From Heterohyrax brucei (taxonomy: Eukaryota; Chordata; Mammalia; Hyracoidea; Procaviidae): a stretch of 64,000 bases of DNA. Location: contig CM053146.1 in NCBI GenBank assembly GCA_028571685.1, positions 111,141,431 to 111,205,430 on the forward strand, given 5' to 3'. Made by a program: the position numbers and the translations under genes. The notes under the pieces are model-generated. The model did not search any database. It was not told the origin of the DNA and saw only the letters and a list, made by a program, of their open reading frames with translations. Below are positions 1-64,000 of this stretch, piece after piece (position 1 is the first letter of the stretch; every line of letters begins with the position of its first letter).

Positions 1-24
1 GTTTCAAAACTTAATACTTTTCTT

Positions 25-563
25 TTTTTATTATGATTGAATGAAAATGTACATTCCCATACAAATTTGCACGCCTACCTATATGCAGCTCCCACTGCTC
101 TGCCTGCCTGGTGACAGCACACTCTTCCTCTCTGCTCCATACATGTCTTATCCTCCCAACAATCTCCTATCCCCTCCTCTCCACCCACTCCTCTTCTTCC
201 AGTAAGAGGTCAGCTGGATGACATCCTACAGATGCACAGAACCATAAAGGGCACACATGATATGGTCACTCTGTGTCGTGAAGTCCAATACATTCCCATC
301 TGAGAGTTGACCTTCACCATGATTTCTGGACAGAGTCAGCATCAGGGCCAGAGGCCATGCTCCCAGGGGAACCCCGAGGCCTATGGACCATCAACTGCGG
401 TCTTCTAATGGAGATCTCAGGGTGCACCCCTTTTTATTCTTGTGCTGCCTGAGAGACTCAACTTCGTGAGCTCCATCATGGCTATCACTGGTGGTGGCTG
501 GGCACCACCCGGTTCTTCTGGTCACAAGTTGATGTAGTCATCCACTCACGTGGGTCTCTCTTG
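25..563 (-). mobile_element. L1 LINE 3' UTR fragment, antisense, with TSD
   Basis: Starts with the poly-A complement (ttttttt) and matches the element at 17593-18746 over its whole length (shared phrases such as cccactgctctgcctgcctggtg in both). Flanked by a 20-bp imperfect target-site duplication, 5-24 and 564-583, differing at two positions. 5'-truncated insertion in ALS2 intron 5. Confidence 0.9.
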
Positions 564-583
564 CAAAACTGAACACTTTTCTT

Positions 584-1306
<723 letters not shown>

Positions 1307-1312
1307 CTAAAA

Positions 1313-4090
1313 CATACACACATAGAAAAGTATATATACAAATATTACCCCTTATGCAGCAATCAGCAAAGAGAAACTGTAACACCCATCATTATTTGCA
1401 TACTTAATAAATTTAAAACAACAGAGGAAGGCTTTAAGATGGAAAGCTACCCTCGCTGGATTGTGAACTTAACACATTAGGCATGAGTACTTAAAATACA
1501 GTTCCTTACCAAGTACTTCCCTTTGGGTGTCCTGTTTTTCCATGAGGTTTAAAAATAAATTCCAGCTGCCCTCATAAAATTAATCACAGTGGAAGGGGAA
1601 AAAGAAGGGTCACAAAGACTGCCTTTCGCATAAGTCGCACAGTGGCAGCGCTGGGAAACAGACTAAAAAGACATATGTTTTATTCCCGATCACTTTTAGG
1701 ATACATGTATATAGACGTATACTATATACATAGTATATAGATATATAGATGTATACTAAGAGACATCAAACAAATTCAGATTTTAAGAAGAAGCTTTTCC
1801 TAAAATGTTTGATAAATGGTAATTCAGTGCAACAAATATAGGCAGAAAAGTAAGTTAACTGCTGACTTATCAGCCGTAAATTATGTTCTTAAATTCAAGT
1901 CCTTCTGCTGCTGTCTCATCAACTTGGGGGTAAAGTAAACTGCAGGATTACCTTTGCTCTCACTACCACAGAGGGCAAATGTGGTGGGTTAATAATTAGA
2001 CATCTATAACCAAATAGTTCATTTTCAGTATGATTCACAGGTGTATTTGAAAATCAAACTAAAAGTCTCCAATATTTTTGTAAAAAGCTTGTTGAAATTT
2101 AGTCCAACCTATCAAATACCACTGTTTACTAAAAAGGAATGTTGCTAAATCTACCTACTAAACACAAGAAAGCTTTGGGCATATCATCATAGAGCATGAT
2201 AAAAAATTTGCTCCTTACTCTATCCCCAGAAGTACATATATATACTCCTTCATTTGTTCTGTTATTAGAAAACAAACAAAAAAATTTGACACTGGCTTTT
2301 CATTTCCTCACGACAAATAATTGCTGGTATCTAACACAGTGTATGGCACATAGTAGGTACTCAACACATTTTGTTGGATTAAACACTAAATTCAAAAGAG
2401 CTATTGCTGTGCAAATGAAGGTATCTGGAATTAAAATTCTCAATAAAATAACACAAACCACAGAAAACAAAAGGCAAATGACAAAAATAAATACCTGATT
2501 GGCAATAGATACAGTCCCCACATCTTGCTGAGAACTATCATCATTTCCGCCCTTTGTTTACAAGAGCTTATGACGGAAGTATTGATGGGTGGCTATTTTA
2601 AGGGGTTCTGACCATTAGCTGGGAGGAAAGTCACAAAACTTTACCATATATAAACATTCCATTATTCTTCAAAGTGACTCCTACTTTATTATTTTTAAAG
2701 ATACAGGACCAGTAATTTTGATAAGAGACACAATTTTAGGAGTCCCAAACAACAGTCAAGTTCAAAGTGAAGTATATATCCTATCACAAATATTGGTTTA
2801 TTTCATAAAACTGTGTGAAATTTTTGGCTTATTTCACAATAGTGAGATACCTTTTCAGTAGTATCTGGCCAAAAGAGAAAATATCAAAAAAAATTGTCTA
2901 AACAACATAAGTTTCTAACAAATGGGCTATATGACTGAGAAATGAGTTACAAAAAAACAACTGAATTTAACATAAACATGCACACTACCAAAACTAGCAT
3001 AGGAAAAAAAAAATTAACAAAATTAACCCAAAGGGAAACAATTTCAATACCAGTAATGTAATAATCAAATAAGCTACACAATAAACTACTAATCTGAAAA
3101 TCAATCAACTTTTAAAAAGACAGTCCGACTCTTTTATAACCATGCATAAATCTAGGAACTTTCTACATGCATTCCTATTAAATCACCTTTGTTTTGTTTA
3201 GACAGTCATAATGCCTTCCATGAAATACAATGCCTTTCTTCAAATAACAGGAGAAAGATGTACCAGTAACTTCTGTAAAGATTACAGCCTTGGAAACCCT
3301 ATGAGGCAGTTCTGTGCTGTCCTGGAGCTGCTTTAAGTTGCAGTGGGTCTGGGGATTCCTCAAATAGCTTATTCTCAATTCTGTATACATATATACATAC
3401 ATAAGCAAATATCCACATGGTTCAATGAGTGGACGGTGAAACAAAAACTACCTGGTAAGAGTCAATGATAGAAATAAAGAATCTGGAAGCTGTGTGGTTT
3501 CAAAACCCTAGGGAAGAGCACCCTCAAAACAGTTCTTTTATGCTTAGATGATTTTGTTTTATTTTGTTTTCTTGAAGAGCTTTGGTAACAGCAAAACTGA
3601 AGGGTTATCCTAAAGAACTATTGTTTCACATTAATTTGTTTTAAGCAAGCAGACTTTTCTATATGCTCCAGTTAAATCGTTTTTTTCTTCCATTTCATAA
3701 CAAGTTTCAAAATGACAATAGTTTGAGGAAGATAAAAAATATTATCCACCTACTTCAAAGAAAAAGCACAATAAGAAACACAACTGTTAACTGAATAAAA
3801 TTCAAAAAGTATGTAATTCAGTTTTTTAACTCTGCCCACAATTGATAACGACCTTCCTTGATAAAGAGGGAAAGCAAAATCCATTTTAGAGCTCTCTACA
3901 GAATTCTAAAAAGTGGTATAAATACAGGTCAGAAGAATCTTTGTGAATATAGTTATGTTAGATTATACTGTTCAAGAACCCATCAAAATTCACTATTTTA
4001 GTCATGGGGGAGAGGTCCTAGGAAGAAACACAAAGACACACACACACGTGAAACGCATGCACATGCACCACACGCACATACATATACACG
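1313..4090. other. ALS2 intron 4: mostly unassigned
   Basis: AT-rich. Apart from a MIR scrap at 2321-2390 and a short CA-rich stretch at 4031-4090, nothing recognisable; probably includes very old repeat remnants. Confidence 0.6.
2321..2390 (+). mobile_element. MIR 3' fragment
   Basis: tatggcacatagtaggtactc, the conserved MIR 3' segment. Confidence 0.7.
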
Positions 4091-4631
4091 CAAGGTCTGA
4101 CAATTAGGTCCATGAGCTTAATTACTCTAAGTAATACATACCTCACTGCTGAATATCACTATGGTCACCCTCAATGCATTCCCTTTGGGAAGCTATACAC
4201 CAATGCCAGCACCTAGTCCACCATCAAAACAATTTTGGAACTCTTTCTGGGACGGCCATTGTGCATGGTGGCATGGTAGCAAGTTCGCAAGCCTACCTGC
4301 ATAGTTGTCTGTGAGGGAGCTTTTAGCCAGTCACCAAATAACAGCACTGGCACACCTCTCCCACTCAACTGATCTGGCCCTCAGTGGCTTTTTTCTTTAG
4401 CCAGAGATAAAAGAAATATTGTAAGTAAGACATCTTGATGACGTTCAGGACATCCAGGGTAATACAACAGCTCCGATGGCCATTCCAGAAAAAGAGTTCC
4501 AAAATTGTTTTGAAGGTCAGACTAGCAGCTTCCTAAGGGGAGTACTTCCAAGGTGACTGTAGTGATACTCAGCAATGAGGTATGTAGCACTTTTTCTAGG
4601 ATGAGTTTGTGAACTTAATTGCTAGACCTTG
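4091..4631. mobile_element. Mariner-type fold-back element
   Basis: Termini caaggtctgacaatta (left) and its reverse complement at the right (ttgctagaccttg). Two arms of about 165 bp in opposite orientation each carry the end of a mariner-like transposase frame (IPEKEFQNCF on the plus strand near 4482; the reverse near 4230) followed by the 3' non-coding end. The centre (4263-4469) is spacer including gacatcttgatgacgttc. A TA dinucleotide follows the right end. Confidence 0.8.
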
Positions 4632-4746
4632 TATACATGGTTTTGCTACTTAGAAAACAAGCCCAGCATGACATAAGGGCCAGAACTAAGCCCATGAATC
4701 AAGGCTATTTCTTTATCTAGGGTTGCATCATAAAACAAAATTATAG

Positions 4747-4863
4747 TCAAACTAAAAAACAAAAATAAATGTTACCAAGCCTGAAGTATTTTAAACTTTC
4801 TAAATGAAAACTCCTATGGTTCAATTCCAGGGACACCTTTATGTTATAACATTCAGCGGGTAC
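4747..4863 (-). other. ALS2: Possible read-through extension of ALS2 exon 4 (short isoform)
   Basis: If the exon-4 donor is not used, the frame stays open for 38 more codons into intron 4 and stops just before 4,747, giving a product of about 410 residues. Human ALS2 is known to make a short transcript that ends in intron 4 and encodes 396 residues, so the arrangement has a precedent. The intronic residues look unselected (Lys/Tyr/Phe-rich), and no AATAAA is obvious immediately downstream on the minus strand. Reported as a possibility only. Confidence 0.35.
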
Positions 4864-5804
4864 CTGACATGGCACTGGCTTTGTACCGTTTTCTGCGTCC
4901 TCTCTTACTGAATGATCTGAGAGTTTCTGCAAGTGTTCGTTCGCTGTCTGGGTGTCAGCATATGATGGTGTATTTCTGTCAGAAGAAAGTTCCGTTCTTC
5001 CCATGGCGTCTTGCTGAGATGACCTGGCATCGTCACTCACGGTCTGGACATCTCTGACATTCAGTTCAGCAGCAACAGGCAGAGTGTTTTCTCCTCGAGT
5101 GTCCTCAAACACTTCCCCCTGACTACTGAAGGGTTCCAGAGGAGAGGGCGTAATGGCAGTGCTGGCATGGTCTGCTGCCTGGGATTCTGACAGTGTCACC
5201 CCTAGCGGGCAGCAATGACTGTCTGATATAATCACATGGTCCTCTTTGTCCGTCATGGTAATTAAGAGCTGGCTGCACTGGCTGCATCTCTCTGGGACGG
5301 GCTTCAGGTCCTGGGAAGGGAGGCACTGTACGAGTGCTAAGCTGTGGAAGGCCCCACAGGCCACCTGGAGCACTACTCGCCCAGCAAGATGTTCTATTCT
5401 TTGTGGCTTTGTCACGGGGAAGGTAGTGGTAATGAGGCCCAGCTGACAACCAGTACCCCATGCCCAAACCTCTCTGCTTATTGACAACGCCAGAGTGTGC
5501 TCCTCACCGCAGGCCAACTGCAGAATCCTGACTGCCAACAAAGGACTGGTCTCCGAATCGGAAATGCTGACAGGGTTCGGCTCTGCAACGTACTGCTGGT
5601 TGGCTACGGCACACTGGCCAGCAGAATTCTCCCCCCACATGTACACCGTGCCACTTTCCGTCACTGCCCCACTGTGGAAACTCCCTGTTGCCACGGTAAC
5701 AACATATTGCCCAGCCAGGGCATTTTCTAGAATGGGGCTACTCAGAGAAATCTCCGCTGGTTCACGTTTCCAGGGAAGAGTCCCAAAGCTGTACACTTCA
5801 CCGT
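4864..5804 (-). CDS. ALS2: ALS2 coding exon 4: RCC1 repeats 1-3 and acidic linker (codons 59-372)
   Basis: The main N-terminal exon, 941 nt. The acceptor is ccttcag/AC at 5805-5811 and the donor is tgtcag/gtaccc with GT at 4863-4862. The first two bases complete an Asp codon begun in exon 3, and the exon ends on a codon boundary. Three RCC1-type blades are recognisable by their Gly-rich hallmarks: [11 protein letters not shown], then [10 protein letters not shown] and [15 protein letters not shown], then [10 protein letters not shown] and [13 protein letters not shown]. These are followed by a cysteine-containing [10 protein letters not shown] segment and a polar, poorly conserved linker. RCC1-like repeats form part of a beta-propeller used for protein contacts and autoregulation of the Rab5 exchange activity. 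An uninterrupted A/GA microsatellite makes up the polypyrimidine tract upstream (see findings). Confidence 0.97.
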
Positions 5805-5813
5805 CTGAAGGTT

Positions 5814-5841
5814 AAAAAAAAAGAGAGAGAGAGAGAGAGAG
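5814..5841. repeat. A9(GA)n tract in the exon-4 polypyrimidine tract
   Basis: Nine A followed by about nine and a half GA units on the plus strand. In the ALS2 transcript this reads (UC)n then U9 and ends about 10 nt upstream of the exon-4 boundary, so it is effectively the polypyrimidine tract of that acceptor. Confidence 0.95.
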
Positions 5842-7445
5842 CTTAGTGAATTAACAGAATCGTTATTAGCAAACTCAAAGTCCTCTCTGGGTTTAACATA
5901 ATACATTTTTCCTTTAAATTTTCAAAAGCCTAGTTGTAAGGATTTGATCTAAGTATACAATATTTCACATTTATTTATCTCTTAACAAATGGCTATTAGC
6001 TTTCTGAGTTACAGAAAGAATTCCTACAAATTGGCAGGAAGTTATTTTCGAATGAAGAGTATTACTCCTGTCCTTCAGCCTCCTTTATCTCCTAGCACTG
6101 ATCCCCTACAACCAGCTATCATCACAGGTGATCTGTTGTTGTTGTTGCTGCTGCTGTGAATAATACACAACAAAACATACACCAATTCCATTGTTCCTAC
6201 ATGTACAGTTCAGTGACACTGATTACATTCTTTGAGTTGTGTAACTGCTCAGCAGCAGTTCTCTTCTGAATGGTTCTTCCTTCCCTTTACATAAGCTCAC
6301 TGTCCCCTGAAGGTTCCTTCGTAATTTTTTGAGTTGCTTTCTCATTTTGATCCCATGTGGATAGTTGTAAAGAGCATAACGCTTAAGCAGACACTTCTAC
6401 TAGTTAAGATAAACTGTTGTTTCTATAGAAGTAAATTCCAAGTGCTCAAAGATAAAATAATGATCATGTCAAGATAAAAAGAGAAGATAAAGTAGGCCCA
6501 TTAGCCTGTAATATCCATAACATTCAGTACTGCTGAACAAGTCAGAGCAGCAGAAAATTATGCAATAGCGAAAGAATGTTAGGACATTCACTCTGGCCAA
6601 ACCTAAGAGATTAGCTTTAGGCCTCCAGGTTGTATAGAAAACTCCAGTGTTAGCAAGATGTGGCTAGTGTCACATCCTGTACCATATATAACATTTTTAA
6701 ATGTTACTGTTTCAACCTTATGTAAAACATTGCCTTACTGAGGTGAGATTTGTTTAAAAAGTAAATCATCACAACAAAATAAACCAAGCAAAAAAACAAA
6801 TGAAGCTGTCAGGGTGATAGGCTAGTATTAAAATTAAAAGGACAGGGGTCAGTGAGTTGGCCATGCCAGCAAACTGTTTACCGAAGCAAATTCAGTGTGG
6901 CTAAATGATGATAATCTGCTTGGAACCAGGTATGCTGCCAAGTCTTCACTGTCCTGCATCACTGCGTGAGCTCAGCTGCATGGACGCATGATCTAGGCTG
7001 GCTAAAACCTCAAATGAAACAAAGATTTGTCCACTGGTTTTGGAATAAACTGAACCAAGCCCCCTGACCCTTTTCCCATACAGAAGATGAAATTCTTGCA
7101 ACAGACCTAACTTTCAAAACAAATAAAAAAACTAATGAAGGACTCTTTATTTACCCACTCCCCGAGGCAGCAATTTAGTGGATTATCAAAAAAGGCAAGC
7201 TTTATCTTCAGCCTATTATACATGGTAGATTTATTTCTATATTTACATTAACTTACAACACCTGTGCAAGGAAAACACGGTAATAGCCAAAGAGAAGATA
7301 GCTCCTTTTACTTGGGAATTCCTAGCTTGGATAAATCAAAAAAATAAGCTCACTGGCTAACATTTAAAAAAATTTTCCCCCAAGTGATATAACAATCTAC
7401 TTGCAACAGCTGCTCAACTCTTTCATTTGCTATTATTCCAAATAT
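5842..7445. other. ALS2 intron 3, right part
   Basis: No exon. The stretch 6130-6400 looks like an old antisense LINE 3' UTR (tgctgctgctgtgaataata start), but I cannot name it. The rest is unassigned. Confidence 0.5.
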
Positions 7446-7600
7446 CAACCAAACCTAGTGACATCAAGTTGATTCTGACTCGCAGGGTTTCCGAGGCTGT
7501 CTCTGCAGAAGTGGACTCCCTCACAGCCACTGGTGGTTTCAAACTGCCAACCTACTGGTTAGCAGTGGATCACTGTAACTACTGCACACCAGAGCTCCGT
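7446..7600 (-). mobile_element. AfroSINE, antisense
   Basis: Reverse of the tRNA-derived afrotherian SINE: ttgattctgactcgcagg, then actggttagcagtgg, and the gagctcc end. Confidence 0.85.
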
Positions 7601-7941
7601 ACTATTCCATTAGTGACAGCAATATTAAAAAACAAGACAAAACAAAAAGATATTTAGATAGCCCTCCTCCTTCTCTTAATTAGAGTATATCAGAACTAGT
7701 GACTTAACGAAGTGTTCTCATTGAATTATCAGCTAATAGTCAAATCTGAATAGAGCAAAAACCTTGAAAATGTCTAGCATCCCATCAGCACCATTTCCTT
7801 ACCTATCAGAAAAGATAGCACTGGAGGAAGATCCTCTACCACCTTAGACTATACCCTTGGCTGGGGTGGGATTTTTTGTAACTTTGACAATTAAAACCAG
7901 TACACTGCTTGGAAGAGCAATGATGGGCTCTTTATATACAC

Positions 7942-8113
7942 AACCAAACCAAAAACAAACCCAGTGCCATCAAGTTGATTACAACTCCTAGTGAATCTGT
8001 AAGACAGAGCAGAATTGCCCCAAAGAGTTTCTAAAGAGTGCCTGGCAGACTTCAACTGCCAACCTTTTGGTCAACAGATATAGTCTTAACCACTATGCCA
8101 TCAGGGTTTCCAT
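7942..8113 (-). mobile_element. AfroSINE, antisense
   Basis: ccaaaaacaaacccagtgcc start; ccaaccttttggtcaac and accactatgccatcagggt (Pol III box region) end. Confidence 0.9.
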
Positions 8114-8123
8114 TTGTACACAG

Positions 8124-8152
8124 ACACACACACACACACACACACACACACA
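8124..8152. repeat. (CA)n microsatellite
   Basis: About 14 CA units between an AfroSINE and a mariner fold-back. Confidence 0.95.
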
Positions 8153-8639
8153 AGGATGGGCAATTAAGTTCATGAACTCATCCTATAAAAAGCGCTACAT
8201 ACCTGACTGCTGAATATCACTACAATCACCTTCCGAAGCAATTTTGGAACTCTTTTTCTGCAATGTCCATTAGGAATGTTGTCAGACAAGGTCTGACAAT
8301 TAACTTCATGAACTCATCACAGCAAAAGTGCTGGGTGCATGGATTCCCCATGGGAGTACTTTGAAGGTGACTGCAGTAATGAGGCACATAGCACTTTTTC
8401 TAGGATGAGTTCATACACTTAATTGGCAGATCTTGTATGATGACAGATCTGATGAACATTCCAGAAAAAGAGTTCCAAAATTGCTCTGAGGGGTGGACTA
8501 GACACTGGCATTGGAGTACAGCTTGCCAAGGGGAGTACTCTGAAGGTGACTGTAGTGATATTTAGCAATGAAGTAGGTGTGTAGCACTTTTTCTAGGACA
8601 CATTTGCAAACTTAAGTGTCAGGCCTCATATATACAGTT
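8152..8639. mobile_element. Mariner-type fold-back element with a second nested inside
   Basis: Same arms as at 4.1 kb: reverse arm 8152-8280, forward arm about 8455-8639 (attccagaaaaagagttcc). Between them a shorter element with its own caaggtctgacaatta start (about 8288) and aattggcagatcttg end (about 8437) is inserted. A (CA)n tract abuts the left end. Confidence 0.75.
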
Positions 8640-9244
8640 TCCCCTTGCTGCTGCAGTCCATTAGATATGATTCTAGATTTCAAGAACATGCTCCTAAAGG
8701 GTTTCCAGATTATCTTACTAATAGTCTGAAGAAGACTAATAAAACTATAATGATGGAATTGCACTTACATATGCTTGAGAACTATACATTTGAAACTCAT
8801 AGTGCTAGTATTAAATACTGTTCATATTTTTTATAAGTCTTTTTCCAAATTCTTGTCTAATATAACGATATACATTATTATGATAAAAGCAGAGTAAAGA
8901 AAGAGAGATTGGACAGGTGGCCATGTTTATGCTATAAAACTAACATGGCTGGATTCAAGATCTGTTTCCTAAAATTTGTCTTCCCTTACTTCCCAGAAGG
9001 AAAATACTATAGTATCATAATACTTACTGTACACTTGTAGAGCTGAAAGTTATAAATTAGCTAAGCTGATAGTCCTGGCCAAGTAAAATTTACCATGACT
9101 GAGTTAATAAAATGCCATCAAGATTAAACTCAATTCTCTACATAAATTGTGACATATAATTCTATCTGGTACAGATATGTAGACTTTATAATATGCTCTT
9201 GTGAGCTGCTACTGATGCCTAATGAAAACTGTCCTGAGACAGTA

Positions 9245-9480
9245 CAGCAAAGTGGCTTAAAAGGCAGGTGAAATGCAGGCTTTGAAATCACACTATCCGT
9301 ATCTCAATTCCTGAGTCTCCACAGGATTTAACCTTCCTGAGCTTTAGTTTCTTCATCTGGGAACTAGGGATCCTGACAGCAGCTACCTCATAAGGTGGTT
9401 ATGAAGACTCAAAGATGAAAACAGGTGAAGTACTTAGTGTCATGCCTGGCATATACATTATTTAGTACTGTTAGCTATTA
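9245..9480 (+). mobile_element. MIR, nearly complete, sense
   Basis: agctttagtttcttcatctg core and aggtggttatgaagactc, 3' atgcctggcatatac. In ALS2 intron 3. Confidence 0.85.
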
Positions 9481-9801
9481 CCAGCATTATGATTCTGATA
9501 CATTTAGTGATCAAAACTAGAGCATAAGAGTCTGCCACAAATCACAAAGTCATTTATCATGTACTTATTACAACAAAATATAACTATAATTTTCCCTTTT
9601 ATGCTAGTCCTGGTACTTTTAAAAAATGAATCCGATTTCTGATAATAAGAGTAAGAACATCTTTTGAAAGCTAAAAGAGTGTAAGTTCTAGCAAAGCTCA
9701 TTCAGCATGTCTGGTGTCCAGTAACTATCTTACCCGATCTCACACACCCCAGAATACTGTTAGAGTTTCCGCTAGCACTCTTTAGCCATTCTTTCCAATA
9801 C

Positions 9802-9956
9802 CTTCAGTCAGAAGAACTCCATGTTTCATCCCAAGGGCTGCTTGAAGGACAGTCTTTCCTCCCCAGCCTGGCAATGTCTCTGGTGTTACAGAACAGGATC
9901 CCGCCTGCCAGACATGGACCAGGCCTCTTTCTTTGGATCCTTCTGTCTCTGTGGAG
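9802..9956 (-). CDS. ALS2: ALS2 coding exon 3: start of RCC1-like domain (codons 7-59)
   Basis: 155 nt on the minus strand. The acceptor is ttctgaag/CTCC (AG at 9958-9957) and the donor is tgaag/gtattgg (GT at 9801-9800). One base completes the Ser codon split from exon 2, 51 codons follow, and one base is left for the Asp completed in exon 4. It encodes [19 protein letters not shown], a [19 protein letters not shown] block and MKHGVLLTE, matching human alsin with a few substitutions. This is the first strand set of the RCC1-like propeller. The acceptor has a weak pyrimidine tract interrupted by GA. Confidence 0.95.
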
Positions 9957-10930
9957 CTTCAGAAATCAAGAAAAGCAGCCTCACTGTTTCTGCAGTTAAG
10001 GACTCAGTCTTTTGCTCTTAATACTTGTTTTCAACCAGCATATGAGTGACTGGTCAGGTGGTTTAACCAGCACCTACTTCACGCTTTGGTTATGAAACAG
10101 GATCTGAGATAATACTATCATTTAGAAAATGCTTAAGAATAACCTAAACCTACAAATGACTTACCTCTAAGAAGCAAATAAAATTGGGCTATTTCTGGAA
10201 ACTTTATGATTAAGTAGAATAAAATTCCAAGATTCTAACTTCTCAACATGTTAACCTCTTGTTTGGAAAGTCAGGTTGTAACACGTCCCATGTTAAAGTC
10301 TTATTCTGACATTTTAGTTTATAATTGGTAAGAACTATTTGACAAGATACAAGAAACAAGGATCTTTACTTTAAACTAAGTTATGCTCTATAACTGCTAC
10401 TTCAAGTTTTAAGAATCATATTTGTAACAGATAGCAATAACATCCTCCATGTTCTAGCCCAAGAAATTTACTCCTCTAATGATTTCTGGTGCAAGGAACA
10501 CAAATTACCCACAGCTGCATTAGGAAAGAACACATTACGATATTCAGGGTTTCATTAAGACAAAAGCTTTCCTGAGTTCCCAGTGATGGTACACTGCTTT
10601 CATTTTCTTTTTTCTAGAACACCAATGTCAATATTTTAACGACACACAAAAACTTTTGTTTTCATCTTATAATACCTAGCAATTTTTCTGCTTTAGCCAG
10701 ATAATATTCCCTTAAAATGTAACTTGGCATAGCCATGATTTTATGGGAGGGAAGCTACAAATTTAACCTTCCTTTGAAATATCTTCCATAACCTAGTTTT
10801 CTAAGGATGGTAGATGATTTGAATTATAGCTAGGCTACTTCTGAAAATTTGAAATTGTGAGAAATAATGCTACAAGAGCTTTAAAATGGGAAAATGAAGG
10901 CATTTATCAGCTCCCATATAAGCCTAAGAT

Positions 10931-11124
10931 GGGGCCCTGGTGGTGCAGTAGTTAAGCACTCAGCTGCTACCTGAAAGGTCAGTGTTCAAACCTACCAGTC
11001 ACTGCTCCATAGGAGAGAGATATGGCAGTTTGCCTCTACCAAGATTTACCGTGGGGGAGTGGTACTCCATCCTATGGAGTTGCTGAGTCAGAACTGACTC
11101 TATGGCAATGAGTCTGGTTTGGTT
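10931..11124 (+). mobile_element. AfroSINE, sense
   Basis: ggggccctggtggtgcag start (A-box region), gtgttcaaacc B-box region, gactctatggcaatgagtc end. Confidence 0.92.
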
Positions 11125-11323
11125 ATAAGCATAACAAACAAACCAGCAGCAACCTTATCACTACCCGGCTTTATTTTAATATCTTTCTCTCTCAGCCAAT
11201 CAACTGCAAATGCCTTTCCCTACTTAACAATCACTGACAAGAGAATTGAACTGCCAGAGCTATACAGATATGGAATTGTTGTGTGTTACTAGAAGGGTGG
11301 GTAACAGGAAGAAATGGTTTTAC

Positions 11324-11343
11324 CTTCTCTTCTTTGAGTCCAT
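11324..11343 (-). CDS. ALS2: ALS2 coding exon 2: initiation codon (codons 1-7)
   Basis: Twenty coding bases, reading MDSKKR plus two bases of a Ser codon, followed by the donor aagagaag/gtaaaa (GT at 11323-11322). The six residues equal the human alsin start, and the split Ser codon (AG/C) is completed by exon 3, which fixes the start. It is far too short to be found as an open frame. The exon continues upstream as 5' UTR; the best acceptor is tttaccttacag, which would put the exon boundary at 11,413, but an AG near 11,384 is also possible. Confidence 0.9.
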
Positions 11344-11413
11344 CAGTCAGTGGAAGAACTCCATCACCAAATTGTTCTCTTTGCAAAAGGTATGCCAAAA
11401 TCTAAATGGTAAA
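11344..11413 (-). other. ALS2: ALS2 exon 2, 5' UTR portion
   Basis: Untranslated leader between the proposed acceptor (cag at 11416-11414, preceded by a T-rich run) and the ATG at 11,343. The bases around the ATG (gactgATGG) carry a G at +4 and a C at -3, a moderate initiation context. The acceptor choice is inferred from motif quality only. Confidence 0.5.
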
Positions 11414-12889
11414 CTGTAAGGTAAACACAAAGAACGGTCAAAGACTTTGCTATGTTATTCCTTAGCTCAAAAAAAAAAAAAAAGGCAGCCCTCTAACAAG
11501 TACACATTCACTGAGCAGTAAGTATGTAGCAAAACTATTTAAACTATTTCATATCTCTCTTGCCAAAGTCAAATATCTAGACTCAGTCTGCCCACTGAGC
11601 TTATTAAAAGGTCTGTTGACAGTGTAATATAATACACAGGGAAGAAAAGACTACCACCTACAATTAAGCTGTGCTTTGTTCAGGCAACAGACTTGTTTGT
11701 TGGTTGTTATAAAGAATGGAGTTCAACCTGAAAACTCACCATGTTAACTTTACATCACATACATATTAAGATTAGTTTTTAAATGCTCTAGGAACAAATG
11801 AAGACTTAAATGCTAGTTAACTGAGAATTTCTAGAATCTCTTCAGTAATGTCTCATATCCAAGTAGCTTTATTAATTTATATTTTTCAGTAATGCACAAA
11901 AAGATTATGTTATTCAAACAGAATAGCAGTCATTTTCCCAAACCAATCTCAATTCAATACCAACATGCCTCAAAATTCAAAGAGCTGGAAGATAAAAGCT
12001 TCGATTTAAAAATAACTTTCAAAATTCACTGTTAAATAGAAAGCTTGGCTTGGCATATGAGAATTACAGTATAAAGGTTTACAAACTAAATGTTTAATAA
12101 AGGGATGGAAAAATAAACATGTAGACAGAAATGGTCAATGCATTTCAACACAGATTTTCATATTTTTAAGGTCACCAAAACTCAAGAAAATAAAGGTAAA
12201 GAGGCTGTCTTGTTTGTGTGAACCATAAATGTACTGGGGCCAAATTTATGATTTTTATGCAAAAGGCTATAGCATGGCCACTGTGTTCTGGGAACAGTTC
12301 ATACCAGCAGGAATATTATAAGACCCATCTGCTTATTCCAGGTTGTGTGCAAATTCTCACTGTTTGCCATCTGCATATCTGGAGGAAATTACTTCCTACC
12401 TTATGCTTTTTATAGAAAGATTTTGAATGATTCAAAGTTGGATAAGGGAGCACTATGTAAGCAAAAGACATCTGAATGCATTTAATAAATACTAGCATTA
12501 AGTGCTATTATGCTTTGTATGCGACGGTAATTGTTAACTTTTAGTAAAACATACACTTCATTCTGAAACCAGCTCTAAATGTGCTCATGTGTCAGAGATT
12601 AGAAAGTTACCGCACCCCACTGTTTAAAGCTACAGTGTCCAGGGAACTCCTCTGGGAGGATATGGACATACACACGGACATCTCACTTCACAAAACATAA
12701 GCGAAATTTTGTCCTACTGCCTAACAGTGAAAATAATAGTAATAATAAATAAGAATCTTTCAGTAAAGTGAATAAGGCTGTCAACTGTTTCCTTGTCAGT
12801 TTTTTAAAGACAGTTTTATCATCACCATCAATTTTTTAAAAAAATATAATTGAAACCCTACAAACCTGCTTTTTTCCCCTTAGTATTTA

Positions 12890-13565
12890 TGTAACAGTAC
12901 CCCCAAAGATGTCCATATTCTAATGCCAAGGACCTGCAAATATAGTAGGCTGCCTGTTAAAAGAGACTTAAGGCTGCTAATCAGTTGACCTTAATTAAGA
13001 TAAGGAGACTATACTGGCTACCCAAGAGGGTCATAACCACCAAAAACAAAAAACCCAGTGCCAATGAGTCCATGCCGACTTATGGTGACCCTATAGGACA
13101 CAGCAGAACTGCCCCACAGAGTTTCCAAGGAGCACCTGGAGGATCTGAACTGCCAACCTTTTGGTTAGCAGCCATAGATAGCACTTAACCACTACGCGAC
13201 CAGGGCTTCCAACATAATCACAGGAGTCTTTAAAAGTAGAAGAGGAAAGCAGAAACAGAATCACAGAAAAAGATGTGAGAACGGAAACTGGAAACTGGAC
13301 CAGAGCCATGCTACGTTACTGGCTTTGAAGGTGGAAGAAGGGGCCATGAGCCAGGCAATGTGCGCACTCTTTCGAAGCCAGAAACGGGGAAAGGTACATA
13401 CTCCCCAGGAGCCTCCAGAAAAGAACAAAGGCCAGAGGACACATCTTGATTTTAGCCTAGTGAGACCCATGCTGACTTCAGGAAACATAAGATAATAAAT
13501 TTGAACTGTTTTAAGCAGCTAAGTCTGTGACAAATTGTTATGGTAGCAACAGAAAACTAATACAG
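12890..13565 (+). mobile_element. MLT1-type LTR, sense, interrupted by AfroSINE
   Basis: cccccaaagatgtccatatt start; typical 3' end aagcagctaagtctgtgac, then aacagaaaactaatac. Confidence 0.8.
13041..13210 (-). mobile_element. AfroSINE, antisense, with TSD
   Basis: Flanked by cataaccac (13032-13040) and cataatcac (13213-13221). Inserted in an MLT1-type LTR. Confidence 0.93.
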
Positions 13566-14315
13566 TATTCCATACACATCTTCATCAGTATTTACGGATC
13601 TATCTTGGGTTGTTTCTTTTTTAAGCATGGTTAATATATTTGACTTCTTTCAAGAACATATGCCTGCCTGAAATGCAAATAGAGTAATTAAAAAAGAGAA
13701 AGAACTGCTGAGGAAGCATACCCAAAGGGGAGTTTTACAGTTAAATGTCAGAAATTTGTGTTACAAAGGTTTTCCTCACCTACTTACATATGGGCAGTGT
13801 TCACCAACTCCATTTATTCTAACACTCTTTCTCAGTTGTGTATCCATACAGAAAAAGAAAGTCAACCAAAAAAATTGTTCTTCAAATTTTTTAGTTCTGG
13901 CATTGTTTGACTTTTTAACTCTTACAAAATGACCTAATCCCGGGGCTCCTTTTCCTGCAGGGCTATCTTCTTCTAGATGAGCCAGGAAGCTCCTTCCTGT
14001 GTTACAGAACGTCTCCTTCCTAGACCTCAGTACATCACCTAGCTCTGACAGAGAAACTGTGTGATGTTGTGTAGAGAGTGCTCACTTGGCCTTACAAAAT
14101 ATGGGGTCTGTGTTTGCTTCTCATGGCCTATCCAGAGATCTACGGCATCTCTATAAAACAAGCAAACTGGAAAAACTACATTCATGTTAAACTATGCTGT
14201 TCTACACTTTCAATTATCTCCTTTACAGCCAAAGAGAAAAGTAATGAAACTCAGGTAGTCCTTTAAAACAAAATGCAAACTTCGTTTCTTAATGAACTGA
14301 CGCCACTTTTACATC

Positions 14316-14497
14316 CCACCGGTGGCACAGTAATTAGAGCACTCAACTGCTAACCAAAGGATTGATGGTTCAAAACCACTGGTGGTGCGGGAGGAGAACA
14401 ATGTGGCAAACAACTTCCACAAAGGTTCACAGACTTAGAAACCCTATGGGGCTACTGTGAGCCAGAACTGACTCAAAGGCAGTGGGTTGGGTTGGGT
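14316..14497 (+). mobile_element. AfroSINE, sense
   Basis: ccggtggcacagtaattag start; gaaaccctatggggc and cagaactgactc body. Confidence 0.88.
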
Positions 14498-16333
14498 TTG
14501 CTGGTGTACCCAATCCACTGACACTTGTCCCTTTAATACTAGCTTATTACCCTGACAGCTTCGTTTGTTTTCTGTTTGGTTTATTTTGCTGTGATCATTG
14601 TCTTTTTAAACAAATCTCACCTCAGAAAGGTTATCTTGTGTACAAGATTAAATGTTGCCTCATTTAAAGGCTAAAGCAAAATAGCTACCTTGTGTTGCAG
14701 GTACAGTTTCAACATCACATCTGGAAGTGCTCTGAAAAAATTGGTCTGTGTATCCTAACTACTATCCTAACATCTACAGATCTGTAACACCTTAACTAGA
14801 AATCCAACATCCCAAAGGCTCTAGAGATCAAGTTTTTTCATAATTCTTCCGACAGCAAGATCTTACCTGACCTGAATGAATGTGAGGTTGTTTTAGACTT
14901 TATCTCATTTTCTGTGAATATTCATATATTTTGCTGCGGGAATATATTAATATGGTTATAGGGTGGTACCCCCACACAGTACTGAGAGTATTGTATAATA
15001 TATGGCTTATGTGCTTTATTCTTAAAAAACACACACATCTGCTTTATTCCAAATGCATTTAGTCCCAAAGATTTCAAATGAGATTATAAACCTGTATTTT
15101 AAACAAAACTATCATGTTTGTTAGGGCTACCCAACTTCTAACTATTCTATACCTGGGCAACTGACTGAAAGAGACCAATATTTGAGCTCATTCCAAGGAA
15201 AGATGATCAAATGAAACACAAAAATTATCAAACAATATCATTACCATCAGCTTGTCATACTGTGGGGACTTGCATGCTGCTGTTGCCAGAAGCTATGCCA
15301 CTGGTATTCAGATACCAGCAGGGTCACCCAGGGTGAACAGGTTTCAGCTGAGCTTCCAGACTAAGACAGACTACGAAGAAGGACCTATTAGTCTACTTCT
15401 GAACACCATTAGCCCACGAAAAACGTTACGAATAGCAGTGGTACACTGTCTAATACAGGCCAGAAGATGGGCTCCACTCCCAGGTCAGAAGGCACTCAAA
15501 ATATGACTGGGGAAAAGCTGCCTCTGCAAAGCAGAGTTGAACTCAATGACACAGAGGGAGTCCAGCTTTTGGGATCATGGAATATACAACGAGTGAATCT
15601 AGGAAAACTGGAAATTGTCAAAAAGGAAATAGAACACATAAACATCGATATTCTATGCATTAGTGAGCTGAAATGAACCGGTACTGGTCATTCTAAATTG
15701 AGCAATCATATGGTCTACTACGTCAGGAAAGGAAGCTTGAAAAGGAATGGTGTTGCACTCATCGCCAAGAATATTTCAAGACCCTGAAAAACAATGCTAT
15801 CAATGACAGAATAATATCCATATGACTAAAATGAAGACCAGGTAATATGACTATTACTCAAATTTATGCACCAACCACTAAGGCCAAAGATGAAGACATT
15901 GAAGGTTTTTAACGGCTTCTACAGTCTGAAAATGATTGAACATGAAATCAGGATGCATTGATAATTAATGGTGCTTGGAATACCAAAGAAGATCAGTAGT
16001 TGGAAATACAGTGCTGGTGACAGAAACAGTGGCAGAGATCATATGATAGAATTTTGCAAGACCAACGACTTCTTCATTGCAAATACGTTTTTTCACCAAC
16101 ATAAACGGCAACTAACAAATGGAATACACAGGAATCAAGCTGACCACATCTGTGGAAGGAAGATGATGGAAAAGCTCAATATCAGCAGCCAGAACAAGGA
16201 TAGGTACCAGTTATGGCACAGAGCATCAACTGCTCATATGCAAGTTCAAATTAAAACTGAACAAAATTAGAAAAATGTTCATGAAAGTCAAGGTTTGATC
16301 ACGAGTATATTCCACCTGAGTCTGGAGACCATC

Positions 16334-16862
16334 TGTCAAGGACTGAATTCTGTTCCCTCACAAATATGTGTGGTAATTCCGCTGGGTCTGGAATCCTTGT
16401 ATTCTGTGATTGCCCTCCACTTTGTTAATCCTAATTTCTGCTTGTGGCTAATAGATAGGATGATTATGCTATAAAAAGAGTTAGGGTAGGACGGCCACAC
16501 TCTTGCAAAGGAGTTTCCCTTGAATGTGGCTTGTACCACTTCTTATCCTTTCATCCTATGGGAAATAAAAGGAAAGGGGAGAAAGCAGAGAATTGGGAAT
16601 CTCACACTATCAAGAAAGTAGCACCAGAAGGAGAGCACGTCCTTCAGACCTGAGGTTCCTGCACCAAGATGCTCCCTGAAAAAGACTGATGCAACACAAG
16701 GATTTTCCTCCAGAACTGACAAGGGGGAAAGCCTTCCCCTGGAGCAGACATCCTGAATTTGGACTTCTAGCCTACAGAACTGCGTAAGAATAAGCCTTTC
16801 CTAGTTAAAGCTATCCACTCTGTGGTATTTCTGTTTTAGAACAGCACTAGATGACTAAAACA
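16334..16862 (+). mobile_element. MaLR-type solo LTR, sense, inserted in RTE
   Basis: Bounded by TGTCAAGG and ACTAAAACA with a perfect 5-bp duplication ccatc on both sides (16329-16333, 16863-16867). 529 bp; the RTE sequence resumes exactly at the second ccatc. Belongs to the ERVL-MaLR group by its termini and its 3' phrase resembling MLT1. Confidence 0.92.
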
Positions 16863-17592
16863 CCATCTCAAGAAAAGATTTCATGCACTGAACACTAGTG
16901 ACCTAAGATCAGATGAGTTGTGGAATGACATCACAAACATCACACACGAAGAAAGCAAGAAGTCGTTAAAAAGACAGGAAAGAAGAAAAGACCAAACTGG
17001 ATGCCAGACGAGACTCTGAAACTTACTCTTGAACACTGAGTAGGTAAAGCAAAAGGAAGACACGATGAAGTAAAAGAGCTGAACAAAAGATTCCGAAGGA
17101 CAACTCGAGAAGCAAAGCATTATAAGGACATGTGCAAAGCTCTGGAAACAGAAAACCAAAAGAGACAAACACGCTCTGCATTTCGCAAGCTGAAAGAACT
17201 GAAAAAAAATTCAAGTCTTGAGTTGCAATAGTGAAAGAGTCTACAGGGAAAATACTAAACAGCTCAGGAAGCATCAAAAGAAGACAGAAGGAATATACCG
17301 AGTCATTATATCAAAAAGAAGTGGTCAATGTTCAACCATTTCAAGAGTAGCATAGTATCAGGAACTGATGGTACTGAAGGAAGAAGTCAAAGCTGCACTG
17401 AAGGCAATGTGTATAAACACTTCAGGAATTGACAGAATATCAATTGAGATGTTTCAACAAACAGATGCAGTTCTGGAAGTGCTTGGTCATCTATGTCAAG
17501 GAATTTGGAGGACAGTTATCTGGCCAACCAGCTGGAAGAGATCCATATTTATGCCTATTCCTAAGAAAGGTGATCCAAACAAATGTGGAAAT

Positions 17593-18746
17593 CTTTTTTT
17601 AAAATATTTTTTTATTATGATTGAGTGAGAATATATAATCCCATACAAATTTGCATACCTGCCAATGAGGGGCTCCCACTGCTCTCCCTGCCTGGTGACA
17701 GCACACACCTCTTCTCCATTCTGTACACATCATATCCTCCTAAATATCTCTTATCCCCTCTTCTCCACCCTCTCCCCCGCATCCAGTAAGAGGTTAGCTG
17801 GGTGACATCCTATAGATGCATAGAACCATAAAGTGCACACTTGATCAAGTCTGATCCATTTCTGCCTGAAGAGTTGGCCTCCATTGTGATTTATGGACAG
17901 GGGCAGCACCAGGGCCAGGGGCCATGCTCCCAAGGGAACCCCGAGGCCCCTGGACCATCAGTTGCAGTCTTTTAGTGGAGATCTTAAGAGTATACCCCTT
18001 TTTATTTTTGTGTTGCCTGTGAGACTCAACTTTATGAACCCCATCATGGCTCATGGTGACTGGGCACCATCCAGTTCTGCTCCCATGTCAATGTAGTCAC
18101 CTGCTAACATGGGTCTCTCTCTGTCCTGTGGGTTCTCTTTGCCCCATGTCACTTTGGTCCTTGGAGGTCATCCATTCCTGCTGAGTTGGGACCATCTGGT
18201 GTACCTCAGATGGCAGCTTAGCAGCTTTTAAGACCCCAGATGCCACTCACCAATTTGGGGTGCAGAAGACTCTCTTAGCAAAATGCTAGTTGTGCCAATT
18301 AGCCTTGATTTCCCCTGACAGCATGGCTCCCTGCCCCCCCGCCCCAGCTACTCTGTCCTTGCAATATTGGGTTAAGATGGGAGGAGCAATCATGTTGAAG
18401 TCCAGTTAAAATTGATCTTCTTTCTAATGTGTGCTGCCACTGATCTCACCCAACCAAATTTCTATCAACTATCTAACCTATACCCAACTCTCTTCCTCCC
18501 TCCCTCCCCACCCTTGTAGCTGTCAAAGAATCTTTTCTTCTATGCATGAGCCTGTTTTTAAGTTCTTATTGTAAGGGTTTCATACAATATTTGTCCTTTT
18601 GTCACTGACTACTTTCACTCAACATAATGTCCACCAATTAAAACCAGGTTATAAAATGTGTCTTAAAATCATCATTGTTCTTTATCATTGCATTGTGTCC
18701 CATTGAGTATATGTACCATAGTTTACCTATCCATTCCTCTGTTGTT
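17593..18746 (-). mobile_element. L1 LINE 3' end, antisense, inserted in an RTE element
   Basis: Antisense L1 3' UTR: poly-A complement at 17593-17612, ending near gtatatgtaccatagtttacc, the reverse of the terminal ORF2/3' UTR region. Flanking copies of aaatgtggaaat (17581-17592) and aaatgaagaaat (18747-18758) form a 12-bp TSD with two mismatches, and the interrupted RTE reading resumes at the right-hand side. Confidence 0.9.
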
Positions 18747-20064
18747 AAATGAAGAAATTATTAAACAATATCACTAATATCACACAAAAGTAAAATGTGC
18801 AAAAGACCATTCAAAAGCGGCTGCAGCAGTATATTAACAGGGAACTGCCAGAAATTCAGGCCGGACTCAGAAGAGGATGTGGAGCCAGGGATGTCACTGC
18901 TGATGTCAGATACCAAAAAGATGTTTACCTACGTTTTATTGACTATGCAAAGGCATTCCATTGTGGGGATCATAACACATTATGGATAACATTGCAGAGA
19001 ATGGGAGTTTCAAAACACTTAATTGTGCTCATGAGGAATCTATACATGGATCAAAAGGCAGTAGTTTGCATAGAACAAGGGGTTTAAAGTCAAAAAAGGT
19101 TGCATCAGGGTTATATCCTTTCACTATACCTAATTCAATCTGTATGCCAAGCAAATAGTCCAAGAAGTTAGACTGTATGAAGAAGAACAGACTATTAAAA
19201 TCTGCAGAAGACTCATTAAAAAGCTGAGCTGTGCAGATGACACGACCTTGCTTGCTGCAAGTGAAAAAGACTTAAAACACTCATCAATAAAGATCAAAGA
19301 CCACAGACTTTAGCATGGTTTACACCTCACCATTAGGAAAACAAACATCCTCACAAGTGGGCTAATCAGCAACATCATTATAAACAGAAAAAGGACTGAA
19401 ACTGTAAAATATTTTACTTTACTTGGATGCTCAATCAAATGATATGCTGCACTGTACAAACCTGTCAAAAAAGACCTCTTTAAAGTATTTAAAAAAATCA
19501 AAGATGTCACTTTGAGCACTAAGGAGTACCTGACCCAAGCCATGGTGTTTTTAATTTGCCTCACATTCAGGTGAAAGCTGGACAATGACTAAGACAGAGT
19601 AAGAAAAAATTGATGCCTTTGAACTACGGAATATAACATGGACTGTCCAGAGAACTAATAAATCTGTCCTGGGACGTGCTTGAGAAGCAAGGATGCTGAG
19701 ACTTCATCTCACATACTTTGGTCATGTTCTCAGGAAGGACCAGTCCCTGGAGAACGACATCATGTTTAGTAAAGTCAGAGGGTCAGCCATAAACAATAAA
19801 GAGCAAGACCACAACAAGACAGACTAACACAGCGGCTGCAACCACGGGCTCAAACACGACAGTGATTGTGAGGATGGTACAGGGTGCGGCAGTGCTCAGC
19901 CCTGCTGTACCTGGGTCACTATGAGCTGGAACAGACTCAATGACACCTAACAACAACAACAACACATTTCTGTTACACATTTAAAAAATATATATATATA
20001 TACATAGATATATTCTAATATCTTGTTCCCCAATAGATTTGAGGCAGATTACAAAAATATACAG

Positions 20065-20230
20065 ACAAAAAAACAAATCCACTGCCAACAAGTTGGTTGC
20101 GACTCATAGCAAGCCCAGAAGTCAGAGTAGGACTGCCCCATAGAATTTCCAAGGAGCGTCTGGCGAATTTGAACTGCAGACCTTTGGGTTAGCGGAGTAG
20201 CACTTAACCCACTACGCCACCACGGTTTCC
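20065..20230 (-). mobile_element. AfroSINE, antisense
   Basis: caaatccactgccaacaag start; cgccaccacggtttcc end. Lies about 100 bp beyond the RTE tail. Confidence 0.9.
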
Positions 20231-20958
20231 ATATGGAAAAGGCAAGATAAAATAAAGAAATAAAAGCAAAAAGACAATGAATGGAGCTGGGATTAAAATT
20301 AGAATAAAAACCATACAAAGTCCTGCTTACTTACAGGCTGCAGAGTATAGGAGCCTTAGCCTCCTATTACAAGATCTGTACCCCTGCTTATATTTGACCC
20401 ATCATCTCTTTTCTTCTTGAAGGTGTAGCGGCTTTGGGCTGTGAAAGGTCATTTCCTTTGCACAAGCTCTAGGACTTTTTCTAGTACCTTTGCTCTGCCC
20501 TCATCTCCCTTGCATCTAAGATCACGGCCATTGTCATGAAAGCACGAATAACTACTGAAACAACCGCTGATTCTCATTTCTCTCCAGCTGTTCTTCCATC
20601 TACCAGTTTTTCAACAGAATTTATAGACAAGCACAATACCTAGAAGAGCAGATGAAAGAAATCCATGCAGCCTTAGTTACTGAAATTTAAGAATGTGCAA
20701 TTTAGTATGTTTGTAATATTAAGGCAGAAGGACTTTATCCAGAGAATAAAGTTTACTACAGAGGTATACACAGGATAGTACATTATTTAATTTTCTCTTT
20801 GATTTGGCATAATAGTCCAGAAATGAGTCTGGGGACCATTATTCCAAATCCAGACAGGGAGCCACGTACCATGTTTGTCTATAAATTCCATGGAGGCAGG
20901 GCTAAAATTAGCTTAATTTCTGTTATACCCAAGCTGTCCAGCACTATTCTAGAACATG

Positions 20959-21117
20959 GCAAACCAAAAACCTCACTGACATCAACTCGGTTTCAACTCA
21001 TAGTACCTTACAGGGCAGTGAAAAACTGCCCCATAGGGTTTGCAGCTCGTGTATTCAAAATGTGGGCCTTTCAGCTGGCAGGCCAAAGCTTAATCACTGT
21101 GCCACAGGGGTGCCCCA
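20959..21117 (-). mobile_element. AfroSINE, antisense
   Basis: gacatcaactcggtttc, then actgccccatagggtt; tgtgccacaggggtgcccc end. Confidence 0.85.
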
Positions 21118-21374
21118 GGTCTATATAAATAAATGCACATCTGCCCTGAAGGAGTTTATGTTTTTGTCTGAAAGACATAACATCCTAGTTAGATACCGTC
21201 ATGGTGTGATTGGCAAAGCTGGGCCTTCCGTCTTCTTGTTTTCCTGTCCTTTATTGATTGAAATAGTATAACAGTAATATGATCAGTAATTACTGTAGTT
21301 TTGAGCATAGTCACAATTGTTGATTAGAATGACTAGATGTTAAGAAACACTGAACATAAAAAACAAGAATTTAA

Positions 21375-21425
21375 GACAGTATGGTGCCTTTCACACAGTA
21401 AGTGCTTAATAAATTTTTGGTTTTA
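21375..21425 (+). mobile_element. MIR 3' fragment
   Basis: acacagtaagtgcttaataaa segment. Confidence 0.55.
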
Positions 21426-21884
21426 GAGCCTGTCATGTTTACATGTGGATTAAAGCAACCTGTGACTCAAACACCTGGCTTACAAATAAATCCTCAGTAC
21501 TCTAACAACTGCTGCTTCCAGAGTATCCTGCAGTGAAGCCTTCATCAACCACCAGAGAAGTTACAGGGACTAATCTGACAATAAAGCCTTGACAAACCAT
21601 TATAGAAGGTTAAAGCCACTTCAAATCTCAATCTTCTCAACTTTAATTGCCACACAGAAGGCATCACCTGATGCCACTATGGGAGATGACTAACCCTTTA
21701 AAACATCTTGACCCAGACACCACAGTAGATTAACACATTAATAAATTTAGGAGGCTGGCCTTGAGCATTACTTACTGTTTATAATGTTGTTTCTAATGAC
21801 ATAATGCATTTATTTACTAAGTCATTCATTAAAAACATAAACTCCTGGAGGTCGGAAACTATGCCTTCATCCAGATTTCTTGAT

Positions 21885-22020
21885 TCCTTGTTTTGGGGGC
21901 TTAATGTCACAATGCAGGGAGAGCAACCAGTGTCACACAACAATGTGTGTATAAATTTTTGTATGAGAAACTGACTTGAATCACAAACTTTCACTTAAAA
22001 GCACAATAAAAATTAAGAGG
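21885..22020 (+). mobile_element. L1 3' terminus, sense, short
   Basis: Reverse-complement similarity to 22745-22860, ending in the acttaaaagcacaataaa tail. An extremely 5'-truncated sense copy of the same L1 lineage, 0.7 kb from an inverted partner. Confidence 0.75.
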
Positions 22021-22744
22021 AAAGAAAGAAACTATGCCTTATACATTGGTACAATCTTAAAACCCATAGTAACCACTGGGCAGAAGCTGGCTAAATGTAT
22101 GTGAGGACTTCACAGAAAGATCTTAAACTCTAGGTCCATGGACTTCCAAATAACGTAGCTTTCTAGTGCCTTATAAAAAGTCAGTATCAGATGCAAAAAG
22201 TATCTTTGCATAATAGACACTCTCAGACACAAACTTGCTAGCGGTATTTCCTAGTATTGAAGACACCTCTTTTGATGTCACTTTACAAATATTAGACAAC
22301 CCAGAGATGCACAGTACCTTTTCATTAGTAAATGAAGACAGTTTTAGGTACTATCAGAGAAACCAAGCCTTCATTATCTCTTTCTTGATGTTCAGCCTTA
22401 ACTAAAACCTCCCTTTTTCTGATTGTGGCAATCTCCTAAAAGGAATATTACCCGTGGGGAGAAGGGGTTAGTATAAACATGGTACAATAAACGCCCACCA
22501 ATGCCCTTAGCTTCTTTGGTACCCATGGTATATTTTTTAAAGGCATTTTTTTATGATTACTAAAATTACCATGAAACACTCTAATACATTTTATAACACT
22601 AGCAACTGAATTCCAAATTCTCAGGTAATGTAACAAATTGACTGGCATTACATTGCACAGTATAATTCATGGTACAAATTATGCATTCCTTTAGTGTTCT
22701 GCTACTATTCTTTTATTGAAATGTCCATAATTTTTTCCTTCTTT

Positions 22745-23405
22745 CAAATTGTGCTTTAAGTGAAACTTGACAGTTCAACTCAGTTTCTTATGCAAAAATT
22801 TATACACACATTGCTATCTGACCCTGGCTGCCCTTCCTATAACGTGGCAGCCAGCCAAGCCAAGCACACAGCCCACTTATCTTTTCCACCCTGTATTTCC
22901 TGTGTCCATTCAACCAGGTCCTGTCCCCTTTTGTCTTTTCATCTCACCTCTGGATAGCAGCTTCCTGGAGTCTCATGTATCTACTTTAGCCAAGAAGCAC
23001 ATGCACGCTTCACCAGTATCTATTTACATCTTACAGGCCAGCCCAGTCTTCGAAGAGTTTGTTTGGGGGATGGCTTTAATTTCGGGCTAACAGTCTGAGG
23101 GCCATGTCTTCTGGGGTCCCTCCAGTTTCAGTCAGACCACCAAGTCTGGTTTTTCTACGTGACTTTGGGTCACGCATCTCACTTTTCTCCTGCTCTGTCA
23201 GGGACTCTGTTGTGCTCCCCATCAGGGAGGTCACTGGGAGTAGACAAGCACCAACTAGTTCTTCTGATCTCATCTGATTAAATCTCTGATTTAAGTGGTA
23301 ACCCATTCTATCTTTTGGGCTCATATTTTTCTTGTGTCTTTGGTGTTCTTCATTCTCCTCTGCTCTAGGAGGACTGGGAAGAATTTATGCATCTTAGACG
23401 GTCAT
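22745..23405 (-). mobile_element. L1 3' UTR, antisense, proximal part
   Basis: Elephant-type L1 3' UTR in reverse: the tgtgctttaagtgaaa start, then the tccagtttcagtcagacca region and the agttcttctgatctca region. Interrupted at 23406 by an LTR and continued at 23961. Confidence 0.85.
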
Positions 23406-23955
23406 TGTCTTAGTCATCTGGTTCTGCTCCAACAGGAATATTGTGAGTGGATGGCTTTAACAAAGAGGTTTATTCTTATACAGTACAAGTGCAAATTCAG
23501 GGTGTCAGCTCCAGGGAAAGGCTTTCTCTCTCTGTCAGTTCTAGAGGAAAGTCCTTGTGTTGTATCAGTCTTTCTTTGGTCTGAAAGCATCTTGGCGCAG
23601 GAACCTCAGGTCCAAAGGATGCACTCTTGACATTACTTTCTTGATGGCATGATGTCCCCATTTCTTTGCTTACTTCCCTTTTCTTCTGTCTCTTGTAGAA
23701 TGAAGGATAAAAGGTGGTACAAGCCACACTCTAGGGAAACTACTTCACACTGAAGAAGGGAGGTGACCTTCATAAAGGTTTTACAGTCTCACCCTAATCC
23801 TCTTTACCACAATCCAGTCTATTACCACAGCCAGAGATTAGAATTTACAGCATAAGAAAATCACAAACCGCAGGGCAATCATACAACACTGGGAATCACA
23901 GCTCAGCCAAATTACTACATACATTTTTGGGACAGACACAATTTAATTCATGACA
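23406..23955 (-). mobile_element. MaLR-type solo LTR, antisense, inserted in L1
   Basis: Bounded by TGTCTTAG and CATGACA with a perfect 5-bp duplication gtcat at 23401-23405 and 23956-23960. 550 bp. Same family as the LTRs at 37.4, 39.5 and 41.7 kb. Confidence 0.93.
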
Positions 23956-23960
23956 GTCAT

Positions 23961-24420
23961 TTACTAGCTTTCAGGATACCACATATCACTCACCGAAGTG
24001 GGATGCAGAATATTTTCTTAATAAACTTTGTTATGAGCCCAGTTATCTGCCCCCCTCTACTCTGTCCTTCAAAGTGTTTGCCTGTATCCAGGAAACTTCT
24101 TAGCTTTTGATTTAGTCCAGTTGTGCTAACTTCCCCTGTATCGTGTGTTGTCCTCCCTGTCACCTAAGATAATTCTTGTATACTGTTTAATTAGTAAATA
24201 CCCCTGTTTCTCCCTCCTCACCTTTGTAACTATCAAAGACTGTTTTCCTCTATGTTCAAACCTTTCCTTGAGTTCTTACAGTAGTCTCATACCTTTGTCC
24301 TTTTGCGACTAATTTCACTCAACATAATGCCTCTCAGATTTATCCATGCTATAAGACGTTTTACAGATTCACTCTTTACTGTTGCATAGTATTCCATAAA
24401 ATATCCACAATTTTTCTTAA
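23961..24420 (-). mobile_element. L1 3' UTR, antisense, distal part
   Basis: Continuation of the element above after the LTR insertion. Includes cctttgtccttttgcgactaa and gcatagtattccata, the reverse of the L1 terminal region. Confidence 0.85.
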
Positions 24421-24639
24421 AAAGGCAATTATTACAGATATAAGTTCAAAATATGCTACCTTATTTTATTAATCAATACCATCTAGTGCTTAAGGTCACT
24501 GAGAGGCCTTAAGAACGTACACACAATTGAAAATATTACTCCAAAGACTTAACTTTCACTTACACTGGAAGTTCTAGAAACAGGTATTCTTATTAGGAAT
24601 GAAGTATTTGCTTTTTAGTGGACTCATTTAAATATTAAT

Positions 24640-24834
24640 GGAGTCCCTAAGTGGTACAGACTATTAAGGAGCTCAGCTGCTACCCAAAAGGTTGAAGGTT
24701 TGAGTCTAGCCAAGTAATGTCTTGGAAGAAACACTTGGTGACCTGCCACTGAAAAACACTACCGAGCACAGCTCTACTCTGACACACACAAGGTATCCAG
24801 TAGCCAGAGTCTGCTCGAAGCCAACTCAACAACC
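24640..24834 (+). mobile_element. AfroSINE variant, sense
   Basis: ggagtccctaagtggtac start; the 3' half (agcacagctctactctgac) differs from the common type, suggesting another subfamily. Confidence 0.8.
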
Positions 24835-26448
24835 CGTCTTAAGTACTAGGGATATATTAGGCAACAGCTGTTAAACTTACTAGTCATTACTCAATCATTT
24901 AACAAGATGTCACCAATGCTTATTTATACCTGAAGGGAGACAATTATTTTCTTTTGACTAGTAACTAAGACATTCACAGTACAAACTCTGGTTTACTAAA
25001 TAATAATAAAATATGACCCACTCAAACTTTAAAAAGTGTTAATGAACACATGAAATCTGTGATAATTCTGTATCTGAGTGACTCTATGTCTAAATTTCTT
25101 TCAAGACATTAGTATACAATTTGATCCCCTATACTCTGAGAATTCAGAATCACTACATGCTTGTATTTCCCAATAGTATTCAGAACTTAAATTCTCATAC
25201 AGCCTTTTAAGACGGATTATTCCTCACCTAAGGAAAGGATTTTCTTAGGAGCATAAAGGCAGATAACAAAGCAAAACTTACTAAATGATTGGTCTGCCTC
25301 TCAAAAGAGCTTTACAAAGTAGTGTGTACTGAGACACTCCTTTCCTATTGCAGGAGAGAAGAGTTATTTTTTAGAGTCTACTATTTTGAGGCTTCTAAGT
25401 AAAAAATACAAAAAGCATGTTGGAAGTGAGCTGTGATTACAAGTAAAAATTAAGTGCTAGTTTCACAGACTATCTTAATAGCACATAACACCACAAATAT
25501 ATACATATGCACCTAACACCTATTTTCAATAGACATTTACATGTTTTCATAGTTGCTTCAGCTCTTTAAAATAGAAAAAAAAAAAGTTATAGAAGTGAAG
25601 CTGTGCCTTTCGAATTCTCCCCCTCCAGAATTTTCCTGAATATTCCTGAAGTTAATGCTTCCCATTCTCTTTAAGTTCTTTCACTTTCATGTACTTTCAT
25701 TAGGTAACATATTATCAATAAATACCGTGTGCTAACATATTATTTTAAAATGGTTAATAAACACACTACAGTATATATATCTTTTGGCAACTTGCTTGTT
25801 TCAGTCAATACTATGTACCTGAGATGCATCCTCGCTGGTAAGTACAGATCCAGTTCATCCATTTTCCATCACATGAATAAACCATAGTTTACAGTTGCAT
25901 TGTTCTCCTTTGTTGCTATTTTAAAAATAGCTGTTATAATTAATCATCCTTGTGACCTATTTGCTTGGGGTCCTGCTCCAAGTTTAGTAAAAAATTTAGG
26001 TGTGGAAGAAAATCAGTCCGGAATGAAAGTTAGCCCACCAGCTGCCACTGTTGGGTCACATTACCACCTTAGCTAACAGGGAAATGATGTCAACCGAAGA
26101 GCTGTGGGATGACTCCAAAGAAAAAATATTTAAATGACATGATAATTAAAAGGAATATGAGTCGATCAATTCATGAAATGAACGAGACTAAGGCTTATCT
26201 TCTCCATGGGCATAGACTACCAAAAGTCCTCACCCATTTTTTTGAAGGAGTTGAGAAAACTGAACATTTTCCTGCAAATTTAAAAGAACTACACAGCAAG
26301 TTTTTTAAAAAAGGACTTGCTGCCCTACTGATTTAAATATTTTTATTGTGCCCACTTAGATTAACTAGTTTAGCTGCATGCAGGCAACCATCAAGGCACA
26401 ATCTAAAGTCAGTTCCATCTACAAATACAAAGGAATTTTTTTTTAAAA
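24835..26448. other. ALS2 intron 1, unassigned part
   Basis: AT-rich. About 25770-25990 has the look of an antisense old L1 3' UTR (cagttcatccattttccatc). A 75-codon open stretch at 26109-26336 is not recognised. Confidence 0.4.
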
Positions 26449-26641
26449 AAACAAACCCACTGTTGCTGAGTCAATTCTGACTCATTGGGACCCCACAGGA
26501 CAGGGCAGAACTGCCACATCAGGTTTCCCAAGAGCACCTGGTAGGTTCAGAGCTTTTGGGGTTTGTGTACACAGGAATAGAGGAGATAAAAACCAAAAAC
26601 CAAACCCACTGCCATCAAGTCAACTCTGACTCACAGTGAGA
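26449..26641 (-). mobile_element. Two partial AfroSINEs, antisense
   Basis: A 115-bp piece (26449-26562) followed by a separate 3' terminal piece (26588-26641), both starting at the cccactg..gagtcaa 3' end. Confidence 0.8.
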
Positions 26642-27359
26642 CAGGGATAGGAACACAAATACAGTACTAAAGTAGCAAATCATAGCTGGTTGCTGTTTTA
26701 TTTGTGGTTACCAAACACTTGCTTCAGAACCAATATCCTACCAAATCTACTACTGATACTGGTGACTGAATTAGTTGGTTATCAAAGGAACAGGGAAAAA
26801 GACTAAAAAAAAAAAACCAGCAAAAGAAACTCCATCATGGAATTTGTATCTCTAGTACAGTTGCAATATGTGTTATATACAGCACCATGAAGTTATAAAA
26901 AGAGCTAAGTGATTTCCAAGTCCCTAAAATTCTTTGAGCATTCCTCTGAATAACTAAGAGGCTCAACCTTCTCCTCTACAGGGCAGGCCTTCCTTACATC
27001 TCAAAAGTTACCATTCTACCTTCCTTCCTTGGTTTTTCAACTCAAAATAATACAAAATTATAGAAGGTTTTCACAGGCATACTCTGAAAACACTTTAAAA
27101 GTGCCCTAGCAACATTGACTTATTTTAAAAAGCCTTGAAACTTCTGTTTTGTGTTCCACTTAACCACATACATATTTGCTAAGAATAACTTTTTGGTTCT
27201 TTACACAGTCAAGATGGCTACAGCAGGTGTCTCAAACAATAACATAAATTAAGTAGGTATCTCAAATGACAACATAAATTCTGAAACACTGGAATTTGGA
27301 GAGAAAGGCTTCAAGTTCATAGTGCACAAATCAATTTAAAGATTAATGGCTTTTAGAAG

Positions 27360-27862
27360 TGTTGTGGATTACAATGAGTCTCCCCAAAATGTGTATCAAC
27401 TTGGCTAGGCCATAATTCCCAGTATTGTGCATCTGCCCACCATTTGTGATCTGATGTGATTTCCCTTCATGCTGTAAATCCTACCCCTATCATGTTAATG
27501 GGGCTGGATTCCAGGCAGCTATCTCAACAAGGCAGGACTCCAGCAACAGGATCAGGCTGTATCTTGAATTAGTCTCTTTTGAGACATAAAAGAGAGAAGC
27601 AAGGAGGATAGGGATCTCCTACCACTGAGAACGAAGAACGAGGAGGGGACTATGTCCTTTGGACCTGAGGTCCATGTGCTGAGAAACTCCTAGACAAGGG
27701 TAAAACTGATAACCAGGACCCTTCTCCAGAGCCAACAGAGAAAGCCTTCCCCTGGAGGTGACACCCTATTGTGGACTTCAGCCTTCTAGACTGTGAGAGA
27801 ATAAACTCCTCTTTGTTAAAGCCATCCATTAGTGTTTATAGCTGCACTAGATAACTAAAATA
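27360..27862 (+). mobile_element. MaLR-type solo LTR, sense
   Basis: Starts tgttgtggattac and ends agataactaaaat; close to the 16.3-kb LTR in reverse-LTR phrases such as ccttcccctggagg. No clear 5-bp duplication remains. Confidence 0.8.
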
Positions 27863-27866
27863 GTAA

Positions 27867-27916
27867 GCCCACTGCTGTTGAGTCAATTCCAATTCATGAC
27901 AACCTTATAGGACCCA
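27867..27916 (-). mobile_element. AfroSINE 3' fragment, antisense
   Basis: Fifty bases, cccactgctgttgagtcaat onward, directly after the MaLR LTR. Confidence 0.7.
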
Positions 27917-28104
27917 AATTACCTCTTTGGCACTTTATTCTCTGCACCAACATCTTATTAAATTTTAACACTGTGAAACAACTTTGAACTTTTGTTGCTC
28001 TATGATCCTTCAATGTACCCGTATCAGTCACAGTTTGGTAGGCAAGTAATAAATTTAAATAAGGTATAGATTCCACTGGGATCTTTTCCACATTAAAACC
28101 TCCA

Positions 28105-28500
28105 CACAGAAAATAAGGAAGACTGAAGAATTGATGTGTTTGAATTGTGGTGTTAGCAAAGAATACTGAATATACCACGAACTGCCAAAAGAACAAATAA
28201 GCCTTGGAAGAAGTACAGCCAGAATGCTCCTTATAAAAAGGACAGCTAAATTACCTCTCACATACTCTGGACATGGCATCAGGAGGGTTCAGTCCCTAGA
28301 GACAGGACATGACGCTTGGTAAAGTAGAGGGTGAACAAAAAAAATGGAAGACCTTCAGTGAGATGGATTGACACAGTGGTTGCAACAATGGGCTCAGGCA
28401 TAACAGACTGCTAAGATGGTACACGACTGGGCACTGTTTCTTTCTGCTGTACACAGAGTCACTCTGGGTTAGAACCAGCTCAAGGGCACCTAACAACAAT
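28105..28500 (+). mobile_element. RTE-type LINE 3' end (5'-truncated)
   Basis: Aligns to the terminal 400 bp of the other RTE copies (gactgaagaattgatg, then tacctctcacatactctgga), ending cctaacaacaat. Confidence 0.85.
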
Positions 28501-28623
28501 ATGGAAAACCAAGGTACAACACGCCAGCCTGAAATCATGTTTTCTCTCCACACAGGTCTATCTATCATAAAAGTATCAGAAACTATCCCTTGACTTTAAA
28601 AAAGTGAATTATAATTCTTCCTA

Positions 28624-28822
28624 GGAGCCCTGGTGGTGCAATGGTTAGTACTCAACTGCTAACCAAAGGCTGGCCATGCAAACACACTAGCCACTTTGTG
28701 GGAAAAATATGTGACAATCTGCTTCCATAAAGATTTACAGCCTTAGAAACCCTGTGGGGCAGTTCTCTGCTCTATAGCATCACTCTAAGTCAGAATCCTC
28801 TGGATGGCAAAGGGTTTTGTTT
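28624..28822 (+). mobile_element. AfroSINE, sense
   Basis: aggagccctggtggtgca start; gatttacagccttagaaacc and tgtggggcagttct body. Confidence 0.92.
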
Positions 28823-28939
28823 TTCTATAACTCTTTTCCAAAAAACACTGTTCTCTTTCCCTTGTTTAGGAAAACAAGGAGTCAGTTTGGATCATGATGA
28901 AATTGTCATGAAGCAAAAGTTAGTAATTATAAAAATAGT

Positions 28940-29160
28940 TATTATGTACTGAACATTTACTGTGTGCCAGGCAGTATAATAAATGTGATATACAAGCCAT
29001 TACATGTAAAGTTAATATTATGAGGGAAAGACTTTTAGCTCTAGTTTAGAGATGAAGGAACGGAAGCAGAGAGATTAAATACTTGCCAAAGTCAAAGATG
29101 TATATAGATATGACTCCAAGTATGTCCAGATCCACAGCCTAGAATCTTAAACCACTAGTC
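28940..29160 (-). mobile_element. MIR, antisense
   Basis: ttactgtgtgccaggcag, then agatgaaggaacggaagc, acttgccaaagtcaaag. Confidence 0.85.
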
Positions 29161-29735
29161 TTATATTATTAAGGCTAAAATATTTCAATTTGTTGCAAAA
29201 GTAGATTTTCCATTGATTTAAATTGTTTCATTCATTAACTCAAAGATTATGTAGTCACTCCAAATTATACATATTTATGATAACGGAAACACTCAGGGCC
29301 TGTAATTTACTGAAATTCTGTAGCTGCTTACAATAAACACACACCACTCAGTTTTATTATTTAAAGTCATTTTAAGAACGTTTGCAGTCATCAACAAATT
29401 TAAAGGCAATAAAAATCTGTGTTTGGGAACAACACTTATTCCATCTTCATCCTAAAGCTGAAAGAAAATAGCGTACTTAAATGCGTGTCTTCACCCCGTG
29501 TGTTTTCCTCTCTCCTCCTCATCAATGCCTTCCTTCATCAGTACTACAACACTTCCACCAGCTTAATGTAGCAATTTCTTCAAAGTATTCTATTGTCCCG
29601 AAGACCAACAACCAACATCAAGACTATTTCCTTATGATCTCTATTTATTTTCCTGCACTTGATTCTCAAAACAATTGGCCCTTCCTTCTGACGATCCCTT
29701 GACAATCCAAAAGACTCAAACTACATATTCATGCA

Positions 29736-29919
29736 TACCACCAAGTCCAGTCCAACTCACAGCACCCCTACAGAACTGAGAACTGACCCATGGGGTTTCC
29801 AAGGCAGTAAATCTACAGAAGCTAACTGCCACATCTTTCCACCGCGGAGCAGCTAGTGTGATGGAACCGCCGACCTTTAGGTTACAGACCCAGCGCTTAA
29901 CCACTGAAAAACCAGGCTA
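29736..29919 (-). mobile_element. AfroSINE, antisense
   Basis: ccagtccaactcacagcacc start; ggaaccgccgacctttaggt B-box region; close to the ALS2 CpG island. Confidence 0.88.
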
Positions 29920-30043
29920 AACTACTAAATTCCTAATATCGAACTCATTCTTTTTACTCAACTACCTTTTTAAGTCGCTAAAACCCTCAGGCTATTTCTA
30001 CACCACCATCTCCACCCCAGCCAAACCCGCCTGGTACACTCAC

Positions 30044-30120
30044 CGAGGTTAGTGGCAAGAGAACCCAGTATTTATCGGCTCGGCGCTTAGAGGGGGCATT
30101 CAGCAAATCCGAATGAATGA
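30044..30120 (-). other. ALS2: Alternative first-exon donor of ALS2 (donor 2)
   Basis: A second excellent minus-strand donor, aacctcg/gtgagtg (GT at 30043-30042), lies at the downstream edge of the CpG island. It could serve an alternative leader exon or a longer first exon. The right limit is arbitrary. Confidence 0.4.
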
Positions 30121-30451
30121 ATGGAAGGAAGGCAGCGTGGGTGGAGGCGGGAAGAGAGGACGTGAAGGCATTCCAAGCGTCAGAAATCACTGGGGAGGCA
30201 GAGGGTGGAGGCGAGTTAGGCAACCAAGGGGCCAGGCGAGGGTTTCGCGTCTGACGCTTCTTTGCAGGCAGGCAACGACTGCCAGACCCATGAGCAGGAA
30301 GGATGCAGGAGCCGTCTCCGCAGACCTGGGCAGTGCGCTCCTGGGCCTCGGCCTGCGCCTCGCTCCTGGACCCCAGGCTCCCGCAAACAGGAGGGCCCGG
30401 TCGATCAGCCTTCCGAAGCCGAGGATCGACTAGGAACCCGCGCTCTCTCAC

Positions 30452-30530
30452 CTGACGCTTCACCGGCGGCACCGCACTCTGCACCCGGCACAAGCCCAGC
30501 AGCCCCGGGCTTCTGCGAGACCAGCTGATT
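30452..30530 (-). other. ALS2: Candidate non-coding first exon of ALS2 (donor 1)
   Basis: On the minus strand a strong donor, gcgtcag/gtgaga, has its GT at 30451-30450, directly downstream of the GC-box cluster at 30534-30620. This makes the sequence to its right the most plausible 5' UTR exon. The 5' limit is a guess based on the position of the GC boxes. Confidence 0.55.
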
Positions 30531-31101
30531 CACGGGGGCGGGGCCTCTTTGTAGAGGCGGGGCTGCAGAAGGCAAGCGAACGCGGAGGTGGGCGGAGGGT
30601 GTTCCTGGGGTAGGCGGGGTTAACCGCCGACGGGATCTCACATGGATCAAACTTATCGAAGAGGCGTTAGGCACGGTGGGCAATGTTGTCGGGGGTACTA
30701 CCCCTCCCTGGCCAGCGCGGAGCCAGCAATCCTAAGACGCGCTTGATTGATGACGCCATAAGGAGTCGTCGGAGTTGACGCTTCCATGGTAACAAAGGGT
30801 GGTAATTGGGCGCGAAAACAGCTGCCTTCATCTGGTTTTTGCCACAAACTGCAAGACCCAGAAGGGTAAATTCTCTTCTCTACGCAATGAAAAGACTGAG
30901 ATAGCCTTAAGCTGCCTCTATGGACTGTACCCTAAGAGTAGTCACTTCCCGCCCAGAGGGTGACATTGTAGCTGTGCGGCACCGCTTGACAAGAGAGTCC
31001 AAACCCACTGAGAGTCCAGGATGCTGTATTTTCACCACTTAATTGCAACGCTAAAGAATGGAGGATGGTAGAAGAAAATTAGCCTCTCCTGTGATCAAAC
31101 C

Positions 31102-31255
31102 CTGTTGGCGTACTGGTTACGTGCTACAGCTCCTAAGGAGAAGGTCGGAAGTTCACATCTGCCAGGTGCTCTTTGGAAACTGCGGGACAATTCTGCTCTG
31201 TCCTACAAGGTCGCTGTGAGTTGAAATCGACTCAACAGCGGTGAGTTTGTTGTGT
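31102..31255 (+). mobile_element. AfroSINE, sense, internally deleted
   Basis: Head (gttacgtgctacagctcc), then aggtcggaagttcaca, joining directly to the ctttggaaactgcgggac half. Confidence 0.82.
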
Positions 31256-31748
31256 GTGTGTAATCTTCACAAGCCTCCTCAATATACAATCTGAGTAAAA
31301 TCAGTTTCCTTGCCCAGCCCTGTTTCATGATAGTCCTCTTGTGGCTCCCACAGTCCCACTCAATTCAGATTGCACTGCCTAAACCCACCCATGAAGATTT
31401 TCCTTAAGCCGCTACTGTTGGCACACAGTAGATGCCAAATTAACTGCCTCTAGGAGCAGTATACCATCGTTGGCACCGCAAACCTGTATTTAGACCATCA
31501 ACGCCAAATGTTCTGAAGGTGCTGTGGGTAAAATGGTCTACCAAGTTCACGACCACTCTCAACTCAGTTGCCTCACTGATCCTCCGCCCACCTGCAAAAA
31601 TCGTTAATCTGCAACAATTCAACCTTGCCCACTCTGGCAACATCGCAGAAAATCACACCCTTGAGAACTGACATCCTTCAGATTAAAGGTGTGCAACTCA
31701 TCCAGGACTTAGACGCAGCCAAGCCCTCTTGCTAAACCTAAGGCAGCC

Positions 31749-31935
31749 CTTCACAGGTTGTTCAATGTCGCTGAGTTGGTTCCGATTCATAGCGACCCTA
31801 TGCACAACAGAACTAAAGGTTTCTCGGTCCAGCTCCATGCACACAATCGTTTTTATGCTTAATCCCATTGTTGCAACCACTGTGTCAATCTGTCTGGTTG
31901 AAGGTAATCCTTTTTTTTGCTGACCCTCTGCTGTA
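31749..31935 (-). mobile_element. RTE-type LINE 3' end, antisense
   Basis: Reverse of the RTE terminal region (agcgaccctatgcacaacag, then cattgttgcaaccactgtgtc). Short and separated from the larger antisense copy by about 260 bp of non-repeat sequence. Confidence 0.75.
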
Positions 31936-32206
31936 TCAAGCTGTAAATATTGCTACTCTGAAATTCTCCCCAACATTCACACCTTACAATCCTCTTATTA
32001 AGTACTGCGTATCTACTGGTCCCTTTGACGGGTGTATAAATAAATACTTTAGAAACTTGGCCTGCTACATTCCGGAGAGAATGAGACCGCTAGATAAGAA
32101 TTTCCTTAACTCTCTCGCTACACCGCTATCATCAAACGTACTTGAAGATCCAACCATCCTTTCCTTCCCTTTCTCTTTGGAAGACGTCTTCTGTCCTCTT
32201 AAAACT

Positions 32207-34485
32207 GTTGTTGTTAGGTGCCACTGAGTGGGTTTTAACTCCTAGCGACTCTGTACCACAGAATAAAACATTGTCCCATCTTGCTCCATCCTTATAATTG
32301 TTTGAGCCCATTGTTGCAGCCACTGTGTCAGTCCGTCTCATTGATGGATTGACATTTGAAGACTGTGATCTTCTACTCTTTCACTGACCCTCTGCTTTAC
32401 CAGCCATGATATCCTCCAGAGACTGATCACTCCTGATAACACATCCAAAGTATGTGCGATGAAGTGTCGCCATCATCATCTGTAAGGAACATTCTAGCTG
32501 TTCTTCCAAGACAGATTTGTTTGTTCTTTTGGCAATCTACGGTACTTTCAATATTCTTCACCAACACCACAATTCAGAGACATCAGTTTTTCTTCAGTTT
32601 TCTGTATTCATTGTCCACCTTTCCTATGCATGTGAGGTGATTGAAGACAGGGCTTGGACTGGATGCACCTTAGTCCTTAAAGTGAAATCTTTGTTAACAT
32701 TGTAAAGGATTTTTCCCCAGCAGATTCTCCCAATATGTCATTTGATTTCCTGACTGCTACTCTCTTGAGCATTGATTGTGGGTCCAAGTAAAAGGAAATC
32801 CTTGACTACTTTAATATTTTCTCATGTTGCTTATCAATCCCATTGTGAGCATTTTGTTTCCTTGATGTTGAGGTATAATCCATACTGAAGGCTGTGATCT
32901 TTGATCTTCTTCAGTAGATGCTTCAAGTCCTCTTTACTTTTAGCAAGCACAGTTGTGTCATCTGCAAAATGCAGGTTGTTAATGAATCTTCCTGCAGTCC
33001 TGATGTCTTGTTCTTCAGATAGTCCATCTTCTTGGATGACTTGTTCAGCATACAGATTGACTTAAGTGTAGGGAAAAGATACAACTCTAACACACACCTT
33101 TCCTGACTCAAAATGTGCAGTGTCCCCTTATTCTGCCTCCTGGTTTATGTACAGGTTCTTCATGAATGTTATTAAGTGTTCTGGAATTCCCATTCTTCAC
33201 AATGTTATCCCTGGTTTGCTGTGATTTACATGGTTGAATGTCTTTGCATAGTCAGTGAAACACAAGTAAATATCTTTCTGGTGTTTTCTGCTTTCAACCA
33301 GGATCCATCTGACATCAGCAATGATATTTCTCATTCCATATCCTCTTCTGAATCTGGCTTGAATTTCTGGCAGTTTCCTGTCAATGCACTGCTGCAGCCA
33401 CTTTTGGCCTGCTTCTGTTCAGCAAAATTTTACTTGTGTGTAGTATTAGTGATATTGTTTTTGATTTCCACATTCTGTTGGGTCACTTTTCGTTGGGATA
33501 GGCATAAATATTGATTTCTTCCGACCAGTTGGCCAGGTGGCTGTTTTCCAAATTTCTTGACACAGACAAGTGAGCACCTCCACTGCCACATCCATTTATT
33601 GAAACATCTCAACTAGTATACCGTCAATTCACGGAGACTTCAGTCTTCAGTGCAGCTTAGACTTCTCCCTTCAGTACTGTTGTTGGTTCTTGATCCTATG
33701 AAACCTGAAATGACTCAATGTCAGCCAGTTCTTTTTGGTACAGTCACTCTGTGTATTCCTTTCGTCTTATTTTGATGCTTCCATGAAACAGACAACAACA
33801 ACAACAAAACCCTGTTGCTGTCGATATTGCAGTTCAAGGCTTGAATTTTTTCTTCAGTTCTTTCAGCTTAAGAAATGTCAAGCATGTTCTTCCCTTTTGG
33901 TTTTCTATCTCTATCTCTTTGCAGATGTCATTATAATACTTTGTCTTCTCAAGCCACCCTTTGAAGTCTTCTGTTCAGGTCTTTTGCTTCATCATTTCGT
34001 CCATTCACGTTAGCTATTTAACATTCAAGAACAAGTTTCAGAGTCTCTTCTGACATCCATTTTGATATTTTCTTTCTTTCCTGTCTTTTTAATGACTTCT
34101 TATTTTCTTCTTGTGTGATGTCCTTGATGTCCTTCCACAAGTCATCTAGTCTTTGGTGATTAGTGTTCAATGCATCAAATCTATTCTTCAGGTGGTATCT
34201 AAATTCAGATGGGATATACCCAAGGTCATGCTTTGACTCTTGTATACCTGTTCTAATTTTCTTCAGTTTCAACTTGAACTTGCGTGTGAGCAATTGCTCT
34301 GCATTCAGCTCATGACCTTATTCTGACTGATGATACTGAGCTTTCCCATTGTCTCTTTGCACAGATGTGGTTGATATGTGTATATTCCATCTGGTGAGGT
34401 CCACTTATATAGAGGCCCTTTATGTTGTTGAAAAAAGGTATTTGCAATGAAGAAGTCATTGGTCTTGCAAAGTTATTTAATAAGA
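32207..34485 (-). mobile_element. RTE-type LINE, antisense, 5'-truncated, with TSD
   Basis: Runs from the (gtt)n tail complement at 32207 through the RT and linker regions to the endonuclease tail near 34470. Flanked by cctcttaaaact (32195-32206) and cctcttaaaatt (34486-34497), a 12-bp TSD with one mismatch. An internal (aac)n expansion at 33793-33807 interrupts the linker. Confidence 0.9.
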
Positions 34486-34578
34486 CCTCTTAAAATTAAT
34501 CCCTGCTAATCCTTTAGGGGCTCTACTCCATTATTATCCCTTCTGTTTCATTTTCAGCCTTTAGCCTTACTTAAGCTG

Positions 34579-34974
34579 GAAAACCAAATCCATTGCCCTC
34601 ACATTGATTTCAAGTCATTGCAACCCCATGTGTTACAGAATAGAACTGCTCTGTAGGGTTTTTTTGGTTGTACTTTCTATGGGTGCAGTGGTTAAGCTTG
34701 GCTGCTAACTAAGGGGTGGGAAGTTCAACCTGCAAGCTGATTCACAAGAGAAGGATGTGGCAATCTGCTTTCATAATGATTTATGGCCGTGGAAACCCTA
34801 TGGGGCTGTTCTGTCCTGTCCTACAAGGTTGCTATGAGTTGGAATTGACTCAACGACAGTGGGCTTGCTTTGGTTTTGGGTTTAATGTTTACAGAAGTGG
34901 ATCATCGGGGTGGGTTCAAACTAGTCCTCTTTAGGTTAGTAGTCCAGTGCAAACCATTGGCACCACTCAGGGAC
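34579..34974 (-). mobile_element. AfroSINE antisense, split by a sense AfroSINE
   Basis: Outer antisense copy in two pieces (34579-34668 and 34886-34974). Confidence 0.8.
34673..34885 (+). mobile_element. AfroSINE, sense, nested
   Basis: gggtgcagtggttaagc start; gactcaacgacagtgggc end; sits inside the antisense copy. Confidence 0.88.
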
Positions 34975-35539
34975 CTCTTCTTACTTATTCCTCGGTATGT
35001 ATGCCTGCCCTTGCCTACCCCATCATAAATTTTTTTCCTCTGTATCCTAATTATCTTCTGATCTCTCAGTCTTCCTAACACTAGTTAGCAATCTCTGGTT
35101 TTTCAGGTTTTCTAAAACCAGTAGTCACTTCCTAAATTGTAATCTAATGATACAATAGTAGAACAAACCCATTCTGTGTAACCTTTTAGAACAGCTGATG
35201 TAGCTGTGCTGATTAGGGGGTGATCTGGGAACTGGTTGCAAGAGAAAAAGCTAGATGCTGAGTCAAGTGTATATCATACCAATTGTGTGTTACGTGTGTG
35301 TCGTTTCAAGGGAGAAAGTCTGCTGACATATAACCTTATCCTTAAGTTTGCATAGATCAGCTCTGACAGGATGTGTTAAAGAGCGACTGCTACTGGGGAG
35401 GGGAATTGGGAACAAGAAAGGGAAGGAAGAGAGACAGTCTCACTCTTCCCGCTCTGCCATTTTGTACTGCTTAAATTTTTAACTATATCCATTTTTACTT
35501 ATTTTTAAAACTTTTAAATGTGAGAGGGAAAAAGTATGT

Positions 35540-35962
35540 GCCTCAGCTACCTAGTGCTGCCATGTCAGAAATTCAAGTATGTGGCTTTAACAGATAGAAC
35601 TTTATTTTCTTAGAGTTAGGAGGCTGGAAGTTGATTCAGTTTGGTGACTCTAGCACAAGACCTTTGCTCTCTGTCAGCTCTAGAAGGATGTCCTTATTTC
35701 TTTTCAGCGTCTGTTGCTCAGTGATCTTTATGTGGCTTAACATCTTATCTTCTGTCTTCTCCCATCTATGCTTTCTTGCTGCTGCCTTAATCTTTTTCAC
35801 TTTTTTATGTCTCAAAAGAGATTACTCTAAGACATACCCTATGTTAATACTGCCTTATTAGCATAACAGTGAAAATGAGACTCACAAATAGGATTATTAC
35901 AGCGGGGATAAGAGGATTTACAACACATATTTTGAGGAGGAAAATTAAATCTATAGCAGTAT
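35540..35962 (-). mobile_element. MaLR-type LTR, antisense (degenerate)
   Basis: Reverse LTR features: ctagtgctgccatgtc near the start, ggctttaacagatagaact and aggaggctggaagtt. Older or more degraded than the 23.4-kb copy. Confidence 0.7.
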
Positions 35963-36654
35963 AGTTTTCATTGTGTTTCTTTTAATTGTACTTTAAATGA
36001 TACTTTAAATGAATGTTTACAGAACTGGCTTCTCATTAAACAGTTTACAGAATAAACTGTTTTCTCATTAAACACATATTATTCTATGACATTGGTTGAC
36101 AACCCCACGACATGTCAACACTCTCCCTTCTCAACTTGGATTCCCTGTTGCTACCTTTCCAGTTCCCTCTTACCTTCTAGTCCTTGCCCCTGGACTGGTG
36201 TAGTCCTTTAATCTTGCTTTGTTCGATGAGCCTGTTGGGATGAAGAGGGAGCCTCAGGAGTGAGGTTCATTACTGAGCTAAAAGGATGTCTGAGGATCAT
36301 AATCTTAGACTTTCTCTAGTCTCTGTCAGGCTAGTAGTGCTAGTCTTTTTTGGGGGAGGTGCATTAGAGTTTTGGTCTACATTTTTATCCAGCTGCGTTC
36401 AGGACTCTGTTGCAATCTCTGTCAGAGCTGGTTTTCAGTCTTTTTTAAACTCCCTTTCTCTTTGACTTCCGGGGTACACTTCCAACGTTTTCAGCTTACC
36501 CATTCAGACCTCTCCTCTACCTGTGCAGATTCTTCTTTCTCTTGCGCTGTAAATTCACAGACTATCATGTTCTGGGCACTGGGGAGGCATGATAATGGAC
36601 AAAACAAGCAAGAGTCCCTGCTCTCGTGGAACTTGCACTCTGGTGGCATCGAAA

Positions 36655-36759
36655 ATAGTCTCCAGAGATGGTAGTTGTCAGCTCCTGCCATCATATACAC
36701 AAATGCCACTCTTGGCATCGAGAGATGGAATCTACTTTTTCTTCCCTTAAATATGGTCT

Positions 36760-36834
<75 letters not shown>

Positions 36835-37215
36835 AACTAATAGAATGCAGCAGAAATGAAGTTCTGGAATTTTGGTAGAGAACTGGCAACTTTCATGTCC
36901 CCTCTGAGAAGTCAGCTGCCATGCTCTAAAGAAGCTTCAGCTGTAGTACAGATTGACAGGAAACAGGCTAGACAGGCTACATGGAGAAGCACTGAGGTGT
37001 CAGATATGTGAGTGAAGTATTCTAGAACCTTCTAGATGGATTTGGTCACCAGCTGAGTGCAGCTGAGTGAATGATACTAGCAAATGCCAAGTGGAGCAGA
37101 ACAGCCCAGTCAAGCTCTGCCTGAATTCCTGACCCAGATTCCTGAGAAATAATAAATTGTTGCTTTAAGCCACCAGGTCTTGGGATGGTTGGTTATGCAG
37201 CAATAACTGAAAGAG
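36655..37215 (+). mobile_element. MLT1-type LTR, sense, with microsatellite expansion
   Basis: Ends aataataaattgttgcttta, agccaccaggtcttggg, caataactgaaag. A (TC)n(TG)n tract lies inside it at 36762-36834. Confidence 0.75.
36762..36834. repeat. (TC)n(TG)n compound microsatellite
   Basis: About 23 TC units followed by about 13 TG units within an MLT1-type LTR. Confidence 0.97.
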
Positions 37216-37299
37216 TGGGAAGAGTGAGAAATAATAAACAAATATAAAATATGGCAGTGATTAGTATAAAAAAGAGGCAAAGTAATGTAAAAAAGAGCT

Positions 37300-37432
37300 A
37301 AAAGCATATGTGGGAGCTACACAGCCTACACTGAAACGTCAGCTCCACACTTAGTAGTTTTGTGAACGGACACAAGTTATTTAACCTCTATATGCCTTAG
37401 TTTCCTCAATCATAAAACAGGGATAGTAAAGT
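37300..37432 (+). mobile_element. MIR, sense
   Basis: acaagttatttaacctctat and gccttagtttcctcaatc core; cut off by a MaLR LTR. Confidence 0.8.
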
Positions 37433-37993
37433 CTTTGTTATCTGGTAGTGCTACAACAGAAATACCACAAGTGGAGGGCTTTAACAAACAGAAGTTTCTT
37501 CTCTCACAGTTTAGGAGGCTAGAAGTCCAAATTCAAGGTGCCAGCACTGGGAGAGTGCTATCTCTGTCTGTTGACTCCGGAGAAGGTCTTTGCCATCAGT
37601 CTTCCCTTGGTCTGGGAGCATCTAAGGAACCTCAAGTCCAAAGGATGTGCTCTGCTCCCAGTGGGGCTTGTTTGGTGGTATGAGGTCACCAACTGGGCCT
37701 GCTTCCCTTTCCTTTCATCTCTTATAAGACAATAAAGGTAGTGCAGGCTATACCCCAGGGAAACTCCCTTTACACTGGAATGAGGATGTGACCTTTGTAA
37801 GGGCATTACAGTCCCACCTTAATTCTCTTTATCATAATTCAGTTTTGCCCCATTAACCACAGACAGATTAGGTTTTACAATACATAGCAAAATCACAGCT
37901 ACAAAACAGTGGATGACTGTACAATACTGAGAACCATAGCCCAGACAAATTGATACATATGATTTTTAGCAGACACAATTCAATCCAAGACAG
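37433..37993 (-). mobile_element. MaLR-type solo LTR, antisense
   Basis: Reverse LTR: ctggtagtgctacaacagaa, then ggaggctagaagtccaaat, ending caattcaatccaagaca. Inserted immediately after a MIR at 37300-37432. Confidence 0.85.
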
Positions 37994-38065
37994 TGTGATA
38001 GCAAGGCTAGGCTTCCTATTGGAAATAAGCTGGCACCGCAAGGAAAAAACAAAAGAAGTCCAAAT

Positions 38066-38219
38066 ATGTATATATATATAGTAGTATATATAATATATAA
38101 GTATATGTATATACTTATATAAGTATACTTATATATAAGTATATATACTTATATATAAGTATATATAATATATAATAATACATATATAATATATATGTAT
38201 ATATATACACATATATAGT
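38066..38219. repeat. AT-rich (TA)n-derived palindromic tract
   Basis: About 150 bp almost purely A/T with repeated aagtatatatactt-type inverted motifs that could extrude as hairpins. Confidence 0.9.
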
Positions 38220-38754
38220 TGTATGTGCCACACTGTCACCTGAAAATCTGAGTTGAATCTACTTATAAATACAAATTCTTTAATTGTGCCATGTATTATA
38301 CTAATTTACAAACCCAGATTTCTCTCGTTAAGATTGTAAGCTCCCAGAGACTATTTTATGCATTTTGTGAAATTCTGTAGAGATGAAGATAGTACTTTGA
38401 GCTTTAGTTATTTTTCAATACATTTGTTTATTGATTTTAATAGTTTAGCAGTTTGTTGAAATGCGATTCATTGAAACAGACATAAGAACCTCGTGCCTCT
38501 TCTGCCAGCTACACTGATTGCCTTTGGTTCTAGTTCTTCTCCTGTGACTGATGACTCACTGCGAGCAATTGATTCTTCTACTTTCCTTATTAATCATGTA
38601 AGATATGGATTCTCCTGGGATCAAAGGCAAGATGACTGAAGACAATAACTTAAATATCTGCCATGGGATAAAACACAGGTGAGTGCGTAAATGTGTATTT
38701 GTGTGTGGAAGTTGGGAGGAGGTAATGTAGCCTCTAAAAGGTAATGCTATCTGG

Positions 38755-38940
38755 GTTAATTTTAATAATATCATGCATGTTTCATGCTCAAAACAATCCT
38801 ATGATAGGTGCAATTATTACTAAATTACAGATAGAGAATTGAGGACCAGTTACTTGTCCAAGATAATTCAGCTGTTTTAAGTGGCAGAGAAGCTCAAACC
38901 CAAGTCTCCAAAATCTAGGTCTCCAAACTCCAGACCCTTT
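38755..38940 (-). mobile_element. MIR, antisense
   Basis: caatcctatgataggtgcaa, then gttacttgtccaagataa and aagtggcagagaagctc. Confidence 0.82.
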
Positions 38941-39513
38941 GGCTTCCCCTTTCCACCTCACACACACACACCAACCCCCACTGGATCGAGGTGTTGAGTA
39001 GAGTTTAGGATTAACAAAAACTGGAGGGCTTAAGAAAGAGATGATAGAGGAAGTAACAGTCAGTGAAGTCCAGTACTAGAACCTAACAGTAAGACTCTGG
39101 GAGGGCAGTTACAGGAATCTGCCTCAGAACGAGGTCAAGGTGAATAATGAGCAGGCAGTAGTTACAGGCTGCTGCCTGAGAGGAGAGTGGGGGGCTAGCA
39201 TACGCACTCATCTATACATAATATTATTTTATTTAATAGACATTTATTAAGAGCCTAGGAATGCAAGATACAGTTCATGTGCTCAAAGAGCTTGTTTATC
39301 AACTCTTTAGGAGAATAATAAAAACTGTGATTAGAATGCACGGTTCAGACAATGAGTAGTCCAGTAGCTCACTATTGGAGAGATCAGTGGGAAGGATCAG
39401 AAAAGCAAGGAGAGGCTGAGGCCAGAGTAGGAACCTCAGCTGTGAAGGACTTAAATGAGGAGGGAAGAACATGACAGATGAGAAACGTGAAGTTTCAGCC
39501 ACGGAATAGCATG

Positions 39514-39967
39514 TGTCTTAGTCCTCTAGTGCTGCTGTAACAGAAATACCACTGGTGGATGGCTTTAAAAAGAGGGATTTTATTCTGTTACAGTCCAGCA
39601 GGCTACAAGTCCCAATGCAGGGCATCAAGTCCAGGGGAAGTCTTTCTCCGTTGGCTCTGGAGGGAGGTCCTCCCTGCACTGGGAGCTTCTGAGACACAGG
39701 GAAAGGATGTGCTCTACCCCTGGTGTGGCTTCTTTCTTGATGGTATATGGTTCCCAACTCCCAGCTTGCTTCCCTTTCCTTTATATCTCAAGAAATTGCC
39801 TGAAGGCACAAGACAGTCTTACAGATTGAGTCCTGTCTCACCGACATAACTGCCACCTGTCCTCTCTCACTAACATCATAGTGGCAGGATTTACAACATA
39901 TAGAAACATCAACAATATTGGCAATCATGGCCCAGTTAAACTACTACATACAATTCAGTCCATGGCA
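39514..39967 (-). repeat. 3' LTR of the antisense MaLR provirus
   Basis: Begins TGTCTTAGTCCTCTAG and ends tccatggca. Confidence 0.82.
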
Positions 39968-40076
39968 TTCCACCCTTTAACCATCCTCTTGCACATCACA
40001 TCCCTGCAACATGTAAAACATATTCACATCACAGCAAAAGTCTCAACTGTGAGTCCAAAATCCATAGATTCCTCTT

Positions 40077-40629
40077 TGGGATAGTTAAGTTTGTGTGTCA
40101 ACTTGACTGGGCCATGATTCTCAGTGTTTGGGTAGTTGTACAATGTTATGCCACCTCCACGATGGAATGTGCTGTGGTACCAGCAGTGGTGGGGCCTGTA
40201 GTGGCTCACCACCCCCTCAGCCTTCGTCTCTCTGCCATCTGCCACCGACTTCCTTCCTGCTCACCTGGCCAAGGTTTGGGTTTGTGGATCCAGCAGTTGC
40301 TGCACTCTTGTCCTCTGACACCCAGTTCTTGGGACGTCACGTATCACCTCTTAGGAGTCACTGATCTTCATAGCCTATGAGTAAGAATCCTGTTTCCTTA
40401 CCTGCTGATACTGGGTTTTCCAGGCCCTGCAGCTACATAAATCAGCAGAAACTTTGCAGTCTTGCCTTCTTTGCCTTCTTTCACAGCTTCTGAACAGGAA
40501 CCTTGCTCTCTGGCCTGCTTCCGTTTGATTCGCTGCTTCCATAGCTATGTAAGGTTTGAATTCTGATCCAGGACTTGGGACATTTCAGGTTCTACAATTG
40601 CATGAGCTGTTTGATTTATATAAATCGCT

Positions 40630-40663
<34 letters not shown>

Positions 40664-40685
40664 TTGGCACTTGGCTGGCACACAC

Positions 40686-40730
<45 letters not shown>

Positions 40731-40771
40731 ACTCACTAGTTCTCCTTCTCTGGAGAATCTAGTCTAAGATA
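40077..40771 (+). mobile_element. ERVL-type solo LTR nested in MaLR provirus
   Basis: Starts TGGGATAGTTAAG and ends gtctaagata, with a perfect 5-bp duplication ctctt at 40072-40076 and 40772-40776. Similar to the LTRs of the 47.6-56.4 kb provirus at its 5' end (tcaacttgactgggccatg). A (TA)n(CA)n microsatellite has expanded near its 3' end. Confidence 0.85.
40631..40730. repeat. (TA)n and (CA)n microsatellites in a solo LTR
   Basis: (TA)11 at about 40631-40652, then (CA)n blocks at 40653-40662 and 40680-40729. Confidence 0.95.
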
Positions 40772-41712
40772 CTCTTCATCTTGTGAAATATAGAACACAA
40801 GTTATCTGCTTCCAAAGATACAATGGCAGAACAGGCATAAGTTAGACACTTCCATTAAAAATGGGAGAAAGTGCAGGGAAAGAAGGTATACCGGACACAA
40901 GAAATTAGCAGATCACATTACACTGGCCCTCAAGGCTTTGAAAGTAATCTCCTCTGAGACATCTTACACAGCGGCCCTGCCCCTCGTACTCCAGGTATTC
41001 TCTGGATTCTGAGTGGAGGCCCCTTAGCCCTGGGCCACAGTTCCACCTTCCAGGTCCACTGAGACAGCAACTGTGCCCTCTCAGCTTTAGGTGCACCAAT
41101 TTTCCTAGTCCATCTGAGTGGTAACTCCACTTTTAGAAATACCGGAGGCTGCAGCTCCACCGTTTGAAACTCCTGAGGTTATGGCCATATCTTTGAAGTC
41201 TAAGGCAGCTCAGCTCCTGTCTCCAGTTTCTGCTTCCCGTAGCTTCTTCACACCAGCCTCATGACCACGTCTGGCCTGCTGGGGCAAATGTTCAAAAGCT
41301 TTATAGCTCCCACCAGTAAGTGCCTGCATGCACCCTATTCTATTCTACCAGGAAGGGTCCTACACACAGGCACTCATCTATCTTGTTCCATAAATCAGCA
41401 AGCCTAGCTCCACTAGTAAGTGCCCAGAGGCACACCACTCCATTAGGAGGCCCCCTGCACACAGGTACTCAGCTCGCTTGCTCTGCACGTCAGCTCCCTC
41501 GTTCTGTGGATCAGCTCCAGTGCCATCTCACACTGCTCTCCCGGTTTTGCGTTGCCAGTTCACTGCTCTTGTTTCTCACTATCTGTGCCTTCCTTGGTAT
41601 TAACAGTTCTCCTTAGTTCCTTCTGAGTCTTCTATCCATTCACAGTTTCAAAATTCCTTCCACATTTTAGGTATCTGTTAGAGCCACATCCTTCTGTGTT
41701 GGTACCAAATTC

Positions 41713-42206
41713 TGTCTTAGTCATCTAGTGCTGATATAACAGGAATACCACAAATATTTGCCTTTAAAAAGAGAAATTTTGTTATGTCACAGTTCAGAAG
41801 GTTGCAAGTCCAGATTCAAGGCATCAGCTCCAGGGAAAGCCTTTTTCTGTTGGCTCTGAAGGAAGGTGCTTATTCTCAATCTTCCCCTGGACTGGGAGCT
41901 TCTGAGGCATAGCATCCAGGATCCAAAGGATCCACTCTGCCTCTGGCACTGTGTCTTCCCTGATGGTATGAAGACCCCAAATCTCTACCTGCTTCCCTTT
42001 CCTTTCTATCTCAAGACATTGCCTCAAAACACAATACAGTCTTACAGATTGAGTCCTGCCTCATCAACACAGCTGCCATGCATCATCCCTCACTAATGTT
42101 ACAGAGGCAGGATTTACCATCATACAGAACATCAACAGTACCAGGAATCATGGCCCAGTCAAACTGCTATACACCTTTTTGGGGGGACACAATTTAATCC
42201 GTGACA
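41713..42206 (-). repeat. 5' LTR of the antisense MaLR provirus
   Basis: Begins TGTCTTAGTCATCTAG and ends aatccgtgaca. Immediately left of it, tggtaccaaatt is the expected position of the primer-binding site, read on the minus strand. Confidence 0.82.
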
Positions 42207-45192
42207 GCCCAGAAGGTTTGTTAGACAGCTGAAGCTGCTCAGATGGCCGCAGTAGCTGCAGCAGAGCAGCTGGAAGGGCAGGATATAGTCAGGTGATTAG
42301 AAGCTAGGCTGAAGAATGTAGACATGAATCCATAAATAAGTAGAGTGTCTTTGATGGTGTTCAACTTGATTACATAGGTAGGTATCAGTCATAATAAAGT
42401 AGTTTAAAAAAATACACTACAGAAAGATCTTCTGTGCTTTCCAAGTAGAGTTATAATCTGTATTTTAATCTACTTACTCATTAAAATGGAAACTGTGTTA
42501 CACTTTCTTTCTTGCTGATTTCCATTACATTTCTCTCTCAAGTTTTTTTAAAAAAGTCATTAAGAACAAGTTAGACCTTTGTTTTAAAAGCAATGCTGAG
42601 ATTTCAAGTGGCTGAGATTTTAGAAAGGGGCACGCAACTCTTACTGACATCTGGGAGTGCTTTACTATGTGGCTGACCTTCATGCAAGAAGGCAATGACC
42701 AAAATGAGGAGCAAAGACCTGCTGATGATATGTAATAATATGAGGGAGTGATTTAAATAGAAATGCTTCTACTCATCTCATACCAAAAAATAATTAGTGG
42801 ATTCAATGACTAATCACCAGATGTAGGTAAGCAGATGCTATCTTTTTATTTTTAGAATAGAAGCACATGGCTACAGAGAGTTGTTGGGACATATATTAAT
42901 AAATCCTGTACTATGATGTAACCATTAAAGCAAACATTTTAAATAGAATTTAAATTTCTATATTTAAATAAAATTTTTGCCTACATCTGACATCTGAATT
43001 ATTTTTATGCATTGCATGCCTAACTACATTACATTCCTGTCTCTTATTCTTTGTCTCAGTTTTGTTGGGAAAGCTTATTCTGCTGGCGTATTTTAGCATT
43101 CTGATCTCAAGCTAAACATTTTAGCTTAAGATCCCCCCCCCACCCAATAATAAAAAGCAGTAGTTTGGGGCTAAAGGGTCACTTTCTTTCATGTGTTACA
43201 ATGTAAATTGTCAATTTATTTTTGAAAAAGAAAAGATAGCATTAGGCAACAACCTACAAAAAATAGTCTCAAATATTTGTTTTTCAAGTAACTGGCTGGA
43301 TTCTTTGAACTTGTTTTCCCATAGAAACTGTAAGGTAAATAGTAGTTCAGTTCCTGGGCTAACCTACAAACAGTATTTCATTTACAATGTTGCTCAAATA
43401 CTGTGCACTTGCATAGAAAAATAAAGCAGACAGCATTACCTTTGCAGTATTTTCTAATTAAATGGAGAAGAAAAAAATCCTTTATACTGAGTACGTCATT
43501 TTTCATGAATGCTAGTCTACTTAAAGTAAATTTCAAGAGACAAGGATAAAGAGTTCAGTAGAAGTTATAACGTTCTGGAGTGCAGCTGGGGAACAGCGCC
43601 AGTGGATTAGGGAAAGTAGCACCCAGCCAAGCCACACCGGAACCCTAAGGAGAAAGTAAAAATGAGCACCCTTATAAATATATATCAAATAACCCCCATA
43701 TTATGAACCAAGCAGAAAAATCTAACAAAATCCCTACAATTAAAAGACAACCTGTGCATAAAGCCCACCATGGCCCATATGTCTACATGCCACTGTCAAC
43801 CATCATAAATCCACCCTGCAGGGAGCTGGAGTGGGGGCTGCCCAGGAACACAGGGCCAGTAGGAAACTATTCCCACTGACCCAAGATGTGGAGCTGTAAA
43901 ATGAACAACCTGTCTTTATTTAAAACTTTGACATTTTGTTTATCGTGGATTTTCTGCATTAATTTTGATCTTTAAAAAAACTACATTCAAATGTTAATTA
44001 TCTTGATTATGAGTTTTGGGGCACCCCTTTTTGCTTCTCTCAGTCCTGGTGGGAAGCAATGAGGAAAGAAATTACTCAAGAGAGCTCCCCAGGCTAAGAG
44101 ATTCCTTTTGAAAAAATAAAAAGACAAAACTTTTTTTTACTTTGGATCTCCAGCTCATCAACCTTCTCCTGCTATTTACAGAAGTGTCTGCTAGGGCCAG
44201 AAGCCAACAGACTCTTGGGGACAGAGGTGGGTTGGGGTGGGGGCTATATTTCTAAGGGGGAAACTGCCTGGTCAATTTGCAGAAAAATAAATTTTTTATC
44301 ACGTGGTTTAACCCTCTAAATTCCAGGGCATTGAAGCCAAGTCTGACAGGCCCATCCCTAGGTTTAAGTATATCATAAAGGCAGTCTGGGGGAGTAAGAA
44401 AATGAAGTAAGCCGGTAAAAGTTGGGAAGTTGTGGAAAGAAGAAAAAAGATTAAAAAGGATTTGAGCGAATAGGAGAAGATTGCGTGATGTGGAATCAAC
44501 TTGGCTGTGAGTTGTAAGGTCGAAGGGAAATTGGGGCAGGCCCTGTGGCGGGAGCAGAAGCATTCTACTGAGGAGAAGGAAATTACCCGAACCAAACCCT
44601 CTGCCCTCTGTCGATTCCTGCTGGTGAAGAAAAGCTGACTTGGCCAGATCTCCATTGTGGCCACTAGGTGGTGCTGTTGGTACAAGGCTGGCCGTTTCCT
44701 GACTGAGGGGCGGAAGGACTCAGGCCACCCCAGGGAATGAGGTGGCGAGAAAGAATCTGCAGGTGGGCCACACTTTTGCGGATATCGGCTGTTTATGGGT
44801 CAGGTGCTGTACCTTGTATTCACTTGTATTTACATACCCACAATGTATGCATAGTTTAACAGTAACTTCTAGGGAGAAATTTCAGGCAGTTCTAAACCTC
44901 CACTGTTTTTAGTACTGCAGCATATGACGAACTACCATGAGAAAGGATAAATTTCCAAACTAGACCACTTCACTCTGACAGCAAGACATCTTCAGGACAA
45001 TGGTATAAAAGGTAATGGGAGTGTTTTTTATGCACGTTACAGAAAAGTTAATGAGAAATTGTACAAATTTACCACTATTCTTTAGTCAACACTCTGGGCA
45101 CTTCTGCAGAGGGCTAATGCCAAGAACGTATACACTGCCTACTAGGAGACGATACCTGAGGTTGAAAATAGTGGGTGGAGGAGTTGACCTCA
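42207..45192. other. Intergenic, largely repeat-free
   Basis: The longest stretch in the intergenic block with no recognisable young transposon. It includes the CTCF-like site and a poly-C run at 43132-43142; no gene seen. Confidence 0.55.
44661..44676 (+). promoter_or_regulatory. CTCF-like motif
   Basis: ccactaggtggtgctg agrees with the core CTCF consensus CCASYAGRKGGCRS except for a T in place of C at position 12. It is in repeat-free DNA roughly midway between the ALS2 CpG island and CDK15. Confidence 0.45.
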
Positions 45193-45279
45193 GCCGCCAT
45201 TTTCAGTAATACTTACTTCCTGCTAGAGAGGAAGTTCCTCCATATTGGGTGAGAATGCTGCTCTGAGTTCCGCGCCAAG
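45193..45279. promoter_or_regulatory. Cluster of YY1-, ETS- and E2F-like motifs
   Basis: gccgccatttt (YY1-like, 45193-45203), paired ETS cores acttcc (45215-45220) and ggaagt (45230-45235) as an inverted repeat, and ttccgcgccaag (E2F-like, 45268-45279). Non-repetitive; a possible promoter or enhancer. Confidence 0.35.
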
Positions 45280-45419
45280 TTTCCTTCCATGTAGAGGGGA
45301 GCAGCTTGCTGAGTTGCTACACTCAACTGTGTGTCAAGGGAAAGGGTGTGGGCTGGCAGAATTTGGGTGCTCTTTATGTGGTGATGTGTTAAGAGCTTAG
45401 AACTTAGAGTAGGATACAA

Positions 45420-45781
45420 AAATCCTGTTGCCATTGAGTTGATCCCAACTCGTAGTGACCCTGTAAGAGAAGAACTCCGTCAGTTGTCCTAGGCTTTAAT
45501 TCTGTACAGAAATTGCCAGGGTTTTTCTCTCAGAGTGGATGATGGATTCAAGCTTGGAACCTAAGCTTTTAGCCATGCGCCACTAGGGATCCTTGAATGA
45601 GACACCAAAAAAATTCCAGTACTTTGAAGGTGATTCTAATTCATGCCAACTCCACAGGATTGCTAAGGCTGTAAGTATTTATGAAAGAAGAACTGCCACA
45701 TTTTTGTCCCCCAGAGCCACCGATGGTTTCCCACCGTGGTTAAAGCAGCCCAGTGCGTTAACCACTGCACAACTAGGACTT
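45420..45781 (-). mobile_element. Two tandem AfroSINEs, antisense
   Basis: Copies at 45420-45592 and 45605-45781, head to tail, each ending in the cactagggatcc/caactaggact 5' end. Confidence 0.85.
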
Positions 45782-45804
45782 GAATCAGATATCAGTGGGT
45801 TTGA

Positions 45805-45955
45805 ATTCTAATTCTGATGCTGTCTGAGGAACTTGAGACAACCTCTAGTTTCCTCATCTAAAATTGGGGGAAGAAATACCTATATCACAGGACTGAATGA
45901 GACAAGTTTGTGAAGTGCTTCTTTAGAACATAACAAAAAAATGATAGCTATATTA
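45805..45955 (+). mobile_element. MIR, sense
   Basis: ctctagtttcctcatctaaa core; tatcacaggactgaatgag. Confidence 0.8.
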
Positions 45956-46359
45956 GGTGATAGAGCCTAATGAAGGGAGGGAGGACCAAACACAGGTGTG
46001 GAAACTGTGTGGTATGCTTAATTATCTCCCTGCTCTTAACTGGAATCAAGAAGGAAAATGTTCAAGCAGTTTAAAAGCATGAACCTTGGTGCCTTCGTTG
46101 CAATCCCAGTTCCATTACTTCCTGCTTGTGTGGGCTGAGACAAATTATGTCATGCTTTTGGCCACAAAACGACTATGAGCAAATACAAGTAAACCGTATG
46201 TTTGCTTGTTATTGTTGTTGCTGTCTTTTCTACCTGTACCACAAGACTTGGAATAAACATGTGACAGTTGGTCATCTCACTGTGGGGCTGGCTATGGTAT
46301 GCTTGTAAATCTGTTCCTTGTTTTTAAAAATCGCACTTTGAAAATCATGCTGTTGACAT

Positions 46360-46480
46360 GATGAAAATGTTTTGGAACTTGATAGAGATGGTGGTTTGTG
46401 TCACACTGTGAATGTACTAAACGCCACTGAAATATGCATCTTAAAATGGTTAATTTTATGTGTATTTTATCAAAGTTTTT
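46360..46480 (+). mobile_element. L1 3' end fragment (old, L1M-like)
   Basis: Carries ggaacttgatagagatggtgg and cttaaaatggttaatttta, typical of the last 120 bp of older mammalian L1 3' UTRs. Confidence 0.7.
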
Positions 46481-47617
46481 GAAGTCTTGCTGCTTACACT
46501 GGAAGTGGAAAATTAAATATAAAATTGTAGCTTCCATTTAAGTGGGCACCAAGTTGTCGGTTCAAGTCATTTCTAGAATTTCCTGTAACTCATTCATACT
46601 CAAGAAATGAAAACAAACAAGCAATCATACAAGTGTGGAGCACAACAGAAAACATGTGGTCTATAGAAGCATAATCTTACATTTTCCTTAGCCTGGAAGT
46701 AGTAAGTCCTCCATTTTTCCAGCACCTACAAATGTCCCAAGAGTTCCTACATTTTCAAACAATGATTTTCTGTTTTCTTGGTGTAGTATTCTGTACAATT
46801 TTATTGTTCTACATTCTAAGACCTTGCAGTTAGATTCCCTTACCTGCCTGTGAAATGTCCTTTTGAATCATCTATCACTGGCTTCCAGTAATTGGAGAAT
46901 GTGGACTTGAACATACAGAAGGGCTCAGCATTCTTAAGAGTTTCATTTGTAGTTAACAGTTTTAATCCACAACCGGCAAACTGCTGTCAAAAGTGAAGGC
47001 CAGGTTGTGGGGAATGCCTGAAGGAGAGGCAAGAATTTAATATCAGCAAGGAGCATAGAAAAAGACTAGGAAAACTAGCCCGGAATTTAAGACTAGAAAC
47101 TATATAGTAGGCGTTTCTGGCAAAAATTCTCAAAGCTCCAGAAATTGTCTTTGTAAATCATTAAGTACTTTTAGAATTTGGAAAAATGGCTAACTTGCTC
47201 TATATACTCTCTTTATCATCAGTTTTGAAACTTGGTCTTGCTGAAAGGTGGTAGAGATAGAAGATAGTGTTGGAGGTTACATCAAAACTTACTGTAAAAA
47301 TTAACTACAAATGAACAAGTAGCAAACTGTAATATATAATAGTAATATAAATCAAGACCATAAATGCCTGTAAAGCTATGGACATCCAGCATCATGTGCT
47401 TGCCGCTTGTTTATTGTCAGCAGCAACACTCTCAACATACAAAAGTTTCAAATTAAGATAATCCAAGAAGGAAAAATTGTACTGTCTTACTTTTATTTTG
47501 CTTAAAGGTAATGTCACATGCTTCTTAATTAATGAACTAGATTCATAAGTCTTACTGGTTTATTTAAAATATAATAACTAATTTAAATCTAGGCCTAATT
47601 ATGATAAGGAATATGAC
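46481..47617. other. Intergenic, nothing recognised
   Basis: AT-rich single-copy-looking sequence left of the ERVL provirus. Confidence 0.55.
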
Positions 47618-48187
47618 TGTGGTCTTTAAGGTTGTGTACTAACTTGGCTGGGCCACAGTTCTGTAGTTTGGTAGTAATGTAATGATGTAGCTTGTAAGTT
47701 ATGAAATGGTGTAGCTTGCTTGTTAAGTAATGATATCATTTGGTGTTTAGGTAATGATGTAATCATTCTCCATGACACAATCTGATATGATCATCATCCA
47801 GTCAGTTGTAAGGTGAGTTTTCTCAGGATGATAGTCTACATCCAATAGATAGATGGATGGATGGATGGATGTTCTGACAAAGCTCTTACTTGCTCTGGAT
47901 CCTGCATCTGGCTCATCGTCATCTGACCTCCAGTTCTTGGGCCTTGAGCCACCAGTCTGCCATTTTACCTGCCTATTTTTGACTCATCACACTCTGCAAC
48001 CTGTCAGCTAGTGGCCAGACATCTGACCTGCCCATTTTTGGTTTGTCAACCTAGCCTACAGCTACATGAGTAAGGAGAAACCTCCAACCTGGTGCCTGAA
48101 CATAAACTTAAGACCTGCCAGCCTCTACAGCAGCATGAGTCATTTCCTCGATATAAATCTCTTTTGGTGTGTGTCTGTATAGAATTT
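47618..48187 (+). repeat. 5' LTR of the ERVL provirus
   Basis: Shares with the 3' LTR the series tcattctccatga, cttgctctggatcctgcatc, catctgacct and cagttcttggg. Contains a (GATG)n microsatellite at 47846-47871. Its last about 40 bp do not align to the 3' LTR end, so the 3' boundary is approximate. Confidence 0.8.
47846..47871. repeat. (GATG)n microsatellite in ERVL 5' LTR
   Basis: About five ggat units beginning as gata repeats. Confidence 0.9.
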
Positions 48188-51100
48188 TCAAGTCTGATTG
48201 ATCTTAAATGCGGTGATGACTCTGCCTCCAGTAGTAAAGAGGGCACTGCTAATCCAGGGTGTGAAGTAGCAATATTAATGTGCAAAATATCACCACCAAA
48301 AAATCAATTATTGGTGACAAGCAAGGGTCTGGGTGATTACATGTTTGATACTTTTCTACAATTTTGTGAGAATGAGAAGTATAGGAAAGCTGGTTGATTG
48401 ATCTTACTTTTGATAGGCAAAATGGTAAAAAAAAAAAAATAGGTGAGTTCAGGGCCAGAATCACATCTCAAGCATGACATAAAAGAACTCAAAATTTGCC
48501 CCTTATGCTTTGAAATAAATCCTATTTCTTGCAATAACATCTGATAATGACAACAACCAAACCCAGAATTACAGAGTCAGCTAAATTGTCAACCTCAAAT
48601 AGTGTCTGAACTTAAAATGAGAGCGTTGATTGAGAAGAAGCAGGATGCTGAATATGGCCTTGGTGATAGAAATAATGCCAGAGATAGCATGATGGAGTCT
48701 TGCAAGACTAATGACTCCTTCACTGCAAATACTTTTTTTAACCAACACAAATGATGACTGTACATATGGAGCTCACCGGATGGAATAAATGGGAGCCAAA
48801 TCAACTACATCTGTGGAAAAAGATGATGGAAAAGCTCCATATCAGCAGTCAGAACAAGACCAGGTGCTGAGTGCTGCACAGATCATCAACTGTTCATATG
48901 CAAACTCAAGTTGAAACTGAAAAAAAAAATTAGAACAAGTCCAGAAGACCCAAAGTATGACCTTGAGTATAGCCCTCCTGAGTTTAAGGACTATCTCAAG
49001 AACAGATTTGATGTGTTGACCACTAATAACTGAAGACCAGACAAATTGTGGAATGACATCAAAGACATCATCCATGAAGAGAGCAAGAGGTCATTAAAAA
49101 GACAGGAAACAAGGAAAAGACCAAACTGGATATCAGAAGAGACTCTGAAACTTGCTATTGAACATCAAGCAGCTAAAGCAAAAGGAAGGAATCATGAAGT
49201 AAAAGACCTAAACAGAAGATTTCAAAGAGCATCTTGAGAAGACAAAAGAAAGTGTTACAATAAGAGCTGGAAATCAAAACCATAAAGGAAGAACACAGTC
49301 TGCATTTCTCAAGCTGAAAAAATTGAAGCCTCAAATTTCAGTAGCGAATGATTCTACAGGGAAAATATTAAATGACTCAGGGAGCACCAAAAGAAAACGG
49401 AAGGAATACACAGAGGCACTATACCAGAAAAAACAGGTTGATGTTTAGCCATTTGAAGAGGTAGCATATGATCAGGAGCCTATGGTACTGAAGGAAGAAG
49501 TTGAAGCTGCATTGAAGGCGTTGGCAAAAAAACAAGGCTCCAGAAACTGATGGAATATCAACTGAGATGTTTCAACAATTGATGCAGCACTGAAAGTGCT
49601 GACTTGTCTATGCCAAGAAATTTGGAGGACAGCTACCTGGCCAACTGACTGGAAGAGATCCGTATTTATGCCCATTCCAAAGAAAGGTCCTCCAACCGAA
49701 TGCAGAAATTAACCCAACAATGTAGTTAATATCACATGCAAGTAAAATTCTGCCCAAGATCATTCAAAAGTGACTGTAACAGTATATTGACAAGGAACGG
49801 CCAGAAATTCAAGATGGATTCAGAAGAGGACGTGGAACCAGGGATATCATTGCTGATGTCAGATGGATCTTGGTTGAAAGCAGAGAATACCAGAGAGATG
49901 TCTACTTGCGTTTCACTGACTATGCAAAGGTATTCAACTGTGTGGATCATAACAAATTATGGCTAACACTGCAGAGAATGGGAATTCCAGAACACTTAAT
50001 TATGCTCTTAAGGAATCTGCCTATGGATCAAGAGGCAGTCGTGCAAACAGAACAAGGGCATGCTGCATAGTTTAAAGTCAGGAAAGATGTGTGTCAGGGT
50101 TGTATCCTTTTACCATAATTTTTCAATCTGTATGATAAGCACATAATCCGAGAAGCTGGATTATACGAAGAAGAACAAGGCATCGGGAATGGAGGACAAC
50201 TCATTAACAACCTGTGTTATGCAGACGACACTATCTTACTTGCTAAAAGTGAAGAAGATTTAAAACACTTAGTGATGAAGATCAAGGACCACAGACTTCA
50301 ATATGGATTGCACTTCAACATTAAGAAAACAGAATCCTCACAACTGGACCAGTAAGCAAAACCATCATAAATGGAGAAAGATTGAGGTTGTCAAGGATTT
50401 CATTTTACTTGGGTCCACAGTTAACACCCATGGAAGCAGCAGTCAAGAAATCAAAAGATATGTTGTGTTGAGAAAATCTGATGCGAAAGGTCTCTTTAAA
50501 GTATTGAAAAGTAAAGATATCACCTGACCCAAGCCCTGGTATTTTCAGTTGTATCATATGCACACAAAAGCTGGACAGTGAACAAAGAAGACAGAAGAAT
50601 TGATGCCTTTGAATTGTAGTGTTGGAGAAGAATGTTGAATGTACCACGGACCACCAAAAGAACAGACAGATCTGTTCTGGAAGAAGTACAACCAGAGTGC
50701 TCCTTGGAAGCAAAGATGATAAGACTGTGTCTTACATACTTTGGACATGTTTTCTGGAAGAATCAGTCCTGGAGAAGGACATCATGGTTGGTAGAGTGGA
50801 GGAAAAGTGAAAAGAAAGAAGACCTTTTGAATTGACATAGTGGCCACAACAGTGGGCTTAAGCATAAAAACGACTGTGGGCATGGCACAAGACTGGGCAG
50901 TGTTTTGTTCTGTTGTGCATAGGGTTGCTGTAAGTTGGAACTGACTCGATGGTACCTAATAACAACAACAGGATCCTGAAATTTAGGATGGTGACAGATG
51001 GGCAGATAATCAGGAAGCTACGGACACAGAGGCCCTTAATTCTATTGACTCATTCCTGCCAGAAAAACAAGACCTCTCACTCCCACCTGGAAAAGTTACT

Positions 51101-52550
51101 CCATCTTTGTCTGCTAAGCCACTCTTCCCAGCAAAAAAAAACCATTATCCCTTTGACCCCCATATGATGAGATTAACCCAGCTGTGTCTGAAGAACCTTT
51201 GTCTGAAATACCACTTAGGGTGATGTCTGAGTTGTTTCATGGGGCACCACCTCACATAGATGCATTATAAGACGTTGCTGAATGTTCGCAGGACCAACTC
51301 CCATAACCCATTTCTGCTTCTAGATCTATAACTTAAGTCCCAGCAAGATCCAAAAGGTGAAGTATGAAGTGTTATCCAGGAGCAAGTATGCTGTACTCCT
51401 AAAGAACTGCTTGACTTTTCTAACAAATGGAAACCTTGGAAACATGTGTGGGAGTGGCTACTGAGAGTGTGGGATAATGGTACAGGGAATATAAAGTTGG
51501 ATTGGTCTGAGTTTATTGATATGGGTCCACTAAGCTCAGATTCTTCATTCAATATTTCAGCTTGAGATTTAGGAAAGGACTTGATTATTTGGTTGCATCA
51601 CTGAAGCATGGATTATGCAGCAGCCTATGTTAAATCAAGTTGAAGTACCAGACTCTCTTGGCATACGATTGAAGAAGATAACCAAAGGCAGGGGGGAACT
51701 GGCATGTTAGACTGGATTTATGAGGTTAGACCCCCAGATCCATTTAAGAAGTGCCCAGAAGACATACCTTTGACCACAACAATGAGGAACAAATTTGTGA
51801 AGGGAGCTTCACCATCCTTGAAGACTGTGGTGATTGCTATTTTATGTAAGTCAGATTTGACAATGGGAACTACCTTAACTGTATTAAGACTCCTAACTAC
51901 AACGGGGCTGATTGGACTCCATGATGGAAGGGGCCACATGACAGCACTCAGTCAACAAAGACAAGGTGTGCATAGTTACTGTGATTAACAATGGGATCAA
52001 AGCAATAATCAGAATAGTCTAACTCATATAGACTCATGACTTTGGCTACTTAATCATAATGTCCTTAGGAGTGAATTAAATGGGGAAATCTAGTAACTAT
52101 TTACTTGATCTGTGTAAGTGGAAGAATTCTAAGTCAAGTGAACTGAAGTCTAACTTGAATCTCCAATCTTCAATCAATTCCCAGGTTGAGGAAGCTTATA
52201 GACCCACAACTCCATCAATGAAGGGGAAGCCAGTTTCCCTTGAGGAAAGATCCCACTACAAAGCCTAAAATTTATACTGTTAATCTTTCTCTCAGCCTTC
52301 CCCGAAAGGATTGACAACATTTTACAAGACTGACTGTTCACCGAGGAAAAGGAAAAATAATCAAACTTTTTGGGGGTTACTGTATACTTGGTCTGAACTG
52401 ACACTAACTCTAGGAGACCCAAGATGCCACTGTGACACACCAGTCAAAGTGGAGGCGTGTGGAGGTCAGGTTATTAATGGAGTCTTGGCTCATGTTCATC
52501 TCACAGTAGGTTCAGTGGGTCCATGAACCCTTCCTGTAATGATTTTCCCA
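48188..52550 (+). pseudogene. ERVL gag-like region remnant (split by RTE insertion)
   Basis: Internal proviral sequence preceding pol, interrupted by the RTE element at 48654-50968. Its longest open stretch (51704-51988, 94 codons) is closed on both sides by stops. Assignment to gag rests on position between the 5' LTR and the recognisable RT region; no diagnostic motif survives that I can name with certainty. Confidence 0.5.
48654..50968 (+). mobile_element. RTE-type LINE inserted in ERVL provirus, with TSD
   Basis: 2.3-kb 5'-truncated sense copy, ending taataacaacaa. TSD caggatgctgaa (48641-48652) and caggatcctgaa (50969-50980), one mismatch in 12. It retains the end of the endonuclease region, the linker and the RT, with the catalytic box YADD intact at 50218-50229 (context NLCYADDTILLA), but frames are broken elsewhere. 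Confidence 0.92.
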
Positions 52551-53233
52551 GTTCCAGAATGCATAATTGGAATAGGTATACTGAACAACTGGCATAACAC
52601 CTATACTGGGTAACTGACAAGTGGAGTAAGGGCTATTATGGTAGGAAAAGGCAAACAGAAGCCATTAGAACTGCCTAGGAAAACAGTAAACCAAAACCAG
52701 TGCAGTATTCCCAGAGAGACAGCAGAGATTCCTGCCACCATTAAGACTTGAAGGATGCAGGTGTGGTGATTCCCATAGTATCTCCGTTCAACTCGCGTAT
52801 ATGACCTGTGTAAAGTAGAGAAATCTTGGAGAATTCCAAGTGAATAATGGTAAACTTAACTAGGTGGTAACTCCAATTGCAGCTGCTGTTCCAGATGTGG
52901 TTTCATTGCTTGAGCAAAATTAATACATCTCCTGGTATCTGGTATGTAACTGTTGATCCAGCCAATGCCTTTTTCTCAATTCCAGTTTTGAGGGACCGCC
53001 AGAAGCAGTATACCTTTATCTGGCATGGCCAGCAATACACTTAGACTATCCGACCTCAAAGTATATCAACATTCCTGTCCTATGTCATAATTTGATTTCC
53101 AGGAAACTTGATCACCTTTCCCTTCCACAAGGTATCACACTGGTCGATTACACTGATGAGTTTATGCTGACTGGACCTAGGAAGAAAGAAATGTCAATGA
53201 CTCTGGACTTACTAGACAAAATATTTGTGTGCT

Positions 53234-53400
53234 AAAACCCACTGCCTTTGTGTCAATTCTGACTCATAGTGACCCTGTAGAACAGAGTAAAACAGCTCTG
53301 TAGAGTTTCCAGCTGCTCCATAGAGAACGTGGTAGATTCCAACTGTCTACCTTTTGGTTAGCAGATGTAGCACTTAACCACTACACCACCAGTGTTTCCA
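53234..53400 (-). mobile_element. AfroSINE, antisense, in ERVL pol
   Basis: aaaacccactgcctttgtgtc start; actacaccaccagtgtttcc end. Splits the RT remnant. Confidence 0.9.
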
Positions 53401-53497
53401 ATTTATATACTAGAGGGTGGGAAATTAATCCTACAAAAATTCAGGTGCTTTCCACCTGAGTGGCTCAGCAGCATGAACTTCCACTCACCAAGGCTGA
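53347..53497 (+). repeat. Source of the 151-bp duplication
   Basis: End of the antisense AfroSINE plus about 97 bp of ERVL pol thumb region; copied to 54432-54582. Confidence 0.95.
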
Positions 53498-53589
53498 TTT
53501 GGCTACAGGCACTGGTGAGTGCCTAATCGGCCAGTAGCAGAGACCAACACTTAGTCCCTGATATGGCACCATTCCTGGAGGTCAGCAAG

Positions 53590-53925
53590 CAACCTGGTGG
53601 TAGGTTGATTACATTGGATCATTCTGTCATGGAAAGGGCAGCATTTCATTCTGACCAGGGTAGACACTTACTCTGGAATTGATTTGCCTTCACTTCATAG
53701 AATGCTTTTGCCAAAACTATCATCTATGGACTCACAAAAGTGCCTTGTTCACTGTAAGGATGCCTTACACAGCACTGCCTCAGATCAAGGGGTTCACTCC
53801 ACAGCTACCACTGTGTGGCAGTGGATGTGCTCGTGGAATTCACCAGTCTTACCATGTTCCCTATCATCCTGATGCAGCTGGCTTGATAGAGTAGTGAAAC
53901 GTCCTGATGAAAGCACAAGTATGAT
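53590..53925 (+). pseudogene. ERVL pol remnant: integrase core
   Basis: Fragments of the integrase core are visible: VDYIG (first catalytic Asp context) near 53607, SDQGVHST (second Asp context) near 53787 and PDAAGLIE near 53872. They lie in different frames, so at least one frameshift separates them. Confidence 0.75.
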
Positions 53926-54160
53926 GCTAGCTAGGTGGCAATGCTCTGCAGGACTGGGCCAATATATGTAGCCTCCAGGAGGCTATATATGTTCTAAACC
54001 AGCATCCGATATATGGTGCTGTTTCTCCTATAGTCAGGATTCATGGTTCCAAGAATCAGGGAGTAGTGGCACTGCTTACTATATACCCATAGTGACTCAT
54101 GAAATATTTGCTTTCTGTCCCCACAAGCTGAGGCTCTGTAAGTTGAGAGGTCTTACTTAC

Positions 54161-54829
54161 TATCTTAGTTATCTGGTGCTGCTATAACAGAGAAATGACA
54201 AGTGAATGGCTTTAACAAACAGAGATTTAGTCTATCATAGTCTAGGAGGCTGGAAGTCTGAAATCAGGGCATGATATCCCACAGTATGCTTTTTTTCTCT
54301 GTTGCCTCTGGGACAAAAGTCCTTATCATCAATCTTTCCCTGGCCTAGTTGCTTCTCAGCACAGGGATCCCTAATTCCAAAGTACGTGCTCATCCCTGTC
54401 TCACTTTTCTTGGTGATAGGAGATTCCCCTGCTACCTTTTGATTAGCAGATGTAGCACTTAACCACTATACCACCAGTGTTTCCAATTTATATTCTAGAG
54501 GGTGGGAAATCAATCCTACAAAAATTCAGGTACTTTCCACCTGAGTGACTCAGCAGCATGGACTTCCACTCACCAAGGCTGACTCTGCTCACTTCTCTCT
54601 TTTATATTCCAAGAAGGGATTGACTCAAGATGCAACCTAATCTGGTAGATTGATCCTGCCTCATTAACGTAACTAACTGTAATCTGGCCTCATGAGCATC
54701 ATAAGAGTAGGATTTACTGCACATTGCAAAATCACAGCAGGTAACAAAGTAGTGACAGTCACATGATACTGGGAATCATAGCATAGCCAGATTGACATGT
54801 TTTAGGGGGACACAATTCAATCCATAACG
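54161..54829 (-). mobile_element. MaLR-type LTR, antisense, with internal foreign block
   Basis: Reverse LTR from tatcttagttatctggtgc to aattcaatccataac, inserted in the 3' part of the ERVL internal region. It contains a 151-bp block at 54432-54582 that is not LTR sequence. Confidence 0.82.
54432..54582 (+). repeat. 151-bp templated duplication of 53347-53497
   Basis: Constant offset of 1,085 bp without indels and seven substitutions (about 95% identity). It spans the SINE/pol junction of the source. Confidence 0.95.
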
Positions 54830-55813
54830 ATTCCAAAGAGAAGAATTCTACCACCTAGAGACACAATGTGAATTCTGTTGAACAGGAAGTTAAAAATGTC
54901 ACCTGATCACTTTGGGCTCATCATGCTAATCACTAACATACCTTGTGATTAAAGTCCGTGGAAAACTACGGCAACCCAATTCTGATATAGCAGCTAATGT
55001 CCCACACCCTTCAGGAATGAAGGTTTGGGTCACCTCATCAGACAAAGAAACATGACCAGCTGAGGTGCTTGCTGAAGATAAAGGGAATATAGAACAGGCA
55101 GTTGAGAAAGGTAATTCTAAATACCTGTTACAATCATGTGACCACTTGCAGAAACAAGAACTCTAATTGTTATGAGTACTTCTTCCTTGTACGTGTGCAT
55201 CAAATATTTTTATCTTCACTTAAGAGGTAAACAGGGCTAGTGTGTTTTTGGTTGTATTCACATTAAGTATATCATGTTAGGTACAAGTATGACTTTGTCT
55301 TTAGAGATTGATGGTTTAAGGAGATACCAAGTTTACAAGGGATGGACGGTGATAGTTAAGGCTATGTGTCAAATTTACTGGACCATGATTCTCAGTGGTT
55401 TGGCAGTTATATGATGTAGTTTTGCAGTTATGTAATCATGAGATCTGGCAGTTATGGAATGATATGGTCATTCTCCATGATGTGATCTGATGTGATCAGC
55501 CAATCAGCTGTAAGGGGAGTCTCTTCAGGGGCATAGTCTCCATCCAATAAATATATGGGTGTTCTGGCGAAGTTCATTCACTTGCTCTGGATCCTGCATC
55601 CAGCTTGTCATCATCTGACCTCTGGTTCTTGGGACTTGAGCCAGTGGTCTGCCGTTTTATCTGTCAGTCTTGGGATTTGTTGGTCTCCACAGCCTGTGAG
55701 CCTGCAGCTTGCTGTCTTACCTGCTGATCTTGGATTTGTCAGCCTGCACAGCTTGTGAGCCAGTAGCCTGCCATCTGATCTGCTCAAACAGAAAAAGTAA
55801 CAAATTAAGAGGG

Positions 55814-55990
55814 TTTCATGCAAAAGCATCTGTTTGATACTTAGGCTGGCTTCTCTGGAGAAACAAAACCAGTAAAGCATATATAAATATACAGAGAATT
55901 TTTTTCTCAAAGAAATGGCTCTTGACGTTGTAGATCTGGCAAGTCCCAAGTCCGTGGATCAGGCACTAGTCTGGATGCTTCTCCTGACTC
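55814..55990 (-). repeat. Inverted copy of the LTR 3' end plus flank
   Basis: Reverse complement of 56247-56428: it matches the last 150 bp of the LTR and continues for about 25 bp into the non-LTR flank (atgcaaaagcat followed by ctgtttg). Including host flank shows it was copied from this locus. Confidence 0.85.
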
Positions 55991-55995
55991 ACTGA

Positions 55996-56195
55996 GCACT
56001 GAGATGAGAGCTGTTGCTGTTACAACTACTGTCAGAATTAATATTATTATTATTGTTCCCCAACAGAAATAGGTGGGAATATAAGAAAAAGAATTTAATC
56101 AAAAAGTATGAACTTTTTGTTGACTACATCTTTTATATTTTTCTACTTTTTATTTACAAGATTCTTAAGCATACAAAAATGAACCTCCATATAAA
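55996..56195 (+). repeat. Direct copy of downstream sequence 56652-56854
   Basis: Collinear with 56652-56854 at roughly 80-85% identity by eye (shared gcactgagatga start, ttgttccccaacagaaata-type core, aaaaagtatgaacttt, tttttctactttttattta, gaacctccatataaa end). Confidence 0.85.
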
Positions 56196-56651
56196 CAATG
56201 GACAGTAAACAATAGAGAGGGTTCATCAGCCCCTACAGCTACATGCGTCAGGGGAAGCATGTAGATTAATGCCTGATCCATGGACTTGGAACTTGTCAGA
56301 ATCTACAACTTCAAGAACCATTTCTTTAAGAAAAATTTCTCTGTGTATTCATATAGGCTTTATTGGTTTTGCTTCTGCAGAGAAGCCAGCCTAAGACAGT
56401 GACCAAACAGATTTCATGCTTTTGCATAAATGTAATTATTACTGTCTCCTTATTAAATGAAATTTGCTAGAGTGGAGAGCTTTGTAAATAATTTATGTTA
56501 TTTAGTAGTTTAGTAAACTTACCAAGACACTTTCTTACCCTAAGGCTGTGTTCCCTCAGTGAATAAATGGGGCTTATGATGGTACTTACTTCATTGGTAT
56601 GAGGTTATGAGGGTCAACCTTTGTGCCAGTATGGAGTCTGGCACAAAACAG

Positions 56652-56854
56652 GCACTGAGATGAAAGCCATTGCTATTGTAACTACTATCAAGTATTACTA
56701 TTATTCTTATAGTTCCCCAGCAGAAATAGCTAGGAATATAAGAAAATGAATAACCAAAAAGTATGAACTTTAGATGAATACACCTTTTACAATATATTTT
56801 TCTACTTTTTATTTAGAAGATTCTTAAATATACAAAAGTGAACCTCCATATAAA
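56652..56854 (+). repeat. Source copy of the duplicated 200-bp segment
   Basis: Downstream partner of 55996-56195, lying outside the provirus. Confidence 0.8.
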
Positions 56855-57003
56855 TAGCCTCTAGCTTAGAACAGTTACCATCATTTTCACACATTTTACT
56901 TTTTCTATTTCTAACTTTATTTTTTTTCTGGAATATTTTAAAGGAAAATTTTCAAACTATGTCATTCGACCTGTAAATTATTTAGCATGCATCTCTAAGC
57001 TGT

Positions 57004-57150
57004 TAAGTGTTCAGCTTCTAACTGAAAGATCTGTAGTTTGAATCCACCAGACATTCCTTGGAAACTCAGTGGGATAATTCTACTCTGTCCTATAGAGTTA
57101 CTATGAGTTTGAATCAATTCAACTGCAATGGGTTTGGTTTGTTGTTTGTC
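57004..57150 (+). mobile_element. AfroSINE, sense, 5'-truncated
   Basis: gtgttcagcttctaactg start; ctactctgtcctatagag and aactgcaatgggtttggt end. Confidence 0.85.
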
Positions 57151-57523
57151 TAAACTGGTAATGGTTGTTTTAAAAATATAGCCACCATACAAAATTAAAA
57201 AGATGTCCTTAAGCTCTTCTAACACCTACTTCATATTAAATTTCCATCTTTTTGTAGTTGATTTGTTTAAATCAGGATGCAAAGTCTGTATATTTCGTAT
57301 GTTTGTTGTGTCTCTTAAATTTTTAAAATGATCTTCCTTTTTGTTTTCAAATGCCATTGATACAGAAATCAGTTCACCTGTCCTCGGTGCGACTGCTTTC
57401 TTCTTTGTGGTGGTAACTTCTCAGCCCTCTGTATTTTTTGTGGTTTATTTTTAAGTCTAGAAACTTGATTAGATTCAGATTCTTTTTTTTTTTTTCCTTT
57501 AGTGAGAAATATGTCTTAAAAGG

Positions 57524-57960
57524 TGTCTTAGTTTCCCAGGCAGGTATAAAAAGTACTATAAACTAGGTGGCTTATAAGAACAGAAATTTATTATCTCGTG
57601 GTTCTAGACATTAGTAGTCCAGGTCAGGAGCACTGGTAGTGCAATAGTTAACAGCTCAGACTGTTATCCCAAAAGTCAGAATGCCAGTCCTGTAGTGGCT
57701 CCTTGGAAACTTTATAGGGATAGTTAGTTCTCTTGTGTTCTGTAGGATTACTATGAATTGGAATGGACTTGACAGTAATAGGTTTTTGTTCTTAGCAGGC
57801 TGTGTTCTCTCTGTGCCTCTCCTGGCTTGTAAATACATCTTCTCATAGGTGCCTTTCTTATATGACCTCATGTTAATTAATAACATCTTCAAAGACCGTA
57901 ATTCTAAACAAGGTCACATCAACAGGTATGGAGGGGGGAGGGGGGAGCCGTAGGAGTCAA
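57524..57960 (-). mobile_element. MLT1-type LTR, antisense, interrupted by AfroSINE
   Basis: tgtcttagtttcccaggc start, gtggcttataagaacag, aatttattatctcgtgg; resumes after the SINE with gcaggctgtgttctctc. Confidence 0.8.
57626..57790 (+). mobile_element. AfroSINE, sense
   Basis: aggagcactggtagtgcaa start; ggacttgacagtaatagg end. Nested in an MLT1-type LTR. Confidence 0.87.
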
Positions 57961-58014
57961 CATGTCTTTTGTGGCTATTATTTAAAAACAAAACAAAACA
58001 AAAAATCCTTGAAA

Positions 58015-58685
58015 ATAACAAATATTGGTGAGAATGTAAAGTAAATGGCACCCTCGTCCACTGCTTGTGGGAACGTAAAGTGGTGTCACCATTGGAAAAC
58101 ACATTGGCAATTCCAAAACAGTTAAATACAGAACTGTCATATTACCTAGCAATTCCACTGTTAGGTATATACCCAAAAGACTTGAAAACAGGGATTCAAA
58201 AATACACTTGTACACCAGTGTTCACAACAGCATTATTTCCAGTAGCCAAAAGGTGGAACCAACCCAAATATCCATCAGTGGATGAACAGCTAAACAAGTT
58301 GTATATTTATCCATACAATAAAATACTATTCTGGCATAAAAAGAAGAACCAAGTTCTTCATTCTACCACATGATGAACCTTGAAAATATTATACTAAGTG
58401 AAATAAGTCAGACACAAAAGACAAATGTGTGATTCCATTATATGAAGTATGTAGCATAGGCAAATTCACACAGATAGACAGTAGATGAGTTTCCTAGGGG
58501 CTGGAAAGAGGGAGGAACAGAGAGTAATTGCTTAATGGGTCCAGAGTTTGTTTGGGATGACAAGAAAGTTTTGGAAATATATAATGGTGATGGCTGCGCA
58601 ACACTGTAAATGTAATTGATGTCACTGAATTGTGCATCTAGAAGTGGTTAACACAGCAAATTCTGTGTTACATGTATTTTATCAC
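58015..58685 (+). mobile_element. L1 3' end, sense (L1M-like)
   Basis: Starts in the ORF2 tail (tggtgagaatgtaaagtaaa, then tatacccaaaagacttgaaa and atccatcagtggatgaa) and runs through the 3' UTR to aattgtgcatctagaagtggtt. An AfroSINE follows immediately at 58686. Confidence 0.85.
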
Positions 58686-58893
58686 AGGGAGCCCTGGCTG
58701 CACGGGGGTTAAAGCTTTCAGCTGCTAACTGACAGGTTAGCAGTTAGAACCCAGCCGCCACTCTGTGGGAGAAAGACGTGGCAGTCTGCATGCGTACAGA
58801 TTTACAGCCTTTGAAACTCTGTGGGGCAGTTCTACTCTGTCCAGTGGGATCTCTGTGAGACAAAATCAACTGGACAGCAATAGGTGTGGTGTA
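58686..58893 (+). mobile_element. AfroSINE, sense
   Basis: ggagccctggctgcacgg start; gtggcagtctgcatgcg and tttacagcctttgaaac body. Confidence 0.9.
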
Positions 58894-59008
58894 TTTTACT
58901 GCAGTAACATTTTTTAACAACCTCGTAATAGTCAGTGCTGTGTATTTCCTGCTGCATCACAAACGCACCGCAACATCTAGGTCAAACCAAATACCTTAAG
59001 AGTGTTGT

Positions 59009-59390
59009 TGGTGTGCCGTCGTTTCCTACTCCTTGCAGTCCTACGTGACTGGCTATAATCTTTATAGGAGCAAATCTCGAGGTCTGTCTCCTGTGGAGCT
59101 ACTAGATATGTTCAAGCCAATAACCTCTTGGTTAGTAGTTGAGCCCATAACCACTGTACCACCGGTTCTTTTACCTTGACCCAATATGCTATTCTTTTAT
59201 GTATACCAGCAAACCAAACCCACTGCCACTGAGTAGACCTTCCCCATAGGGTTTCTAGGGAGTGGCTCATGGATTCAAATTGCCAACTTTTTGGTTAGCC
59301 ACTTAACTACTGTGCCACCTCACTCCATTGTACATATTAAAAAATCCCAAACCCATTGCTATGGAGTCTATTTTGACTCGTTAATCCCAT
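59009..59390 (-). mobile_element. Cluster of three antisense AfroSINE pieces
   Basis: 59009-59166 (ends accactgtaccaccggttct), 59208-59327 (ends tactgtgccacctcact) and a 50-bp 3' piece 59341-59390, followed by the deleted RTE. Confidence 0.8.
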
Positions 59391-59395
59391 AAACA

Positions 59396-59995
59396 CTGAT
59401 ATCTTAGGCACTAGCAAACTGAAATGGACTGGCACTGGCCATTTTGAATTGGTCAATGATGTGGTCTACTTTGCCAGGAATGACAACTTGGAGAAGAATG
59501 GCACTGTGTTTGTCATCAAAGTGGACATGTCAAGATCTTTCCTTAAGTACAAAGCCATCAGTGGCAAGATAATATCCACACATCTCCAAAGAAGAGCAGT
59601 TAATATAACTGTTACTCTGATTTACACACCAGCCACTAAGGCCAAGGAAATTAATGACTTTGAATTATTCAGTTGAAGAATATTGAATATACCATGGATT
59701 GCCAAAACAACAAACTGGTCTTAGAAGAAGCACAGCCAGAATGTTTCTTAAAAGCAAAGATGACAACATTTAATTTTACATACTTTGGACATATTATCAG
59801 GAAGGACCAGTCCCTGGAGAAGGACATCAGGCTTGGTAGACAGTCAGCAGAAGAGAGCAAGACCTTCAAGAGATGGATTGACAAAGTAGTAGCAACAATG
59901 GGCTCACTGACTGTCAGGATGGCGTACAGGAGGGCAGTGTCTGTTGTACACAGGGTAGGAGTTAGGATCAACTCAGCAGCACTTAACAACAACCA
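59396..59995 (+). mobile_element. Internally deleted RTE-type LINE
   Basis: Two RTE parts joined directly: the endonuclease region (gcactagcaaactgaaatgg to gccactaaggccaaggaa, to about 59650) and the 3' terminal region (gaatattgaatataccatgg onward, to the cttaacaacaac tail). The linker and RT are missing. Compared with the 15.2-kb copy, about 3 kb of element sequence is absent. Confidence 0.85.
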
Positions 59996-60389
59996 CATCT
60001 GGGACTACTGCTTCAAGGCAAAGAGATGATATCATCACTTTCTTCCTGTTGTAAGATTCTGTGGTTTCTTTGGCTACTAAAGTTGGCTGGGTTGCAGATT
60101 TATTTCAAAGCTGAAAAGCAAAATGCTTTCAGATGAAAGGCAAGAAGAAAATACTCCCCAAGGTGTCTGCTTTAGCACCCATGAAGCCTAATAGATGCCA
60201 TTATTATTGATATGGAAAAGCAAAGTAAATTTGTATAAACGATGTATACCACTAGCACTAACTTGTGGCTGCAGTTATGAAATGAGAACCTTAACTATGC
60301 CTGGTTTTGCTAAATCCCATGGTCGCCACACTGTTTGTGGTTGTGCACCTCTGAATGAAGACAGCGGCCTCTCTGATGTATAGTTTCTT

Positions 60390-60564
60390 GCACTGAAAAG
60401 GGAAAACTGCTGAAGTCATGAAGCTGCTCCAAGGCAGAGCCCTCATGTGATTCATGTGAAAGCTCCAGCATCGCTGACCCCTGGCTAAAAGGGAGGGATC
60501 AAGGACGGGAGAGGCAGAGAAGGAGAGGCTCAAGTGTGGATTTTATCCTCAGACCTAGAAGATT
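60390..60564 (+). promoter_or_regulatory. CDK15: Presumed CDK15 5' UTR / proximal promoter
   Basis: Purine-rich, repeat-free sequence immediately before the CDK15 start codon (gggagaggcagagaagg around 60507-60523). No CpG island and no convincing TATA box, unlike the ALS2 promoter. The assignment rests on position only. Confidence 0.4.
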
Positions 60565-60687
60565 ATGGGTCAGGAGCTGTGTGCAAAGACTCTACAGCCT
60601 GGCTGCAGCTGCTGTCATTGTTCCGAGAGAGGCGAGGCACACAGCTGTCAGAGGACTCAGCCTGTGACGATGGAGGCTGCGGTCGAG
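60565..60687 (+). CDS. CDK15: CDK15 coding exon 1 (codons 1-41)
   Basis: The frame opens MGQELCAKTLQPGCSCCHCS and continues through ERGEAHSCQRTQPVTMEAAVE, closely matching the N terminus of human CDK15 (also called PFTK2/ALS2CR7), including the cysteine-rich CSCCHC patch. The donor gag/gtatct has its GT at 60688-60689 and the exon ends in phase 0. CDK15 is a PFTAIRE-type cyclin-dependent kinase related to CDK14; this N-terminal tail precedes the kinase domain. The start codon is chosen by homology; a different frame also opens upstream but is not related. The gene is head to head with ALS2, about 30 kb from its CpG island, the same neighbourhood as in human. Confidence 0.95.
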
Positions 60688-60689
60688 GT

Positions 60690-61376
60690 ATCTGTATCCC
60701 TGGCAGGAGAGTCTTTATTGATAAACCAAAGACTTCAGAGACTCCCTTTCTATAGTAGGGTCTGATTTTTCTGCAGTAGGTCTAAATCAATATAAAGAAA
60801 ATTCTGTTAAAGTCACAGAGGATTTATGGCTGCTGTTACAATACTGGGAGATATAAATTGAGGGAAAAATAATCCTGTGCTTCAGGCTGCATGCAAGTCA
60901 CTTGCCTTAAAATAGGGAAAGTCATTATTCTCCTACAATTGCAGAGATGTTCAATTGCAGAACTGAATCTCAAAACGCAAGCTGCAGCGTTGGTATGCTG
61001 CAGGTTCCAAATTTTAAGAATTAGCTCATCATCCCGAGCAATACTGTCTGAAAGATTATTCCCTTAAAGAGATAAAGTTAATGTATATAATAAATAAATA
61101 AAGCCTGAGTTAGGAAGAAAAAAATTGGAAAACATCCATCTAAGAGATTAAGGTTAACCCAAGTATCAAAAACGTAGTTTTAAGTAAGGAAAGAATGCTG
61201 CATCTCAGCAGTAGAAACCACTATGATTTTTTTTAGGAACCTGGCTTTTAGGAAAAGTACTTTTGGGGGAGGTAGAAAACTTAGAAAATGTGTGAAGAAT
61301 GAAAATCAGGCGAATAAAAAATGATGTATGCGTAAATTTTATTTCTGCACTTTTTGTTGTTGTTGTTTTTCTGTAG
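60690..61376 (+). other. CDK15: CDK15 intron 1
   Basis: A short intron (about 690 bp) without a recognisable transposon. An (A/T)-rich stretch with aataaataaataaa lies near 61,090 and (ttg)n just before the acceptor. Confidence 0.85.
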
Positions 61377-61529
61377 CTAACAGACCTAAAAGAAGAACCT
61401 TCATGTTCCATGACTTCATTTCACCCCAGGGGACTTCAAGCTGTTCATGCCCGAAAGTTTAAGAGTAAAAGGCCACGGAGCAACAGCGATTCTTTTCAGG
61501 AAGAGGATCTGAAGCAGAGTTTGCAGTGG
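61377..61529 (+). CDS. CDK15: CDK15 coding exon 2 (codons 42-92)
   Basis: 153 nt, phase 0 to phase 0. The acceptor is tttttctgtag (AG at 61375-61376) after a (ttg)n/T-rich tract, and the donor is cagtgg/gtgagt (GT at 61530-61531). It encodes LTDLKEEPSCSMTSFHPRGL, then a basic segment with KFKSKRPRSNSDSF and an acidic QEEDLKQSLQW end. The Arg/Ser segment resembles the regulatory phosphoserine regions found N-terminal to PCTAIRE/PFTAIRE kinases. Relative to human CDK15 as I recall it, there is one extra residue after LTDLKE. Confidence 0.95.
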
Positions 61530-61731
61530 GTGAGTGAGCAGCTGATGTTGACCCTGAAGAACTGAATGTGTGCTTGTCTAAAGCAGCTGGCTCTTCCAGG
61601 GCAGTTACGGCCGTGCCTTCCCAAGCACACTCAGGGTTGCTCTCTAATTTCCTCAGGGGGAAATGTCAGCACTAAAATATGTGCCCTTTATCTCTTCTCC
61701 ACCTCCCACCTGTCCCACTCCCCTTAAGCAG

Positions 61732-61826
61732 AGGAAGAGTCACCCTTTTGGGGCAGCCTCATCTTACCTGAACTTGGAGAAGCTGGGTGAAGGCTCTTAT
61801 GCTACAGTTTACAAGGGGATTAGCAG
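61732..61826 (+). CDS. CDK15: CDK15 coding exon 3: start of kinase domain (codons 93 on)
   Basis: 95 nt. The acceptor is cttaagcag (AG at 61730-61731) and the donor is agcag/gtgagt (GT at 61827-61828). It begins RKSHPFGAASSYLNLEKLG and contains the glycine-rich ATP-binding loop GEGSYATVYKG at about residues 111-121, the hallmark of subdomain I of CDK-type kinases. Two bases remain for a split Arg codon completed in the next exon, which is beyond the window. The catalytic Lys, the cyclin-binding helix and the rest of the kinase are therefore not present here. Confidence 0.96.
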
Positions 61827-62032
61827 GTGAGTGACTCAGAGCTGGGAGAGACTTTACAGATGAGTGTCCCACCCCCTCATTTTACTGTTTAAAGCTAAAC
61901 AAGGCATCCAGGTCCGTGTGAGACAAGGTGGACAACGGGAAGAGACATGATGACTTACAGAGCATTGAAAGAAAAACAATCTGCCCTGACCCTGCTAAAT
62001 CAGCCCCTATAATGTTTGCAGCCTCTCTTCTC

Positions 62033-62150
62033 TACCCTGGTGGCATAGCGGTTAAGTGCTGTGGTTGCAGCTCAGAAGGTCAGCAGTTCAAATCCACCAG
62101 GCACTCCTTGGAAACTCCATGGTGCGGGTCTACTCTGTCCTAGAGTAGGT
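62033..62150 (+). mobile_element. AfroSINE 5' half, sense
   Basis: ccctggtggcatagcggtt start, agcagttcaaatcc B-box region; joins the RTE-derived element at 62151. Lies in CDK15 intron 3. Confidence 0.85.
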
Positions 62151-62430
62151 CTCCCATGGGGGAGACCTGGGTTCCACCCACTTGTCACTGGAGGCTTGTG
62201 TGTTACTATGATGCTGAACAAGTTTCTGCAGGGCTTCTAGTCTGTGATGGTTTAGGAAGAAAGCCCTGGTGATTTACTTCTGAAAATCAGTCAATGAAAA
62301 CCCTGTAGATCAGAATGGTTTGATCTGCACCCAGTCATGGGAGTGGTACAGGTTGGTGCACTGTTTTATTCCATTGTGAGTACGGTCACCGTGAGTTGAG
62401 GCCACCTTGACAATGGCTAACAACTATTGA
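62151..62430 (+). mobile_element. Non-autonomous RTE-derived element
   Basis: Resembles the 5' leader and 3' end of the RTE family fused together (gatgctgaacaagtttctgc, then ggtacaggttggtgcactg, ending gacaatggctaacaacta). Begins beside a small hairpin at 62146-62165 (ggtctccc, 3-4 nt loop, gggagacc). Confidence 0.65.
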
Positions 62431-62587
62431 TTTGCAGAACAATTACTTCTCTTCAGCCTGGTACTAAGTGCAGTTACAGCATCTCTGTTTTCCATGTCCT
62501 TTCCTAAATCACAGTGACAAACTTGAGTTTTCTACTTCATCCTTTCACTGTGCTGTCATAGAAGAAGCTGATGTTGGTTTCTGTAAA

Positions 62588-62778
62588 GTATAAAACCAAA
62601 CCAAATGCACTTCCACTGAGGCAATTCTAAGGAGCACTGCCCTCTGTGGTTTCCAAGGCCATACGTCTCTACAGAAGCTGACTGTTATATCTTTCTCCTG
62701 TGGAGCGGTGGTTGGTTTGGAACCTCTGTCCTTTTGGTTAGTAACCAATCACTTAACCACTGTATCACCAGGGCTTCC
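62588..62778 (-). mobile_element. AfroSINE, antisense
   Basis: accaaaccaaatgcacttcc start; accactgtatcaccagggct end. Lies in CDK15 intron 3. Confidence 0.9.
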
Positions 62779-63096
62779 CCTCCAAAATAACCAAAAAACG
62801 ATAGATCTTCGGTTTTCTACACTTGGAAAACACACAAAATGGTTGGAGAATAAAAACACTGCATACCAAGAGGCGAACTTTCCACTCTGATAAACTACAA
62901 GCTTTGTTCAACATGTATGAAAGATTCAGGAAATTTGTTGCCTTTTAGCTCAGGTGACTGAAGTCAGGCCTGATTTCTTCAATTTATAAGTTACTCTAGT
63001 GGAAAAAAAATGATTCCATAATGGTAAAAGTTAATTTAAAATATTTAATATAAATATTGTAAGAGTACATATTATATTATCTATCTTAGTAGTTGC

Positions 63097-63117
63097 ATTA
63101 TTTATTTATTTATTTAA
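63097..63117. repeat. (TTTA)n microsatellite
   Basis: Five TTTA units in CDK15 intron 3. Confidence 0.9.
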
Positions 63118-63604
63118 TTGTAACTGTGAAACAGGATTTTGGAGAAATATAATTTTAAATGCCTTATATACACACAAGGTTTAATCCAATTCAACAGACT
63201 ACTCTAGGAACTAAGACTGTAGAAGATTTCTTTCAGAAACTTAGCCTAGTAACAGGATGAAAAATGAATTAGAAATACTTGTCCAAGTGTACAGAGACAC
63301 ATGTAAAAGTATGTTCATTGAAGCAAGATTTATAATAGAAACAACAACAACAAAAAGATTAACAATAGAAAAAATAAAAATAAAAACCTGGTCACAAATA
63401 TCCATTCACAGAGGATTAGGTAAATAATTATCATACAATGAAACAGTATGCATCTAAAGTATGAGCTGGATGAACTAACATGAAAAGATGCCTAATATTT
63501 GAAGAGAATAAAAGAAGTTATAGAACAATGTGCCCTGTGATCTCATTCACAAAAAATTACTCAGATGAATACTTGTATGAATTCTTATGGACATAGAAAA
63601 GCAC

Positions 63605-63710
63605 TGTCAAAGATTGAATTATGTCCCACCAACAATATACGTGTTAATTTGGCTAGGCCGCGATTCCTAGTATTGCGTAGTAGTTCTCTATTTTGATAGT
63701 TATTTCATGT
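63605..63710 (+). mobile_element. MaLR-type LTR 5' fragment, sense
   Basis: tgtcaaagattgaattatgtc start, ttggctaggccgcgattcc; truncated after about 105 bp. Confidence 0.7.
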
Positions 63711-64000
63711 TAAAGAGGACTAGGAAATTGTTGTATTAGAAATAAGGCAAAAATATCAATTATCATTTACTGTTACAGATGAGCATAAACATTTTGCCCA
63801 ATAAAAGAAGACAAAAGACAGTATCATTCTTCTGGATTATAGAATTGTCTACCTAAAAAACCCAAGAGCATTATCTAAGAAACTATTTGAAGTAGTAAGG
63901 AAACGAAAAGGTGATCAGTTACAAAACCAGACATACTTATAAAAAGTTGTCTTATGTATTAGCAATACCACTTAGAATATGTAATAGGACAATCATGGTA

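Follow-up and report, generated by a model that had tools for sequence, protein, structure and literature searches.

Complex templated insertions have been described in the human germline, making up 33 of 103 germline calls in one person and 26 of 99 in another, according to the MMB-TI report (PMC8421209); in one human case given there, a reverse copy comes first and is followed by forward copying from two further templates. Short-range reverse-copied segments are also catalogued in great apes, with a median length of 12 and a maximum of 128 bases in the figures given, and the same source states that an intra-strand switch requires an already copied template (PMC7954356). The MMBIR model, as outlined in its original account, was built on mixed direct and inverted duplications with microhomologies of 2-5 bp (PMC2621351).

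The locus studied here lies in a 64-kb stretch of DNA from the hyrax Heterohyrax brucei (64,000 nucleotides, referred to below as the window), within the 3′ LTR of a likely endogenous provirus. This LTR contains an insert of ~430 bp, which consists, in order, of an inverted copy of the LTR's own end together with ~30 bases of host flank, a direct copy of sequence from farther downstream and a piece of ~23 bases. It is an insertion of the same kind as the published complex templated insertions, as far as the published accounts describe them, though it is longer than the great-ape events (PMC7954356) and old. As in the MMB-TI events of human germline and cancer, an inverted local copy is followed by forward copying and a return to the original template. 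The hyrax event differs from those in that report in its age (about 13% divergence), in its site within a retroviral LTR and in the size of its pieces (about 177 and 200 bp), the search described there having taken inverted copies within 100 bp of their templates (PMC8421209). The four-point switches of great apes likewise consist of a local reverse-complement copy of neighboring sequence that creates an inverted repeat; as set out in that source, one reverse-copied segment lies between two switches, whereas here a further forward-copied segment follows (PMC7954356). Serial switches and a mixture of inverted and direct duplications are also features of the MMBIR/FoSTeS rearrangements of human genomic disorders, whose junctions have short microhomologies, although the cases presented involve the duplication of whole genes such as PLP1, compared to a few hundred bases here (PMC2621351). 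Lastly, the 5′ inversions that twin priming produces in L1 also place an inverted upstream piece before a direct downstream piece (PMC2912911, PMC12016303). In contrast to the L1 insertions these papers deal with, the hyrax insert has no A-tail and non-L1 cargo, and its source is the target locus. The locus itself was not met among titles and opening lines of abstracts on endogenous-retrovirus template switching or afrotherian ERV-L, and may still be in print.

The provirus and the insert in its 3′ LTR

The features of the locus, in window coordinates, are the following.

47613..47617, + strand: putative target-site duplication (5 bp, atgac) on the left side of the provirus; start of the LTR placed by eye
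47618..48187, + strand: putative 5′ LTR belonging to the same provirus; insert absent (from alignment with the 3′ LTR)
50119..50352, + strand: stop-to-stop piece in the provirus interior with a reverse-transcriptase match (Pfam RVT_1)
about 55350-56398, + strand: 3′ LTR, whole
55350..55786, + strand: 3′ LTR body before the insert (aligns with 47618-48036)
55787..55814, + strand: left junction stretch, absent from the 5′ LTR and similar at its end to 56204-56223
55815..55837, - strand: inverted host-flank copy; source 56399-56429, just outside the 3′ LTR
55838..55991, - strand: inverted copy of the 3′ LTR end; source 56244-56398
55996..56195, + strand: direct copy of downstream sequence; source 56652-56854
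56196..56219, + strand: short piece absent from the 5′ LTR; together with the native LTR bases that follow, its end resembles the left junction
56220..56398, + strand: true 3′ LTR end, aligning with 48040-48187; its part 56244-56398 is the source of the inverted copy
56399..56430, + strand: host flank; gtgac, the putative target-site duplication, stands at its start, and the inverted flank part was copied from it
56652..56854, + strand: downstream source of the direct copy

The stretches 47618-48187 and 55350-56398 are likely, short of proof, to be the two ends of one provirus, since they have the same orientation, RVT_1 matches lie between them, a purine-rich stretch directly precedes 55350 and the flanking 5-mers, atgac and gtgac (56399-56403), match at 4 of 5 bases. 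We take the family to be ERVL, which presumably makes target-site duplications of this 5-bp size. The RVT_1 match at 50119-50352 scored 30.5 bits against a cut-off of 29.6 (E 3.8e-7), and a weaker one at 49780-50067 fell below it (18.8 bits). Profile searches covered 20 of the 23 plus-strand stop-to-stop pieces (at least 55 amino acids) of the interior. The other matches in these 20 pieces, to five families with one each in five pieces, were all below their cut-offs, and no match to integrase, or to the dUTPase that goes with an ERVL-type pol, was obtained among them at E 0.1. Among solved structures there was no match to the largest stop-to-stop piece of the interior (51644-51985), and no Rfam family reached its gathering score in the window.

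Two related LTR stretches in the window, at 47618-48187 and 40080-40648, do not contain the insert; 56220-56398 is therefore the true end of the 3′ LTR and about 55787-56219 (433 bases) is extra. The putative 5′ LTR runs through the insertion point; 48002-48034 aligns with 55754-55786 and 48040-48120 with 56220-56298, with five bases of its own between the two. BLAST yielded the same two parts, the first running on to 48106 and thus overlapping the second. The stretch at 40080-40648 aligns piecewise on both sides of the insertion point, with two weak pieces (E 0.009) and one out of order. Tandem-like units of ~60 bases in the LTR make the alignment near the insertion point partly ambiguous; 48000-48090 as a whole also fits 55693-55776 (score 45), while its halves taken apart score 38 at 55754-55786 and 43 at 56220-56256. 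The alignment with the LTR at 47.6-48.2 kb bears on two statements of a preliminary description of this DNA, made from the sequence alone. The extra sequence in the 3′ LTR that it reported is present, but begins near 55787 rather than at 55814, and the 'about 50 bp of other sequence' that it placed ahead of the true LTR end is reduced to a foreign part of about 56196-56219 only, 56220 onward aligning with the LTR.

Two features of the LTR sequences themselves were also noted. The 3′ LTR body has three tandem-like copies at a spacing of 59-60 bases (55637-55782), where the alignment with the 5′ LTR is gapped, as if the latter had fewer units. The same-family stretch at 40080-40770, without an insert at the homologous point, has a long TA/CA simple repeat near its end.

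The copied pieces, their sources and their junctions

When 55200-57200 was compared to the whole window by BLASTN, 55815-55991 matched the inverse of 56430-56244 with 81.9% identity over 188 columns including gaps (E 9e-47), and 55996-56195 matched 56652-56854 in direct orientation with 84.0% identity over 206 columns (E 5e-57). Both pairs were recovered in pieces by a separate repeat search, which gave a spacing of 655-659 bp between the direct copy and its source. Counting aligned letters only, 133 of 153 sites are identical in the LTR part of the inverted arm (86.9%) and 173 of 197 in the direct copy (87.8%). Both features had been seen in the preliminary description, the inverted copy of the LTR end and the direct copy taken from ~660 bp farther down, and these alignments bear them out. 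A third copy of the 200-bp piece was not found in the 64-kb window at E 1e-3, a search that excludes only very abundant families, and the piece is absent from both related LTR stretches (local scores of 20 and 31, respectively, vs. 273 for the true source). The final 62 bases of the direct copy match better than the rest of it (93.5% vs. 85.2% identity), as a gene-conversion patch might, but not significantly so (p 0.11).

The inverted copy crosses the LTR end (56398) into the host flank. This had been proposed from the shared atgcaaaagcat and ctgtttg, and the match survives proper alignment with shuffle and tile controls. The local score of the flank alone (33; query 55790-55838) was equalled in 1 of 5000 shuffles, and among 18210 overlapping 50-base tiles taken from both strands of the window, with those near the two sites left out, none scored as high. 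Two 5-base gaps interrupt the match, one of them adjoining the LTR end at about the position of the putative target-site duplication. Past atgc, in the direction of 55787, no significant flank match was seen (1573 of 5000 shuffles as good). In the source, the inverted copy starts at a short flank palindrome, atgcttttgcat, within 56399..56430. Since the inverted copy carries host flank, it was made after the provirus integrated, as the preliminary description had argued. The flank copy at 55815-55837 lacks ~5 bases beside the LTR end, roughly those of the putative target-site duplication, perhaps through a chance deletion.

The arms, of ~175 bp with ~250 bp between them, were found by repeat search, BLASTN and folding alike, in agreement with the inverted repeat reported earlier. 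Because they form an inverted repeat, 55786-56450 folds as a long imperfect hairpin (-287.5 kcal/mol vs. a mean of -146.6 for 20 shuffles, z -18.7), which is no evidence of function. If transcribed, the predicted RNA hairpin would be a possible editing substrate.

The stretches at the two borders of the insert (55787-55814 and 56196-56219), about 25 bases each, are absent from the 5′ LTR and from both main pieces and have no clear source. With the few bases that follow them, they share an imperfect direct repeat of ~24 bases, agtaacaaattaagagggtttcat and agtaaacaatagagagggttcat, which scored 24 for 55786-55816 vs. 56196-56230 (27 of 5000 shuffles) and 25 with other limits (13 of 5000). The border stretches were also considered as further inverted copies of the flank, a reading that was not supported (1154, 2248 and 1573 of 5000 shuffles were as good), the direct repeat being better supported. 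This repeat can be read as a re-landing slightly upstream under template switching, or as a target-site duplication under retrotransposition. Between the two main pieces, the 7-mer cactgag occurs twice in tandem (55990-56003). Candidate microhomologies picked out by eye are tca or cat at the first junction, ca/gca at the second and aaa at the third; microhomologies of 2-3 bases are indistinguishable from chance at ~13% divergence and prove nothing at such an age. The sequence after 56195, caatggacagtaaacaatagag, contains no poly(A) tail.

Divergence and timing

The two pieces have diverged equally from their sources (K2P 0.145 ± 0.034 for the inverted LTR part and 0.134 ± 0.028 for the direct copy; Fisher p 0.87), which fits a single event for both, without proving it. 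The pooled pieces are far less diverged than the two LTRs are from each other (K2P 0.139 ± 0.022, n = 350, vs. 0.311 ± 0.031, n = 514, respectively; z 4.6). Judged by these distances, the insert is far more recent than the separation of the two LTRs, and the event would have occurred at about 45% of the age of the provirus, if rates were alike. Read as such, the locus would be a legible fossil of a germline rearrangement with several switches, for which the divergence of the two LTRs gives a date relative to the provirus. Rearrangements of this kind, usually catalogued in patients or between close relatives, would then be recognizable after long times in repeats of known plan.

One comparison counts against the simple picture, since equal rates are expected after one copying event. 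Of the 12 sites that are informative with respect to the 5′ LTR, 10 have retained its base in the inverted arm and 2 in the resident arm (p 0.039, uncorrected). This comparison was made on a four-way alignment from which the first four columns and all gapped columns were left out; both arms jointly differ from the 5′ LTR at 25 sites, and the corresponding comparison with the 40-kb LTR gave 2 and 3 sites. We attribute the asymmetry to chance or to uneven decay; an arm with a different origin would fit it as well.

Proposed template switching and alternative explanations

Serial template switching of the FoSTeS/MMBIR type is the best explanation of these data, and in our judgment probably the correct one, although it is not proven. 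One faulty germ-line replication or break-repair event, occurring after the provirus had integrated and aged, would have introduced ~430 bp into the 3′ LTR. In plus-strand order, the new strand would have departed from the LTR near 55786-55816 and been synthesized in reverse along the LTR end and its flank, from 56430 to 56244, before switching to 56652 and running forward to 56854. It would then have rejoined the LTR near, and perhaps slightly upstream of, its exit point, generating the short direct repeat at the borders. If synthesis ran from right to left instead, the reverse segment would already have been copied once, making a fold-back onto the nascent strand possible. We infer the single event, the direction of synthesis and the FoSTeS/MMBIR-like pathway. 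Both main pieces are templated from sources within 1.1 kb, and a switch of orientation is combined with the use of more than one template, as is characteristic of template switching. Against this explanation, the pieces (about 177 and 200 bp) exceed the short-range great-ape events, and a target-site duplication is another possible reading of the weak direct repeat around the insert. Template switching had been put forward in the preliminary description, whose three structural claims hold; its mechanism stands as the best explanation only, since the same arrangement of pieces results from twin priming, or from a tandem duplication with later inversion and deletion.

Twin-primed retrotransposition is an unlikely origin for the insert. 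Here, an RNA that began in the LTR and continued into the flank would have served a LINE enzyme as template, and the product would have landed in the LTR from which it came; an inverted 5′ piece, a direct 3′ piece and a target-site duplication would result. The order of parts is that of 5′ inversions, a gap in the source (56431-56651) separates the two pieces and the near-repeat of ~24 bases (scores 24-25, with the shuffle counts given above) flanks the insert. In contrast, the A-tail missing after 56195 was present in 94% of human insertions in one survey, where 5′ inversions were reported in 18-22% of L1 insertions and 13% of processed pseudogenes, compared to 0.02% for Alu and 0% for SVA, in the figures presented (PMC12016303); tailless retropseudogenes with target-site duplications are nonetheless described (PMC5322556). 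The insert also lies within 1.1 kb of its own source, where a mechanism that acts genome-wide would presumably hardly ever place it. A local form of this pathway, in which a read-through transcript of LTR and flank was twin-primed into a break in its own LTR, strikes us as quite unlikely; if true, the element would have been rebuilt from its own RNA at its own locus.

It is likewise rather improbable that the insert arose in two or more events, through a tandem duplication of ~659 bp (roughly 56196-56854), with part of the first copy then inverted and ~220 bp lost. The 655-659 bp spacing of the direct copy and the short repeat at the borders match the duplication junction expected in this case. 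More steps are needed, however, as further rearrangements have to fall within one copy, and the equal divergence of the pieces leaves little time for successive steps. Independent insertions of dispersed repeats, with the inverted arm as another LTR fragment of the same family and the 200-bp piece as a repeat present twice, are highly improbable, for although the related LTR stretches at 40080-40648 and 47618-48187 and the slightly greater closeness of the inverted arm to the 5′ LTR (10 vs. 2 sites) are in keeping with them, the shared host flank (0 of 18210 tiles), the equal divergence and near-direct abutment of the pieces and, within the limits given above, the lack of a third copy in the window all argue against them.

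Under the template-switching explanation, an odd internal segment in an LTR is not necessarily the mark of a recombinant virus. A single case leaves current understanding unchanged.

Two other repeat structures were observed in the window. Three overlapping inverted repeats, with arms of 40-102 bases that are 76-83% complementary, occupy about 430 bases at 8147-8578. Farther downstream of the provirus, 56998-57156 is a short interspersed repeat with eight further matches in the window, on both strands (BLASTN); we take it to resemble an afrotherian SINE.
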